Source: a virus. Taken from it: DNA of 43,784 nucleotides. The translations under genes were made by a program, and so were the position numbers. This document shows, one piece after another, positions 1 to 43,784 of the stretch; the stretch's first letter is position 1, and each line of letters starts with the position of its first letter. The notes under the pieces are model-generated. The model did no database searches, was not told the origin of the DNA, and saw nothing but the letters and a program-made list of their open reading frames with translations. Where the stretch lies: the IMG/VR virus record IMGVR_UViG_3300031223_000013, positions 1 through 43,784 of that record; one strand, given 5' to 3'.

Positions 1-1
1 T

Positions 2-454
2 TATTGGCTTAAAGTTTGGTACTGCACAGACAGTTGGGTTGGTACACGTGCATACTTTTTAGACGGTAAATTAGTAGCAATATCAACACAAAGTGGCCGA
101 AAGTCGAGCGAGCTGTTTAAGTTTACATCAGGACCCATAGTAGCTGAACTAATAGGATATCTAAAAAGTCTAGAAGAAACAGTGGAGGTCTACGACACAA
201 TTACAGACTTGGACACAGTTATACCAAACATGTACAGACTACAATACAACTCCCAAATATTACACACAACTGCAATGTATGGTGACATCAAGGTTAAAAT
301 TATTCGAAAGAGATACCCGTGGTCAAACGACAAGTCAAACCATGACTATTTTCATACTGTTGAAATTGAACTTAAACCAGGTCAGCGCAGGACTGTGCAT
401 GTCAACGAGTTGGCTTTTGAATACTGTAGCGTTACAAATGGACTTACTGTATAA
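2..454 (+). CDS. C-terminal part of an unknown protein, cut by the window edge
   Basis: The frame is open from base 2 to the TAA at 452-454, so about 150 residues of a longer protein are visible. The only in-frame start candidate, a GTG at 182, lies inside an unbroken reading frame and is not a believable start. The visible part looks soluble and mixed in secondary structure (for example VWYCTDSWVGTRAYFLDGK near its beginning and TVHVNELAFEYCSV near its end). I do not recognise the family. It lies just upstream of the cargo-protein cluster, and a candidate late promoter follows its stop, so it probably ends a transcription unit. Confidence 0.75.
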   Translation, partial: YWLKVWYCTDSWVGTRAYFLDGKLVAISTQSGRKSSELFKFTSGPIVAELIGYLKSLEETVEVYDTITDLDTVIPNMYRLQYNSQILHTTAMYGDIKVKIIRKRYPWSNDKSNHDYFHTVEIELKPGQRRTVHVNELAFEYCSVTNGLTV

Positions 455-473
455 GTTAATCATTGCAACTTGT

Positions 474-494
474 TTATACATATTCTAATTAAAG
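474..494 (+). promoter_or_regulatory. candidate late promoter, weak match
   Basis: TTATACATATTCTAATTAAAG lies about 20 bases before the tagged gene at 515. It matches the better copies of GTATACATATTA at 2455, 9140 and 41635 in the TATACATATT core. Assignment as a promoter is inference from recurrence and placement only. Confidence 0.35.
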
Positions 495-514
495 CACCAA
501 ATAAATAGCAAAAC

Positions 515-1585
515 ATGCGTAAGTTTACTACTAAGATTAATGAATCTGAATCATCTATGACGTTTGACGATATGCTTTTAGAACTGCAAGGTTCGGGTTT
601 TATTATTCAAGAACTAAAACCAGGCTTAGTATATGAAGCAACACGGTCTAGCTTAACGATAAAGATTGAATGGGATGGTCAAAGAGAAGAAACAGTTAAG
701 GTTCAATCTAGTCAAGAAGATATGACAACAGAATGGCACCAAATGTCAATTGACAATATCGTGCTTTACTTAGACGGTCTAGAGGATGACACTACAGACA
801 ACGAAACCATTTCAGAACAGGCAAAAGATCGGATAACGCTAAAACAGGGTGAAGTGTATCTAATTAGCAAAGGCTCAATAGAGGCATATCATACATACAT
901 TGGATTCCGCAAAGACATGCACGAATTTGATAATTCTGGCACAGTCATCAAGCTTAGACCAGAAGAAATAACACCAGCAACAGTTATATTAGAGCACAGA
1001 ACGGTTGCTGCATTCTTGTCTGAGCAAGGTTATAGCCATATGCAAACTTCTAGTATGACAACAAACAACAAACATAAAAATATGAAATCATTATCACAAA
1101 GACTAAATGAAAGTCTAGGTTCTGCAAACTCTTCGTTTATGCTTAAACGAAAGGCAACAGTACAAGAAATTATTGAACTAGCAGGTAGCTTTACTAATGA
1201 TGACATTTCCAACATTGCAAAAGAAACTGAGGACCCGATGGAGGCTGCACAGCGTGTACTTGCTTGGTTAGACAACCAGCAGTGTCTGGCTTTTGGTCAA
1301 ATGCTAAAGTCATTCCGATTTGACAATGTTAGAGACATGGTTGGTGTTAGAGCAACAGGAAAAGTTGCACTACTGCTTGAAGGCTTAAATGAAGCAATGA
1401 CTATTAACATTAAAAAGTTAACGTCAATAGCAAAAGAGGCTGGTGAAACAAATCCAAAAAGTAAGAAAGAACTAAACGGTCTTGCAATTAAATACGGTAA
1501 CAAGGTGCCAGCAACTGAAGTTATAAAAATACTAAAAAGTTACGACATGTCTGAACTTATGGCGTCCGTTAATGAAAACAAATAA
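515..1585 (+). CDS. capsid-targeted cargo protein with a second internal targeting tag
   Basis: The 356-residue product begins MRKFTTKINES, which resembles T4 capsid-targeting sequences (T4 internal proteins begin MKTYQEFI.EA) that are cut by prohead protease after (L/I)xE; the predicted cut is after Ile-Asn-Glu at residues 8-10. A second complete tag, MKSLSQRLNES, starts at residue 190 (base 1082), preceded by an A-rich stretch that looks like a normal gene leader read through in frame. Residues about 215-270 form a helical domain (TVQEIIELAGSF...) similar to two regions of the 553-residue cargo protein at 2797. No enzyme motif is recognised. It is probably a virion internal protein made late; ATG at 515 is the start that puts the tag at the N-terminus. 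Confidence 0.85.
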   Translation: MRKFTTKINESESSMTFDDMLLELQGSGFIIQELKPGLVYEATRSSLTIKIEWDGQREETVKVQSSQEDMTTEWHQMSIDNIVLYLDGLEDDTTDNETISEQAKDRITLKQGEVYLISKGSIEAYHTYIGFRKDMHEFDNSGTVIKLRPEEITPATVILEHRTVAAFLSEQGYSHMQTSSMTTNNKHKNMKSLSQRLNESLGSANSSFMLKRKATVQEIIELAGSFTNDDISNIAKETEDPMEAAQRVLAWLDNQQCLAFGQMLKSFRFDNVRDMVGVRATGKVALLLEGLNEAMTINIKKLTSIAKEAGETNPKSKKELNGLAIKYGNKVPATEVIKILKSYDMSELMASVNENK

Positions 1586-2423
1586 AAAGACAATGACTGA
1601 ATTACAGAAAAAGATTAAGTCAACGAGGATTGGCGACGTCAGAAGAAACATTACACAGTTAGAAGAACTGCTAAGGCTATTTGCTTTAGAATTTTCAAAC
1701 ACTGAGAGCAAGCAATCTGGCGCAGCTGGTGGTTGGTCTGGCACGATGCGATCTTCGCAATCTGGTCAGGCAATATCTATATTGACTAACGGGGTCCATC
1801 GAGGTGGCCAGCATAGTTTTGATAGATCATATCTAATTCAAATTAAAGTCGGCGGTGCCTTACCATTCGAGCAGAAAAAGCTTGCTCTAGACTTAGCCAA
1901 ACAAATATTGTCTAAATTTACTTTTATTACTGAATATGGTGATAGTAGTATAGAAGAAACTAACGGCACAAATTGGTCTTCAGTAATGTTATTACCTGCC
2001 ACAGATAGTGACGATACAAGCTACGCATGGAAAGGGGTTAATAAATTAAAGGAAATTAAATCAGTAAACGAATTAACAAAAATGAAATCACTAAGAAATC
2101 ACATCACGGAATCTTTTGTTAACGAAGCAAAAATCGCACCAAAAAAGACAACAGTTGACAAATTTTTCCTGTGGTACACTGGAGGAGAAAAAAATTGGGA
2201 AAAGCAAGGCAGCGATATAGAAACATCTATGACAATAGACGGCGAACACGCCGAAGATGATGGCACCGAAGGTCTAAGTACAAAGCGTTTCTTATGGAAA
2301 AACCGCAATACCGCAATAGAAGTAGAAATTAACGATTTCGGTAACGTATACGATCACAGTTTTACTGTTGGCGGAAAAGAAATTTCAATTGACGCTACAA
2401 ACGAATTCGACAAACTATTATAA
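1572..2423 (+). CDS. probable cargo protein with an internal targeting tag
   Basis: The gene encodes up to 283 residues and overlaps the previous gene by 14 bases if ATG 1572 is used; ATG 1593 (MTELQKKIKS), just after the previous stop, is an equally good start. The N-terminal half (about 170 residues) is not a recognisable tag. At residue 171 (base 2082) a full tag, MKSLRNHITESFVNEA, appears in frame with two possible (I/V)xE cuts, followed by a roughly 100-residue C-terminal domain rich in charged and aromatic residues. The inner ATG could also serve as an independent start. I see no enzyme motif. Its position among tagged genes argues for a packaged protein or two fused proteins. Confidence 0.8.
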   Translation: MKTNKKTMTELQKKIKSTRIGDVRRNITQLEELLRLFALEFSNTESKQSGAAGGWSGTMRSSQSGQAISILTNGVHRGGQHSFDRSYLIQIKVGGALPFEQKKLALDLAKQILSKFTFITEYGDSSIEETNGTNWSSVMLLPATDSDDTSYAWKGVNKLKEIKSVNELTKMKSLRNHITESFVNEAKIAPKKTTVDKFFLWYTGGEKNWEKQGSDIETSMTIDGEHAEDDGTEGLSTKRFLWKNRNTAIEVEINDFGNVYDHSFTVGGKEISIDATNEFDKLL

Positions 2424-2437
2424 CAACTTGTTATAGC
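2421..2437 (+). terminator. possible small hairpin after the gene ending at 2423
   Basis: TATAACAA and TTGTTATA form a perfect 8-base inverted repeat around one base, followed after a few bases by GATTTTTT. This may be a weak terminator or just an AT-rich palindrome; it lies directly before a candidate late promoter. Confidence 0.3.
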
Positions 2438-2454
2438 ATTGATTTTTTAAACAA

Positions 2455-2470
2455 GTATACATATATATAT
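2455..2470 (+). promoter_or_regulatory. candidate late promoter
   Basis: GTATACATATATATAT lies about 30 bases upstream of the tagged gene at 2496. It shares GTATACATAT with the copies at 9140 and 41635. Calling it a promoter is inference from the repeated motif upstream of virion-type genes. Confidence 0.45.
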
Positions 2471-2495
2471 CAATAACTTAAATTAAAGTAAAACA

Positions 2496-2783
2496 ATGAA
2501 ATCACTAAGCAATCATATTAACGAATCAATGAGCGATACCAAATCGTTTGACTCTGAAAACATAAACGAATCTGCAATTATGGATGTCGTGTCTACAATG
2601 ACAACAAAAGAATTAGAAATGCTTGTCGGGGCAATAGGGTCAATAGGTCTTATCGCCAGCGCTACAGCAATGACTAAATTAGTTAGTTTCGTAAAAAAGA
2701 AAGGTGGTGCAACATCAAAAACTGTACTAGGAGCAATAGAAAAACTAGGTTTGGCTGCCGGCTCTGCTTCACAAATCAAATAA
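2496..2783 (+). CDS. small capsid-targeted cargo protein
   Basis: This 95-residue protein begins MKSLSNHINES, and a second site, ENINES, lies at residues 22-27, so a gp21-like protease could remove about 25 residues in two steps. The rest contains a hydrophobic, glycine-rich central stretch (LVGAIGSIGLIASATAMTKL, about residues 43-62) that could insert in a membrane or pack as a helical hairpin, then a basic segment (VKKKGGATSK). A small, cleaved, amphipathic protein packaged with DNA fits a T4 internal-protein role, but no homolog is recognised. It lies between other tagged genes with short spacers and has no Shine-Dalgarno sequence. Confidence 0.85.
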   Translation: MKSLSNHINESMSDTKSFDSENINESAIMDVVSTMTTKELEMLVGAIGSIGLIASATAMTKLVSFVKKKGGATSKTVLGAIEKLGLAAGSASQIK

Positions 2784-2796
2784 AACACAAAAACTC

Positions 2797-4458
2797 ATGA
2801 AATCACTATCACAAAAAATAAATGAAGCACTTCTTAACGAAGAAAAAAAGATCAACAGCAAAGAAGAATTTAAAGAATATGTTGACAAAGTATTGAAAAA
2901 AGCACATGGTGATGACTTTGATCAGGACATAGCAACGAAACTAATTGACGACTTGTCTGGTGATGTTGAAAACGATGACTGGTCTGAAGCAATTGGTCGA
3001 TTCCAGTCAGGCTTAGGTGAAAGTGTTGATCCGATGAACGAATCAGTACAAGATAAGATGGTTAAGGCAATGATTAAGGACAACAAAAACTTTAAGTGGC
3101 TTAATACAGAATTAGGTAAAGATTTTAGCATGTCAGAACTTAAAGCTTCATTAGAAAAAGAAGGCTATAGTTCAGAGTACGAGAAATACGCAAAAAAGTA
3201 CAATGTTTCTGAAAGTGCAAATGCAATGACAATAAAAGAAGTAATTAATATTGCAGCTCAATACTCTTCTGAAGATATGGACGACGTAGCAGATGCCGGC
3301 ATACCATTGCAGGATGCAATCGAAATTATGGCTGAAAGAATGGCAAGGAGTGAAGCCGCAATGTTTCGTAAAGAAATGTCAAAGTATACAATCACTGAAG
3401 ATGCAGAAGAAGTATATGCACTAGACAATGCAGCTTTCGTTAAGGACCTTGGCATTGAAACTATTGGCTCAGCAGAGTATGACAGACTAATACAAATAGG
3501 AACTAAAAAGTTTGGCCCACTTTCAGTAAAGGCTGCAATAGCAACAATTACTGATGAGGCAGACATTGTATATGAAAACTTAACGACTGGTGATAGAGTA
3601 CAAACCAATATGGGGCTTGGTACTGTTAATGCAATTGTTAATGGCACTGATATTGAAGTTACGCTTGATGATGCAGTCGATGGTGCAGGTGAAAAGGTTG
3701 CAACGTTTGACATATCAGAACTAGAAGTATATGCTGAATCACTGTATGAATCACTGTCAAACAGAGAAAAAACTTTAGCAACAAGGGCTGCAACGTTATT
3801 CTATGCAATCAGTGAGTCATCAAACAAATTTGCAGCGTATACTGCAAACGACCTAATAGTCAAATATGCGCATGACGATGGTGATGAGGTTGAAATGATG
3901 ATTGGTCGTCAATTGTCAGAGGGCAACATGACAATGTTTGAACTAACAAAGCTAGTCGAAGAACTAGTAAAACTTGCCAGTAAGTACAGTATCAACATTT
4001 CTGAAAACTTAACAGTTGGTGATAGAGTTGAAACCAATATGGGTCTTGGTACGGTTAATGCAATTGTTAATGGCACTGATATTGAAGTTGCACTAGATGA
4101 TGCAGTTGATGGTGCAGGTGAAAAGGTTGCCATGTTTGACCTGGACGACATAACAATGATTAACGAAAGTTTTTCATCAACAGATGTTGTATTCTTAGCA
4201 GGCAAATATTGCCCGCATGTCGATTTTAGCTTTCTCTTAAATAATCCACTGCCGGTAGACGAAATGATTACAAAGGCTGCAGAATGTATGGATGAAAAAG
4301 ACGCTAAGCTATTCAAAAATGTAGCAAATAAAAGATTTACAGGTAAAGGCAACCGTGGTAAAGATAATGCTAAAGCGAAATTTGCTCATAAGTTAATGGA
4401 CAGTCGTGACCTTTCCGAATCTGCAAGGCGTTTAAATAGAGGCAATATAATAAATTAA
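2797..4458 (+). CDS. large capsid-targeted cargo protein with duplicated SH3-like module
   Basis: The 553-residue protein starts MKSLSQKINEALLNEEKK, a targeting tag with a predicted cut after Ile-Asn-Glu (residues 8-10). Residues about 260-305 and 403-448 are near-identical copies of a 46-residue module (GDRVxTNMGLGTVNAIVNG...) with the look of a small SH3/KOW-like beta barrel. Two helical segments, beginning near residues 146 (MTIKEVINIAAQYSSEDM) and 463 (SSTDVVFLAGKYC), resemble each other and a domain of the protein at 515. Several further (I/L/V)xE-S/A sites occur, for example MINESF just after the second module, so multiple cleavage is possible. It looks like a cargo or scaffold-type protein built by module duplication. 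No catalytic motif is seen. Confidence 0.85.
   Translation: MKSLSQKINEALLNEEKKINSKEEFKEYVDKVLKKAHGDDFDQDIATKLIDDLSGDVENDDWSEAIGRFQSGLGESVDPMNESVQDKMVKAMIKDNKNFKWLNTELGKDFSMSELKASLEKEGYSSEYEKYAKKYNVSESANAMTIKEVINIAAQYSSEDMDDVADAGIPLQDAIEIMAERMARSEAAMFRKEMSKYTITEDAEEVYALDNAAFVKDLGIETIGSAEYDRLIQIGTKKFGPLSVKAAIATITDEADIVYENLTTGDRVQTNMGLGTVNAIVNGTDIEVTLDDAVDGAGEKVATFDISELEVYAESLYESLSNREKTLATRAATLFYAISESSNKFAAYTANDLIVKYAHDDGDEVEMMIGRQLSEGNMTMFELTKLVEELVKLASKYSINISENLTVGDRVETNMGLGTVNAIVNGTDIEVALDDAVDGAGEKVAMFDLDDITMINESFSSTDVVFLAGKYCPHVDFSFLLNNPLPVDEMITKAAECMDEKDAKLFKNVANKRFTGKGNRGKDNAKAKFAHKLMDSRDLSESARRLNRGNIIN
3574..3711 (+). repeat. 138-base internal duplication, copy 1
   Basis: This copy encodes residues about 260-305 of the cargo protein at 2797. 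By eye it differs from the copy at 4003-4140 at about 13 of 138 positions, with no gaps. Confidence 0.9.
4003..4140 (+). repeat. 138-base internal duplication, copy 2
   Basis: This is the second in-frame copy of the SH3-like module, 429 bases downstream of copy 1. The high identity suggests a recent duplication or gene conversion between copies. Confidence 0.9.
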
Positions 4459-4478
4459 TACAAACACTCGACAAAAAT

Positions 4479-4703
4479 ATGAACACTTTACAATCAAGAC
4501 TAAATGAAAGCTTCACGACAAATGAAGGTATCAGCAACACAAAAAACAAAATGGAACCCGCAGATCGTAAGGCCCTGGTTGGCATGTCAACCATTGAGGC
4601 TAAAGAATATTTAGAATTTCAAGGCTATGCACCTGCTTTTGTGAACAAGACGCTAATGAAAATGGTTAATGAAGGTAGTGTTAATATGATGCAAATGGAC
4701 TAG
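4479..4703 (+). CDS. small capsid-targeted cargo protein
   Basis: The 74-residue product begins MNTLQSRLNESFTTNEG, with a predicted cut after Leu-Asn-Glu at residues 8-10 and possibly a second near TNE. Its C-terminal 40 residues (KMEPADRKALVGMSTIEAKEYLEFQGYAPAFVNKTLMKM in outline) closely resemble the C-terminus of the next gene's product (EMDPADFGALMGM...YLDSKGYAPSFIETTLSKM). After trimming, little more than that shared domain would remain, so the domain is probably the functional unit, perhaps a small three-helix binding domain. No known family is recognised. Confidence 0.85.
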   Translation: MNTLQSRLNESFTTNEGISNTKNKMEPADRKALVGMSTIEAKEYLEFQGYAPAFVNKTLMKMVNEGSVNMMQMD

Positions 4704-4756
4704 TCTTTCTTAAAAAGTAGGGCCTAAATAATTAACACAAACATAAAACATAAAAA

Positions 4757-5857
4757 ATGAAATCATTAAAATCACTTATTAACGAAAGCTTTGTAATAAA
4801 CGAAGCTTTCAGGTCTAAAATTATAAATGATCTTTTTAGTGCAAACCTAAAAAACAAGGAAATTCTTAAGCTAACATTTAATCAAAACCTAAATGCGCCT
4901 CTTAGTGAAATTCGTGACAGTGACAATAGCCTACCTGCTAACGCAGAAGATGCAATTAAAAGCTTAGATTCAATAAACAACTCTAAAGAAGTTAAATTCA
5001 TAGTCTTAACTAACCCAAAGACTAATGAAATTATTGCAATCGTTAGAGGCCAACAAAAAGATGGCAAAAAACTAATCAAGTTAATCTATTCAACTAAAAA
5101 GTCTAAGAAGTCAGACGAAGAAAGATTAAGAGGTGCAATGGCTAACAAAAAAGCAGTTAAGGGTTACGCGCTGACAGCAGACGCAAAGTATGTAGAAGCA
5201 TTCGACGAAAAGAAAAAGATACAACGTGCTAGCTATATGTACGACGATCCACTAAAAGTAGCAAAAAGAAGAAGAGATTATAAAATAAATAGCAAGAAAA
5301 CTGTACATAGTGAAAGAAACGCTGAACTTCAGGCAGGAAGCCACCCAGATATGTCAACTTCTGGCTGGTACTTTCCACCCTTTAGGGCTACATACCAAAA
5401 GCACAAACTTTTCATGAATCTGTCTAAGGATCGAGAAGGTGATATTGAGTTATCGATTGAAGTTGGTGAACCTGGTACTGGTTTTTATGCTGGTGCATTT
5501 AATTTTGTATTAGATTACAAAATGAAAATGCAAGAAATGACACAAAGCCCTGAAGAATCTAACATAGACGGCTTTGGACTTAACGAGTTCTTGAACAAGA
5601 TCATAGCAAGAAAAGGTTATTGGTTTGGTACAGACACTGCAGCTGACCCCGAAGAACTTGCTAGTGTAAACGTAGACAATTCTGGTGAACTTGCTAGAAT
5701 TAATAAACTTAAAAACAACACTAAAACCGAAATGGATCCTGCAGATTTTGGTGCCCTAATGGGAATGGCGTCTAAAGAAGAAGCACAGTCATACCTAGAC
5801 TCAAAAGGATATGCCCCTAGTTTTATTGAGACTACACTGTCTAAGATGAAATTTTAA
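4757..5857 (+). CDS. capsid-targeted cargo protein, 366 residues
   Basis: The protein begins MKSLKSLINESFVINEA with two consecutive Ile-Asn-Glu sites, at residues 8-10 and 14-16. The middle is lysine-rich and mixed in structure; residues about 75-95 (VKFIVLTNPKTNEIIAIVRG) look like a beta hairpin and residues about 115-185 are very basic, which could bind nucleic acid. The C-terminal 40 residues repeat the domain that makes up most of the preceding gene's product. A strong terminator follows 19 bases after the stop. The function is unknown; the tag and position argue for a packaged, possibly injected protein. Confidence 0.88.
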   Translation: MKSLKSLINESFVINEAFRSKIINDLFSANLKNKEILKLTFNQNLNAPLSEIRDSDNSLPANAEDAIKSLDSINNSKEVKFIVLTNPKTNEIIAIVRGQQKDGKKLIKLIYSTKKSKKSDEERLRGAMANKKAVKGYALTADAKYVEAFDEKKKIQRASYMYDDPLKVAKRRRDYKINSKKTVHSERNAELQAGSHPDMSTSGWYFPPFRATYQKHKLFMNLSKDREGDIELSIEVGEPGTGFYAGAFNFVLDYKMKMQEMTQSPEESNIDGFGLNEFLNKIIARKGYWFGTDTAADPEELASVNVDNSGELARINKLKNNTKTEMDPADFGALMGMASKEEAQSYLDSKGYAPSFIETTLSKMKF

Positions 5858-5875
5858 GTTATAAAAAGTAAAATT

Positions 5876-5902
5876 GCCTGCAATAAGTTGCAGGCTTTTT
5901 TG
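5876..5902 (+). terminator. rho-independent terminator of the cargo cluster
   Basis: GCCTGCAA and TTGCAGGC form a perfect 8-base stem around a four-base loop, followed by a run of T. It ends the tagged-gene unit. Confidence 0.9.
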
Positions 5903-5914
5903 TGTCTAAAATGT

Positions 5915-5973
5915 AAAATTTAACACTTTAAATTGTCATGCAACAACTAATTGTTATATATTTATATAACAAT
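5915..5973 (+). promoter_or_regulatory. early promoter repeat, copy 1
   Basis: This copy contains AAAATTTAACACTTTAAATT, then TTG (5933-5935), 21 bases and TATATTTA (5957-5964), which fits the Bacteroidota TTG/TAnnTTTG pattern except for the last base. The -7 region sits inside a perfect palindrome, TTGTTATATA-TT-TATATAACAA (5951-5972). The same block recurs upstream of five more small genes. Confidence 0.8.
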
Positions 5974-5991
5974 AAAAAACTAATACTAATT

Positions 5992-6246
5992 ATGATCACT
6001 AAAACAATAATTGAAACCAACGAATCAGGACAGATTATTTATTCAGATGGCAAACCAAAATTTAGGACACAAAAACAAACGGCTAATCAATTCGCTAAAG
6101 AGAAACTATTAAGTTCTATGTCCTCTGCTTTTTTTTGGTCTGAAGATCATGACGCAACAGATGGTATGACGGATAAAGAAATCATTGCAATTAATGAACA
6201 ACTAGAAAAAAGATATAATTCAGTACGAAAGTACTTAGGCTTATAA
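5992..6246 (+). CDS. small early protein of unknown function
   Basis: The start is taken as ATG 5992 (MITKTIIETNESGQIIYSDG), giving 84 residues. An upstream in-frame ATG at 5938 lies inside the promoter repeat and would encode the palindrome, so it is rejected. The product is charged, with a likely beta hairpin at the N-terminus and a C-terminal helix (KEIIAINEQLEKRYNSVRKYLGL). I recognise no family. It sits alone between promoter copies 1 and 2, typical of a short early gene that modulates the host. Confidence 0.75.
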   Translation: MITKTIIETNESGQIIYSDGKPKFRTQKQTANQFAKEKLLSSMSSAFFWSEDHDATDGMTDKEIIAINEQLEKRYNSVRKYLGL

Positions 6247-6255
6247 TATCTTTTT

Positions 6256-6310
6256 TGACAATTTAAAGTGTAACAATTTTCTTTTGAAAATTTAACACTT
6301 TAAATTGTCA
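6256..6310. repeat. 16-base inverted repeat spanning the promoter copy 2 upstream box
   Basis: TGACAATTTAAAGTGT (6256-6271) is the exact reverse complement of ACACTTTAAATTGTCA (6295-6310), and the spacer holds a second nested palindrome around AATTTTCTTTTGAAAATT. RNA from the upstream gene could fold into a long hairpin here, and the repeat also places two copies of the promoter's upstream box in opposite orientation. Confidence 0.75.
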
Positions 6311-6344
6311 TATAACCACTAATTGTTATATATTTATATAACAA
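6286..6344 (+). promoter_or_regulatory. early promoter repeat, copy 2
   Basis: GAAAATTTAACACTTTAAAT is followed by TTG, a spacer and the TATATATTTATATAAC palindrome. It drives the 59-residue gene at 6360. It is nearly identical to copies 1 and 3. Confidence 0.8.
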
Positions 6345-6359
6345 AGAAAAACACTTATC

Positions 6360-6539
6360 ATGACAATCAGCAACTTAAATAAAAAATTCGATTCTTTAAA
6401 TAAAAAATATGTAAAACTTGATAAAACTTGGTCAAAAGATATGACTGATTTTGATGAGATGGATTTATCTGAAAAATTAGAAAACATACAAATAGAAATG
6501 AGTAGAGTAGCTGCAAAAATAGAAGAATTAGAAAACTAA
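6360..6539 (+). CDS. 59-residue acidic coiled-coil protein
   Basis: ATG 6360 lies 16 bases after promoter copy 2 and opens a frame of 60 codons ending in TAA. The product starts MTISNLNKKFDSLNKKYVKL and is almost wholly helical and charged; the second half (LSEKLENIQIEMSRVAAKIEEL) has heptad-like leucine and isoleucine spacing, so a short coiled coil is likely. The same promoter-to-ATG arrangement as its neighbours makes it a believable early gene. The function is unknown. Confidence 0.7.
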   Translation: MTISNLNKKFDSLNKKYVKLDKTWSKDMTDFDEMDLSEKLENIQIEMSRVAAKIEELEN

Positions 6540-6555
6540 AAACAATATCAAGAGG

Positions 6556-6792
6556 ATGAATATAAAAACAAGAGGTTACCTACCTAAAGACGTTGAACGC
6601 TCTAATTTATATGGAATTAGATTAGAGCATAAATTAGATTTAAACAATGCACAAATTTATAACGAGAATATTCATAGTAAACATTCATTTATTTATGGAA
6701 CTTTTTACAAAGAAACTAATATTATACAGATAGAATTTAATGTTAAAAAGTTAATAAAATTTGTGGTTAAAGAATTTATACTAAAACTATGA
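6556..6792 (+). CDS. small unknown protein
   Basis: The 78-residue frame starts at ATG 6556, only 16 bases after the previous stop. The product (MNIKTRGYLPKDVERSNLYG...) is basic and beta-rich in its middle, with FIYGTFYKETNIIQIEFNVK looking like strands. A coding-like segment in another frame follows at 6809-6931, so this gene may be the front part of a longer protein broken by a frameshift. No family is recognised. Confidence 0.5.
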   Translation: MNIKTRGYLPKDVERSNLYGIRLEHKLDLNNAQIYNENIHSKHSFIYGTFYKETNIIQIEFNVKKLIKFVVKEFILKL

Positions 6793-6808
6793 ACGAATTG
6801 AAATTTAG

Positions 6809-6931
6809 TTGCAGTATTTCTACAATCTCAGCGACTTTGACAAAGAAGAGCTTGACGAGTATATTGAAGATGTTAAATTTGAAACACCTTTATTTGATTC
6901 ATTTACTAAAAACTTATATAACAATGGATAA
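6809..6931 (+). pseudogene. possible remnant of a frameshifted gene end
   Basis: In the frame at 6809-6931 the translation LQYFYNLSDFDKEELDEYIE continues into an acidic, protein-like tail ending in TAA, but the frame has a TAG at 6806 and no ATG. The overlapping ATG frame at 6789-6980 reads as low-complexity sequence and is less convincing. A frameshift and a nonsense change relative to the gene at 6556 would explain both, but without a homolog this remains a guess. Confidence 0.35.
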
Positions 6932-6994
6932 TTTTAGCAAACGTTTATTTTATTGCGTTTTTACGCAGGTTTTTCATTAAAACATACAATACCC

Positions 6995-7005
6995 AAGGAG
7001 GTGAT
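6995..7005 (+). promoter_or_regulatory. strong Shine-Dalgarno sequence, unusual for this genome
   Basis: AAGGAGGTGAT is a full complement of the 16S rRNA 3' end and lies 12 bases before ATG 7018. No other gene in the window has such a site. Confidence 0.85.
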
Positions 7006-7017
7006 ATACAATAAATT

Positions 7018-7485
7018 ATGAGTAAACAATTATATTACAAAAATACAGAAAGTAGCAATGAATTATACACGTTGTTATGTGCAGGCTTTCCAGCAGTTGG
7101 CAAAAGTTACATTTACAACCATTCTAAACTAAAAGTTTTAGATAGTGATAGTAGTAAGTTCGATAAAGCCTTTTTTCCTAAAAATTACATAGACCATATT
7201 AAGGCAAATTTGGGTAAAGTAGACATTATATTAATAAGTAGCCACGAAGTTGTAAGAGATGCACTTGTTAAAGAAAATATGCACTTTACTCTTGTTTACC
7301 CAAATATTGACTTGAAGCAAGAATTTATAGAAAGGTATAAACAACGAGGAAGTCCAAAAAGCTTTATTAAACTGGTGAGTGATAACTGGACTGAATGGAT
7401 AGAGCAATTGCAAAATCAGAATGGTTGTAAAAAGATTGAATTAAGCACAGGACAATATTTAAAGGACGTTATAGCTTGCACATAA
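7018..7485 (+). CDS. P-loop kinase-like protein, probably acquired
   Basis: The 155-residue protein has a Walker A loop GFPAVGKS at residues 23-30 directly after a hydrophobic strand (LYTLLCA), followed by a predicted D-S-D region (residues about 42-45) and IILISSHEVVRDAL, an arrangement seen in small nucleotide or polynucleotide kinases of the adenylate-kinase-like P-loop group. The substrate cannot be told from sequence. It is the only gene here with a full Shine-Dalgarno site, and cassette-like spacer sequence follows it, so I infer recent transfer. It could be a phage nucleotide kinase or a zeta-toxin-like enzyme, but the protein is short for the latter. Confidence 0.7.
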   Translation: MSKQLYYKNTESSNELYTLLCAGFPAVGKSYIYNHSKLKVLDSDSSKFDKAFFPKNYIDHIKANLGKVDIILISSHEVVRDALVKENMHFTLVYPNIDLKQEFIERYKQRGSPKSFIKLVSDNWTEWIEQLQNQNGCKKIELSTGQYLKDVIACT

Positions 7486-7660
7486 CGTGTTGTATAAGAT
7501 TTGAAGCGTATAAATAGAACGTTTGCCTGACGTCGACAACACGATAATATGTAAACAATAACTATTTATAAAGCAGTAACACCGCTTTTAATTTTATACG
7601 GTGTTATTTTTAGTTTTCTTTTCGAGCGATGGCAAATTGCGTAGCAAAACCTAACTAAAT
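7486..7660 (+). repeat. cassette-like spacer
   Basis: The stretch starts ACGTGTTGTATAAGA right at the kinase stop and ends with TTTATACGGTGTTAT and GAGCGATGGCAAATTGCGTA. The left and right ends can pair imperfectly through TGTATAAGA and TTTTATACG. This resembles the spacers between small genes in Bacteroidota cassette arrays and, less surely, integron attC sites. The assignment is inference. Confidence 0.4.
7577..7610 (+). terminator. hairpin after the kinase gene, part of a cassette-like spacer
   Basis: AACACCG and CGGTGTT pair around a 13-base AT loop and are followed by ATTTTT. The right arm with TTTATACGGTGTTAT (7593-7607) is identical to a 15-base stretch at 30916-30930 in the other cassette-like region. 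Confidence 0.6.
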
Positions 7661-7663
7661 GTT

Positions 7664-7722
7664 AAAATTTAACACTTTAAATTGTCATGTAACAACTAAT
7701 TGTTATATATTTATATAACAAT
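7664..7722 (+). promoter_or_regulatory. early promoter repeat, copy 3
   Basis: This copy matches copy 1 almost base for base, including the leader AATAAAAAACTAATACTAAT before the ATG. The TTG and TATATTTA boxes and the 22-base palindrome are intact. Confidence 0.8.
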
Positions 7723-7741
7723 AAAAAAACTAATACTAATT

Positions 7742-8512
7742 ATGGCAACGATCTACAACGACATACTGCAACATATCAACCCTCAATTAGAAGAAATTGT
7801 TGCATACAACAAAAAAATAGCTGAAGATAAAGGGTTAAAGTTTACTGCATTTGAAGCTAAATGGCTAAAACTTATGGTTTCAGCAAAACTAACTAAATCA
7901 GTTGGTAAATGGCTTAATGAATCTGACCAATTAGTTACAATAGATACCCAAATTGACAAAGGTTGTAACATAACCATCAATTCAGTTTGTAAAAGAGGCC
8001 ATAATGAATTCACATTTAGCACCGAAGTTATTTATGCAGGTGGCTACAACATACAATGTTTACATTATCGTTACATAACCAAATCAAACTTACCAAAAAA
8101 TTCAAACAACACACCAAAATTGCTTTTAGAATTAAGGCTTAAACTAAAAAGTCTAACAAAGTCTAAATCTTTAGAAGTTGATATTGAAATGTATGAAAAA
8201 AGAATAGTGAAAACTCAAGCTGAACTTCATATATTAAACGAAACGTCTAATACTGAAGCAATAGAAAGGTCACCACGAGCAAAGTATAGATACAGTTCCT
8301 TATCTGACATTAATCCTGATAGCCACAACGCTACTATTATTACAACAGAACAAAAACTAACTGACTTTAATACAGAAATCGAAGAATCCATTCTTGAATC
8401 ACTACACAAAAAAAGAATAGCAACACTAAGAGACATTGAAAGGTTAATCAAGTCTAAGAAAAAACTAACAATTAAGTTAGAAAAACTAGAGGCAAAGTTA
8501 CAAACTCTGTAA
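7742..8512 (+). CDS. early protein with long coiled-coil tail, unknown function
   Basis: The start is ATG 7742 (MATIYNDILQHINPQLEEIV), giving 256 residues; the in-frame ATG at 7700 lies within the promoter repeat. Residues 1-65 are helical, residues about 70-130 look beta-rich with several cysteines, and the rest is lysine- and glutamate-rich with strong heptad character (KKRIATLRDIERLIKSKKKL near the end), so a coiled coil is likely. The sequence KWLNESDQ inside is not near the N-terminus and is not treated as a capsid tag. No family is recognised. Confidence 0.8.
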   Translation: MATIYNDILQHINPQLEEIVAYNKKIAEDKGLKFTAFEAKWLKLMVSAKLTKSVGKWLNESDQLVTIDTQIDKGCNITINSVCKRGHNEFTFSTEVIYAGGYNIQCLHYRYITKSNLPKNSNNTPKLLLELRLKLKSLTKSKSLEVDIEMYEKRIVKTQAELHILNETSNTEAIERSPRAKYRYSSLSDINPDSHNATIITTEQKLTDFNTEIEESILESLHKKRIATLRDIERLIKSKKKLTIKLEKLEAKLQTL

Positions 8513-8517
8513 CAGCC

Positions 8518-8562
8518 GTAACAACTTCTTGAAATTTTATGCAAAGTAACAACTTCTTGAAA
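8518..8562 (+). repeat. 17-base direct repeat upstream of promoter copy 4
   Basis: GTAACAACTTCTTGAAA occurs at 8518-8534 and 8546-8562, 28 bases apart. Similar CAACAATTTTCTTTTGAAA blocks lie upstream of promoter copies 2 and 6, so this may be a regulator binding site. Confidence 0.6.
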
Positions 8563-8618
8563 ATTTAACACTTAGAGTTGTCATTTATGCACTAATTGTT
8601 ATATATTTATATAACAAT
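8559..8618 (+). promoter_or_regulatory. early promoter repeat, copy 4
   Basis: GAAAATTTAACACTTAGAGT is followed by TTG, a spacer and the TATATATTTATATAAC palindrome. Small differences in the upstream box separate it from copies 1-3. Confidence 0.8.
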
Positions 8619-8638
8619 AAAAAACTAATACATCTCTT

Positions 8639-9001
8639 ATGACAACTATCGAAAGACTACAAAAAGACTTAGAAATAGCAAAGCTTACCCTTAAGGTTGC
8701 TCAGGCCTGCAAAGTTATCATATTGGCACACAAGGAAAGGTCAACTTATACATTTAAGAATGAATTACGAAAAGACACAACAACTTCATTATTTGAAGAG
8801 GAACTTATTAGTTGTAACAACATTAACATTACTACTGAAACGGTTAAGTCATTCGAATCCAGCTACCTTTTAAATTTCGACACAAGGTATAAAAAGACTA
8901 AAGGCATTAAAGCTGCAATAATGACATTCGAAAAGAACGAAAATATTGCACTGGATTTATTATTTAAACTGATATCAGAAAATCAAATCATTAATAATTA
9001 G
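8639..9001 (+). CDS. small early protein of unknown function
   Basis: The 120-residue product (MTTIERLQKDLEIAKLTLKV) begins with a clear amphipathic helix and is mostly helical and charged. ATG 8639 follows promoter copy 4 after the usual A-rich leader, which supports the start. No motif or family is recognised. Its size, promoter and neighbours suggest an early gene of the same group as those at 5992, 6360 and 7742. Confidence 0.75.
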   Translation: MTTIERLQKDLEIAKLTLKVAQACKVIILAHKERSTYTFKNELRKDTTTSLFEEELISCNNINITTETVKSFESSYLLNFDTRYKKTKGIKAAIMTFEKNENIALDLLFKLISENQIINN

Positions 9002-9005
9002 AAAC

Positions 9006-9095
9006 ATGACAACACATAAAAAGGCACAATGGGGGATTATAGCAATAGCAATAGCATTTTGCATCGTTTCATATAGTCGAATCTTGTTCGGCTAG
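9006..9095 (+). CDS. 29-residue single-pass membrane peptide
   Basis: ATG 9006 starts five bases after the previous stop and encodes a 29-residue peptide with a basic start (MTTHKKAQW) and one hydrophobic span (GIIAIAIAFCIVSYSRILFG). The N-in basic patch followed by a span of about 17 residues is what a small membrane protein would look like. It is likely co-transcribed with the gene at 8639. The function is unknown. Confidence 0.5.
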   Translation: MTTHKKAQWGIIAIAIAFCIVSYSRILFG

Positions 9096-9139
9096 CATAA
9101 CTACTAGAGGGTGGGGAAAAGTAGCCACTTTCCAAAAAA

Positions 9140-9158
9140 GTATACATATTACAAATAA
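9140..9158 (+). promoter_or_regulatory. candidate late promoter
   Basis: GTATACATATTACAAATAA is identical over 19 bases to 41635-41653 upstream of the portal gene, and lies about 10-30 bases before ATG 9169. The recurrence before a virion gene supports a late promoter role. Confidence 0.6.
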
Positions 9159-9168
9159 CCTTTAGACA

Positions 9169-9450
9169 ATGAATGACTTTTTCGTAAACATGGAGTTTGC
9201 TAGTAAAGACTCTATAGAACATAAAATGTTTGGCTATCTAGAATTTAAAGAATACAGCAATTGCTTTGATGTTGGACAGTGCCAGGTTATGGACAGTCTA
9301 GTCACTATATACAGATGCAACATATACGATCACAGTTGCTGTACTATTGAGGACGATGTTTGGTTTTTCAAAAACATTGAAGAGACTTTTGACTGGTTAG
9401 CCTTGCATCTAAACTTGCCGAAAGGCGTTAACATTCTAGAAATAACATGA
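9169..9450 (+). CDS. small late protein of unknown function
   Basis: The 93-residue acidic protein (MNDFFVNMEFASKDSIEHKM) has several cysteines (for example CFDVGQC and CC) and aromatic residues and looks beta-rich. It follows a strong copy of the candidate late promoter and overlaps the next gene by the four bases ATGA, so the two are probably translationally coupled. A role with the next, structural-looking protein is likely, for example as chaperone or minor subunit, but this is inference. Confidence 0.75.
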   Translation: MNDFFVNMEFASKDSIEHKMFGYLEFKEYSNCFDVGQCQVMDSLVTIYRCNIYDHSCCTIEDDVWFFKNIEETFDWLALHLNLPKGVNILEIT

Positions 9451-10931
9451 TTAGACTTTCGCAATTAACCGCACTACACATAAGTGATCAAGACATAGCT
9501 CGAGACCTTGATGTGTCACCAAAATTATACCTGTACGAATCAAACCAGGCAGTACGTAAAGATAAACTTTTAGTTCAAGAAGACACTTCACCATTGCAAC
9601 AAATGACAAGAGGTGGCGCACTGGCAACAATGTTTTCTAATGTCCTGCTTGGTACTGCAAACTTTTATCCTGAGCAAGGCCTGTCAATAGATGACTATCA
9701 CACCGACAGTCTACTGCAAACAAAGCTGAACGATAGTACCCTGCCTGTTATTGAATATAAGCAGGCAACGCTTTACTTTAGTCAAGGCTCTTTGGCTGAC
9801 CAAACTGTACTTGGTCACTATGTACGTATTTTTTGCAAACTGTCAAATGGATCAGAAGTTACGTTAGCTTCAGTCGTTGACTTCTTAAACGATAGCGCAG
9901 TTACAGCACAAACACCTAAGCTTTTTGAGTCTCAGGTCTGGAATGAAGGTATTAAGATTGAATTTATAGACGTTGAGTATTTGCTTAATTCAGGAGTTAC
10001 TGAAATTGATGCAGTTAAAACTGCAATTTTTGGTAACAGTAGACCTACGGAGGTCATGATAGAGTATAGTGCATTTGGTGCTGACGCTGTAGACCAGTTT
10101 ACTCAAAATGGTTTTCAGTTTACTAGACTAAACTTTCAAGTTGTTAATCAACAAAGCTTTCCTGTTACATTCGAAACACAGGCACTAGTGGCTCAACTGT
10201 CACTAGACCAAGATGGTTTTGTTATTACATCTAGACTCATACATCAAAGATTTGATGTTACTGCATATCTCAATACACTGAAAGCAGAAGAAGAAACATA
10301 TAGGGTTGAACATCAGGTGCTTGTTACATCATATGACAGTTCAGATGTTTTACTTACAACGACAAAGCTTGCAATGCGAGCATTCGACGATCAGCCTTTT
10401 GATGGGCAGCTGCTAAGGCCTCTATGTGACCTGCAGGCTGATCACTTTAAGCTTGACGTTACGATTGTAGTACAAAATAGACAAACTGGTCTTACGCATA
10501 AGTCTTCAAATTCAATAGTTGTTACTGCTAACGAGGTCGGTAAATTTAAAGCTGCAGCAACAATTGAACTAACAGGCATGACTTCTGATATATTGCAAAC
10601 TGTTGTTAACAGACAAGTAAATCAAATAGTAACATCACCAGAAGTGCCACGCATTATTCAGCTAGAAAGAAAAGTGTATGTCATTGCTCAACCGTTAAAA
10701 GAATTGCAATTGATTGATGCAGACTTTACTGCAAGAATAACAGTTGCACAAGATGTTGCAGGTAACAGCAAGCTTTTCCTGCAAATAGATCAGTTAGTTA
10801 TTGAAAGCGAACAGTCTGAATTGCTAACTTTTATGATACCAAAGTTTGCATACAGCACAAATTCTGCTTCGTATACTTTGCTTGATCAAAATAGCAGGGC
10901 TATTTCTACTGGCAAAATAACTAAACAATAG
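9447..10931 (+). CDS. probable virion structural protein, 494 residues
   Basis: The product is rich in beta-strand patterns, Gln, Thr and Val, low in cysteine and lysine, and has no enzyme motif, as is usual for tail or baseplate proteins. The N-terminal 100 residues (including LQQMTRGGALATMFSNVLLG) look helical and could anchor it to other subunits, while the remainder resembles stacked beta domains of about 100 residues. It is preceded by the late-promoter motif at 9140 and ends at a bidirectional terminator facing the minus-strand gene. I do not recognise a specific T4 counterpart. Confidence 0.7.
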   Translation: MIRLSQLTALHISDQDIARDLDVSPKLYLYESNQAVRKDKLLVQEDTSPLQQMTRGGALATMFSNVLLGTANFYPEQGLSIDDYHTDSLLQTKLNDSTLPVIEYKQATLYFSQGSLADQTVLGHYVRIFCKLSNGSEVTLASVVDFLNDSAVTAQTPKLFESQVWNEGIKIEFIDVEYLLNSGVTEIDAVKTAIFGNSRPTEVMIEYSAFGADAVDQFTQNGFQFTRLNFQVVNQQSFPVTFETQALVAQLSLDQDGFVITSRLIHQRFDVTAYLNTLKAEEETYRVEHQVLVTSYDSSDVLLTTTKLAMRAFDDQPFDGQLLRPLCDLQADHFKLDVTIVVQNRQTGLTHKSSNSIVVTANEVGKFKAAATIELTGMTSDILQTVVNRQVNQIVTSPEVPRIIQLERKVYVIAQPLKELQLIDADFTARITVAQDVAGNSKLFLQIDQLVIESEQSELLTFMIPKFAYSTNSASYTLLDQNSRAISTGKITKQ

Positions 10932-10934
10932 CAC

Positions 10935-10970
10935 AAAAAAAGACTGCAATGTACAGTGCAGTCTTTTTTG
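10935..10970. terminator. bidirectional terminator between converging genes
   Basis: AGACTGCA and TGCAGTCT form an 8-base stem around an eight-base loop with an A run on the left and a T run on the right, so it can end transcription from both directions. Confidence 0.9.
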
Positions 10971-10976
10971 TTTTTC

Positions 10977-11915
10977 TTACTTTTCTTCGAAAGTTATCTT
11001 AATTTTTGGTTCAAAATCAGATGGCAGTTGATCAACAATGCCCTTAAAGTTTTCAGTGTAGTTTTTCATAATTACAAGGTGAAAGCTGTTGTTCTTTGGA
11101 TCAAGAATCATTTGTGATGTTGTTGCAAGTTTTTTAGTTGTTCTTAAAGGATTAAGATTCGATTCAGACTTAAATGGCTGCTCTCTCATATTAACTAAAA
11201 TGTCAGCAGTCGATAGACTATCTCCTAGTATTTGCTCAGATTTTGTTTTTCTTGTCGTTGATGATTTAAAATTAGGACCTTCTGTATAGCCAGCCTCTGC
11301 ATGAATATCTGAATGATTAGTATACACCACTGTATCTAAGCCATCTAGTGAAGTTGTAACAGCAGGGTGTTCTGATGTTGAACTAATAGTGTACAATTGA
11401 TCGTCATTAGCAATAATCGTATTACCGTGGATGCCTGTTTTCCAAGTCTTAGCAAAGTGTAATGCATCTTCTATCGTTTGCATTGTTAGCGCCTTGATTA
11501 TTTTTTCACCGTCAGCAGATGTCTTAGTATCAACTTTTCTACCTTTAGCCTTGTCGTCTTTACCTTTTTTACCTTTGTCAGTGCCTATGTTTTCATCTGC
11601 TAGGCTTAATGATGAGTTGACAATACAAATACCATTAGCATTCATACCTTCACTCCAGCCAGTATCATCATCTCTTAGGTATACAACTTCCATGCCGTTA
11701 ATTACTGTATGGACAATTGAACAATTGACGTTGTATGCTCGATCTCTATGCTTTACAATAACATAAGATTTTGATGCCGCTTCGTCATGTTCGCCTTTAT
11801 CGTTAATTGTAAGACGTCTTGCTGCTATAACACATTCGTTAATGGCATTAGCAGTTGCTGAATTTAGCTTTTTTAGTGACTCGTTCATGAAAAATGACAG
11901 TGGCTTCATATTCAA
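10977..11915 (-). CDS. capsid-targeted NTN hydrolase (C45/acyltransferase-like)
   Basis: This is the only confident minus-strand gene. Its 312 residues begin MNMKPLSFFMNES; starting at the second Met (base 11909) gives a standard tag, MKPLSFFMNES. A second site, Ile-Asn-Glu at residues 25-27, is followed directly by Cys28. Downstream features fit cysteine N-terminal-nucleophile hydrolases of the penicillin-acylase/AAT type: KHRDR (55-59), DTGWSEGMNANGICIVNSSL (84-103), a helix TIEDALHFAK, GNTIIANDDQLYTI (164-177) and TNH (199-201). Such enzymes need a free N-terminal Cys, which protease cleavage after Glu27 would supply. A lysine-rich linker (about 112-130) is an unusual insertion. The substrate is unknown, probably an amide bond. 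The fold call is by motif recognition only. Confidence 0.8.
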   Translation of the reverse strand: MNMKPLSFFMNESLKKLNSATANAINECVIAARRLTINDKGEHDEAASKSYVIVKHRDRAYNVNCSIVHTVINGMEVVYLRDDDTGWSEGMNANGICIVNSSLSLADENIGTDKGKKGKDDKAKGRKVDTKTSADGEKIIKALTMQTIEDALHFAKTWKTGIHGNTIIANDDQLYTISSTSEHPAVTTSLDGLDTVVYTNHSDIHAEAGYTEGPNFKSSTTRKTKSEQILGDSLSTADILVNMREQPFKSESNLNPLRTTKKLATTSQMILDPKNNSFHLVIMKNYTENFKGIVDQLPSDFEPKIKITFEEK

Positions 11916-11934
11916 ATTGATAGTTAGATTATTT

Positions 11935-11946
11935 TAATATGTATAC
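11935..11946 (-). promoter_or_regulatory. candidate late promoter on the minus strand
   Basis: Read on the minus strand, the sequence is GTATACATATTA, 20-31 bases before the minus-strand hydrolase start. It matches the plus-strand late-promoter copies exactly, which supports the motif because it flips with the gene. Confidence 0.6.
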
Positions 11947-12021
11947 ATTACAAGAATTGATGAGTTTTGATTCAAACTCAATATCAAGTATATTGTTTAA
12001 TTTACAAATACTAAATAGCAA

Positions 12022-15000
12022 ATGCCAGAAAAGGAACCAACATCATACACCAAAAAGCTTTCAGCCCTAAATATTTATCAAAAAGAAGAAAATAATCAGC
12101 TAAGACTAGAAGACCTTGATCGAGAGGACATGCATTTTAAAATGCGAACTGGTGCTGATATCTTAATTGAAGAAAACGGCATACATGTGCCAAATCCATT
12201 TAAGTTCAGTGTACAAGATGTTTATGACTGGTCACAAAAAGAGTCTGAAAACTTTGACGTTGTATTAGACAATTATCTTAAATGGCACAAGGCAGTAAAA
12301 CATAGATACGATCGTGATATTGTACCAACTTACAAGCCTTACTTTGAGCATGATGGATTTCAAGACCGAACAGACTTTAAGAATCCTGATGAAATACTAG
12401 TTTTTCTTCGTGATAGAATAGAACACCTTAGACATAATGACGCATCAGTTGATGCTTGGGCTGAAATCGAACATCGCAGAAAAAATGTTTTCGACATACT
12501 ATACTATCAAGGCAATAAAAACTTAGAAGATGCCAAGCTTAAACTATACTTGCATGACTTTTCGCTAACAAATACTGTAACTGTACTACAATCTGTAAAA
12601 GAAGGTGAGCAGGTAGGAAAAGAAAAGCGACCTTATTACGAACATCAGCAAAGACAATACACCTTAGGTGAATGTATTGAAATGATGTCTTCTGCCACAA
12701 TTAATCAACGAAACAAAACAGCAAGACCACTTGTTATGCCAAACACAACTGGTCGTCGTATTGTTGGTGAAGATGTTTATGGTCATTGGTCGGGTTTACA
12801 AATTTTTGATATTGATACTAAGTTTTCACCAAGCTTTTTAGAAAATTATAAAGATGCCAGCGAAATTCGTGACATACTTTTTGATAAGCTAAAGCACTAC
12901 CCTTGGCTAATTGGTATTACGGTCAGTGCCAGTAAGCGCGGTCTTCACATTTATACTAAAGTATCAAGAATGCACCACTTGTTTGTTGAGCCAGAAGCAA
13001 ACAACAAAAACGCAAAGTACTGGTATAGAATGTCATACATGCAAAAACATGCCGCTATAGCATACTGTATTGACAAGTTTACAAAAGTTGATGACATCTA
13101 TACAAATAAACAGGTCGTTGATACTTCTTTGGCTAGACCGGCTCAAGGTATTGCTATGAATTATGATCCTGAAGCCAGGTGGAACAGCAACTTTATTGAT
13201 CTGTATCCTGTGCTATTCTATCATATACCGCCTGTTGCTGACATTCCAGTCGATGCATGGCTAATGCTACCAGCAATACAAGATAAATATCAAAGTTGGG
13301 CATACGACAATGCGGTTAATGACAATGACAATGTAGAAGTACAAAAGCAACAAGGTCAGCTACAAATTATTATTGATGAAAACGATACAGTTGATGGTGT
13401 AACTGCTATTGACATGGATAGTCTAGACAAAGGTGACAAATACAACACACGTTGGCGACTTTGCAACACGATTATATATGCATACGGTGATACTGAAATG
13501 GGTAGGCAATTGTGTCATCACATTCTACAAACAAAAAAGACAGGAACACAAGGAACAATTAATAGCTTTATTCGATCTGCTGTAGTAAACAGAAAAGATG
13601 CTGACTTGTATACAATAAAACAGCTTAAGCGTTTAGGTTTACATATTGGTATTGAAGAAGAGTCATTAGCGGAAATTGCAAACGATACAGTAAGTCAACT
13701 TAAATTTACACTGGACACTTCTGACTATGGTTTTAGACAAACCCAGCCTGACATCAACGTTAAGCTTGCAAATCACGAATATTTAGGGATGCAAATGAAA
13801 AAGATGATTTCGCATATGCAGGACTTTAAAATTAATGTTATTGAAAGTGCACCAAACACTGGCAAAACTGAATTCTTTAAGCAGTTGGCAAAAACTGCAA
13901 CAGTTTGTCTAGTCATACCATTTACTTCCACAATAGAAAGTAAGATCGTGTCAGACGAAAGCATTAATGAACTATTTGATGTCTACTATGGTGACAAGTC
14001 TATAAAAGACATGAGAAAAGGAAGAAGCGCAGTAATGACATTCGATAAGTTTTCGATGATGTCAAAGTCTAAATATTCAATGTTTAAGTTTATTGCAGTT
14101 GATGAGTCACATTTATTGTTTACTTCTACGTATAGATTACCTGTAGTATCACAAACAATTGAAAACATACGCACATATTTGCATGAGGATATGAACGAAG
14201 TTAAAAATGCATTGTCAAGCGTAATGTCAGTGCAAAGTCTTATGTCTTTTGTTAAAGAACCAACTATACAAAAAGCGACAACTAAGTTTATACTAATGTC
14301 TGGTACACTAACAGGTGAAATTGACTACTTTAAGTTTTATCAGCTGCTAAACTACATTAAGGTTCGTAAACTACACCCATACAAAAAGGAGGCCCAATTC
14401 ATACTAAGCAGAAGTAGTCAGACTAGAGATATTAGACTATTTGAACATATTGCAAGTGTTATTGGTTCAGGTGGTAAGATTATACACCCAACCAATAAAG
14501 GTGATGCCTACGCAAAAAAGGTTGTTGCCTGTGTAGAACATATTTTAGGTCGAACAGTTAAGTATGAATACTATAAGCGAGCAAATGCAGATGAGGATTT
14601 CTTGCAGGCAATTAATAAAGACACAACAGTTAATGACATAGAAATTCTATTTTGCTCAGACTACTTGTCTGTTGGTATTGACATTAAGGATCAAGGTGAC
14701 TTTAATATCGTATTTTCAAATGACTTTACGGCTGAAGCAATAGAGCAATTCAATAACAGATTGCGATCAACAGACATTAATTGCAAAATATTTTATGACA
14801 TACTAGACCAAGAAGGCTTGCAAAAGCCAAACATCATTAATACAAATCAAATTGAGTACACATACAATGATGAACTAAAAAGTATGATTGAAGATGAACA
14901 GGCAATTGCTAGGCTACAACGTGTCATCCAAGACAAGTCACAATATTTTGCAGTCCTTGGTGAATTGTTTTCCAAGTATTTTGTTCAAGACTTTGCAGGC

Positions 15001-15999
15001 AATATAAAATACATTAGGTCTGCTTTTGAAATAGAACAGTTTGAGTTGCAGTATAGTACAATTGCCCGTTCACTTTTGTACATTAAAACAAGTCTGCAAC
15101 GAAAGTATGAATATACGATTTCAGTTAAAATGACAGAAGAGGTTACTGATGATGAAATAGACGTGTATCAATCGTTAATGAAAGAGGCTAAAGCAGAACA
15201 CGATAGAATAAAGTCAGAATCTTTTATTGAGTTAGTTGACTTTCTATCACAAGATCAAGTCTATAATGCGGTCATAACTGGAAATGTAAAGTATAACAAA
15301 GACACAGATGACATACCGGTTACTGATCTTGGTTTGCATCTTGGTTACGATCCTAACTATCTTAATGGTTCTTTTATCATTACATGGAATAAAAGACACA
15401 AACTTATGCTAGATCATGCAAAGAAATTCGTAAAGAAAATGCGAAAACTATATGCACATCAGACAACAAACAGCATAGTTGAATCATGTCTTAAATCTGG
15501 CGGTCTAATAAATAAAACAGATATTAAGAGATACGAAAGACTTATGGGTTTACTTTTCGATGATCGAAAGCATACCCTGTCACCAAGCACAAGGTCGATA
15601 CTAAAGCTTGCGTATAAATATGTTGCAACGAATGATGAAAAGACAAAGTTGACAAGAGAGGATTATGACAATATGAAGCTTGACATTAAAGAACGTTTAC
15701 AGGAACAATTTAATGAAATGACAGAATATATGCTAAAGTCAAAAAGAAGACAAGAAGGATTGCAATTGCTTGTTGGTAAATTCGTTGATACATTGTTTCA
15801 CAAAAATGTTGGCCAAGAATATGTAACTATTAGCTTTAGAAAAATATTCAAGTTTGACTCCGACCTCGTACAACAAACAATAAAACGAGACAAGATTTTC
15901 CACAAAATACTGCTAAACGAAGAGTATGATAAAGACCAATATGAAGTTAACGTATTGTCTGAATCACACCTGTCACAAGATATTGCATTAATCTCATAA
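12022..15999 (+). CDS. primase-polymerase fused to SF2 helicase
   Basis: The 1325-residue protein probably primes and unwinds DNA at the phage origin. An archaeo-eukaryotic primase-like region shows motif I FDIDT near residue 262, motif II SASKRGLHIY near 302-311 and motif III VVDTSLARPAQGIAMNYDP near residues 373-391, the last resembling BT4734-like primases of Bacteroidota. A helicase follows: Walker A APNTGKT near 611, DESH near 693, SGTLTG near 760, SVGIDIKD near 882 and QFNNRLR near 909. The arrangement recalls UL9/herpes origin-binding helicases joined to primases in large DNA viruses. The C-terminal 350 residues are helical and unassigned. It is a single unbroken frame with ATG 12022 after an AT-rich leader. 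Confidence 0.82.
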   Translation: MPEKEPTSYTKKLSALNIYQKEENNQLRLEDLDREDMHFKMRTGADILIEENGIHVPNPFKFSVQDVYDWSQKESENFDVVLDNYLKWHKAVKHRYDRDIVPTYKPYFEHDGFQDRTDFKNPDEILVFLRDRIEHLRHNDASVDAWAEIEHRRKNVFDILYYQGNKNLEDAKLKLYLHDFSLTNTVTVLQSVKEGEQVGKEKRPYYEHQQRQYTLGECIEMMSSATINQRNKTARPLVMPNTTGRRIVGEDVYGHWSGLQIFDIDTKFSPSFLENYKDASEIRDILFDKLKHYPWLIGITVSASKRGLHIYTKVSRMHHLFVEPEANNKNAKYWYRMSYMQKHAAIAYCIDKFTKVDDIYTNKQVVDTSLARPAQGIAMNYDPEARWNSNFIDLYPVLFYHIPPVADIPVDAWLMLPAIQDKYQSWAYDNAVNDNDNVEVQKQQGQLQIIIDENDTVDGVTAIDMDSLDKGDKYNTRWRLCNTIIYAYGDTEMGRQLCHHILQTKKTGTQGTINSFIRSAVVNRKDADLYTIKQLKRLGLHIGIEEESLAEIANDTVSQLKFTLDTSDYGFRQTQPDINVKLANHEYLGMQMKKMISHMQDFKINVIESAPNTGKTEFFKQLAKTATVCLVIPFTSTIESKIVSDESINELFDVYYGDKSIKDMRKGRSAVMTFDKFSMMSKSKYSMFKFIAVDESHLLFTSTYRLPVVSQTIENIRTYLHEDMNEVKNALSSVMSVQSLMSFVKEPTIQKATTKFILMSGTLTGEIDYFKFYQLLNYIKVRKLHPYKKEAQFILSRSSQTRDIRLFEHIASVIGSGGKIIHPTNKGDAYAKKVVACVEHILGRTVKYEYYKRANADEDFLQAINKDTTVNDIEILFCSDYLSVGIDIKDQGDFNIVFSNDFTAEAIEQFNNRLRSTDINCKIFYDILDQEGLQKPNIINTNQIEYTYNDELKSMIEDEQAIARLQRVIQDKSQYFAVLGELFSKYFVQDFAGNIKYIRSAFEIEQFELQYSTIARSLLYIKTSLQRKYEYTISVKMTEEVTDDEIDVYQSLMKEAKAEHDRIKSESFIELVDFLSQDQVYNAVITGNVKYNKDTDDIPVTDLGLHLGYDPNYLNGSFIITWNKRHKLMLDHAKKFVKKMRKLYAHQTTNSIVESCLKSGGLINKTDIKRYERLMGLLFDDRKHTLSPSTRSILKLAYKYVATNDEKTKLTREDYDNMKLDIKERLQEQFNEMTEYMLKSKRRQEGLQLLVGKFVDTLFHKNVGQEYVTISFRKIFKFDSDLVQQTIKRDKIFHKILLNEEYDKDQYEVNVLSESHLSQDIALIS

Positions 16000-16072
16000 T
16001 ATTTATGCCTACACAAGACCAAACTAGCACAAAATAGTTAAATTTACTAACAACAAATGCAACAATTAATTT

Positions 16073-17563
16073 ATGGAAATTTACGAACTACGCGACTTGC
16101 GTACAAAGTGTCAAATTGACATAGACCAGATAGATGGTCTTACTACTACTGACCTTGATTTGTATCTTTATCATTTTCCACTACAAAAAAAGCTGGCATA
16201 CGCATATCTAAAAGAAGTTAGTACTGTAAAGTTATCAGTTTTGCATGAACTGTTTAGTCAGTTTGGTGACATTGACTATTTTAGTTCAGCAATACATACC
16301 GAAAGACAGATAGACCCTGCCTATGCTAAAGTAACAAAAAAATACGTAAGAAATCCGTGGATATGGATTACTGCTATGCAAACAGTCCAGCCTTACCTTT
16401 TTGATGCTAAATACTTACTAGTTGGTGAATTTCAAAATGTAGCAAAAAAATGTGTGGATGACTTTTATAAAGCTCAACTAATGCACTACACAGTATCATA
16501 CAATAAGCTAAAAACGATTGATCATATGGAGGGTCATAATCAATGGTTTATTGATAGACGTGATATTGAAAAGTCATTTTTCAATGACATCTTGAAGCGA
16601 TTTCATTTTAACCAAAAGCTTAGAGTCAAGTGGTACTACAAGTTTATTGAATTTTACGATGAGTCATCAACACTAACATTACAATTTGAAATAGGAAGAT
16701 ACGAAACAAAAATGCGTATTATTTGGCCACCGGGTAACCGTAAGCAAAGCAGAGAAGACAGTCAATTTCAAGTTATGAAAATGTTGCAACGATATCCTGA
16801 GCTGTTTACCTTATACCACAGAATACACAACAACAGAAAAGACGTTGTACAATACTTTAATAGTTTAGTTGCAAATGACAACAATAATTACTTAACATAT
16901 CAAGTCTTAAAGGCTACGATGGTTGCCTTCTTAGAAGACCTACATAGTAACGAACCCGGTGCATATATTGAAAGTGAAGACATTATTGGTTACTTTGTGC
17001 ATCATCAATCAGTCGAGAAAATAGCAATTAGACCTCAAGGTGGTCAGCTTAGATTTTATCGATATTGCAAAATATTAAATGACAAATATGGCAGAAGTGA
17101 CATCTTGTCATATAGTTCATATAAGCTAAACGAAAAAGAAATAGGGAATCAGGCAACTGAACTATTAAGAATGGGTATGGTCAACATTGGTTCAACTAAA
17201 CATGCACATCAATTGCTAGATTATGAATTATTGGCAACTGAACGTGCTAACGAGTTTGCTTTGCAATTCTTTAAGTTGCCATCAAGGCAGGCTGGTGAAT
17301 TTTTTGCAGATTATGAAATGTTGCTTGACTTATTAGATGGCGAAGTTAGATACTTAGCAGCAGAAGGCGCTAATGCAGAAGACACAAGAGATACCGAACC
17401 ACCTGTTCAAGATTGGGTTAGTACATATTTTGAATGGCTTGCAAAAGAAAGAGACCCTAAAGTGTTTGCAGAAGAAAGAGAAATGAGGCTAAACGCAAAA
17501 AGAAAAAGAATTCGAGAATTCACAGAAACAAATAAAGCATTATTGCAAAAATTCACAAAATGA
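16073..17563 (+). CDS. unknown 496-residue protein downstream of the primase-helicase
   Basis: The protein is rich in Tyr, Phe and Trp and is mostly helical (for example LQKKLAYAYLKEVSTVKLSV near residue 53). The region around residues 200-230 (LTLQFEIGRYETKMRIIWPP) looks beta-rich, and the last 40 residues form a charged helix. No catalytic motif is seen. It follows the primase-helicase by 73 bases and overlaps the UDP-galactopyranose mutase start by four bases (ATGA), so it is probably in the same operon. A replication accessory role is a guess from context. Confidence 0.85.
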   Translation: MEIYELRDLRTKCQIDIDQIDGLTTTDLDLYLYHFPLQKKLAYAYLKEVSTVKLSVLHELFSQFGDIDYFSSAIHTERQIDPAYAKVTKKYVRNPWIWITAMQTVQPYLFDAKYLLVGEFQNVAKKCVDDFYKAQLMHYTVSYNKLKTIDHMEGHNQWFIDRRDIEKSFFNDILKRFHFNQKLRVKWYYKFIEFYDESSTLTLQFEIGRYETKMRIIWPPGNRKQSREDSQFQVMKMLQRYPELFTLYHRIHNNRKDVVQYFNSLVANDNNNYLTYQVLKATMVAFLEDLHSNEPGAYIESEDIIGYFVHHQSVEKIAIRPQGGQLRFYRYCKILNDKYGRSDILSYSSYKLNEKEIGNQATELLRMGMVNIGSTKHAHQLLDYELLATERANEFALQFFKLPSRQAGEFFADYEMLLDLLDGEVRYLAAEGANAEDTRDTEPPVQDWVSTYFEWLAKERDPKVFAEEREMRLNAKRKRIREFTETNKALLQKFTK

Positions 17564-18723
17564 AAAAAATTAAAAGAGTAAGTTCACTGGTCGGTAATGG
17601 CTACGACACTATTATTATTGGTGCTGGCTTAGCAGGCGCAACTTGTGCACATCTTGATGCAATGAAAGGCAAACGTGTCCTACTTGTTGATAGAAGATCA
17701 CACATTGCCGGCAACATTTATACTAAAAAGCAGGACGATATACACGTTCATAAATATGGTGCTCATTTGTTCCACACTAACGAACTGACTGTTTGGGAAT
17801 TCCTAAATCAATTTTGTACATTTAGCGGTTACGAACACAAAGTTATGGCTGCAACAGGCAAAGAAACGGTAGTTTTACCTTTTACTATGGTCACTTTTAT
17901 GCAATTGTTTAATGTACAAACAGTCATTGCAGTTAAGGCTAAAATATTGGAGGAAACAACTGCATACTTCCCTGATGGCATACCGGAAAACCCAGCAAAC
18001 TTTGAGTTGCAGGCTATTGCAATTGTAGGTACAACAGTCTACGAAAAGTTGATTAAACACTACACAGAAAAGCAATGGGGTTGCAAAGCAACAGACTTGC
18101 CGCCTGAAATCATAAAGCGTTTACCTCTTCGTTGGAATTGTGACACTACATATTTTAATAACGCAAAGTGGCAAGGTATACCACTACAAGGTTACACGGA
18201 AATGGTTGACAATATGCTTATGTCAAATAACATAGATGTCCTATTAGATTGTGACTTTTTAAAAAACAAAGATGAAATTTTAACATGTGGACTACCTGAC
18301 TATAGCTTTATTTATACTGGAGCAATTGATGAATTGTTTGACTATGAATTTGGACACTTAGAGTATAGAACAGTTCGTTTTGTTGATAAGCTTTTACCTA
18401 TTGATAACTTTCAAGGTACTTCTGTTGTAAACTTTACTGGACCAGAAAAGCCTTACACTAGGACTATTGAACATAAACATTTTGACCCTAACTGTACTGC
18501 TAAAAACACTATTGTTTCTACTGAATATGCAGAAGACTTTGTGCCAGGCAAAAATGAACCATATTACCCAATAGGTCGACAAAGAAACAAAGAGCTATGG
18601 AAAAAATACGAAACATTGTTTAATTCAAAATACCAAAAAGGCATACTATTAGGAAGACTTGCTACATATCAATACTTAGATATGGATAAAGTGGTTAAGC
18701 AGGCATTGGACTTAAGGTCATAA
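17560..18723 (+). CDS. glf: UDP-galactopyranose mutase
   Basis: This flavoenzyme interconverts UDP-galactopyranose and UDP-galactofuranose using reduced FAD. The 387 residues match the normal family length. Visible signatures are the FAD-binding loop GAGLAGA (21-27), the HKYGAHLFHTN segment (64-74), YTEKQWG (168-174), the active-site arginine region LPLRW (188-192), PYTRTIEHKHF, YYPIGRQRNKELW and the C-terminal GRLATYQYLDMD. All key segments are present, so the enzyme is likely active. It overlaps the preceding gene by four bases, and a terminator follows. No other sugar-nucleotide or glycosyltransferase gene is recognised in the window, so where the galactofuranose goes, to virion or DNA glycans or host surface sugars, is open. 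Confidence 0.95.
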   Translation: MKKIKRVSSLVGNGYDTIIIGAGLAGATCAHLDAMKGKRVLLVDRRSHIAGNIYTKKQDDIHVHKYGAHLFHTNELTVWEFLNQFCTFSGYEHKVMAATGKETVVLPFTMVTFMQLFNVQTVIAVKAKILEETTAYFPDGIPENPANFELQAIAIVGTTVYEKLIKHYTEKQWGCKATDLPPEIIKRLPLRWNCDTTYFNNAKWQGIPLQGYTEMVDNMLMSNNIDVLLDCDFLKNKDEILTCGLPDYSFIYTGAIDELFDYEFGHLEYRTVRFVDKLLPIDNFQGTSVVNFTGPEKPYTRTIEHKHFDPNCTAKNTIVSTEYAEDFVPGKNEPYYPIGRQRNKELWKKYETLFNSKYQKGILLGRLATYQYLDMDKVVKQALDLRS

Positions 18724-18774
18724 AGAGGTTGTTAAAGTAAGTAAAGTTGTTGCATTCTTTGCTTGCGCAAATCG

Positions 18775-18798
18775 GCGGTTAATGTTAAAGTTAACCGC
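18775..18798 (+). terminator. hairpin terminator after glf
   Basis: GCGGTTAA and TTAACCGC form a perfect 8-base stem with an eight-base loop, followed by TCATTTTG. It closes the primase-glf unit. Confidence 0.75.
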
Positions 18799-18847
18799 TC
18801 ATTTTGTTAATAAATATGTACGTAAAAGTGGCTCTATATTAACTTAT

Positions 18848-18876
18848 TTTATTATATTTATATAAATATATAACAT
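18848..18876 (+). promoter_or_regulatory. AT-rich promoter-like region, diverged relative of the early repeat
   Basis: TTTATTATATTTATATAAAT and the following TATATAACAT resemble the core of the early promoter repeat but lack the upstream AACACTTTAA box. It lies about 30 bases before the gene at 18904. Confidence 0.4.
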
Positions 18877-18903
18877 ACTTCTAACTTACTAACTACTTTT
18901 CAA

Positions 18904-19143
18904 ATGTCAGATTTTACTAAAAACTTGGAAGTATCAAGGCTAATATTTGCTGGTTGCATACATGATGCAACGGCACTGATAAAAGAGCTAACGACTAATG
19001 AATTACATGCTTCTATTAAACGTTGCACTTTTCTCATTAATGATACGAAATTCTCTAGTATGGTCACTGTTAACCACATGGCTGGGCTGGCTGTTAAGAA
19101 AAAATTGGCAGAAGACACATTAGCAACTAGAAACATAACATAA
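18904..19143 (+). CDS. small unknown protein
   Basis: The 79-residue helical protein (MSDFTKNLEVSRLIFAGCIH) has no recognisable motif. It is the first gene after the glf terminator and is followed 10 bases later by the gene at 19154. A complementary-strand frame over the same bases is rejected because every strong neighbour reads plus. A regulatory or host-interacting role is possible, but nothing in the sequence shows it. Confidence 0.65.
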   Translation: MSDFTKNLEVSRLIFAGCIHDATALIKELTTNELHASIKRCTFLINDTKFSSMVTVNHMAGLAVKKKLAEDTLATRNIT

Positions 19144-19153
19144 ACTTTAAACT

Positions 19154-20125
19154 ATGCTTACACATCAAGACGACCCATTAATTGCAGAATTTGAAACATT
19201 AACAGCTGGCGGCTTAAAATATCGAAAGAAAAGAATGCTAAAAGCTAAAATTGGCAAACCCTTTGCACTAGGTAATAACTCAATAGAGGTTATGCAAGTT
19301 TCAAATAAATACGTTAAGATATCTGAAGTATTTAACGGTCTAAACCAAGAACACAAAAGATACACAATAGGCACTGCTCTTGAATACATTACATACAGGG
19401 AAAAGCAATTTATGTGTTGGCCGACTAATGATACTCAAATTGACGTTAGCACACAAACTAAACAATATCAACAGCAATACGACAACGTAGAGGAGTCTAG
19501 AATTGACATTTCTAACTATATTACAATTTGCTGGAAATCAGCATTTACTAAAGGGCAAGAAGAATGGCAAAGTAAAATTGAATTTGATGAAAAATCAATA
19601 ACGATACTATTTGAAACAGGTTTTGTGTATGCTATTAAATATGACGAAAGAGGCACAGACAGATATACAAGATTTCAATTAACACACAATCTTGAATCAT
19701 ACAGCGATAAATTATCACAGTCATACTGGCTAGCACAAAGAATATTGCAAAACTTTGCAACGCTAATGTATCGAAATGAAGATATGATGTATTTGGTTGA
19801 ATCTCAGGTTAATTGCAATGCCCAACTAAAAAAACTATATACTGAGCCAATAGAATCTGTTGATCCAAGACTGCTAGCTGACTTACACCATTTTATCCAA
19901 AGTGCAAGCAATGATACATATACATATGGATTATCCAGTGTATGTGGACTAGAACGAAGAATGGATGTTATTCGAGTATCTGACAAACGAACTGCAGTTA
20001 AAATAATAGCATCAATAGACGGCAAAGAATTTTGTGAATACCGAAAAGACATAAACAAAATTCAACATCACATTGAATATAATGCAACAATTATTGGCAA
20101 AATAGCCGAAAATCATAACTACTAA
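19154..20125 (+). CDS. unknown 323-residue protein
   Basis: The first half looks beta-rich (IEVMQVSNKYVKISEVFNGL), while the part after residue 190 is helical. A short segment, FMCWPTNDT near residue 91, is echoed by MFMWPTDIKD in the next gene's product, which may mark a shared motif or distant relationship. No catalytic signature is visible. It lies in the operon leading to the DexA-like exonuclease, with spacers of only about 10 bases on each side. Confidence 0.8.
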   Translation: MLTHQDDPLIAEFETLTAGGLKYRKKRMLKAKIGKPFALGNNSIEVMQVSNKYVKISEVFNGLNQEHKRYTIGTALEYITYREKQFMCWPTNDTQIDVSTQTKQYQQQYDNVEESRIDISNYITICWKSAFTKGQEEWQSKIEFDEKSITILFETGFVYAIKYDERGTDRYTRFQLTHNLESYSDKLSQSYWLAQRILQNFATLMYRNEDMMYLVESQVNCNAQLKKLYTEPIESVDPRLLADLHHFIQSASNDTYTYGLSSVCGLERRMDVIRVSDKRTAVKIIASIDGKEFCEYRKDINKIQHHIEYNATIIGKIAENHNY

Positions 20126-20134
20126 CAACAGCAC

Positions 20135-21046
20135 ATGCAAAACAAGCAAATAGAATACTACATATTAGGTTTTAAACGACTTTCTGAATTTCCTAAACCG
20201 GGCTCTATTGTAGCACTGCCACAAACTGTTATTGAAGCTCATATAGAATCTATTGAATTGGAAAGAGAACCAGGAGCAGCAGCAAATGGCCTACGCATAG
20301 CAGCAAGACTACTAGCCCAAACTGACGTCGAACACAAAAAACTTTTTATTGACTCACCAGAAGAAGTTAAACACAAATTGTATTGTGAAGTTGCAGTTGG
20401 TGTAGACTCAATAATTATACCTGAAAGTAAGCGTGATCAAATGCTTGCTAAATTAGATATCCAAAGTATGTTCATGTGGCCTACTGACATTAAGGATCAA
20501 GACAAATTTATAGAAATTGATGTTAATGATTTAGTTGTTATAGAGCCTGTACTTTGTAATTGTGATCAACTTATTATTGACACAAAACCTAACGAGTCTA
20601 CTAGCTTTGGTTGGCCAATTAAAACAAAGTCAAGCAAACAACTATATAGATCATACAACGCAGTTAGCAGCGAAGAACAAAAAGAACTTAAAGAAACTTT
20701 GTCTGCTCTATTATTCACAATGGGTCTAAAAGAGTGGTCTAGAATAATACCATACAACCCTAACATGTCACAGCATGCTACAAAATATCCAGCAGATGTT
20801 AATGCTAAATCAGGTAGCGACTATGTAAATCTGCTAAGAGAACACCCATTGCATCAATACAGCAAGTTACTGTATCTTAACATTATTGCAACAATACTGG
20901 ATCAAGGCCTACCTGTAGTCGAAGACCTAAGAAACGAGTTGTACTATTCAGTATTCGATACAATGCTAGGTACAGGTGTTAGCGATGGCACAAGGACATA
21001 TATCCCAAGTGATAGTAAGAAAAGACTTGATAACGAAGAAGACTAA
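20135..21046 (+). CDS. unknown 303-residue protein
   Basis: The protein (MQNKQIEYYILGFKRLSEFP) is of mixed structure, with an acidic, disordered-looking C-terminus (SDSKKRLDNEED). The MFMWPTDIKD segment near residue 112 resembles a piece of the preceding protein. No family is recognised. It lies nine bases after the previous gene and ten bases before the exonuclease gene, so the three are probably co-expressed. Confidence 0.8.
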   Translation: MQNKQIEYYILGFKRLSEFPKPGSIVALPQTVIEAHIESIELEREPGAAANGLRIAARLLAQTDVEHKKLFIDSPEEVKHKLYCEVAVGVDSIIIPESKRDQMLAKLDIQSMFMWPTDIKDQDKFIEIDVNDLVVIEPVLCNCDQLIIDTKPNESTSFGWPIKTKSSKQLYRSYNAVSSEEQKELKETLSALLFTMGLKEWSRIIPYNPNMSQHATKYPADVNAKSGSDYVNLLREHPLHQYSKLLYLNIIATILDQGLPVVEDLRNELYYSVFDTMLGTGVSDGTRTYIPSDSKKRLDNEED

Positions 21047-21056
21047 AAACAAAATT

Positions 21057-21680
21057 ATGTTAGACACATTACAAAAAGAATACGGTGGTATGAACCACAT
21101 TATGATAGACGTTGAAACTGTCGCAAAAAACGATACACCAATCATGCCTCAAATTAGTGCAATGCAATTTTGCCCACTAACAGGTGAACTAGGCAAATCT
21201 TTTGATATTAGAATTGATATGCAAAGTGCTCAGGATGCAGGTTTAGGTATTGATGTTAGCACAGTTACTTGGTGGTTACAACAATCACAAGATGCAAAAA
21301 ATACTGTATTTTTTAACGACAAACAACAATATATAGAAGTGCATGAAGCATTTAGACAATTTTTAAATTGGCTAACGTCTGTTGCACCTTTTGGTGATAA
21401 GTCACAGCTTAAAGTTTGGGGTAACGGCCCTAGTTTTGATACAGCTAAAGTTCGTGCTGTATACAAAAAACTTGGCTACACCGTTGAACCTTGGGCATTT
21501 TACAACGAAAGATGTGTTAGAACAATTAGTGCACTTAACGGTAACTATAAAAAAGAAACGGTATTCATAGGGACAAAGCATGATGGCCTTGCAGATTGTA
21601 AGCATCAAATTACATATATACATAGTGTTTTTCAGGACATATGCGAAGCACTAGCAGCATCGATTAACAATAAACCGTAG
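21057..21680 (+). CDS. dexA: DexA-like 3'-5' exonuclease
   Basis: Members of this DEDD-type family degrade single-stranded DNA from the 3' end; T4 DexA is the prototype. From ATG 21057 the protein has 207 residues (T4 DexA has about 227). Motif I is IDVET (17-21), motif II is GNGPSFD (122-128), and motif III is HDGLAD (175-180) with the paired Asp. STVTWWLQQS (68-77) and NERCVRT (150-156) match the T4 pattern STIEWWKNQS and NQRDIRT. The longer in-frame start at 20976 would run backward into the previous gene and is rejected. It probably recycles host DNA or trims recombination ends. Confidence 0.9.
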   Translation: MLDTLQKEYGGMNHIMIDVETVAKNDTPIMPQISAMQFCPLTGELGKSFDIRIDMQSAQDAGLGIDVSTVTWWLQQSQDAKNTVFFNDKQQYIEVHEAFRQFLNWLTSVAPFGDKSQLKVWGNGPSFDTAKVRAVYKKLGYTVEPWAFYNERCVRTISALNGNYKKETVFIGTKHDGLADCKHQITYIHSVFQDICEALAASINNKP

Positions 21681-21694
21681 CAAAAACTTTGACT

Positions 21695-21940
21695 ATGATT
21701 ATGATTACAAAATATATAGATACTTGGAAACTTAAAAAATGGCAAAGCAATTTGCTATATACACTATTTGGGTTAGTTTACCCAGCTAAAATTGTAAAAG
21801 GTGACAAAATTAGATGTTATGGTGTAGGCTACCCTCATTGGAAAGGTGAAGAGTTTGAATGTACACTTGACTTTAAGGATGGTACTATAGGTATAAGAGG
21901 CGCAGTAAGAGTAGCCGAAAAAGACTTTAGAAAACTATAG
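21695..21940 (+). CDS. small unknown protein
   Basis: From ATG 21695 (MIMITKYIDTWKLKKWQSNL) the product has 81 residues; ATG 21701 is also possible. The N-terminal part is a hydrophobic or amphipathic helix that could touch a membrane (SNLLYTLFGLVYPA), and the rest (KGDKIRCYGVGYPHWKGEEF) looks like a small beta barrel. It follows the exonuclease by 14 bases. No family is recognised. Confidence 0.65.
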   Translation: MIMITKYIDTWKLKKWQSNLLYTLFGLVYPAKIVKGDKIRCYGVGYPHWKGEEFECTLDFKDGTIGIRGAVRVAEKDFRKL

Positions 21941-22018
21941 ATGCAACGTAAAGAAACAGAACTCGAATTACTTCAAAATATATTGACTGTTGTAACTGAA
22001 CGGTCACTAGCGTTGTAA
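21941..22018 (+). CDS. possible 25-residue peptide
   Basis: ATG 21941 directly follows the previous stop and opens 26 codons (MQRKETELELLQNILTVVTE...). The peptide would form one amphipathic helix. Coupled stop-start placement supports translation, but the short length keeps confidence low. Confidence 0.3.
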   Translation: MQRKETELELLQNILTVVTERSLAL

Positions 22019-22048
22019 CATTCTCGATTAACACGAAACAGTAATCTT

Positions 22049-22381
22049 ATGAAAAGAATTAAAAATTTTATTAGCAGCTGCATAATGCAAGGCATTAATG
22101 ATGCTCAGCCTAAAGAAGACATTATAACTACTATTATCGAAAGTCATAAAGTGGCTGAAAATAATTGGCTTGAAAAGAAAAAAAATCAAAGCCAATATGA
22201 AATCGTTTGCTTAATAGCAGACTGTAGAGGTATACGGCGTGAACGCGCTACGGAAGAAATGCATAGACACGTAGAAAAAGTCCATGACAACAATGACAGC
22301 ATACTGTTAGAAACAAAAATCGTAACAAAAACAGGGCATATACTAATTAGTTCTTATGCTCGTCTTAAATACAAACTGTAA
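22049..22381 (+). CDS. small unknown protein
   Basis: The 110-residue protein begins MKRIKNFISSCIMQGINDAQ and has a long charged helix in the middle (residues 28-50), then a segment LIADCRGIRRERATEEMHRH. It ends with a likely beta hairpin. Its stop overlaps the next start by one base (TAATG), so it is translationally coupled to the two-span membrane protein that follows. The function is unknown. Confidence 0.7.
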   Translation: MKRIKNFISSCIMQGINDAQPKEDIITTIIESHKVAENNWLEKKKNQSQYEIVCLIADCRGIRRERATEEMHRHVEKVHDNNDSILLETKIVTKTGHILISSYARLKYKL

Positions 22382-22686
22382 TGGCAAAAAAGATAAATAA
22401 TACAATTAACGTAGAGATACTTAAGTCCGTTATGTCAATTTGGACTACAGCGACTAGGCTATTAATGTTCATAACTATAATAAAAGGACTGTCTATTGGT
22501 GTCATCGTCTCAGCAACAGCACTTAGTCTACTGTTGCAAGTAAACGAAGTGACATATTGGTCATTAGTAGCAATAGGTATTTCACTGTTGCTTTGTGTTA
22601 CTTGCTTTTTGTTGACGAGGTCTATAAATGTTCAGTTTACTGTCGGTGTCGACACAATTATGCAAACATCTAAAGGCGTTATTTAG
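22381..22686 (+). CDS. small membrane protein with two spans
   Basis: The 101-residue protein has two hydrophobic stretches, about residues 22-50 (LLMFITIIKGLSIGVIVSAT onward) and 56-78 (WSLVAIGISLLLCVTCFLLT), separated by a short polar turn, with a basic N-terminus (MAKKINN). This predicts a hairpin in the host inner membrane with both ends inside. It is coupled to the preceding gene by a TAATG overlap. Holin- or superinfection-type roles are conceivable but not shown by the sequence. Confidence 0.7.
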   Translation: MAKKINNTINVEILKSVMSIWTTATRLLMFITIIKGLSIGVIVSATALSLLLQVNEVTYWSLVAIGISLLLCVTCFLLTRSINVQFTVGVDTIMQTSKGVI

Positions 22687-22714
22687 ATGACAATTATTAA
22701 CATGGTGTATACAT

Positions 22715-22954
22715 ATGAAATCATTAACAGCACGCATTAACGAAAGCTTTATCACAGAAGCAATTTCAGTCACAAAAGGCCATTTCGACAAGTACTTTAA
22801 GTTAATAGCCAAAGACATTGGTGCAAGAAGTTACGACGTCAATATAAAAGATGGTCTTACGGAAGTCAAATTTGATAACAGTCTTAGCCTTTATGTTGCA
22901 ATTGACAACGACCAGACTGGTCGACTGGTTGCATATTCAGTAGAAGGTGTCTAA
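22715..22954 (+). CDS. small capsid-targeted cargo protein
   Basis: The 79-residue product begins MKSLTARINESFITEAISVT, with consecutive Ile-Asn-Glu and Ile-Thr-Glu sites (8-10 and 13-15). The remaining 64 residues look like a compact alpha-beta domain (YDVNIKDGLTEVKFDNSLSL forms predicted strands). This is a tagged gene far from the main cargo cluster, surrounded by small genes. The GTATACATATG at its start is too close to the ATG to be its promoter. The function is unknown. Confidence 0.8.
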   Translation: MKSLTARINESFITEAISVTKGHFDKYFKLIAKDIGARSYDVNIKDGLTEVKFDNSLSLYVAIDNDQTGRLVAYSVEGV

Positions 22955-23150
22955 TGTTAAGACTACTAGTTGGCTTAACATTAGACTGCTTAAGTCAACG
23001 GTTGCTAATGATGCCTCTAGTCACTTTGTTGATCACGGTATGACAATAGATCAGTGCACGCAAGACATTACTGATACAAAAATAGTAAACAGTAGTGACT
23101 TCAGTAAACCATTTGACATTACGCACAATCTTATTAAGCGTAAATTTTAA
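22947..23150 (+). CDS. possible small protein with GTG start
   Basis: The frame opens at GTG 22947, overlapping the previous gene's end, and encodes 67 residues (VSNVKTTSWLNIRLLKSTVA...). The composition is protein-like, but there is no ATG near the start, and the first ATG in frame is far inside. It could be a real coupled gene, the remains of an extension of the cargo gene, or chance. Confidence 0.35.
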   Translation: MSNVKTTSWLNIRLLKSTVANDASSHFVDHGMTIDQCTQDITDTKIVNSSDFSKPFDITHNLIKRKF

Positions 23151-23207
23151 TTGCTTAGCAAGTTTATGGCAATATAGTTTAATTACATTATACAAATTAC
23201 ACAAGTT

Positions 23208-24179
23208 ATGCAACAAAAAGTAAAAAAGTTGTCTGAAAAGTTATGGGTTGAAAAGTACAGACCTAAGCAGCTAAAGTCATTAATTATACCAGAAAGAATA
23301 AGAACAAGATTCTCTGATGGTGATATTGGTGCAAACTTATTACTTGTTGGTAGTGCTGGTTTAGGTAAGACCACATTGGCCCATATCTTGGCTCAAGGTC
23401 GAAGTGCACTATTTATTGATGGTAGTACCGAAACAAGTATCGAAGTCGTAAGAGGTAAAATATTAGACTTTGGCAGTACTGCTTCACTTAAAAGTCTTAG
23501 CAAAAAGGTTATCATACTTGATGAAGCAGAGCAATTTAGTTCTGCTGCACAAAAAGCACTAAAGGCAACAATTGAAAAGTTTGCCAATAATGTGTTTTTT
23601 ATTTTTACATCAAACCATCCTGAAAGACTAGATGCACCACTAAAATCAAGACTAGAAACGATAAACTTTAACTTTTCTGATACAGAAGAAGTTGAACAAA
23701 AACGTCAATACGTTAAGCGCATACAAATGATTCTTGAAAGAGAAGGCAACTTTAAGGTTGATGCACCTGCACTAACGTATATACTAAAACGAGTCTATCC
23801 TGATCTTCGTCAAATAATTAATCTTTTGTACCAGACCACAAGGTCTATGAAAGAAGGCAGTGTAATTACTATTGATCACGTATCTAAAAATTACGGTGGT
23901 GAAAACGTAGAACTATACGAAACAATTATCAATGAGCACAGGCCTGAAGCACTATACAAATACATAAAGAGCAACCATAGTGGTAAAGAATTGCAATGTC
24001 TTAACTCTTTAGGTAACAACTTTTTAGAGTATCTTAACAATACCGAAAAATGGCAATCTAAAACCTTACCGGCTGCAGTAATTACACACAAATACCTATA
24101 CGAAGCCAATACTGGTAGCATTAATCCGTTACTGCCCTTATTGGCAGCAGCTAATGCGTTGTCAGACCTCTTTAAATAA
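23208..24179 (+). CDS. clamp-loader large subunit, T4 gp44-like
   Basis: This AAA+ ATPase loads the sliding clamp at primer ends. The 323 residues begin with the clamp-loader signature LWVEKYRPKQLKSLIIPE (12-29), as in RFC and T4 gp44. The Walker A loop is GSAGLGKTT (48-56), Walker B is VIILDEAE (101-108), sensor 1 is IFTSNHPE (132-139) and an SR (147-148) sits where the arginine finger is expected; the C-terminal 140 residues form helical lid and collar regions. A small helper subunit (gp62) and the clamp itself (gp45) are not recognised in the window. It lies among other replication genes. Confidence 0.92.
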   Translation: MQQKVKKLSEKLWVEKYRPKQLKSLIIPERIRTRFSDGDIGANLLLVGSAGLGKTTLAHILAQGRSALFIDGSTETSIEVVRGKILDFGSTASLKSLSKKVIILDEAEQFSSAAQKALKATIEKFANNVFFIFTSNHPERLDAPLKSRLETINFNFSDTEEVEQKRQYVKRIQMILEREGNFKVDAPALTYILKRVYPDLRQIINLLYQTTRSMKEGSVITIDHVSKNYGGENVELYETIINEHRPEALYKYIKSNHSGKELQCLNSLGNNFLEYLNNTEKWQSKTLPAAVITHKYLYEANTGSINPLLPLLAAANALSDLFK

Positions 24180-24189
24180 AAATAAAACT

Positions 24190-24411
24190 ATGTCAAAACA
24201 AGAAGCAATACAGGCAGAAGCAAAATTCTTAGTCAATATTATTTATCAACCACTAGGTTTTCTTGGTTGCTCAGTTAACAATAGTTCACTTTGGGAATGG
24301 GCAAAAGGTAGAGCAGCTGACACACTGTCGTATAACATTGACAAGTTACCGCCACGCTCTAGAACACGAGGTCTTCAGACTAAAGTACTTGAACAAATAA
24401 GACAATTATAA
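24190..24411 (+). CDS. small unknown protein coupled to the HAD gene
   Basis: From ATG 24190 the product has 73 residues (MSKQEAIQAEAKFLVNIIYQ); an upstream in-frame ATG lies within the clamp-loader gene and is rejected. The protein is helical, with a basic patch near the end (PPRSRTRGLQTK). Its stop overlaps the next start by one base (TAATG). Being next to the clamp loader it might assist replication, but it is far too short for a gp62 equivalent, and no family is recognised. Confidence 0.65.
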   Translation: MSKQEAIQAEAKFLVNIIYQPLGFLGCSVNNSSLWEWAKGRAADTLSYNIDKLPPRSRTRGLQTKVLEQIRQL

Positions 24412-24935
24412 TGAAAAAGTTGATATTTTTGGATATTGATGGTGTGCTTGCTGTTCCAGTTGAAAGTCATGCATGGGGACTAAGTGACGAGTTACAAACA
24501 AGACTTGGTGAAATATTAAACACTACAGGTGCTATGATTGTTATGTCTTCATCTTGGCGAAAGGAAACCGTGCACGACACAAAACTGTACATGGCTAGTC
24601 GAGGCTTTCAGTTTTGCGATAAAATAATTGGTGTTACTATTAGAGCATATCACTATTTAGAACGAGGTGCAGGTGTTCATCTTTCTATCCCTAGAGGTGT
24701 AGAAATCAAGCAATGGATTGACACTAACATACATTCAAACATGGGCAAAGATTGGAAAAAGCTTGATCTTGGTGTAGATTTTAATTATGTTATACTTGAC
24801 GATGACACAGACATGTTACTAGAACAAAAAAGTAAATACATAAACGTTGATGGTATACTAGGTCTTACTGCTGCTAACGCTACTATGGCAATCAAAATAC
24901 TAAACGAAAGCAACAAAAATCTTTTGAAAATTTAA
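24411..24935 (+). CDS. HAD-superfamily hydrolase-like protein
   Basis: The 174-residue protein has HAD motif I FLDIDGVL (6-13) with both Asp residues, a motif II-like SSSWR (46-50) and a motif IV-like ILDDDTDM (127-134), the set found in small HAD phosphatases related to swiss-army-knife or polynucleotide 3'-phosphatase types. It probably removes a phosphate from a nucleotide or nucleic acid end. It is coupled by TAATG to the preceding small gene. The terminal NES sequence is not a capsid tag because it lies at the C-terminus. Confidence 0.85.
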   Translation: MKKLIFLDIDGVLAVPVESHAWGLSDELQTRLGEILNTTGAMIVMSSSWRKETVHDTKLYMASRGFQFCDKIIGVTIRAYHYLERGAGVHLSIPRGVEIKQWIDTNIHSNMGKDWKKLDLGVDFNYVILDDDTDMLLEQKSKYINVDGILGLTAANATMAIKILNESNKNLLKI

Positions 24936-24983
24936 CACTTTAAGTTGTCATGTAACCACTAATTGTTATATATTTATATAACA
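24926..24983 (+). promoter_or_regulatory. early promoter repeat, copy 5
   Basis: GAAAATTTAACACTTTAAGT is followed by TTG, a spacer and the TATATATTTATATAAC palindrome; it overlaps the last codons of the HAD gene. It drives the gene at 24999. Confidence 0.8.
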
Positions 24984-24998
24984 CTAAAACATAATAAC

Positions 24999-25502
24999 AT
25001 GGCCTTACTATTTCCCGATACTCCACAATTTATGCCTCACTATACACCAATACAAATGGTTCGGCAAGGCATCTTTGGTGGCAATTATTTTAATCCACTA
25101 CTCGATGATATTATACCAGGTTCATGGCAAGATTACGTTCCTGGTGAATTCTTAGATGAATTTCAAGACACATCAGGCAAAGATAACTGGTCAAGCATTC
25201 GATCTGCTTCATATGTAAAGTCTACCAATCTTCACGGTGTACTTAGTGGCAGTAGTTACTCAGATTGGCTCAATGCTGGTTGGCTACGAAATCAAGACCC
25301 ATACGGTTGGTTTAACTGGTATATCAACTTTTATTACGGTCGGCGTTCTATTGATGATGCAAGACAAATTCGCCGATGGCAAGCATTTGGTATTAGGCAC
25401 GGCGGTATGCTAAAGCGTTACCCTAATAGCAAAAAAACAAGGCAAAACTTATTACATTTTGCTATTGATTATTCATTAATTATAAAAAGCACACAATCAT
25501 GA
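24999..25502 (+). CDS. conserved-looking unknown protein rich in Trp and Tyr
   Basis: ATG 24999 (MALLFPDTPQFMPHYTPIQM) is chosen because the in-frame ATG at 24963 lies in the promoter repeat; this gives 167 residues. The C-terminal half (DPYGWFNWYINFYYGRR, then a basic helix QIRRWQAFGIRHGG and KTRQNLLHFAIDY) has the dense aromatic and arginine pattern of a conserved family that I believe occurs in other large viruses and some eukaryotes, but I cannot name it. It may bind nucleic acid. It overlaps the next gene by ATGA. Confidence 0.8.
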   Translation: MALLFPDTPQFMPHYTPIQMVRQGIFGGNYFNPLLDDIIPGSWQDYVPGEFLDEFQDTSGKDNWSSIRSASYVKSTNLHGVLSGSSYSDWLNAGWLRNQDPYGWFNWYINFYYGRRSIDDARQIRRWQAFGIRHGGMLKRYPNSKKTRQNLLHFAIDYSLIIKSTQS

Positions 25503-25795
25503 GTCTTTATAAAAAACTAGAAGAACAAAAATACACTGTCGATATAAAACACAATACTGATACTGGAAACATTAACATGCTATTCTGGTCTGATTGTGGT
25601 AAGCATGGTACACACGAAATACTTGACGAACATGAGTTGACAACTAAAGAATTACTAGACATACTACAATCGAATGAGAATTCACAATTGATAGCATTCG
25701 AAAAAAGACAACTGTCACAAAATAAAAATGACAGAAAGGTATTGTACTATGCAGCTGCTGTCTTTATTGCCTCAGCAGTCTTAACTTTCTTTTGA
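25499..25795 (+). CDS. small protein with C-terminal membrane anchor
   Basis: The 98-residue protein has a soluble N-terminal domain (MSLYKKLEEQKYTVDIKHNT) and one hydrophobic stretch at the very end (VLYYAAAVFIASAVLTFF, residues 81-98), so it is predicted to be tail-anchored in the inner membrane with the domain in the cytoplasm. It is coupled to the preceding gene by a four-base ATGA overlap. The function is unknown. Confidence 0.7.
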   Translation: MSLYKKLEEQKYTVDIKHNTDTGNINMLFWSDCGKHGTHEILDEHELTTKELLDILQSNENSQLIAFEKRQLSQNKNDRKVLYYAAAVFIASAVLTFF

Positions 25796-25824
25796 AAATT
25801 TATGCAAAGCAACAATTTTCTTTT

Positions 25825-25883
25825 GAAAATTTAACAATTTAAGTTGTCATGTAACCACTAATTGTTATATATTTATATAACAC
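25825..25883 (+). promoter_or_regulatory. early promoter repeat, copy 6
   Basis: GAAAATTTAACAATTTAAGT is followed by TTG, a spacer and the TATATATTTATATAAC palindrome. The leader after it (CACCAAAAGTTTTGGTTAAT and on) is shared with the region upstream of 29073. Confidence 0.8.
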
Positions 25884-25936
25884 CAAAAGTTTTGGTTAAT
25901 TACATCTTTGATGCAAAACAATAAAACATACCAATT

Positions 25937-26182
25937 ATGGAACAAGTTAAAATTGCAGTTACAATAGTTGCTATTATAGTAACGGGGTTCTTTTTAGTTC
26001 AGACTTATATAATAGGGCAAAAGTTAAAGCGTGCTAAACAAGTCGACGATCGATACATAAAATTGATGGAATTCAGAAAAACACTCGAGACAAAAGACAA
26101 GCAACTTTTCATAAAGCTACCAACTTTTGCAGAAATGTTAAACAGCAATAAGCCACTAACTATAGAGGCTTGGTCTAAATAA
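25937..26182 (+). CDS. small single-pass membrane protein
   Basis: The 81-residue protein has an N-terminal span (VKIAVTIVAIIVTGFFLVQT, about residues 4-23) followed by a basic stretch (GQKLKRAKQ) and a cytoplasmic helical tail. The positive-inside rule puts the tail in the cytoplasm. It has its own early promoter repeat with a long conserved leader. It is likely an early membrane protein of unknown function. Confidence 0.7.
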   Translation: MEQVKIAVTIVAIIVTGFFLVQTYIIGQKLKRAKQVDDRYIKLMEFRKTLETKDKQLFIKLPTFAEMLNSNKPLTIEAWSK

Positions 26183-26192
26183 ATATAAAATT

Positions 26193-26411
26193 ATGAGCTA
26201 CAGCATACATTATGTAACAGGTAAAAAGGAAACAGTAGATGATAGAACAGAAGCAGTTTGGAACCTTGGTGCCAAATATGGGGGTGTTGTTTACAATCAC
26301 GCACTCAACATGGGACACATAAAGTTTGAAGATGACCATGCAACAGTTAATGATGCTAAAATTGCAACAGGTAGTAGCTACACAGCATTCGATAGTGGCA
26401 GCAAACAATAA
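26193..26411 (+). CDS. small unknown protein
   Basis: The 72-residue product (MSYSIHYVTGKKETVDDRTE) looks like a small alpha-beta domain and has no cysteine or obvious motif. It follows the membrane protein gene by 10 bases, so it is probably in the same short transcript. The antisense frame over the same stretch is hydrophobic and unsupported by any leader. Confidence 0.6.
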   Translation: MSYSIHYVTGKKETVDDRTEAVWNLGAKYGGVVYNHALNMGHIKFEDDHATVNDAKIATGSSYTAFDSGSKQ

Positions 26412-26460
26412 CACAACATTGTTATATTTTTTTAATACCAAAAAAACATAAAATAATAAT

Positions 26461-27588
26461 ATGCTTACACTAACTATTGATGGTAACTACTTTGCTCAAA
26501 GATTAAGAACTGCTATAGACCTAACATTTATCGATGATCCAGAAGCAGATAAGAAAATCTTGTTTACAGAAGCAGCAAAATCAATGGCTGCTGAAATCAG
26601 ATCACTAGGTGGACTTATTAGCCATGTCGTTGTAGCAAGAGACTGGTCTTCTTGGAGAAAAGACATTACACCTGTTTATCCTATAGAGTCACAAAAAGAA
26701 GATGGCACCAAAGAAGTATACAAAGCAAATAGAGGAGGTGACAAGTCTTATGATGTAGGTGCATTCTATGCAGCATATGATGAATTTTGTGATCGATGCG
26801 AAAAGACATTAGGTATACCAGTTATAAAAGCACCAAAGGCTGAAGCAGATGATGGTGTTTATATTGTTAGTCTAATCTTAGGTAAAATGGGGCAGCAATG
26901 TCTAGCATGGTCTTCTGATGGTGACTACATACAATTAGTGTCTGACAGTTGTCACTTAATGAAGTTTCCACAAAGAAAGCTTTGCATACTTAAAGGTGGT
27001 AAGGCAACAGCAGTTAACCCGATTAAAACTTTAGATGATGTCTTTGGCGGTAAAGCACCTGATAGATTTAAGGCTGTTTTAGAATCATATGACAAAAACC
27101 TTGTTGCAAGAGTTAATCCAATGAAGTCACTATTCTTTAAAATAGTACATGGTGATCCAAAAGATAACGTGCCTGAACTATTCATGTGGTTGTCATCAAC
27201 AGGTAAAAGAAAGTATAGACCATCAGATAAGCAAATAACAAAGGCTTGGTTGCAACTAGGTTATGATTACACCGATATTACTGAAGACATGATTTATAAT
27301 AAAAAGCTTATTTTTGAATTTATAACCGCCCTGTTGCAAGTAACAAAACAGACTAGAGACCTTGATCATTGCTGGAAAGTTTATACTGCAAGTTTAAAGT
27401 TAAAACATCTTAGCATTAAGCAAATACCAAAAGAAATTAGCCAGTCGCTCGTCCGGGCATGGAATGATAAAAAGCACATAAAGGCTGACATCAGTAAATG
27501 TACAAATTATCAAAAAATATTAGAAGCTATTAATGAAGTTGAAGCAGGTAGTTACTTTGCTGGCTTTGACCTAACAGAAAAAACATGA
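26461..27588 (+). CDS. 5'-3' exonuclease / RNase H, T4 rnh-like
   Basis: This FEN-1/T4 RNase H family nuclease would remove RNA primers and 5' flaps during lagging-strand synthesis. The 375 residues show the metal-binding pattern in order: IDGNY (6-10), KANRGGDKSYD (88-98), KAEADDGVYIV (126-136), SSDGDYIQLV (151-160) and HGDPKDNVPEL (230-240), the last being the helix-hairpin motif of the family. T4 RNase H is about 305 residues, so this one has extra sequence, mostly at the C-terminus. It overlaps the next gene by ATGA. Confidence 0.9.
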   Translation: MLTLTIDGNYFAQRLRTAIDLTFIDDPEADKKILFTEAAKSMAAEIRSLGGLISHVVVARDWSSWRKDITPVYPIESQKEDGTKEVYKANRGGDKSYDVGAFYAAYDEFCDRCEKTLGIPVIKAPKAEADDGVYIVSLILGKMGQQCLAWSSDGDYIQLVSDSCHLMKFPQRKLCILKGGKATAVNPIKTLDDVFGGKAPDRFKAVLESYDKNLVARVNPMKSLFFKIVHGDPKDNVPELFMWLSSTGKRKYRPSDKQITKAWLQLGYDYTDITEDMIYNKKLIFEFITALLQVTKQTRDLDHCWKVYTASLKLKHLSIKQIPKEISQSLVRAWNDKKHIKADISKCTNYQKILEAINEVEAGSYFAGFDLTEKT

Positions 27589-27962
27589 AAACAGATAAAC
27601 TAAAAGTCTACATAGCAAGTCCATACACAATTGGAGATGTAGCAGTAAATGTTCGGGTTCAACTGGACACCGCTGATGAACTTATGGACATGGGTTTAGT
27701 ACCGTTTGCACCGCTAATGTCTCATTTCCAACACCTTGTGCACCCTCGACCGTACGAAGACTGGATTGATGTTGACCTTGAATGGGTTAAATCTTGCGAT
27801 ATACTATTAAGACTTGAAGGTAAATCTGATGGTGCTGACAATGAAGTCTACGTTGCGAATAGTCTAAAGTTACATGTTGTATATGGCATGGCAGAACTAA
27901 AGAGGCAAATTAATGCGGGTCTACTAACAAGACTTAGTGAATACTACATACATTACCCATAA
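27585..27962 (+). CDS. nucleoside 2-deoxyribosyltransferase-like protein (DUF4406 type)
   Basis: The 125-residue protein matches small Rossmann-like deoxyribosyltransferase relatives: YIASPYTIGDVAVNVR (9-24), LVPFAPLMSHFQH (38-50), DWIDVDLEWVKSCDILLRL (59-77) and the GKSDGADNEV segment (79-88) with the likely catalytic Glu. Such proteins cleave or transfer nucleobases of deoxynucleotides. Here it lies between the 5' nuclease and ThyX, so it probably takes part in nucleotide salvage or hydrolysis of modified nucleotides. It overlaps the previous gene by four bases. Confidence 0.8.
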   Translation: MKTDKLKVYIASPYTIGDVAVNVRVQLDTADELMDMGLVPFAPLMSHFQHLVHPRPYEDWIDVDLEWVKSCDILLRLEGKSDGADNEVYVANSLKLHVVYGMAELKRQINAGLLTRLSEYYIHYP

Positions 27963-27969
27963 AGAGGAT

Positions 27970-28008
27970 AAACACAAGAACTAAACACAAGAACTAAACA
28001 CAAGAACT
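27970..28008 (+). repeat. three perfect tandem copies of a 13-base unit
   Basis: AAACACAAGAACT is repeated three times without change, ending three bases before the thyX ATG. It forms an A-rich leader where a ribosome site would be and may tune translation or be simple slippage. Confidence 0.95.
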
Positions 28009-28011
28009 AAC

Positions 28012-28929
28012 ATGGCTAACGAATTAGCAAATCACAATTATCAAGCAATAGACGCAACTGTCATTGCTGACAGTAAAAATGAACAGACTGGAGACAGAAT
28101 AACAAGTTTTGTACTTACTTTGCCTCGAATAGTACTGGCAGAATTTAATACACATAGGGCCTTGTCAAGAAACAGCGCCAGCTCTAGAGCAATACCAATT
28201 AAGACCATGTTGGAAATTGTTAGAGCTACACCATTCGTGCCGATTCGCTGGCAAAAAGAGCACAAAGGCATGCAAGGCACCGAATATCACAGCGAGACTG
28301 ACTCTGAAATGCTAGCAGAAAAATGGCTATTGGCAAGAACTGCAGCAGCATTACATGCTGAGCAACTAAGTGCATACCCAAATGGTGGTGTGACAAAGCA
28401 ATTATGCAATAGACTACTTGAACCTTTCCTTTGGCACACAGTCATTGCAACTGGTACTGAATTAGAAAACTTTTTCGCATTACGTGCACACCCTGCTGCA
28501 GAAATACACATAGCAAAGCTTGCTGAAATGGCACTGGATGCACTTAATGCCAGTACACCGAAGATGTTAATGGCTGGTCAATGGCATATACCGTTTGGCA
28601 ACAATTTAGATACTGGAAGACTAAAGACAATAATGTTTAAGCTTTATGATGCACCAGACGTTTCGGTATTAGTTAAGGATGCAATGGTTAAAATTGCAAC
28701 AGCAAGATGTGCCAGAGTTAGCTATCTAAATTTCGAAGGTAAAGATGATTACTATGCAGACCTTAAGCTTTACGATATGTTAGCTGAAATGGGACACTGG
28801 TCGCCGTTTGAACATTGTGCCACTGCAATGACAAAAGGAGGTCAGTCTGGTAACTTTAACGGTTTTGTTCAACATCGAAAAACTTTTATCAAAGAAAACA
28901 AAACTGACAGCAGAGTAATAGCAAAATAG
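28012..28929 (+). CDS. thyX: flavin-dependent thymidylate synthase
   Basis: ThyX makes dTMP from dUMP with methylenetetrahydrofolate, NADPH and FAD. The 305-residue protein carries the family signature as THRALSRNSASSR (47-59; classical form RHRxxSxNxxSxR) and, later, CARVSYLNFEGK and HWSPFEHCA, which also fit ThyX. The length is at the long end for the family. It follows three tandem 13-base repeats in place of a ribosome site, and a hairpin plus an early-promoter-like element follows it. It supplies thymidine for the AT-rich phage genome. Confidence 0.93.
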   Translation: MANELANHNYQAIDATVIADSKNEQTGDRITSFVLTLPRIVLAEFNTHRALSRNSASSRAIPIKTMLEIVRATPFVPIRWQKEHKGMQGTEYHSETDSEMLAEKWLLARTAAALHAEQLSAYPNGGVTKQLCNRLLEPFLWHTVIATGTELENFFALRAHPAAEIHIAKLAEMALDALNASTPKMLMAGQWHIPFGNNLDTGRLKTIMFKLYDAPDVSVLVKDAMVKIATARCARVSYLNFEGKDDYYADLKLYDMLAEMGHWSPFEHCATAMTKGGQSGNFNGFVQHRKTFIKENKTDSRVIAK

Positions 28930-28935
28930 ACTTAC

Positions 28936-28971
28936 TGGCAAGTTTTTTATACATTTTTATAACAAACTTGC
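28936..28971 (+). terminator. possible hairpin terminator after thyX
   Basis: GGCAAGTT and AACTTGCC (one A skipped) pair across an AT-rich loop of about 20 bases. The T run lies in the loop rather than after the stem, so termination efficiency is uncertain. Confidence 0.45.
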
Positions 28972-28995
28972 CTATTTACTTCTTTAAGTGGTCTA

Positions 28996-29017
28996 TTTTT
29001 TATATATTTATATAACA
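28996..29017 (+). promoter_or_regulatory. core-only copy of the early promoter repeat
   Basis: TTTTTATATATTTATATAAC keeps the -7 core and right palindrome arm but not the upstream AACACTTTAA box. The downstream leader (CACCAAAAGATATTGGTTAA) matches that of copy 6. Confidence 0.6.
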
Positions 29018-29072
29018 CCAAAAGATATTGGTTAATTGCACATTTTGTGCAGAACAATTAAAAGTCACAGTA

Positions 29073-29411
29073 ATGAAGCTCGAAAACATACAATTTTTAA
29101 ACAAAGGCGCCAGTATGATGGCAATCATAAGTACGAGGTCAGTCATCAATGAAGATGCAATCGTTACAGGAACCAAAAACGTAATGCTACTTAAGATGCT
29201 AGTCGAAAAAAGTCCACAGCCAGTAGAATTTACAACTATAGCTAATGAAATTTGGCAATCTGATGCAGGCTGGAAAACACAAAGATCAATTGATCAATGT
29301 TTGCATAGCATTAAGAAGGCAGTAATGCCTTTTGGTCTAGAATTAAAAAGAGAAAGAGGCAAATCGATTGCCATAATTGAAACAGAAATAAACATAAACG
29401 AAAATGATTAA
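29073..29411 (+). CDS. winged-helix DNA-binding protein, possible regulator
   Basis: From ATG 29073 the product has 112 residues; the upstream frame from 29028 would translate the conserved leader. Residues about 34-102 fit the C-terminal winged-helix domain of OmpR/PhoB-type regulators: a helix VMLLKMLVEKSPQPVEFTTI, IANEIW, a recognition-like helix TQRSIDQCLHSIKKAVMPFG and a wing hairpin ELKRERGKSIAII. No receiver domain is present. It has an early-type promoter core and a leader shared with the gene at 25937, so it could be an early phage regulator. The target is unknown. Confidence 0.75.
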   Translation: MKLENIQFLNKGASMMAIISTRSVINEDAIVTGTKNVMLLKMLVEKSPQPVEFTTIANEIWQSDAGWKTQRSIDQCLHSIKKAVMPFGLELKRERGKSIAIIETEININEND

Positions 29412-29637
29412 TCTAAAACACTATATAGTACTTGCATTGTTATATTGCGTAATGCCTGTTGCATCAATAACAGCATCTGCAATGAACGAAGACACTGTTC
29501 CAGTGGTTATCAACAATGACATCATCGAAGTTGACAATATGAGTAATTATCGCATTGAACAAAAACGGGCATACGGGGAAACGTTTTTTGTATTGGTTGA
29601 CGGCAGTGGCAAACCTATCCAGTTCATACAGCGATAA
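29404..29637 (+). CDS. small secreted or periplasmic protein
   Basis: The 77-residue product begins with a signal peptide-like stretch (MINLKHYIVLALLYCVMPVA, probable cut near ASA at residues 24-26), followed by an acidic segment and a beta-rich end (YRIEQKRAYGETFFVLVDGS). It overlaps the previous gene by eight bases and the next by one (TAATG). A periplasmic or surface role, such as superinfection exclusion, is plausible, but only the export signal is visible. Confidence 0.65.
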   Translation: MINLKHYIVLALLYCVMPVASITASAMNEDTVPVVINNDIIEVDNMSNYRIEQKRAYGETFFVLVDGSGKPIQFIQR

Positions 29638-30086
29638 TGACAGAACAGCAAGATATAATAAGTTCTATTGGTCTTTTTCCTTTCTATGCTGCGTTCTTTT
29701 GTACTGACGGCATATGGGAAAGACTAACTGACAAAGTCAAACTAGGTCATGCATTCATGATAATGCAACTATTGGCAATAAAGTACCCTGAATACGTGCA
29801 GGTACTTAACAGGAGTCACAATGTTCATGTTATTGATGCTTTACATAATGCATTCAAGCATAACGGTAGGCAACCAGGCTGGTCGTATACTAAAGTAGTA
29901 CACAATAAGACAGCTACGGAAACTGGTAAATATCCAAAATGGCTAATAGATCAATTTATGAAAAGCAACGGTTTAGAACAAAAAAGCTTTGATTTTTTGG
30001 TGCAAATAGAACCAGAACTGATTATACCATTACTAGATGAAGAGATGGTTAAGATTAACATGGCAGTTAAACCTAAAAAGAAATAG
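29637..30086 (+). CDS. unknown 149-residue protein
   Basis: The protein (MTEQQDIISSIGLFPFYAAF) is mostly helical with many aromatic and histidine residues (for example RSHNVHVIDALHNAFKHNGR near residues 59-78) and a basic tail (KPKKK). No metal-site or catalytic pattern can be assigned with confidence. Its start overlaps the previous stop (TAATG), so it is coupled to the secreted small protein. Confidence 0.75.
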   Translation: MTEQQDIISSIGLFPFYAAFFCTDGIWERLTDKVKLGHAFMIMQLLAIKYPEYVQVLNRSHNVHVIDALHNAFKHNGRQPGWSYTKVVHNKTATETGKYPKWLIDQFMKSNGLEQKSFDFLVQIEPELIIPLLDEEMVKINMAVKPKKK

Positions 30087-30100
30087 GAAAAAAGCGTTAA

Positions 30101-30174
30101 GCCTATGACGTAGTGGTTATTCAAGGAACAGAAACAGGAAAGGTAATTACTTTCAGGACGTACAGAAACGTTTA
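30101..30174 (+). pseudogene. possible remnant of a gene end
   Basis: One frame here reads YDVVVIQGTETGKVITFRTY followed by a few residues and TAA. It has no ATG start and looks like the C-terminal tail of a lost gene. The evidence is composition only. Confidence 0.25.
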
Positions 30175-30251
30175 ATGACTAAATAAAAATATATTGCCCG
30201 TACAAGTTGATGTTAAAGGGTTCATCGAAACTTATTTGGTTCAGTATATTG

Positions 30252-30292
30252 GCTACACTCAACAGGCTGTAAAATGGGTGTAGCTTTTTTTT
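30252..30292 (+). terminator. rho-independent terminator
   Basis: GCTACAC and GTGTAGC form a stem with a loop of about 17 bases, followed by eight T residues. It ends the unit containing 29073-30086 and marks the left side of the cassette-like region. Confidence 0.8.
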
Positions 30293-30370
30293 AATAACAA
30301 GCCCTAAAAGCAACAATAACATTAACAAACAACTCATTAATTATATACGTTGCTGTACACTTTAAAAATT

Positions 30371-30514
30371 ATGATGCACTCAGATAAAATAGGTAACGAA
30401 GTATATGTTTATAGAAATGGCATATTGATTTACAAAAAATGGCTTAAAGAAAATAATTCCGTAATATTTAACAACCCTCCAAATTGGAAAAATGACCAAA
30501 CGATAACTATTTAA
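30371..30514 (+). CDS. 47-residue protein, first gene of the cassette-like array
   Basis: ATG 30371 opens 48 codons ending in TAA. The product (MMHSDKIGNEVYVYRNGILI) has a beta-hairpin-like middle and an asparagine- and tryptophan-rich end. It resembles small cassette proteins in style but has no recognised family. Cassette-like spacer sequence follows it at 30528. Confidence 0.5.
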   Translation: MMHSDKIGNEVYVYRNGILIYKKWLKENNSVIFNNPPNWKNDQTITI

Positions 30515-30527
30515 TAATTTTTTATTG

Positions 30528-30570
30528 CCTACAACGCATTGGGTATGGTTAGTGCGGAATTAATAACTAA
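30528..30570 (+). repeat. cassette-like spacer, short copy
   Basis: ATTGCCTACAACGCATTGGG and TTAGTGCGGAATTAATAACT are joined here. Near-identical ends flank the longer spacer at 30862-30957 (ATTGCCTACAACGAATTGC and TTAGTGCGGGTTAATTAACT), so this looks like a deleted copy. Confidence 0.5.
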
Positions 30571-30580
30571 AATTTTAAAT

Positions 30581-30859
30581 ATGAACGTAATTGAAAAAAC
30601 AAGAAATGAGATAAAGGCTTATGTAAGGTCTTTAAATACTCCTGAAAACACAGTCTATCAAGAAAACGAATTACTTATTCTTTCTTGTTTTTCTAAAGCA
30701 CAGGAAATTTTTGAGAAAAACGAAAAGTTAGCATTAACTATACCCGTTGTCGTAGGGCACAGCGAACAGTTACCTAAGAGTTTAAGTAATAAGGCTTATA
30801 AGTGTGCTAATAAAATGACCTACGAAGGATTTGTTGAATGGTGGGATTTGCACTCTTAG
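30581..30859 (+). CDS. small unknown protein in the cassette-like array
   Basis: ATG 30581 (MNVIEKTRNEIKAYVRSLNT) gives 92 residues. The longer frame from 30539 would translate the spacer repeat and is rejected. The product is helical with a conserved-looking C-terminus (NKMTYEGFVEWWDLHS). It lies between two copies of the cassette-like spacer, as gene cassettes do. The function is unknown. Confidence 0.6.
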   Translation: MNVIEKTRNEIKAYVRSLNTPENTVYQENELLILSCFSKAQEIFEKNEKLALTIPVVVGHSEQLPKSLSNKAYKCANKMTYEGFVEWWDLHS

Positions 30860-30861
30860 TT

Positions 30862-30957
30862 AATTGCCTACAACGAATTGCATAAGGTTAAGCGATAGCG
30901 ACCCGCAGGGTTAACTTTATACGGTGTTATTATTAGTGCGGGTTAATTAACTATAAA
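30862..30957 (+). repeat. cassette-like spacer, long copy
   Basis: The ends ATAAGGTTAA (30885-30894) and TTAACTTTAT (30911-30920) pair at nine of ten positions around GCGATAGCGACCCGCAGG, and TTTATACGGTGTTAT (30916-30930) is identical to 7593-7607. Outer AAC and GTT bases fit an attC-like fold, but no integrase is present and the assignment is inference. Confidence 0.45.
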
Positions 30958-30969
30958 TTTATAAATAAG

Positions 30970-31152
30970 ATGAAGATAAGAAAGCCACAAGCAATTAAAC
31001 CCCTAATAGGATTAATACCTAAATCGATTAGACAAAGAGAAAGACTTAATGAGATAAGAGAAGCGATAGTAAGATACTATGATGCTGAAATGGAAATACC
31101 AATTAAATGGGTTGAAGAATACAATGAACTTATTAAATTAACGAAAGTCTAG
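30970..31152 (+). CDS. 60-residue basic protein in the cassette-like array
   Basis: The product (MKIRKPQAIKPLIGLIPKSI) has a proline-rich basic start and a helical remainder (RERLNEIREAIVRYYDAEME). It could bind nucleic acid, but no family is recognised. It follows the long cassette-like spacer, and more spacer-like sequence (ATAACGAAATGTATAAGGTT) follows its stop. Confidence 0.55.
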   Translation: MKIRKPQAIKPLIGLIPKSIRQRERLNEIREAIVRYYDAEMEIPIKWVEEYNELIKLTKV

Positions 31153-31197
31153 CATTAATTATAACGAAATGTATAAGGTTGAGCCATAGCAAAAAGT

Positions 31198-31244
31198 CAA
31201 ACTGTTGCACATATTGCAAAAAATGCAAACATTTGTACAGTTTG
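31198..31244. repeat. inverted repeat upstream of the HTH-phosphoesterase gene
   Basis: CAAACTGT (31198-31205) and ACAGTTTG (31237-31244) are perfect inverted copies around 31 bases that hold further TGCA-rich partial pairs. It may be an operator for the HTH protein encoded downstream or an RNA hairpin. Confidence 0.5.
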
Positions 31245-31307
31245 TTGCTAATTATGTAAAGAATTGCGTCTTGTAATACATAATATGTAAATACAAACAT
31301 ACATTAA

Positions 31308-32597
31308 ATGCAAGATAAGCGCACTAAAGACAATCTACTTATTAATTTTTTTAACACTAACCCACAAAGCATAAAAGAGTCTAGAAGTTCAATTGCCCGG
31401 ACACTAGGAATAAACAGAGGCACAGTTGCGAATTTTATAGAACGATCATTTAGCGAAGAGCAAATAGAGGCAATGTTGCGCGGTACACCGCCAAATTTAA
31501 TCATAAAACCAAAAAGTACAACGACAACTAGCGAATACAGTGATTTAGATAAACTCGACGATCCAAAAACATTCGATGAGTATTGTGAATTTTATCACAT
31601 ACCAACAAATAGTATAACAAGCGCTAAATTTGTAAATCATCACGGGCAAGAAGCATGGAACGTTGTATGTGACTTTACTCAAATCACCGAATTAGAATTA
31701 GATGAATACTTTGAAAGACTAAAAACAAGTCTTGCTGTACAAATTCCAGCAGTTACTATACCGGAAATCGATAGGTCAGAAGACCTCATTGGTTATCATA
31801 TGTATTACGCAGACAAGCACGTTGGTGCCAAAACGAGAGACAACAGCATATATAAAAACGACTGGGATGCCAACAAGCTACGTTCTAGACTAATGAAATC
31901 ATTAGAAGACTTAAAGCATACAGTTGCATATTTTGGCACGCTCGACAAAATACTTATATGTGACCTTGGTGATCCTGTTGATGGTTGGGACGGTAAAACA
32001 ACAAGAAAAAGTGCACATTCACTACCACAAAACATGGATAACAGGGAAACCTTTGACAACTATGTTGTAACAATGATTGAATGGTTTGACACAATAATCG
32101 CACTTGGCTATACAGATGAGTATGAATTCATATGTACTTCAAACGACAATCATGGTGGTGCATTTAGTTATATTGTCAACAGAACAGTTGAAATTTGGCT
32201 CAACACTAAATACCCACAAATTAAGACAACTATCAGTACTAAATTTGTAGAGCCTTACATTTATGGTGTACATGCATTCCTATTAACTCACGGTAAAGAC
32301 GAGGAAGATATGAAATCAGGCCTGCCACTAAATTTAGACCAAAAAACAGAATCATGGTTTGATGACTACTTAATTAATAACAAACTACTAGAGTACGAAT
32401 GTCATGTTATCAAAGGTGACCTACATCAAGAGGCACTTAACTACGGTAAACGTTTTCGTTACAGAAATGTACTTAGTCTTTATGGTTCTTCTGCTTGGAT
32501 GATGACAAACTTTGGTTCAGGACAAGCAGGTCTTAGTAATGAACTTGTATGGAAAAATCGTGCTAAGGTTATGCCTAGCCTAGTTAAATTAAATTAG
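31308..32597 (+). CDS. metallophosphoesterase with N-terminal helix-turn-helix
   Basis: The 429-residue protein has an HTH-like segment SRSSIARTLGINRGTVANFI (25-44), a linker, and a calcineurin-like phosphoesterase core with the motif order YADKHVG (167-173; DxH), LGDPVDG (220-226; GDxxD), SNDNHGG (278-284; the GNHE/D position), LTHGKD (326-331) and KGDLHQE (369-375; GxH position, with D and H). Such enzymes hydrolyse phosphodiesters or phosphomonoesters, often in nucleic acids. The HTH suggests sequence-guided action on DNA or autoregulation. An inverted repeat lies upstream. Related phage proteins are often annotated as DNA repair exonuclease or metallophosphatase; the substrate is unknown. 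Confidence 0.8.
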   Translation: MQDKRTKDNLLINFFNTNPQSIKESRSSIARTLGINRGTVANFIERSFSEEQIEAMLRGTPPNLIIKPKSTTTTSEYSDLDKLDDPKTFDEYCEFYHIPTNSITSAKFVNHHGQEAWNVVCDFTQITELELDEYFERLKTSLAVQIPAVTIPEIDRSEDLIGYHMYYADKHVGAKTRDNSIYKNDWDANKLRSRLMKSLEDLKHTVAYFGTLDKILICDLGDPVDGWDGKTTRKSAHSLPQNMDNRETFDNYVVTMIEWFDTIIALGYTDEYEFICTSNDNHGGAFSYIVNRTVEIWLNTKYPQIKTTISTKFVEPYIYGVHAFLLTHGKDEEDMKSGLPLNLDQKTESWFDDYLINNKLLEYECHVIKGDLHQEALNYGKRFRYRNVLSLYGSSAWMMTNFGSGQAGLSNELVWKNRAKVMPSLVKLN

Positions 32598-32609
32598 CGT
32601 AATGAAAAT

Positions 32610-32684
32610 ATGAAATCTTTAATGAGGCACACGCTTGCAAGAATACTCAGCAACCCTACAGTAGGAAAGGATGGTAACTCTTAA
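32610..32684 (+). CDS. 24-residue peptide with tag-like start
   Basis: ATG 32610 encodes MKSLMRHTLARILSNPTVGK and four more residues before TAA. The first four residues match the capsid-tag consensus, but no (I/L)xE site is present. It could be a degenerate remnant of a tagged gene or a leader peptide before the tagged gene at 32728. Confidence 0.35.
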   Translation: MKSLMRHTLARILSNPTVGKDGNS

Positions 32685-32727
32685 CACTTTTGAATACATA
32701 AATAAAATACGTACTAATTTTTAGAAT

Positions 32728-33294
32728 ATGAAAACATTAAAACAACACATAACCGAAAGCTTTCATGTATCAGAGGCTGCTAATTTTATTGCAACCACAA
32801 CATTAAAGCCTGGCGATAACTTGTCTAAATTTAAGGATGCACTACAGACTGATGATGGTTCAATAGGCAGTAGAGGCTTAAACAGTAAAGTGCTTAAGCA
32901 AGTCGAAAAAGAAATGGACAATAAAAATTCCAACATAGAAAAAATTGAGATTAGTGACAGTGGATACTTTTATATTTATACGGTTGACGATGGAATTTTT
33001 GACCCAGCCAATATGGAAGTACATAGTGAATGGATTGTTGGTGAACCTAGAACGCAAGAACGATTAGCGCAAGACATTGTAAAGAAATGGGCTTTTGACT
33101 TACGAGACGGTACAGCTATTAGCTGGGTATCAAATTCAAACTGGAACTATCATGAAAAGTCACGTTCAGAACAAACAGGAATTAATAAATTTGACTTACT
33201 AGTTAATGGTAAAGTAATTGGTAATGGTAAAGATGCAAATGCAATATTGTCTGTTATCAAGTCAAATATTAGATTGTTTAAAGACTTAAAGTAA
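32728..33294 (+). CDS. capsid-targeted cargo protein, 188 residues
   Basis: The product begins MKTLKQHITESFHVSEAANF, with candidate cuts after Ile-Thr-Glu (8-10) and Val-Ser-Glu (14-16). The mature domain of about 170 residues looks alpha-beta, with a likely sheet in KIEISDSGYFYIYTVDDGIF and a Trp-rich segment around AISWVSNSNWNYHEKS. No active-site pattern is recognised. A strong terminator follows, and the virion module begins directly after it, which fits late expression of a packaged protein. Confidence 0.82.
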   Translation: MKTLKQHITESFHVSEAANFIATTTLKPGDNLSKFKDALQTDDGSIGSRGLNSKVLKQVEKEMDNKNSNIEKIEISDSGYFYIYTVDDGIFDPANMEVHSEWIVGEPRTQERLAQDIVKKWAFDLRDGTAISWVSNSNWNYHEKSRSEQTGINKFDLLVNGKVIGNGKDANAILSVIKSNIRLFKDLK

Positions 33295-33316
33295 AGAATC
33301 AAGTAGGGCACAACAA

Positions 33317-33350
33317 GAGGCGACTTTTTATCTAAAGTTGCCTCTTTTTG
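33317..33350 (+). terminator. rho-independent terminator
   Basis: GAGGCGACTT and AAGTTGCCTC pair over ten positions (one G-T) and are followed by TTTTT. It separates the tagged gene from the virion module. Confidence 0.9.
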
Positions 33351-33381
33351 TGCAGTGATATATATTACATAAACAACGACT

Positions 33382-34947
33382 ATGGCATTGTATCAAACAA
33401 CAACAGATTGCACACGAATTTTATATTTTGAATCCGTGTTGACGTGTGACACAATAGCCATATCTGATGACATGTCAGGTTTTGCACCAACAGTACTACT
33501 TTGGTCTTACAGTTTAGATCAGTCAACCTGGTCTGAATGGACTACAGCAGAAGACAGTTTGGCAGAAGCAGCAGGCGATGTTGGTTGGGGTTCAGTTGAT
33601 GTATTTTTACGAGTTCAGGTTACAACAGTAAAGATTGCTTCTGATACAGGCTTTGCTAATTATCAAATAAACTCAATTGAGTTTGACTCAGTCAGCGTTG
33701 GGGTTAGAAATATAGAAATTGTTTCATCGACAGTACTAATTAACACAAGAAAAAAAGGCCTACTTAATCCATATAGGAACGTTGACCCACAAAGGGTGTT
33801 GTTCAATAAGATGTCAAGGTCAGTATCTGATATTTTTGGCTTTATTTGCATTTATTTTAGAGTTGAACCAGACGAGTCAACATCTGACATTACGTTTAAG
33901 TCATACAGGCTGTCAGACGTTGCAGATTTTAAGTCACTACAAGTTGTTATTAATGAAAACGAACTTCCTGGTAACAGAATGGTTTACTCTGAGCTTGACA
34001 TTGACTTCCAGGACGAATTAGAAATTCACATAGTAAAAGAAGTCTGGCAAGAAGTGTTTGGTACAAGTCAACCTGACGCTAATGACTTTTTGTACTTACC
34101 GCTAACAAATAGAATGTACGAAGTTAACACGGCCAGTAGCGGTGATACATTTATGAACGTTTCCCCATTTTGGAAAGCATATCTAGTTCGATACGAAAAC
34201 CGTGCAAGTGTTAACAAAGATGATGATGCATTCGCTAAGCTTAGCGAATATGCAGATTTTGCTCATGATTTTGAATCAGAAAAGCAAGAAGAAGAGTTGT
34301 TTGATGCAGTTAAGCCATTTGCTAAAGTTAAGCTGGATGATCGTGACCTTGCTGTTGCCACTGGCGGTATTAGTGTTGGTGACCTTGATACGATAAGATA
34401 TTCTTACAATTGGAACAAGGTTGCGATAGACACTGCTGCGTTTAACTATCCTTTTGTTGCGACTGCAAATCAAGTGTCCCTAATTGCCTGGTTTAAGCCA
34501 ACTGTAGAAGGTCAGGTCATGGCACAACTTGGAGAGTTGTCACTAAGATGGTCAAATTCTGGACCAAGTGTTATGATGAAAAATGAACTGTTAATTGTTG
34601 CCAGTAGCATAGTACCAAACACTACACTAGAGCTTGGCTCTTTTTACGGGCTAGTTATGAATTGGCAGGCACTAGCCGAAACAAAAATAGTTACACTAAC
34701 TGTATTTGACACTAACCTAGATAAACTTTTCGAAGTAAGTGATACTAATGCAATTGAAATAGAAAGACCAACGAGTCTTGACATTATGGGTCAGTTACAA
34801 TGTGCAAACATTAGAGTAGGGAAGCAGTTTATTGCACCTAGTGCAATGATTGCTGAATTGTCTACCCTATTGCCTAGCTCTTCTGCCTACTATGTTTTAG
34901 ATAACGCAATACCAACATTGTCAGAACCAACCACTGACGTAAACTAA
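33382..34947 (+). CDS. virion structural protein, neck-like with LamG-like C-terminus
   Basis: The 521-residue protein has a beta-rich N-terminus, then a middle region (about 190-270) containing ELEIHIVKEVWQEVFGT and DFLYLPLTNRMYEVN, which recalls T4 gp14-type neck proteins, where an interface description of this kind (PLT.R.YEVN) recurs. The C-terminal 150 residues (VSLIAWFKPTVEGQVMAQLG...) read like a concanavalin/LamG-type beta sandwich of the sort used for glycan or protein contact. It is first in the run of virion genes leading to the portal. The neck assignment is a motif-level inference; the structural role is more secure. Confidence 0.6.
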   Translation: MALYQTTTDCTRILYFESVLTCDTIAISDDMSGFAPTVLLWSYSLDQSTWSEWTTAEDSLAEAAGDVGWGSVDVFLRVQVTTVKIASDTGFANYQINSIEFDSVSVGVRNIEIVSSTVLINTRKKGLLNPYRNVDPQRVLFNKMSRSVSDIFGFICIYFRVEPDESTSDITFKSYRLSDVADFKSLQVVINENELPGNRMVYSELDIDFQDELEIHIVKEVWQEVFGTSQPDANDFLYLPLTNRMYEVNTASSGDTFMNVSPFWKAYLVRYENRASVNKDDDAFAKLSEYADFAHDFESEKQEEELFDAVKPFAKVKLDDRDLAVATGGISVGDLDTIRYSYNWNKVAIDTAAFNYPFVATANQVSLIAWFKPTVEGQVMAQLGELSLRWSNSGPSVMMKNELLIVASSIVPNTTLELGSFYGLVMNWQALAETKIVTLTVFDTNLDKLFEVSDTNAIEIERPTSLDIMGQLQCANIRVGKQFIAPSAMIAELSTLLPSSSAYYVLDNAIPTLSEPTTDVN

Positions 34948-34961
34948 ATAATTATAAAAAT

Positions 34962-35750
34962 ATGGCTAAGGACACAAGAAACCCAGGTGATGATATGTTC
35001 CAGCAAATGGAAGACGTATTAGGCACTGGTGGTGACATGAAACAATATGAAAAGTATGAAACTTTTGATGTTGAAACTAAAATTACTGAACTAGAAGAAA
35101 AAGCTAAGGCTCTTATTGTTCAAATTTGTAACGTATACATTAAGGTTACTGATGATGCTGATAGTGAATACATATCGTCTATTAGTCATGCAGAAAAAAC
35201 AAACCTTGTTGTACTAATGAAGCAAGTAAAATATTCAGAGCATATTATTGACAGTCTAATGAGGCAGTTAGATGCTGGAGGCTACATGGACCCCAGCATT
35301 TACGAAACAATTAGGGAAATGCAAAAATCAACAATAAGCATAACTCTAGAAATATCAAGATACATTAGAACCCTGCCTGAATATTTCAAGTTTATCAAAA
35401 AAGAAATATCACTGTCAAAGGCTGATGACCTACATGAAATTGAAATTCAAGAAGGAAGGAGCAGGCAAGACAGTACTAGGAAAATAGGGCAGGCAGCAAA
35501 CGAAGAAGAGTTTACAACATCAATGCCTGTTCGAGGTACTAGAGAATTAATGTTGCATATTGCTGATAGTTCAAAGTCACTAGACAATGCAATTAAAAAT
35601 GCTGACACTGTTGTAGCAACACCAATTAGTGTTGACGACATAGATGATGAAGATGAAGATGAAGATGACACCATAAGTGATGAAGACAAGCCATATGAAG
35701 AGTCATTAGAAGACTTTGACATTGAAGAGTCCAAAGACGATGACGAGTAA
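34962..35750 (+). CDS. helical virion-module protein with acidic tail
   Basis: The 262 residues are almost all helical from 25 to 160 (for example KITELEEKAKALIVQICNVY and YETIREMQKSTISITLEISR) and end in a very acidic tail (DDIDDEDEDEDDTISDED). It sits between the neck-like protein and the large structural protein. In T4 the small terminase lies in this part of the map and also has a helical core, so that is one possibility; a scaffold or chaperone is another. There is no clear homology to either. Confidence 0.75.
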   Translation: MAKDTRNPGDDMFQQMEDVLGTGGDMKQYEKYETFDVETKITELEEKAKALIVQICNVYIKVTDDADSEYISSISHAEKTNLVVLMKQVKYSEHIIDSLMRQLDAGGYMDPSIYETIREMQKSTISITLEISRYIRTLPEYFKFIKKEISLSKADDLHEIEIQEGRSRQDSTRKIGQAANEEEFTTSMPVRGTRELMLHIADSSKSLDNAIKNADTVVATPISVDDIDDEDEDEDDTISDEDKPYEESLEDFDIEESKDDDE

Positions 35751-35770
35751 GACTCTTAAACGTCTTTTTT
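35747..35770 (+). terminator. possible short terminator
   Basis: AAGAC and GTCTT pair around eight bases and are followed by six T residues. The stem is short, so some read-through is likely. Confidence 0.5.
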
Positions 35771-35803
35771 CTTTAAAGATATATATACTATAAAGCCACA
35801 TGT

Positions 35804-38800
35804 ATGTCAACTTTTTCATTAAATAAAACAAATCCTCGTCTTAGCGGTAACATAAAAATAGTTATCGACTCTAAGTCTAAGATGTTTATAGAGTCAATAA
35901 ACTCAAGTGAATACTTGTCCAGATCATTGTTTAAAGGCTTTGAATGGAACAATCAGCTTGCCTATGGCACAAACGTTAGAAATTGGTGTAGTCAATTTAC
36001 AGACATTAACATATTGTATGATGTTGTTGATGAGTCACAATTTAACCCGAACGATAGTTTTGCATTGCAATACCAGCAAATATATAATTGGGGTTGCTAT
36101 TCAGAAGAGTCTCAACTGGTTGATGAAAATATGCGATTCCTTGCACCTATTCATGTTGGACAAGACAGTGAAGCATGGCCTGACCTGTTTGTTGTCTTTC
36201 GTGTGCCTGAAACTCAATTCCTTGCATATGATCAAGACTCTCCAGTATCACACTGGATAAATGAAGGCACACTTGTTCATGTTCAAAACCTAGACATCAT
36301 AAAAAAGTCTGTATTTAGTCAGCTTGAACCGACAACAATAGACGCTCAATTTGATCAAGGTATTGGTACTGTTGGATTAAATGTTAAGACTGGTCAATGG
36401 AACAGGGCTGAAGAGGACACAATAGAACAACTACTTAGAAACGAAACAACAATAACTGAATTTGACAATTGGATTACGAATAGTTTTAAAAGACAAGGTC
36501 TTTTGTATTCATCGATAGCAAATTTAGAGTTTGCATTTACAGACTCGACAGCAGACAACAAATTTGCAAGATACGTTGGTTTTTATGTTAAACAAAACGA
36601 TGTTGATTTTGAAACATTACGTGAATATCAAGGTTCTGGTGCTATTAGACTTATCCAAACTGAAACAGGCATAGACAAGTTTAGTCAACTTGATGAAGAG
36701 TCAACATATTATGAACAATCTTTTAGTCGTTATGCTAACAGCTTTGGTGCACAAAAGCCTGCACTGTTAGAATTTAAGTTTAGACTTAGACCTGCACTGG
36801 GTCAGGAGTTTAAAATATTACTGCAAGACCAAGTTGAATATAGTGTGTTGTTCACAGCTAACAATATAGGTCGTAATGCACAAGAAACAACAGCACTATT
36901 AATAAATGACATTAACAATAATTACAAAGGTCAGCAGTCAACAGTTACTGCACAAATGGTTAATGGTTGGATCAGACTAGAGTCAGGTTCAAGACTAGGT
37001 AGATTTAACCAGTTAAGCATTGATGTACCCAATGCATTTATTGTACGAAAACCAGCATATGACAAGACTTCATGGGCCAACAACTTTATTGGTGGTAGTC
37101 TTGCAACAGTTGTACTAAATGAATTTATAAACCCAGAAGTGTACCCTGTCCTTATGTACCTTAACAGCGCAGGTGAAAAGAAAAAGAGTAAAATTGTTCA
37201 GGTTTCGAATTGGAAGGGTGACTGGTTATACAAACTTGATGAGGATTGTGATCACACAGTTGAGCCAGATCATATTTGGTTTGTTAAAGAGCTTAGAAGC
37301 CAGCCTATACTGGGTTCAATACAAGAGCATAGAGCCCTAGATTTTGACCAAACAGCATCAGATCATAGCGAAGTACTAGACTTTGACCTTGACATGTATA
37401 GAGACTGGTTGCTAGACAAACTTGCATCACCAGATCATATTGGTGATGCAGTAAATTGGGCAGGTGCCAGTTCTGAAAGTGCACTAACAGCAACAGAACT
37501 TGCTGACTATAAAGAAGTCGTTAGGTCAAAATTGCTTAACTACTTTAATAGTATTTCAATTAACGAAGAGTTCCTATATGACAGCGTAGACCTACTAACT
37601 TTACAGTCTAGAACGATTGATAATGAGTATAAAAGACTACAAGAAGTAGACAACCGGGCACTCTCAAAGAGCAACAGATTATTTCAATATGTAAACAAGT
37701 GGCAATACAATATGGGTCAAGATGCATACATGAGACCTTATAGACTTAATGTGTCATTACCGTTTAGATATGATGGCTTTATACCTGCGCACAGCCAAAA
37801 TGACCGAGATATTAGTGGCCATACACATGCTTGGTTTGTACTAGGTGAAGGTCTACCACAATACATTGAACAAAATGACAAATGGGGTCCAGCCTTGTTG
37901 TCATACACTAAAATGCCAATTGGTACTGCAGAATTGATCGGTACTGACAGTGATGCATATGAACAACTAAAGTATGAAACAGTTCGGGCTACATACGAAG
38001 GTTGGTCTGATATTAAGTATGATCCAATACAAGAAGCCTGCTATGCATTTTTTAGAGGTGTACTGTATCGATTCGAAGACATAACTCTTGGTGATTATAG
38101 ATTTAGTGTCATACTGAAAACAAGTGAACCAATACTTGATGACGTTTTTACTACCGAGTTTATACAAAACGACCAGTTTAAAACATTAACGTTGGTTGTT
38201 AATTTCTACATTCCTGATCCAATACTTACTTCCTTAGAAACAGGAAACGAAAATTACGTATTGGACCGTTCACTACTTTACTTTAGCAATGAAATATTAA
38301 AAACTTCTGACAACAGCATAGACTTTGACACTGATGATATAAGTCTAAGACTATACGATAGGACAACAGCAAAGGTGTACCTAGGTGGTGTAGTAACGCA
38401 AGACTGGTACTATAACAGTAACATAGGTAATATTATTTATGTTGCTAGAGGTGACCGCAGCAGATTTAGTACACTGTTTACAGACTTGTTTAGAATTGGT
38501 GACGACTTTACAATAAATTACACAATGTCTACTGATGACAACAATCCATTTTATGGTATGACTATTACATTTCAAGATATGGTTGAAGTCACAGATGACT
38601 ATTTTTGGTGTAAGCATATAGTCGTTAAGTCTAACTTATCAATTGACCCTGATGGTGTTAATGACTTGAACATTGCAGATAACGTTGTACAATCAGTAAC
38701 AGAGCAAAACGTACTGACTGAATTTTTACAAAATCCTTTACTGTTTACACAAAACAATACGATATACATTTCAAGGGCTATTGCTTATGAAAACGCAATA

Positions 38801-39688
38801 TACGATAAAATAGTAAACGCTAGGGCAAACAACGCCCGATACAAAGAATTAAGTCTTGCCAACTTTCGAAACTATATTAGTAACACTGCAATTGCTAGGC
38901 GTGGTGGCGATGGCAACTTCTTAAAATTCAACATTTTACCGCCAACAGAAATGCAAATATTGGTAAAGTTACAGGCTGAAAGTGGTCAACTGGGACTTTT
39001 GCAAAATCCATATTGGTTTCCTATTAGCAGACATTCTGGTCAGTTTAAGCCAATAACAAAATTGATACTAAAGGCAAAAGACAGTGAACAGTTTAGTTCT
39101 GTTTTCCCTACAGAATTAATAGACACTGCTAGTTATAGACTTAATATTTCTAAAAACGTGACAGGTGACCGTTTTAGAACTGAAAAGTACAATGAGTTTA
39201 TCCCTAGTACAACTAGGCAAGATCATTGGTCGTACATTAGCGCAATTACTGGTCAGTTAATATCTAGAAAGTCATTGCCTTGGCTAGTATACCCATCAGA
39301 ACATAAAGGTTTTGCTAGTCTTGTTTTTAATTCACAAGAGGTGATTACTGTAACTTCAGCAGTTCAGACTGTAATTAGCTTAGATGTATTGCTAAAGTCA
39401 AGAGTTTATTCATGGCTCAGTCTTAACACATTAGCACTAACACAAAATCAAAAGTTTGACCTGCTTAACTTGTATTACGATGTAACACCAGAAACAGTAG
39501 ACAACTATGATACAAACTCATTAATTGTTCGTGGCTTTTTAGAAAGCACATTTGGTAAAGTTTACAGAATTGATAGTATCAGTACGAACACCGGCGTGAT
39601 TGTTCAATTTAATAAGGATAGTCTAATGCTTACTATGATTGACATACCAGTCGACGCAACTTCACTTATAATTAAATTCATAAGATAA
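35804..39688 (+). CDS. large virion structural protein, 1294 residues
   Basis: The protein is rich in beta patterns and aromatic residues and has no enzyme motif. The N-terminus (MSTFSLNKTNPRLSGNIKIV) and segments such as NWGCYSEESQLVDENMRFLA, then WPDLFVVFRVPE, look like a conserved architecture for assembly into the virion. Placement between neck-like and portal genes suggests a tail, sheath-associated or connector component. T4 has no protein of this size at this map position, so it may be specific to this phage group. An AT-rich, late-promoter-like stretch (ATATATATACTATAAAG) precedes the start. Confidence 0.78.
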   Translation: MSTFSLNKTNPRLSGNIKIVIDSKSKMFIESINSSEYLSRSLFKGFEWNNQLAYGTNVRNWCSQFTDINILYDVVDESQFNPNDSFALQYQQIYNWGCYSEESQLVDENMRFLAPIHVGQDSEAWPDLFVVFRVPETQFLAYDQDSPVSHWINEGTLVHVQNLDIIKKSVFSQLEPTTIDAQFDQGIGTVGLNVKTGQWNRAEEDTIEQLLRNETTITEFDNWITNSFKRQGLLYSSIANLEFAFTDSTADNKFARYVGFYVKQNDVDFETLREYQGSGAIRLIQTETGIDKFSQLDEESTYYEQSFSRYANSFGAQKPALLEFKFRLRPALGQEFKILLQDQVEYSVLFTANNIGRNAQETTALLINDINNNYKGQQSTVTAQMVNGWIRLESGSRLGRFNQLSIDVPNAFIVRKPAYDKTSWANNFIGGSLATVVLNEFINPEVYPVLMYLNSAGEKKKSKIVQVSNWKGDWLYKLDEDCDHTVEPDHIWFVKELRSQPILGSIQEHRALDFDQTASDHSEVLDFDLDMYRDWLLDKLASPDHIGDAVNWAGASSESALTATELADYKEVVRSKLLNYFNSISINEEFLYDSVDLLTLQSRTIDNEYKRLQEVDNRALSKSNRLFQYVNKWQYNMGQDAYMRPYRLNVSLPFRYDGFIPAHSQNDRDISGHTHAWFVLGEGLPQYIEQNDKWGPALLSYTKMPIGTAELIGTDSDAYEQLKYETVRATYEGWSDIKYDPIQEACYAFFRGVLYRFEDITLGDYRFSVILKTSEPILDDVFTTEFIQNDQFKTLTLVVNFYIPDPILTSLETGNENYVLDRSLLYFSNEILKTSDNSIDFDTDDISLRLYDRTTAKVYLGGVVTQDWYYNSNIGNIIYVARGDRSRFSTLFTDLFRIGDDFTINYTMSTDDNNPFYGMTITFQDMVEVTDDYFWCKHIVVKSNLSIDPDGVNDLNIADNVVQSVTEQNVLTEFLQNPLLFTQNNTIYISRAIAYENAIYDKIVNARANNARYKELSLANFRNYISNTAIARRGGDGNFLKFNILPPTEMQILVKLQAESGQLGLLQNPYWFPISRHSGQFKPITKLILKAKDSEQFSSVFPTELIDTASYRLNISKNVTGDRFRTEKYNEFIPSTTRQDHWSYISAITGQLISRKSLPWLVYPSEHKGFASLVFNSQEVITVTSAVQTVISLDVLLKSRVYSWLSLNTLALTQNQKFDLLNLYYDVTPETVDNYDTNSLIVRGFLESTFGKVYRIDSISTNTGVIVQFNKDSLMLTMIDIPVDATSLIIKFIR

Positions 39689-39692
39689 CTAT

Positions 39693-40418
39693 ATGGGATT
39701 TTTATCAAACTCTAGATTTGGCAAACTGCTAAGTTCAGTCAAAAAAGGACTCGAGCGGTTAACTAACAAGTATTCTTACGATTTTTGGGATGACATTCAA
39801 AATAATGAGATTGCAAAGTCGACAAGGCCAGAAAAAGAGGCTGTTGCATGGTACAGGTCGCAATACATGAACAATCCAGATAGACAACTAAAGCGTCGTA
39901 TTATGATGCCTGGCACACTTTGTATTTTTGATTATGATAACCCAAAATACAAAGACGTATTAGACTTTTATGACACTCAACCGTTAGTGCTTTGCTTAAC
40001 ACCTTTTATGACAAAAGATGAAAAGGTTAGAGTACTGGGCATAAATTTACACTTATTGCCACCAAGGATTCGTAAGTTGGTCTTGTATCAAGCATTTTAC
40101 CTTTACAAGGCTGAATATACTGCAAAACTTGCTAATAATAAGAACTCAGACAGAATGCAAGTTAACATAAACTGGCGAAGTATCAAGCGTCAACTAGAAC
40201 AGTACGGAGCTGGTTTCGCAATTAGAATGTATCTGCCGAGCTTGCAAAAAAATGTTATTGAATTTACGCAAGAGGACTGGGCAAAGGCAGTGTATATTCC
40301 AAGCAAAGGCTACGCGAAAATTGGGCCTGCAAAACTTGAACAAAAATGGCGTGAGTTCGTGAAACAGCAAGGCCGAAAGGTTAAAACAGCCGGAGACGGT
40401 CACACCTCATCAGTATAA
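39693..40418 (+). CDS. conserved myovirus-type virion or packaging protein
   Basis: The 241-residue protein has the pattern MPGTLCIFDYDNPKYKDVL (residues 71-89), FYDTQPLVLCL, then LGINLHLLPPRIRKLVLYQA (about 113-132), followed by a NINWRSIKRQLEQYGAG segment. I recognise this as a family found beside head and tail genes in many T4-like phages (motif: PG..Y.F.Y.PK....L.YYD..PLV and GLNLHYLP), but I am not certain of the T4 gene number, so no symbol is given. It lies four bases after the large structural gene and three bases before a homing endonuclease. Confidence 0.75.
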   Translation: MGFLSNSRFGKLLSSVKKGLERLTNKYSYDFWDDIQNNEIAKSTRPEKEAVAWYRSQYMNNPDRQLKRRIMMPGTLCIFDYDNPKYKDVLDFYDTQPLVLCLTPFMTKDEKVRVLGINLHLLPPRIRKLVLYQAFYLYKAEYTAKLANNKNSDRMQVNINWRSIKRQLEQYGAGFAIRMYLPSLQKNVIEFTQEDWAKAVYIPSKGYAKIGPAKLEQKWREFVKQQGRKVKTAGDGHTSSV

Positions 40419-40421
40419 ATT

Positions 40422-41603
40422 ATGGAATTCACACAAGACTCAATTTTAGAAAAATATTGTACTATTGGTCAAACATCAAATGTTGACAATACAAACAAGG
40501 CTTGTGTCTATTTAACTGTTAACACTATTACTAATAAAATATACGTTGGTGTTAGTTCTAAGATATCTAACGTTGTAGATGGTTCATATAAAGGCTCAGG
40601 TTTGCATTTACGTCGATCTATTGAAAAACATGGGTGGGGTGCTTTTGATTCTATAATATTGCTTTCATTTAGCAACATAAACCATGCATATGTAATAGAA
40701 AAAAGAATAGTAAGCCAAGCATTCGTGGAATCAAAAGCAACATACAATTTAAAATGTGGTGGTTCTGGTGGTTGGTCTTGGTCTAAAGAAATAAAAGAAA
40801 AGGCAAGTGCAAAATCAATAAAAACGGCAAAAAAGAATAGAGCATTAGGTTTACATAAAATTCCAGCATTTTCTATTATTGGTTCAATAGCTAATACAGA
40901 ATTCAAAAAGACACAAAAAAAGGCACACAATACGCAAAAGGCAAAAAGAAATCATGCTAAAGCTGCAGCTAAAAATTGGGAATCTTTAGAATATCGATCT
41001 AAAATACCAAAGAGAACAAAAGGTTTTACTGTTTTGTATAAAGACAATGTGTATATGCATGTCTATGATGATGCACAAATCACAGCAAAATTAAAAGACG
41101 GTTGGCTTAAAAGAGGACCTAAGCATACACAAGATACGAAACTAAAAATTGCAAAATCAACCAAGACTGCAATGACATCGTTTTTCGAAAACCCAAAAAA
41201 TAATGCTAGATGGTCAAATATTAGAACAAAAATGTGGTCTGATGAAGAAACAAGAAAATCTATTGTCAATAAGCGAAAAGATGCTGCAATAATCAGAAAA
41301 ATATACAGATTGCAATTATTAGACAAAAGTAAAATAAGCGAAAACATAATTTTATGTAACGAGTCAATTAGACTTTTATGCAAATCTGGTTTTCATTTAA
41401 AGTTTAGTAAAATAAATGCATCGAATATAGCAAGGCATATTTTACTTAACTATTCTGAGTTAGACTTAAATGTTGTTATTAATAATGAAATAAAAGAATT
41501 TGTCATATTATGCAAATATATTTGGTTATCTTGTAACGATATGCAATGTACACAACCAATTAATTTTTATGATAGAATAAGCAACTTACAACTTACAAAT
41601 TAA
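40422..41603 (+). CDS. GIY-YIG homing endonuclease
   Basis: This free-standing homing endonuclease, of the type called Seg in T4, cuts DNA to spread its own gene. The 393 residues have the GIY-YIG core near the N-terminus: VYLTVN (29-34) and KIYVG (39-43), then YKGSG (56-60), RRSIEKHGWGAF (64-75), catalytic Glu in VIEKRIV (91-97) and YNLKCGGSGG (108-117). The rest is basic, with helix-turn-helix-like NUMOD-type repeats (KEKASAKSIKTAKKN, KLKIAKSTKTAM) for DNA recognition. It is inserted tightly between two virion genes. Its lysine-rich, AT-rich codon use differs slightly from its neighbours. Confidence 0.88.
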   Translation: MEFTQDSILEKYCTIGQTSNVDNTNKACVYLTVNTITNKIYVGVSSKISNVVDGSYKGSGLHLRRSIEKHGWGAFDSIILLSFSNINHAYVIEKRIVSQAFVESKATYNLKCGGSGGWSWSKEIKEKASAKSIKTAKKNRALGLHKIPAFSIIGSIANTEFKKTQKKAHNTQKAKRNHAKAAAKNWESLEYRSKIPKRTKGFTVLYKDNVYMHVYDDAQITAKLKDGWLKRGPKHTQDTKLKIAKSTKTAMTSFFENPKNNARWSNIRTKMWSDEETRKSIVNKRKDAAIIRKIYRLQLLDKSKISENIILCNESIRLLCKSGFHLKFSKINASNIARHILLNYSELDLNVVINNEIKEFVILCKYIWLSCNDMQCTQPINFYDRISNLQLTN

Positions 41604-41634
41604 CATATTTTACAAATCCCTATTTTTCATATAG

Positions 41635-41653
41635 GTATACATATTACAAATAA
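41635..41653 (+). promoter_or_regulatory. candidate late promoter of the portal gene
   Basis: GTATACATATTACAAATAA is the same 19 bases as at 9140-9158 and lies 16-35 bases before ATG 41670. It lets the portal be transcribed although the homing endonuclease gene interrupts the module. Confidence 0.65.
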
Positions 41654-41669
41654 AAATTAGACTAGATCA

Positions 41670-43529
41670 ATGGCTAAAAAATCTACTGTTTCGACAATGC
41701 AAGTTCCAGGTATTACTAACTACGCTAAGCTAAGAAACGCAAACACGAAAGCAACACAAATACATAGGTTCAACCCATTTATGACTCAAATGTATGCAGA
41801 AAAAGCACACAAGCAAAGTGAAGCTGATAGTTTAGATGCAAGATATCTAGATGAAGATATATACAGTCAATTGCTATCTATGCAAAATACTGGTAGACAC
41901 AGAAATGGTAAACGAACTACATACTATGGCTTAAATAGTAAATCAAAACGAGACCAACTTATTCGCTTAAGTGTACATGATGTTGTCGATGAAGTCCTAA
42001 CTAAACTAACTGATGAAGTAGTAGTTGCTACTAAAATAAAGGACCCGATTGTCCTACAATTAGACACAACAAAATTTGACGCTCAAAAGTTAGATAAAGA
42101 ATTTCAAAAACAACTACAAGAATACGCAATAGAGCAGTTTGGTCGAATAATGAAAATGTATGGTTTTGGTAACCAAGGCACACAATATTCACTTTGGAAC
42201 CGAGTGTATCTTTTCTTAATCGAAGGTTCACAATCATACGAAATGGTTTGGGACGACTTAAACAATCCTAAAAAGATCATTGCAATTCACGAAATTGACC
42301 CTTTAGAACTTGAACAATTTTATGCAAAAGGTGTCAAGTATTGGAAACATCACAGGACTATGGGTCGAAAAAATGACTACATACTAATGTATGACTCTCA
42401 AATAATAAAAATTGACTGGTCAGATGCTTCACCAAACAACAGAGTTAGTTATTTAGAACACTTGCTAAAATCGTTTAATGATCTTAGAATCATGGACGAA
42501 TCAACCCTCATTAGCACAGTAACAAACTCAGTTTTTCGTATGATTGTTAAGGTTCCGACTGCCGGTAAAGGTCGAATTGCTGCAGCCCAAACACTTGCTG
42601 AAACAAAGCACATGTATAATGATGATATACAATACGATGCTGAATCTGGAGAACTAAACATTAATGGTACAGCAAACCAAATGATGATGAAAACGTACTG
42701 GATGTCAGATGGTGATAGTGGTACGCCAGAAGTGCAAACTGTTGGAAATGATGGTGGTGTTCAAATAGACACAAATAAAAATGAGTACTTTTCCAGAAGA
42801 TTTTACCAGGCAGCAAGAATGCCTTACAGTAGATTTGACTCTAACTCCTCAGACAGTTGGAATATGGACACAAGATCACAATTAAGAGAGGAAATTACGT
42901 TTGGTCGATTTGTGTCAAGAATTCAAGACATAGTACAAATGCTAATTCTTAAACCTTTGTATATGCAGCTTGCTGCAAGGTTCCCTGAAATTAAAGATGA
43001 TGATTCTATACTAGACGCAATTAAAGTTCAATTTAATTCATATTCAGTTTTTGAAGAGTTAATGCAACTTGACGTACTAAAAGAAAAAGTTGAATCTATC
43101 GGTCGAATCAGAGAAGCATTTACATCTAGAACACCAGATGGTGAAGAACTTAAATATTGGTCAGATGAGTTCTTAATCAACGAGTACTTACCAGAAATGA
43201 ACAAACAAAAACTCGATCTTAACGCTAAAATGGCGGCACAAGAAAGAGAAAACATGATGGAATATCAACTTAGACAATACTTAATGAAGACTAAGTATGA
43301 TCCACAAACAAACTTTGACCCTGAAACCGGACTGCCTATTAGCGACCTAGCAAAAAGAATAGAAGATGAAATACAAGATAAGTCAGATATTGACAATGAA
43401 TCTAGTCAACAGTCAACAGTAAAAGATGAAGTTGATGACGATCAAACCGAAGTTATTTCTTCTGATGAAGTTGATGGCGATGGCAAAGTCAAAGACAAAG
43501 ACGGCAAGAAAGACAAAGATGAAGACTAA
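41670..43529 (+). CDS. portal vertex protein, T4 gp20-like
   Basis: The portal forms the dodecameric ring through which DNA enters and leaves the head. The 619 residues (T4 gp20 has 524) follow the gp20 layout: a central region DLRIMDESTLISTVTNSVFR and FRMIVKVPTAGKGRIAAAQT (the T4 pattern is ED.LVIYRI.RAPERR...D.G.......A), then GELNINGTANQMMMKTYWMS, then FSRRFYQAARMPYSRFDSNS and REEITFGRFVSRIQDIVQML, and the SVFEELMQLDVLKEKVESIG segment. The C-terminus is a charged, disordered tail (DGKVKDKDGKKDKDED). The long tail is unusual. It has its own candidate late promoter. Confidence 0.93.
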   Translation: MAKKSTVSTMQVPGITNYAKLRNANTKATQIHRFNPFMTQMYAEKAHKQSEADSLDARYLDEDIYSQLLSMQNTGRHRNGKRTTYYGLNSKSKRDQLIRLSVHDVVDEVLTKLTDEVVVATKIKDPIVLQLDTTKFDAQKLDKEFQKQLQEYAIEQFGRIMKMYGFGNQGTQYSLWNRVYLFLIEGSQSYEMVWDDLNNPKKIIAIHEIDPLELEQFYAKGVKYWKHHRTMGRKNDYILMYDSQIIKIDWSDASPNNRVSYLEHLLKSFNDLRIMDESTLISTVTNSVFRMIVKVPTAGKGRIAAAQTLAETKHMYNDDIQYDAESGELNINGTANQMMMKTYWMSDGDSGTPEVQTVGNDGGVQIDTNKNEYFSRRFYQAARMPYSRFDSNSSDSWNMDTRSQLREEITFGRFVSRIQDIVQMLILKPLYMQLAARFPEIKDDDSILDAIKVQFNSYSVFEELMQLDVLKEKVESIGRIREAFTSRTPDGEELKYWSDEFLINEYLPEMNKQKLDLNAKMAAQERENMMEYQLRQYLMKTKYDPQTNFDPETGLPISDLAKRIEDEIQDKSDIDNESSQQSTVKDEVDDDQTEVISSDEVDGDGKVKDKDGKKDKDED

Positions 43530-43538
43530 AATAGGAAT

Positions 43539-43784
43539 ATGAACACAATATACAAAATTGGTAACAAGACTATTAACTTTAGTGCTACCGAATACTTATC
43601 GACAGGAAAAGGCATTAGCAGAGCTAACATGCCTCAAGTTAACATGGATTCATTTGAGGCATCAATAGCAGAATTCAAAAAAAGAGTTCGAATTGTTGAA
43701 TTGTTAGTGCCAGCAACAATGCTAAAATGCACACAAGATGAAATTAATATAGACAAACCCCTGACAAGAATAGCAAAAGGTGAA
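43539..43784 (+). CDS. start of an unknown gene after the portal, possibly ParB-like
   Basis: ATG 43539 lies nine bases after the portal stop and runs open to the window end (82 codons, MNTIYKIGNKTINFSATEYL at the start). The segment ISRANMPQVNMDSFEASIAE and LKCTQDEINIDKPLTRIAKG resembles the beginning of phage proteins with a ParB/sulfiredoxin-like domain, in which MPQ is followed by a strand and TQxEI. The decisive GxHR-type motif would lie beyond the window. The start is well supported; the family is a guess. Confidence 0.75.
   Translation, partial: MNTIYKIGNKTINFSATEYLSTGKGISRANMPQVNMDSFEASIAEFKKRVRIVELLVPATMLKCTQDEINIDKPLTRIAKGE

Follow-up and report, generated by a model that had tools for sequence, protein, structure and literature searches.

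A phage Ntn hydrolase with a candidate prohead-protease site directly before its predicted catalytic cysteine

Prohead proteases are known to trim scaffold, shell proteins and packaging tags, and the T4 scaffold is chopped into peptides. The T4 protease gp21 cleaves after L/I-x-E, releasing N-terminal propeptides that range from 7 residues in the packaged enzyme Alt to 65 residues in gp23, and both the Alt ADP-ribosyltransferase and the internal proteins IPI-IPIII are head-packaged and gp21-processed (PMC9026906). With an aspartyl residue in place of the Glu at the T4 site, processing stops although targeting is retained (PMC9026906). Packaged phage enzymes, gp21-type trimming and Ntn hydrolases are each already known. 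Among the open-access papers searched, we found none joining phage, Ntn hydrolase and prohead protease, and with the search terms used no mention of such an enzyme was found in the papers on MA9V and on jumbo phages. Here we describe a gene from a viral stretch of 43,784 nucleotides (IMG/VR record IMGVR_UViG_3300031223_000013, hereafter the window), which derives from a phage of the T4 superfamily, probably a jumbo phage and probably one infecting Flavobacteria. The fold of its product, the position of the nucleophile, the conservation of the cut motif and the agreement of that motif with the rule that head proteases of related phages appear to follow were computed in this study.

The gene occupies an open reading frame on the minus strand at 10977-11915, where an earlier note on this DNA had placed it, and the features listed there, namely a tag, INE↓C (the arrow marks a predicted cut), KHRDR, DTGWSEGMNANG, GNTIIAND and TNH, were all found in the same order. 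Translation from the ATG at 11909 (10977..11909, 310 aa) appears a better choice than from the alternative in-frame TTG at 11915, because the capsid-tag-like sequence MKPLSFFMNES (11877..11909) is then fully N-terminal and in the same register as in other tagged genes (MKSLSNHINES, MKSLSQKINEA, MKSLKSLINES, MKSLTARINES and MKTLKQHITES). The cysteine that the note counted as Cys28 from the TTG is the same residue as Cys26 from the ATG. Its codon (11832..11834) encodes the predicted N-terminal nucleophile, the three codons directly 5' of it (11835..11843) encode Ile23-Asn24-Glu25, a predicted prohead-protease site, and the predicted mature Ntn-hydrolase domain spans residues 26-310 (10980..11834). 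Since the tag itself ends in a site of the form (M/I/L)xE↓(S/A), as the T4 capsid targeting sequence also ends in a cut site, the leader is predicted to be cut at two places, MNE↓S and INE↓C. A terminator hairpin on the minus strand (10930..10985, -16.7 kcal/mol, z -3.97) lies between the convergent gene ends.

The tag is not peculiar to this gene. The pattern M[KNR]xLxxx[ILM]xE[SAG] was found at the N-terminus of 7 of the 52 coding sequences of the window, and at most one match was obtained in any of 500 within-leader shuffles, so that the capsid tag proposed in the note exceeds chance and recurs on further proteins of this phage, as expected of T4-type head-packaged protease substrates. The six further coding sequences that match, all on the plus strand, begin MKSLSNHINE↓S (2496..2783), MKSLSQKINE↓A (2797..4458), MNTLQSRLNE↓S (4479..4703), MKSLKSLINE↓SFVINE↓A (4757..5857), MKSLTARINE↓SFITE↓A (22715..22954) and MKTLKQHITE↓SFHVSE↓A (32728..33294). 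A plus-strand frame at 515..1585, which has the element TATACATAT at -40, begins MRKFTTKINE↓S and carries a second in-frame tag, MKSLSQRLNE↓S, at 1082. A similar mid-frame tag, MKSLRNHITES, occurs at 2082 within the frame at 1572-2423. These two cases look as if tagged proteins had been fused or internal starts were used, and the head protease could split the halves at their internal (I/L)xE sites.

Evidence for the fold comes from predicted models of two proteins, the window enzyme and a relative from a distant clade (L169) that is 37% identical to it. The AlphaFold2 model of the window enzyme (pLDDT 82.6, pTM 0.83) gave isopenicillin N acyltransferase as the top PDB match in Foldseek (2x1c, E 2.9e-8); CV2077, NAAA and bile salt hydrolases ranked next. 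VIA-align superposed 213 residues on CV2077 at 2.6 A with a Z of 21.1, and NAAA and acid ceramidase gave Z values of about 20 and 19.6. Many of the VIA alignments start at model residue 26, paired with ASAH1 143, BSH 2 and mature PVA 1, which are the nucleophiles of human acid ceramidase, the bile salt hydrolases and penicillin V acylase, respectively. In the model of the distant relative, Cys21 was aligned to IAT 103, NAAA 126, ASAH1 143 and BSH 2. The NTN fold anticipated by the note was obtained in both AlphaFold2 models, which predict an Ntn (alpha-beta-beta-alpha) hydrolase whose nucleophilic Cys, Cys26 and Cys21 respectively, opens the first core strand. The sequence models score the protein less clearly: 20.9 bits for Pfam AAT (PF03417), under the gathering cut-off of 23.2, and 28.8 (E 7e-7) for the NCBIfam model C45_proenzyme (NF040521), short of the curated cut-off of 85. 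We therefore rejected filing it under either family, its scores lying below both cut-offs. One relative, L030, reached 24.6 for Pfam AAT, above the cut-off of 23.2, and 53.4 for NF040521, a model matched by 28 of the 37 aligned family members. Searches of PHROGs and PADLOC gave no match for the window protein, and a PDB sequence search with the family profile returned chance matches only. The fold together with the weak family-model scores suggests kinship to the known structures; the window protein is a phage-specific branch of Ntn hydrolases resembling the C45/AAT families.

Relatives were confirmed on at least 461 viral contigs in one scan, and orthologues are present in two cultured phages, the Chryseobacterium phages MA9V-1 and MA9V-2. 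Two pattern scans of genome contigs (84,980 species) yielded no cellular relatives, a plasmid tblastn found none, and a scan of viral sequences with the MA9V-2 orthologue alone as query gave no matches. For analysis of the leaders, 111 distinct mature domains were grouped into 59 clusters at 90% identity. Cys26, K53, R55, D56, N198 and R256 are invariant over the 59 clusters, the last five being candidate catalytic partners assigned by motif order. The residues before the Cys take two forms only. In 53 of the 59 clusters the Cys follows a leader with Glu at P1 in every case, P3 being Leu in 25, Ile in 24, Val in 2, Met in 1 and Phe in 1, while P2 is any of ten different residues and P4-P5 are widely variable; a motif of the (I/L)xE type thus stands at the predicted mature N-terminus in the window (INE↓C) and across the 53 clusters. 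The residue after the Glu, which the note expected to be Cys, Ser or Thr, is Cys in all 53 leader clusters of the homologue alignment. In the other six clusters the Cys comes directly after the initiator Met. The leaders are unrelated in sequence and range from 4 to over 25 residues (e.g. MINE, MKLSE, MSKPVTE, MPQLFDRIILGE and MKNLIRSILNEELHREVIHE). Many relatives have a leader of only 4-7 residues, like the first three examples, with no recognisable tag, and in the distant clade a tag with a second site appears again (MKNLIRSILNE↓ELHREVIHE↓C). At least three changes between the Glu-leader and the Met-Cys forms are required on a tree built from sequences minus leader and nucleophile. As the leaders vary in all but hydrophobic-x-Glu and can be replaced by Met alone, they point to selection for release of an N-terminal Cys, and the alternation of the two forms suggests that yielding this residue is what the motif serves. 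On one Met-Cys contig (G002), tag-like N-termini showed no excess over shuffling (2 observed, 2.4 expected). In L030 (1629-3152), the Ntn hydrolase is fused C-terminally to a domain matching phrog_7595 (E 2e-8), possibly another route of virion attachment.

The window ends with a T4 gp20-type portal gene (41670..43529, plus strand), whose product is 50% identical to the portal of Tenacibaculum phage PTm1, and the protease and capsid genes of the phage fall beyond the contig. A portal scan for a longer copy found only one identical contig, which runs about 0.9 kb further and stops before the protease. The cut rule was read from related phages, where capsid cut sites were assigned from sequence. 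An S77-type protease is annotated in both PTm1 and MA9V-2. In PTm1 protease and scaffold are fused, and its capsid protein shows the candidate site GIINE↓SYGSQG; MA9V-2 likewise has a protease-scaffold, and candidate sites in its capsid protein are EFINE↓AAP and GGFLNE↓SII. The motif [ILVF]NE[SA] occurs 12 times in the scaffold/protease of MA9V-2, where shuffles give a mean of 0.32 and at most 3, and 6 times in that of PTm1 (mean 0.14, max 2). Several MA9V-2 genes, among them the one that separates portal and protease, carry a tag, MK(N/T)F..FINE↓(S/A). The N-terminus of the MA9V-2 enzyme, MLKTFTNMTSADNNAFINE↓C, equals this tag plus an insertion, with the cut site abutting the nucleophile. Capsid sites in other groups read QLLSE↓A, QLLDE↓A and QLVTE↓A, and on contig G033 the same tripeptide precedes both cuts, VTE↓A in the capsid and VTE↓C in the enzyme. 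Peptidase S77 (PF03420) was found on 20 of the 37 contigs that bear the enzyme, and short fragments make up much of the remainder. It is present on all tested enzyme-bearing contigs above 82 kb but G019, G032 and G034; the three longer contigs that lack a match measure 213, 153 and 85 kb.

Two further details of these genomes were observed. The GenBank start of MA9V2_239, the enzyme of MA9V-2, at 192781 (OR513085.1:192760-193605; L102:42760-43605) lies seven codons downstream of an ATG and is probably too late, the upstream ATG restoring an MKTFT-type tag. A contig that extends the window past 43784 carries a post-portal frame (L094:11870-12997) with the motif YGQQxPSAxxGxGAV, and PTm1 ORF-299 has the same post-portal position and the same motif, which is also seen close to where the mature capsid protein of PTm1 is predicted to begin.

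For the window protein we infer packaging, cleavage, their timing, delivery and the kind of substrate as follows. The gene would encode a cysteine Ntn hydrolase with an AAT / acid-ceramidase / PVA-like fold, made as an inactive precursor and carried into the prohead by its N-terminal tag. There the S77 prohead protease of the phage would cleave after (I/L)xE at both sites of the leader, and the cut at INE↓C would leave Cys26 as a free N-terminal nucleophile. The enzyme would gain competence during head maturation and probably enter the next host together with the DNA, there to hydrolyse an acyl-amide bond or transfer its acyl group. We regard this account as a whole, from tag-borne precursor through activation by the prohead protease at head maturation to delivery, as likely. 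Among the readings considered, the one in which the prohead protease activates the enzyme has the best support, since the cut site matches the scaffold, capsid and tag sites of related phages.

The main rival is autoproteolysis, in which Cys26 of the folded precursor attacks the Glu25 carbonyl, (I/L)xE is a requirement of self-cleavage and the tag serves packaging only. Ntn hydrolases often autoprocess, and the structural neighbours NAAA, acid ceramidase and IAT do cleave themselves; the nearest NCBIfam model, the one matched by 28 of 37 members, is named 'autoproteolytic', and the Glu at P1 could belong to such a reaction. Conservation of P3 and P1 with a free P2 is, however, the exact head-protease rule, and it is kept across unrelated leaders of 4 to more than 25 residues. 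Moreover, the enzyme site of MA9V-2 is the tag's own FINE site, and to our knowledge none of IAT, PVA, NAAA and acid ceramidase has a Glu directly before the nucleophile. We consider self-cleavage unlikely on these grounds. Less probable still is that the head protease only strips a packaging tag from a protein that is a structural passenger, or that acts in the head without a free Cys. T4 internal proteins lose their tags in the same way without becoming enzymes (PMC9026906), yet Cys26, K53, R55, D56, N198 and R256 are as invariant as expected for an active enzyme, and the Met-Cys relatives retain these residues with no tag to strip, which makes such a role very doubtful.

The surroundings of the gene were compared as well. 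The element TATACATAT (11937..11945, minus strand), a putative late promoter, stands 36 bases 5' of the enzyme ATG. In this comparison, made after the fact, seven copies were found in the window, against 0.98 expected and no more than 3 in any of 100 shuffles, and copies lie 28-40 bases upstream of the ATG of the portal gene, two tagged genes, the gene at 9169 and the window enzyme; TATACATAT is suggestive of a late promoter common to head genes. In MA9V-2, GTATACATAC is found upstream of both the protease and the enzyme genes. A different, long repeated promoter-like element, TTGTCAT...CACTAATTGTTATATATTTATATAACA, occurs on the plus strand near 5955, 6327, 7704, 8600, 24967 and 25866, with a partial copy at 29001; it precedes non-tagged genes and is perhaps an early promoter. 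In the L018 and L045 groups the enzyme gene directly precedes that of the terminase large subunit, which in L018 is followed by the portal, and in L055 and L008 it comes after genes starting MISLKSLLKE, MIRLTKILKE or MISLKDILSE. On the 290-kb contig G018 the gene is located within a long run of tagged genes. This run (L232-L246, about 196930-257575) covers 60 kb with N-termini such as MKNLIRSILNE, MKKIIRNILHE, MKIIITEKQ and MKRIVRLTESDLARIVRRVIREE, and so many such N-termini suggest that tagged proteins, perhaps packaged in the head, form a large set there. An ordinary cytosolic phage hydrolase, trimmed by a host or other protease during infection and not packaged, would suit the common tagless short leaders and the independence of the Met-Cys relatives from the phage protease, but is highly improbable given the tag on the window gene, the tag-gene neighbourhoods of relatives and the putative late promoter common to the portal.

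The layout of a cut site followed by Cys is kept in nearly all viral relatives, so that activation by the prohead protease would probably switch the enzyme on only when particles are built. While the Ntn fold and the Cys after Glu proposed in the earlier note stand, its view that the enzyme is silent in the infected cell does not hold as a general rule: six clusters start Met-Cys, and these relatives are predicted to become active after ordinary Met removal. Silence until assembly was therefore rejected as a family-wide property. Since Met-Cys relatives are also found in phages with S77, activation by the protease is dispensable for the fold. On balance we think it probable that this is a widespread phage family in which the capsid-maturation protease acts as a zymogen activator, the (I/L)xE↓Cys cut making the catalytic residue, activity being locked to virion assembly and the enzyme injected active, and in which Met-Cys sub-lineages dropped the lock and use Met removal.

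If confirmed, a prohead cut would make the catalytic residue of a cargo enzyme and couple activation to virion assembly, and (I/L)xE↓Cys beside a tag would be a sequence signature for assembly-activated cargo. The analysis also brings out a conserved enzyme family, so far without annotation, that is spread over hundreds of viral contigs. No virion proteomics was found in the literature, the MA9V-1 paper giving SDS-PAGE only; MA9V-1 and MA9V-2 are cultured phages that allow a direct test. Their orthologue, with FLNE or FINE before the Cys, bears no annotation beyond 'hypothetical protein'. The nearest portal is that of PTm1, whose capsid protein has INE↓S sites; no orthologue of the window enzyme was found in PTm1. 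Among cellular enzymes, the C45/AAT families (PF03417, NF040521; isopenicillin N acyltransferase, acid ceramidase, NAAA) share the fold, motif order and nucleophile position; they are described as self-cleaving, whereas the leader of the phage family, 1 to about 25 residues long, has the motif of a phage protease at its end. Penicillin V acylase and bile salt hydrolase, of the choloylglycine hydrolase family, have the same fold as well, and for some of them, as for the six Met-Cys clusters, loss of the Met is all that is required, but they are metabolic enzymes without a head-protease site. T4 Alt and the internal proteins resemble the window enzyme in an N-terminal propeptide that ends in (I/L)xE and is a target of the prohead protease, as predicted for the window enzyme, and Alt is likewise a packaged enzyme delivered to the host. 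We know of no requirement for the cut to form a catalytic residue in Alt or the internal proteins; in the window enzyme, by contrast, the cut would create it.
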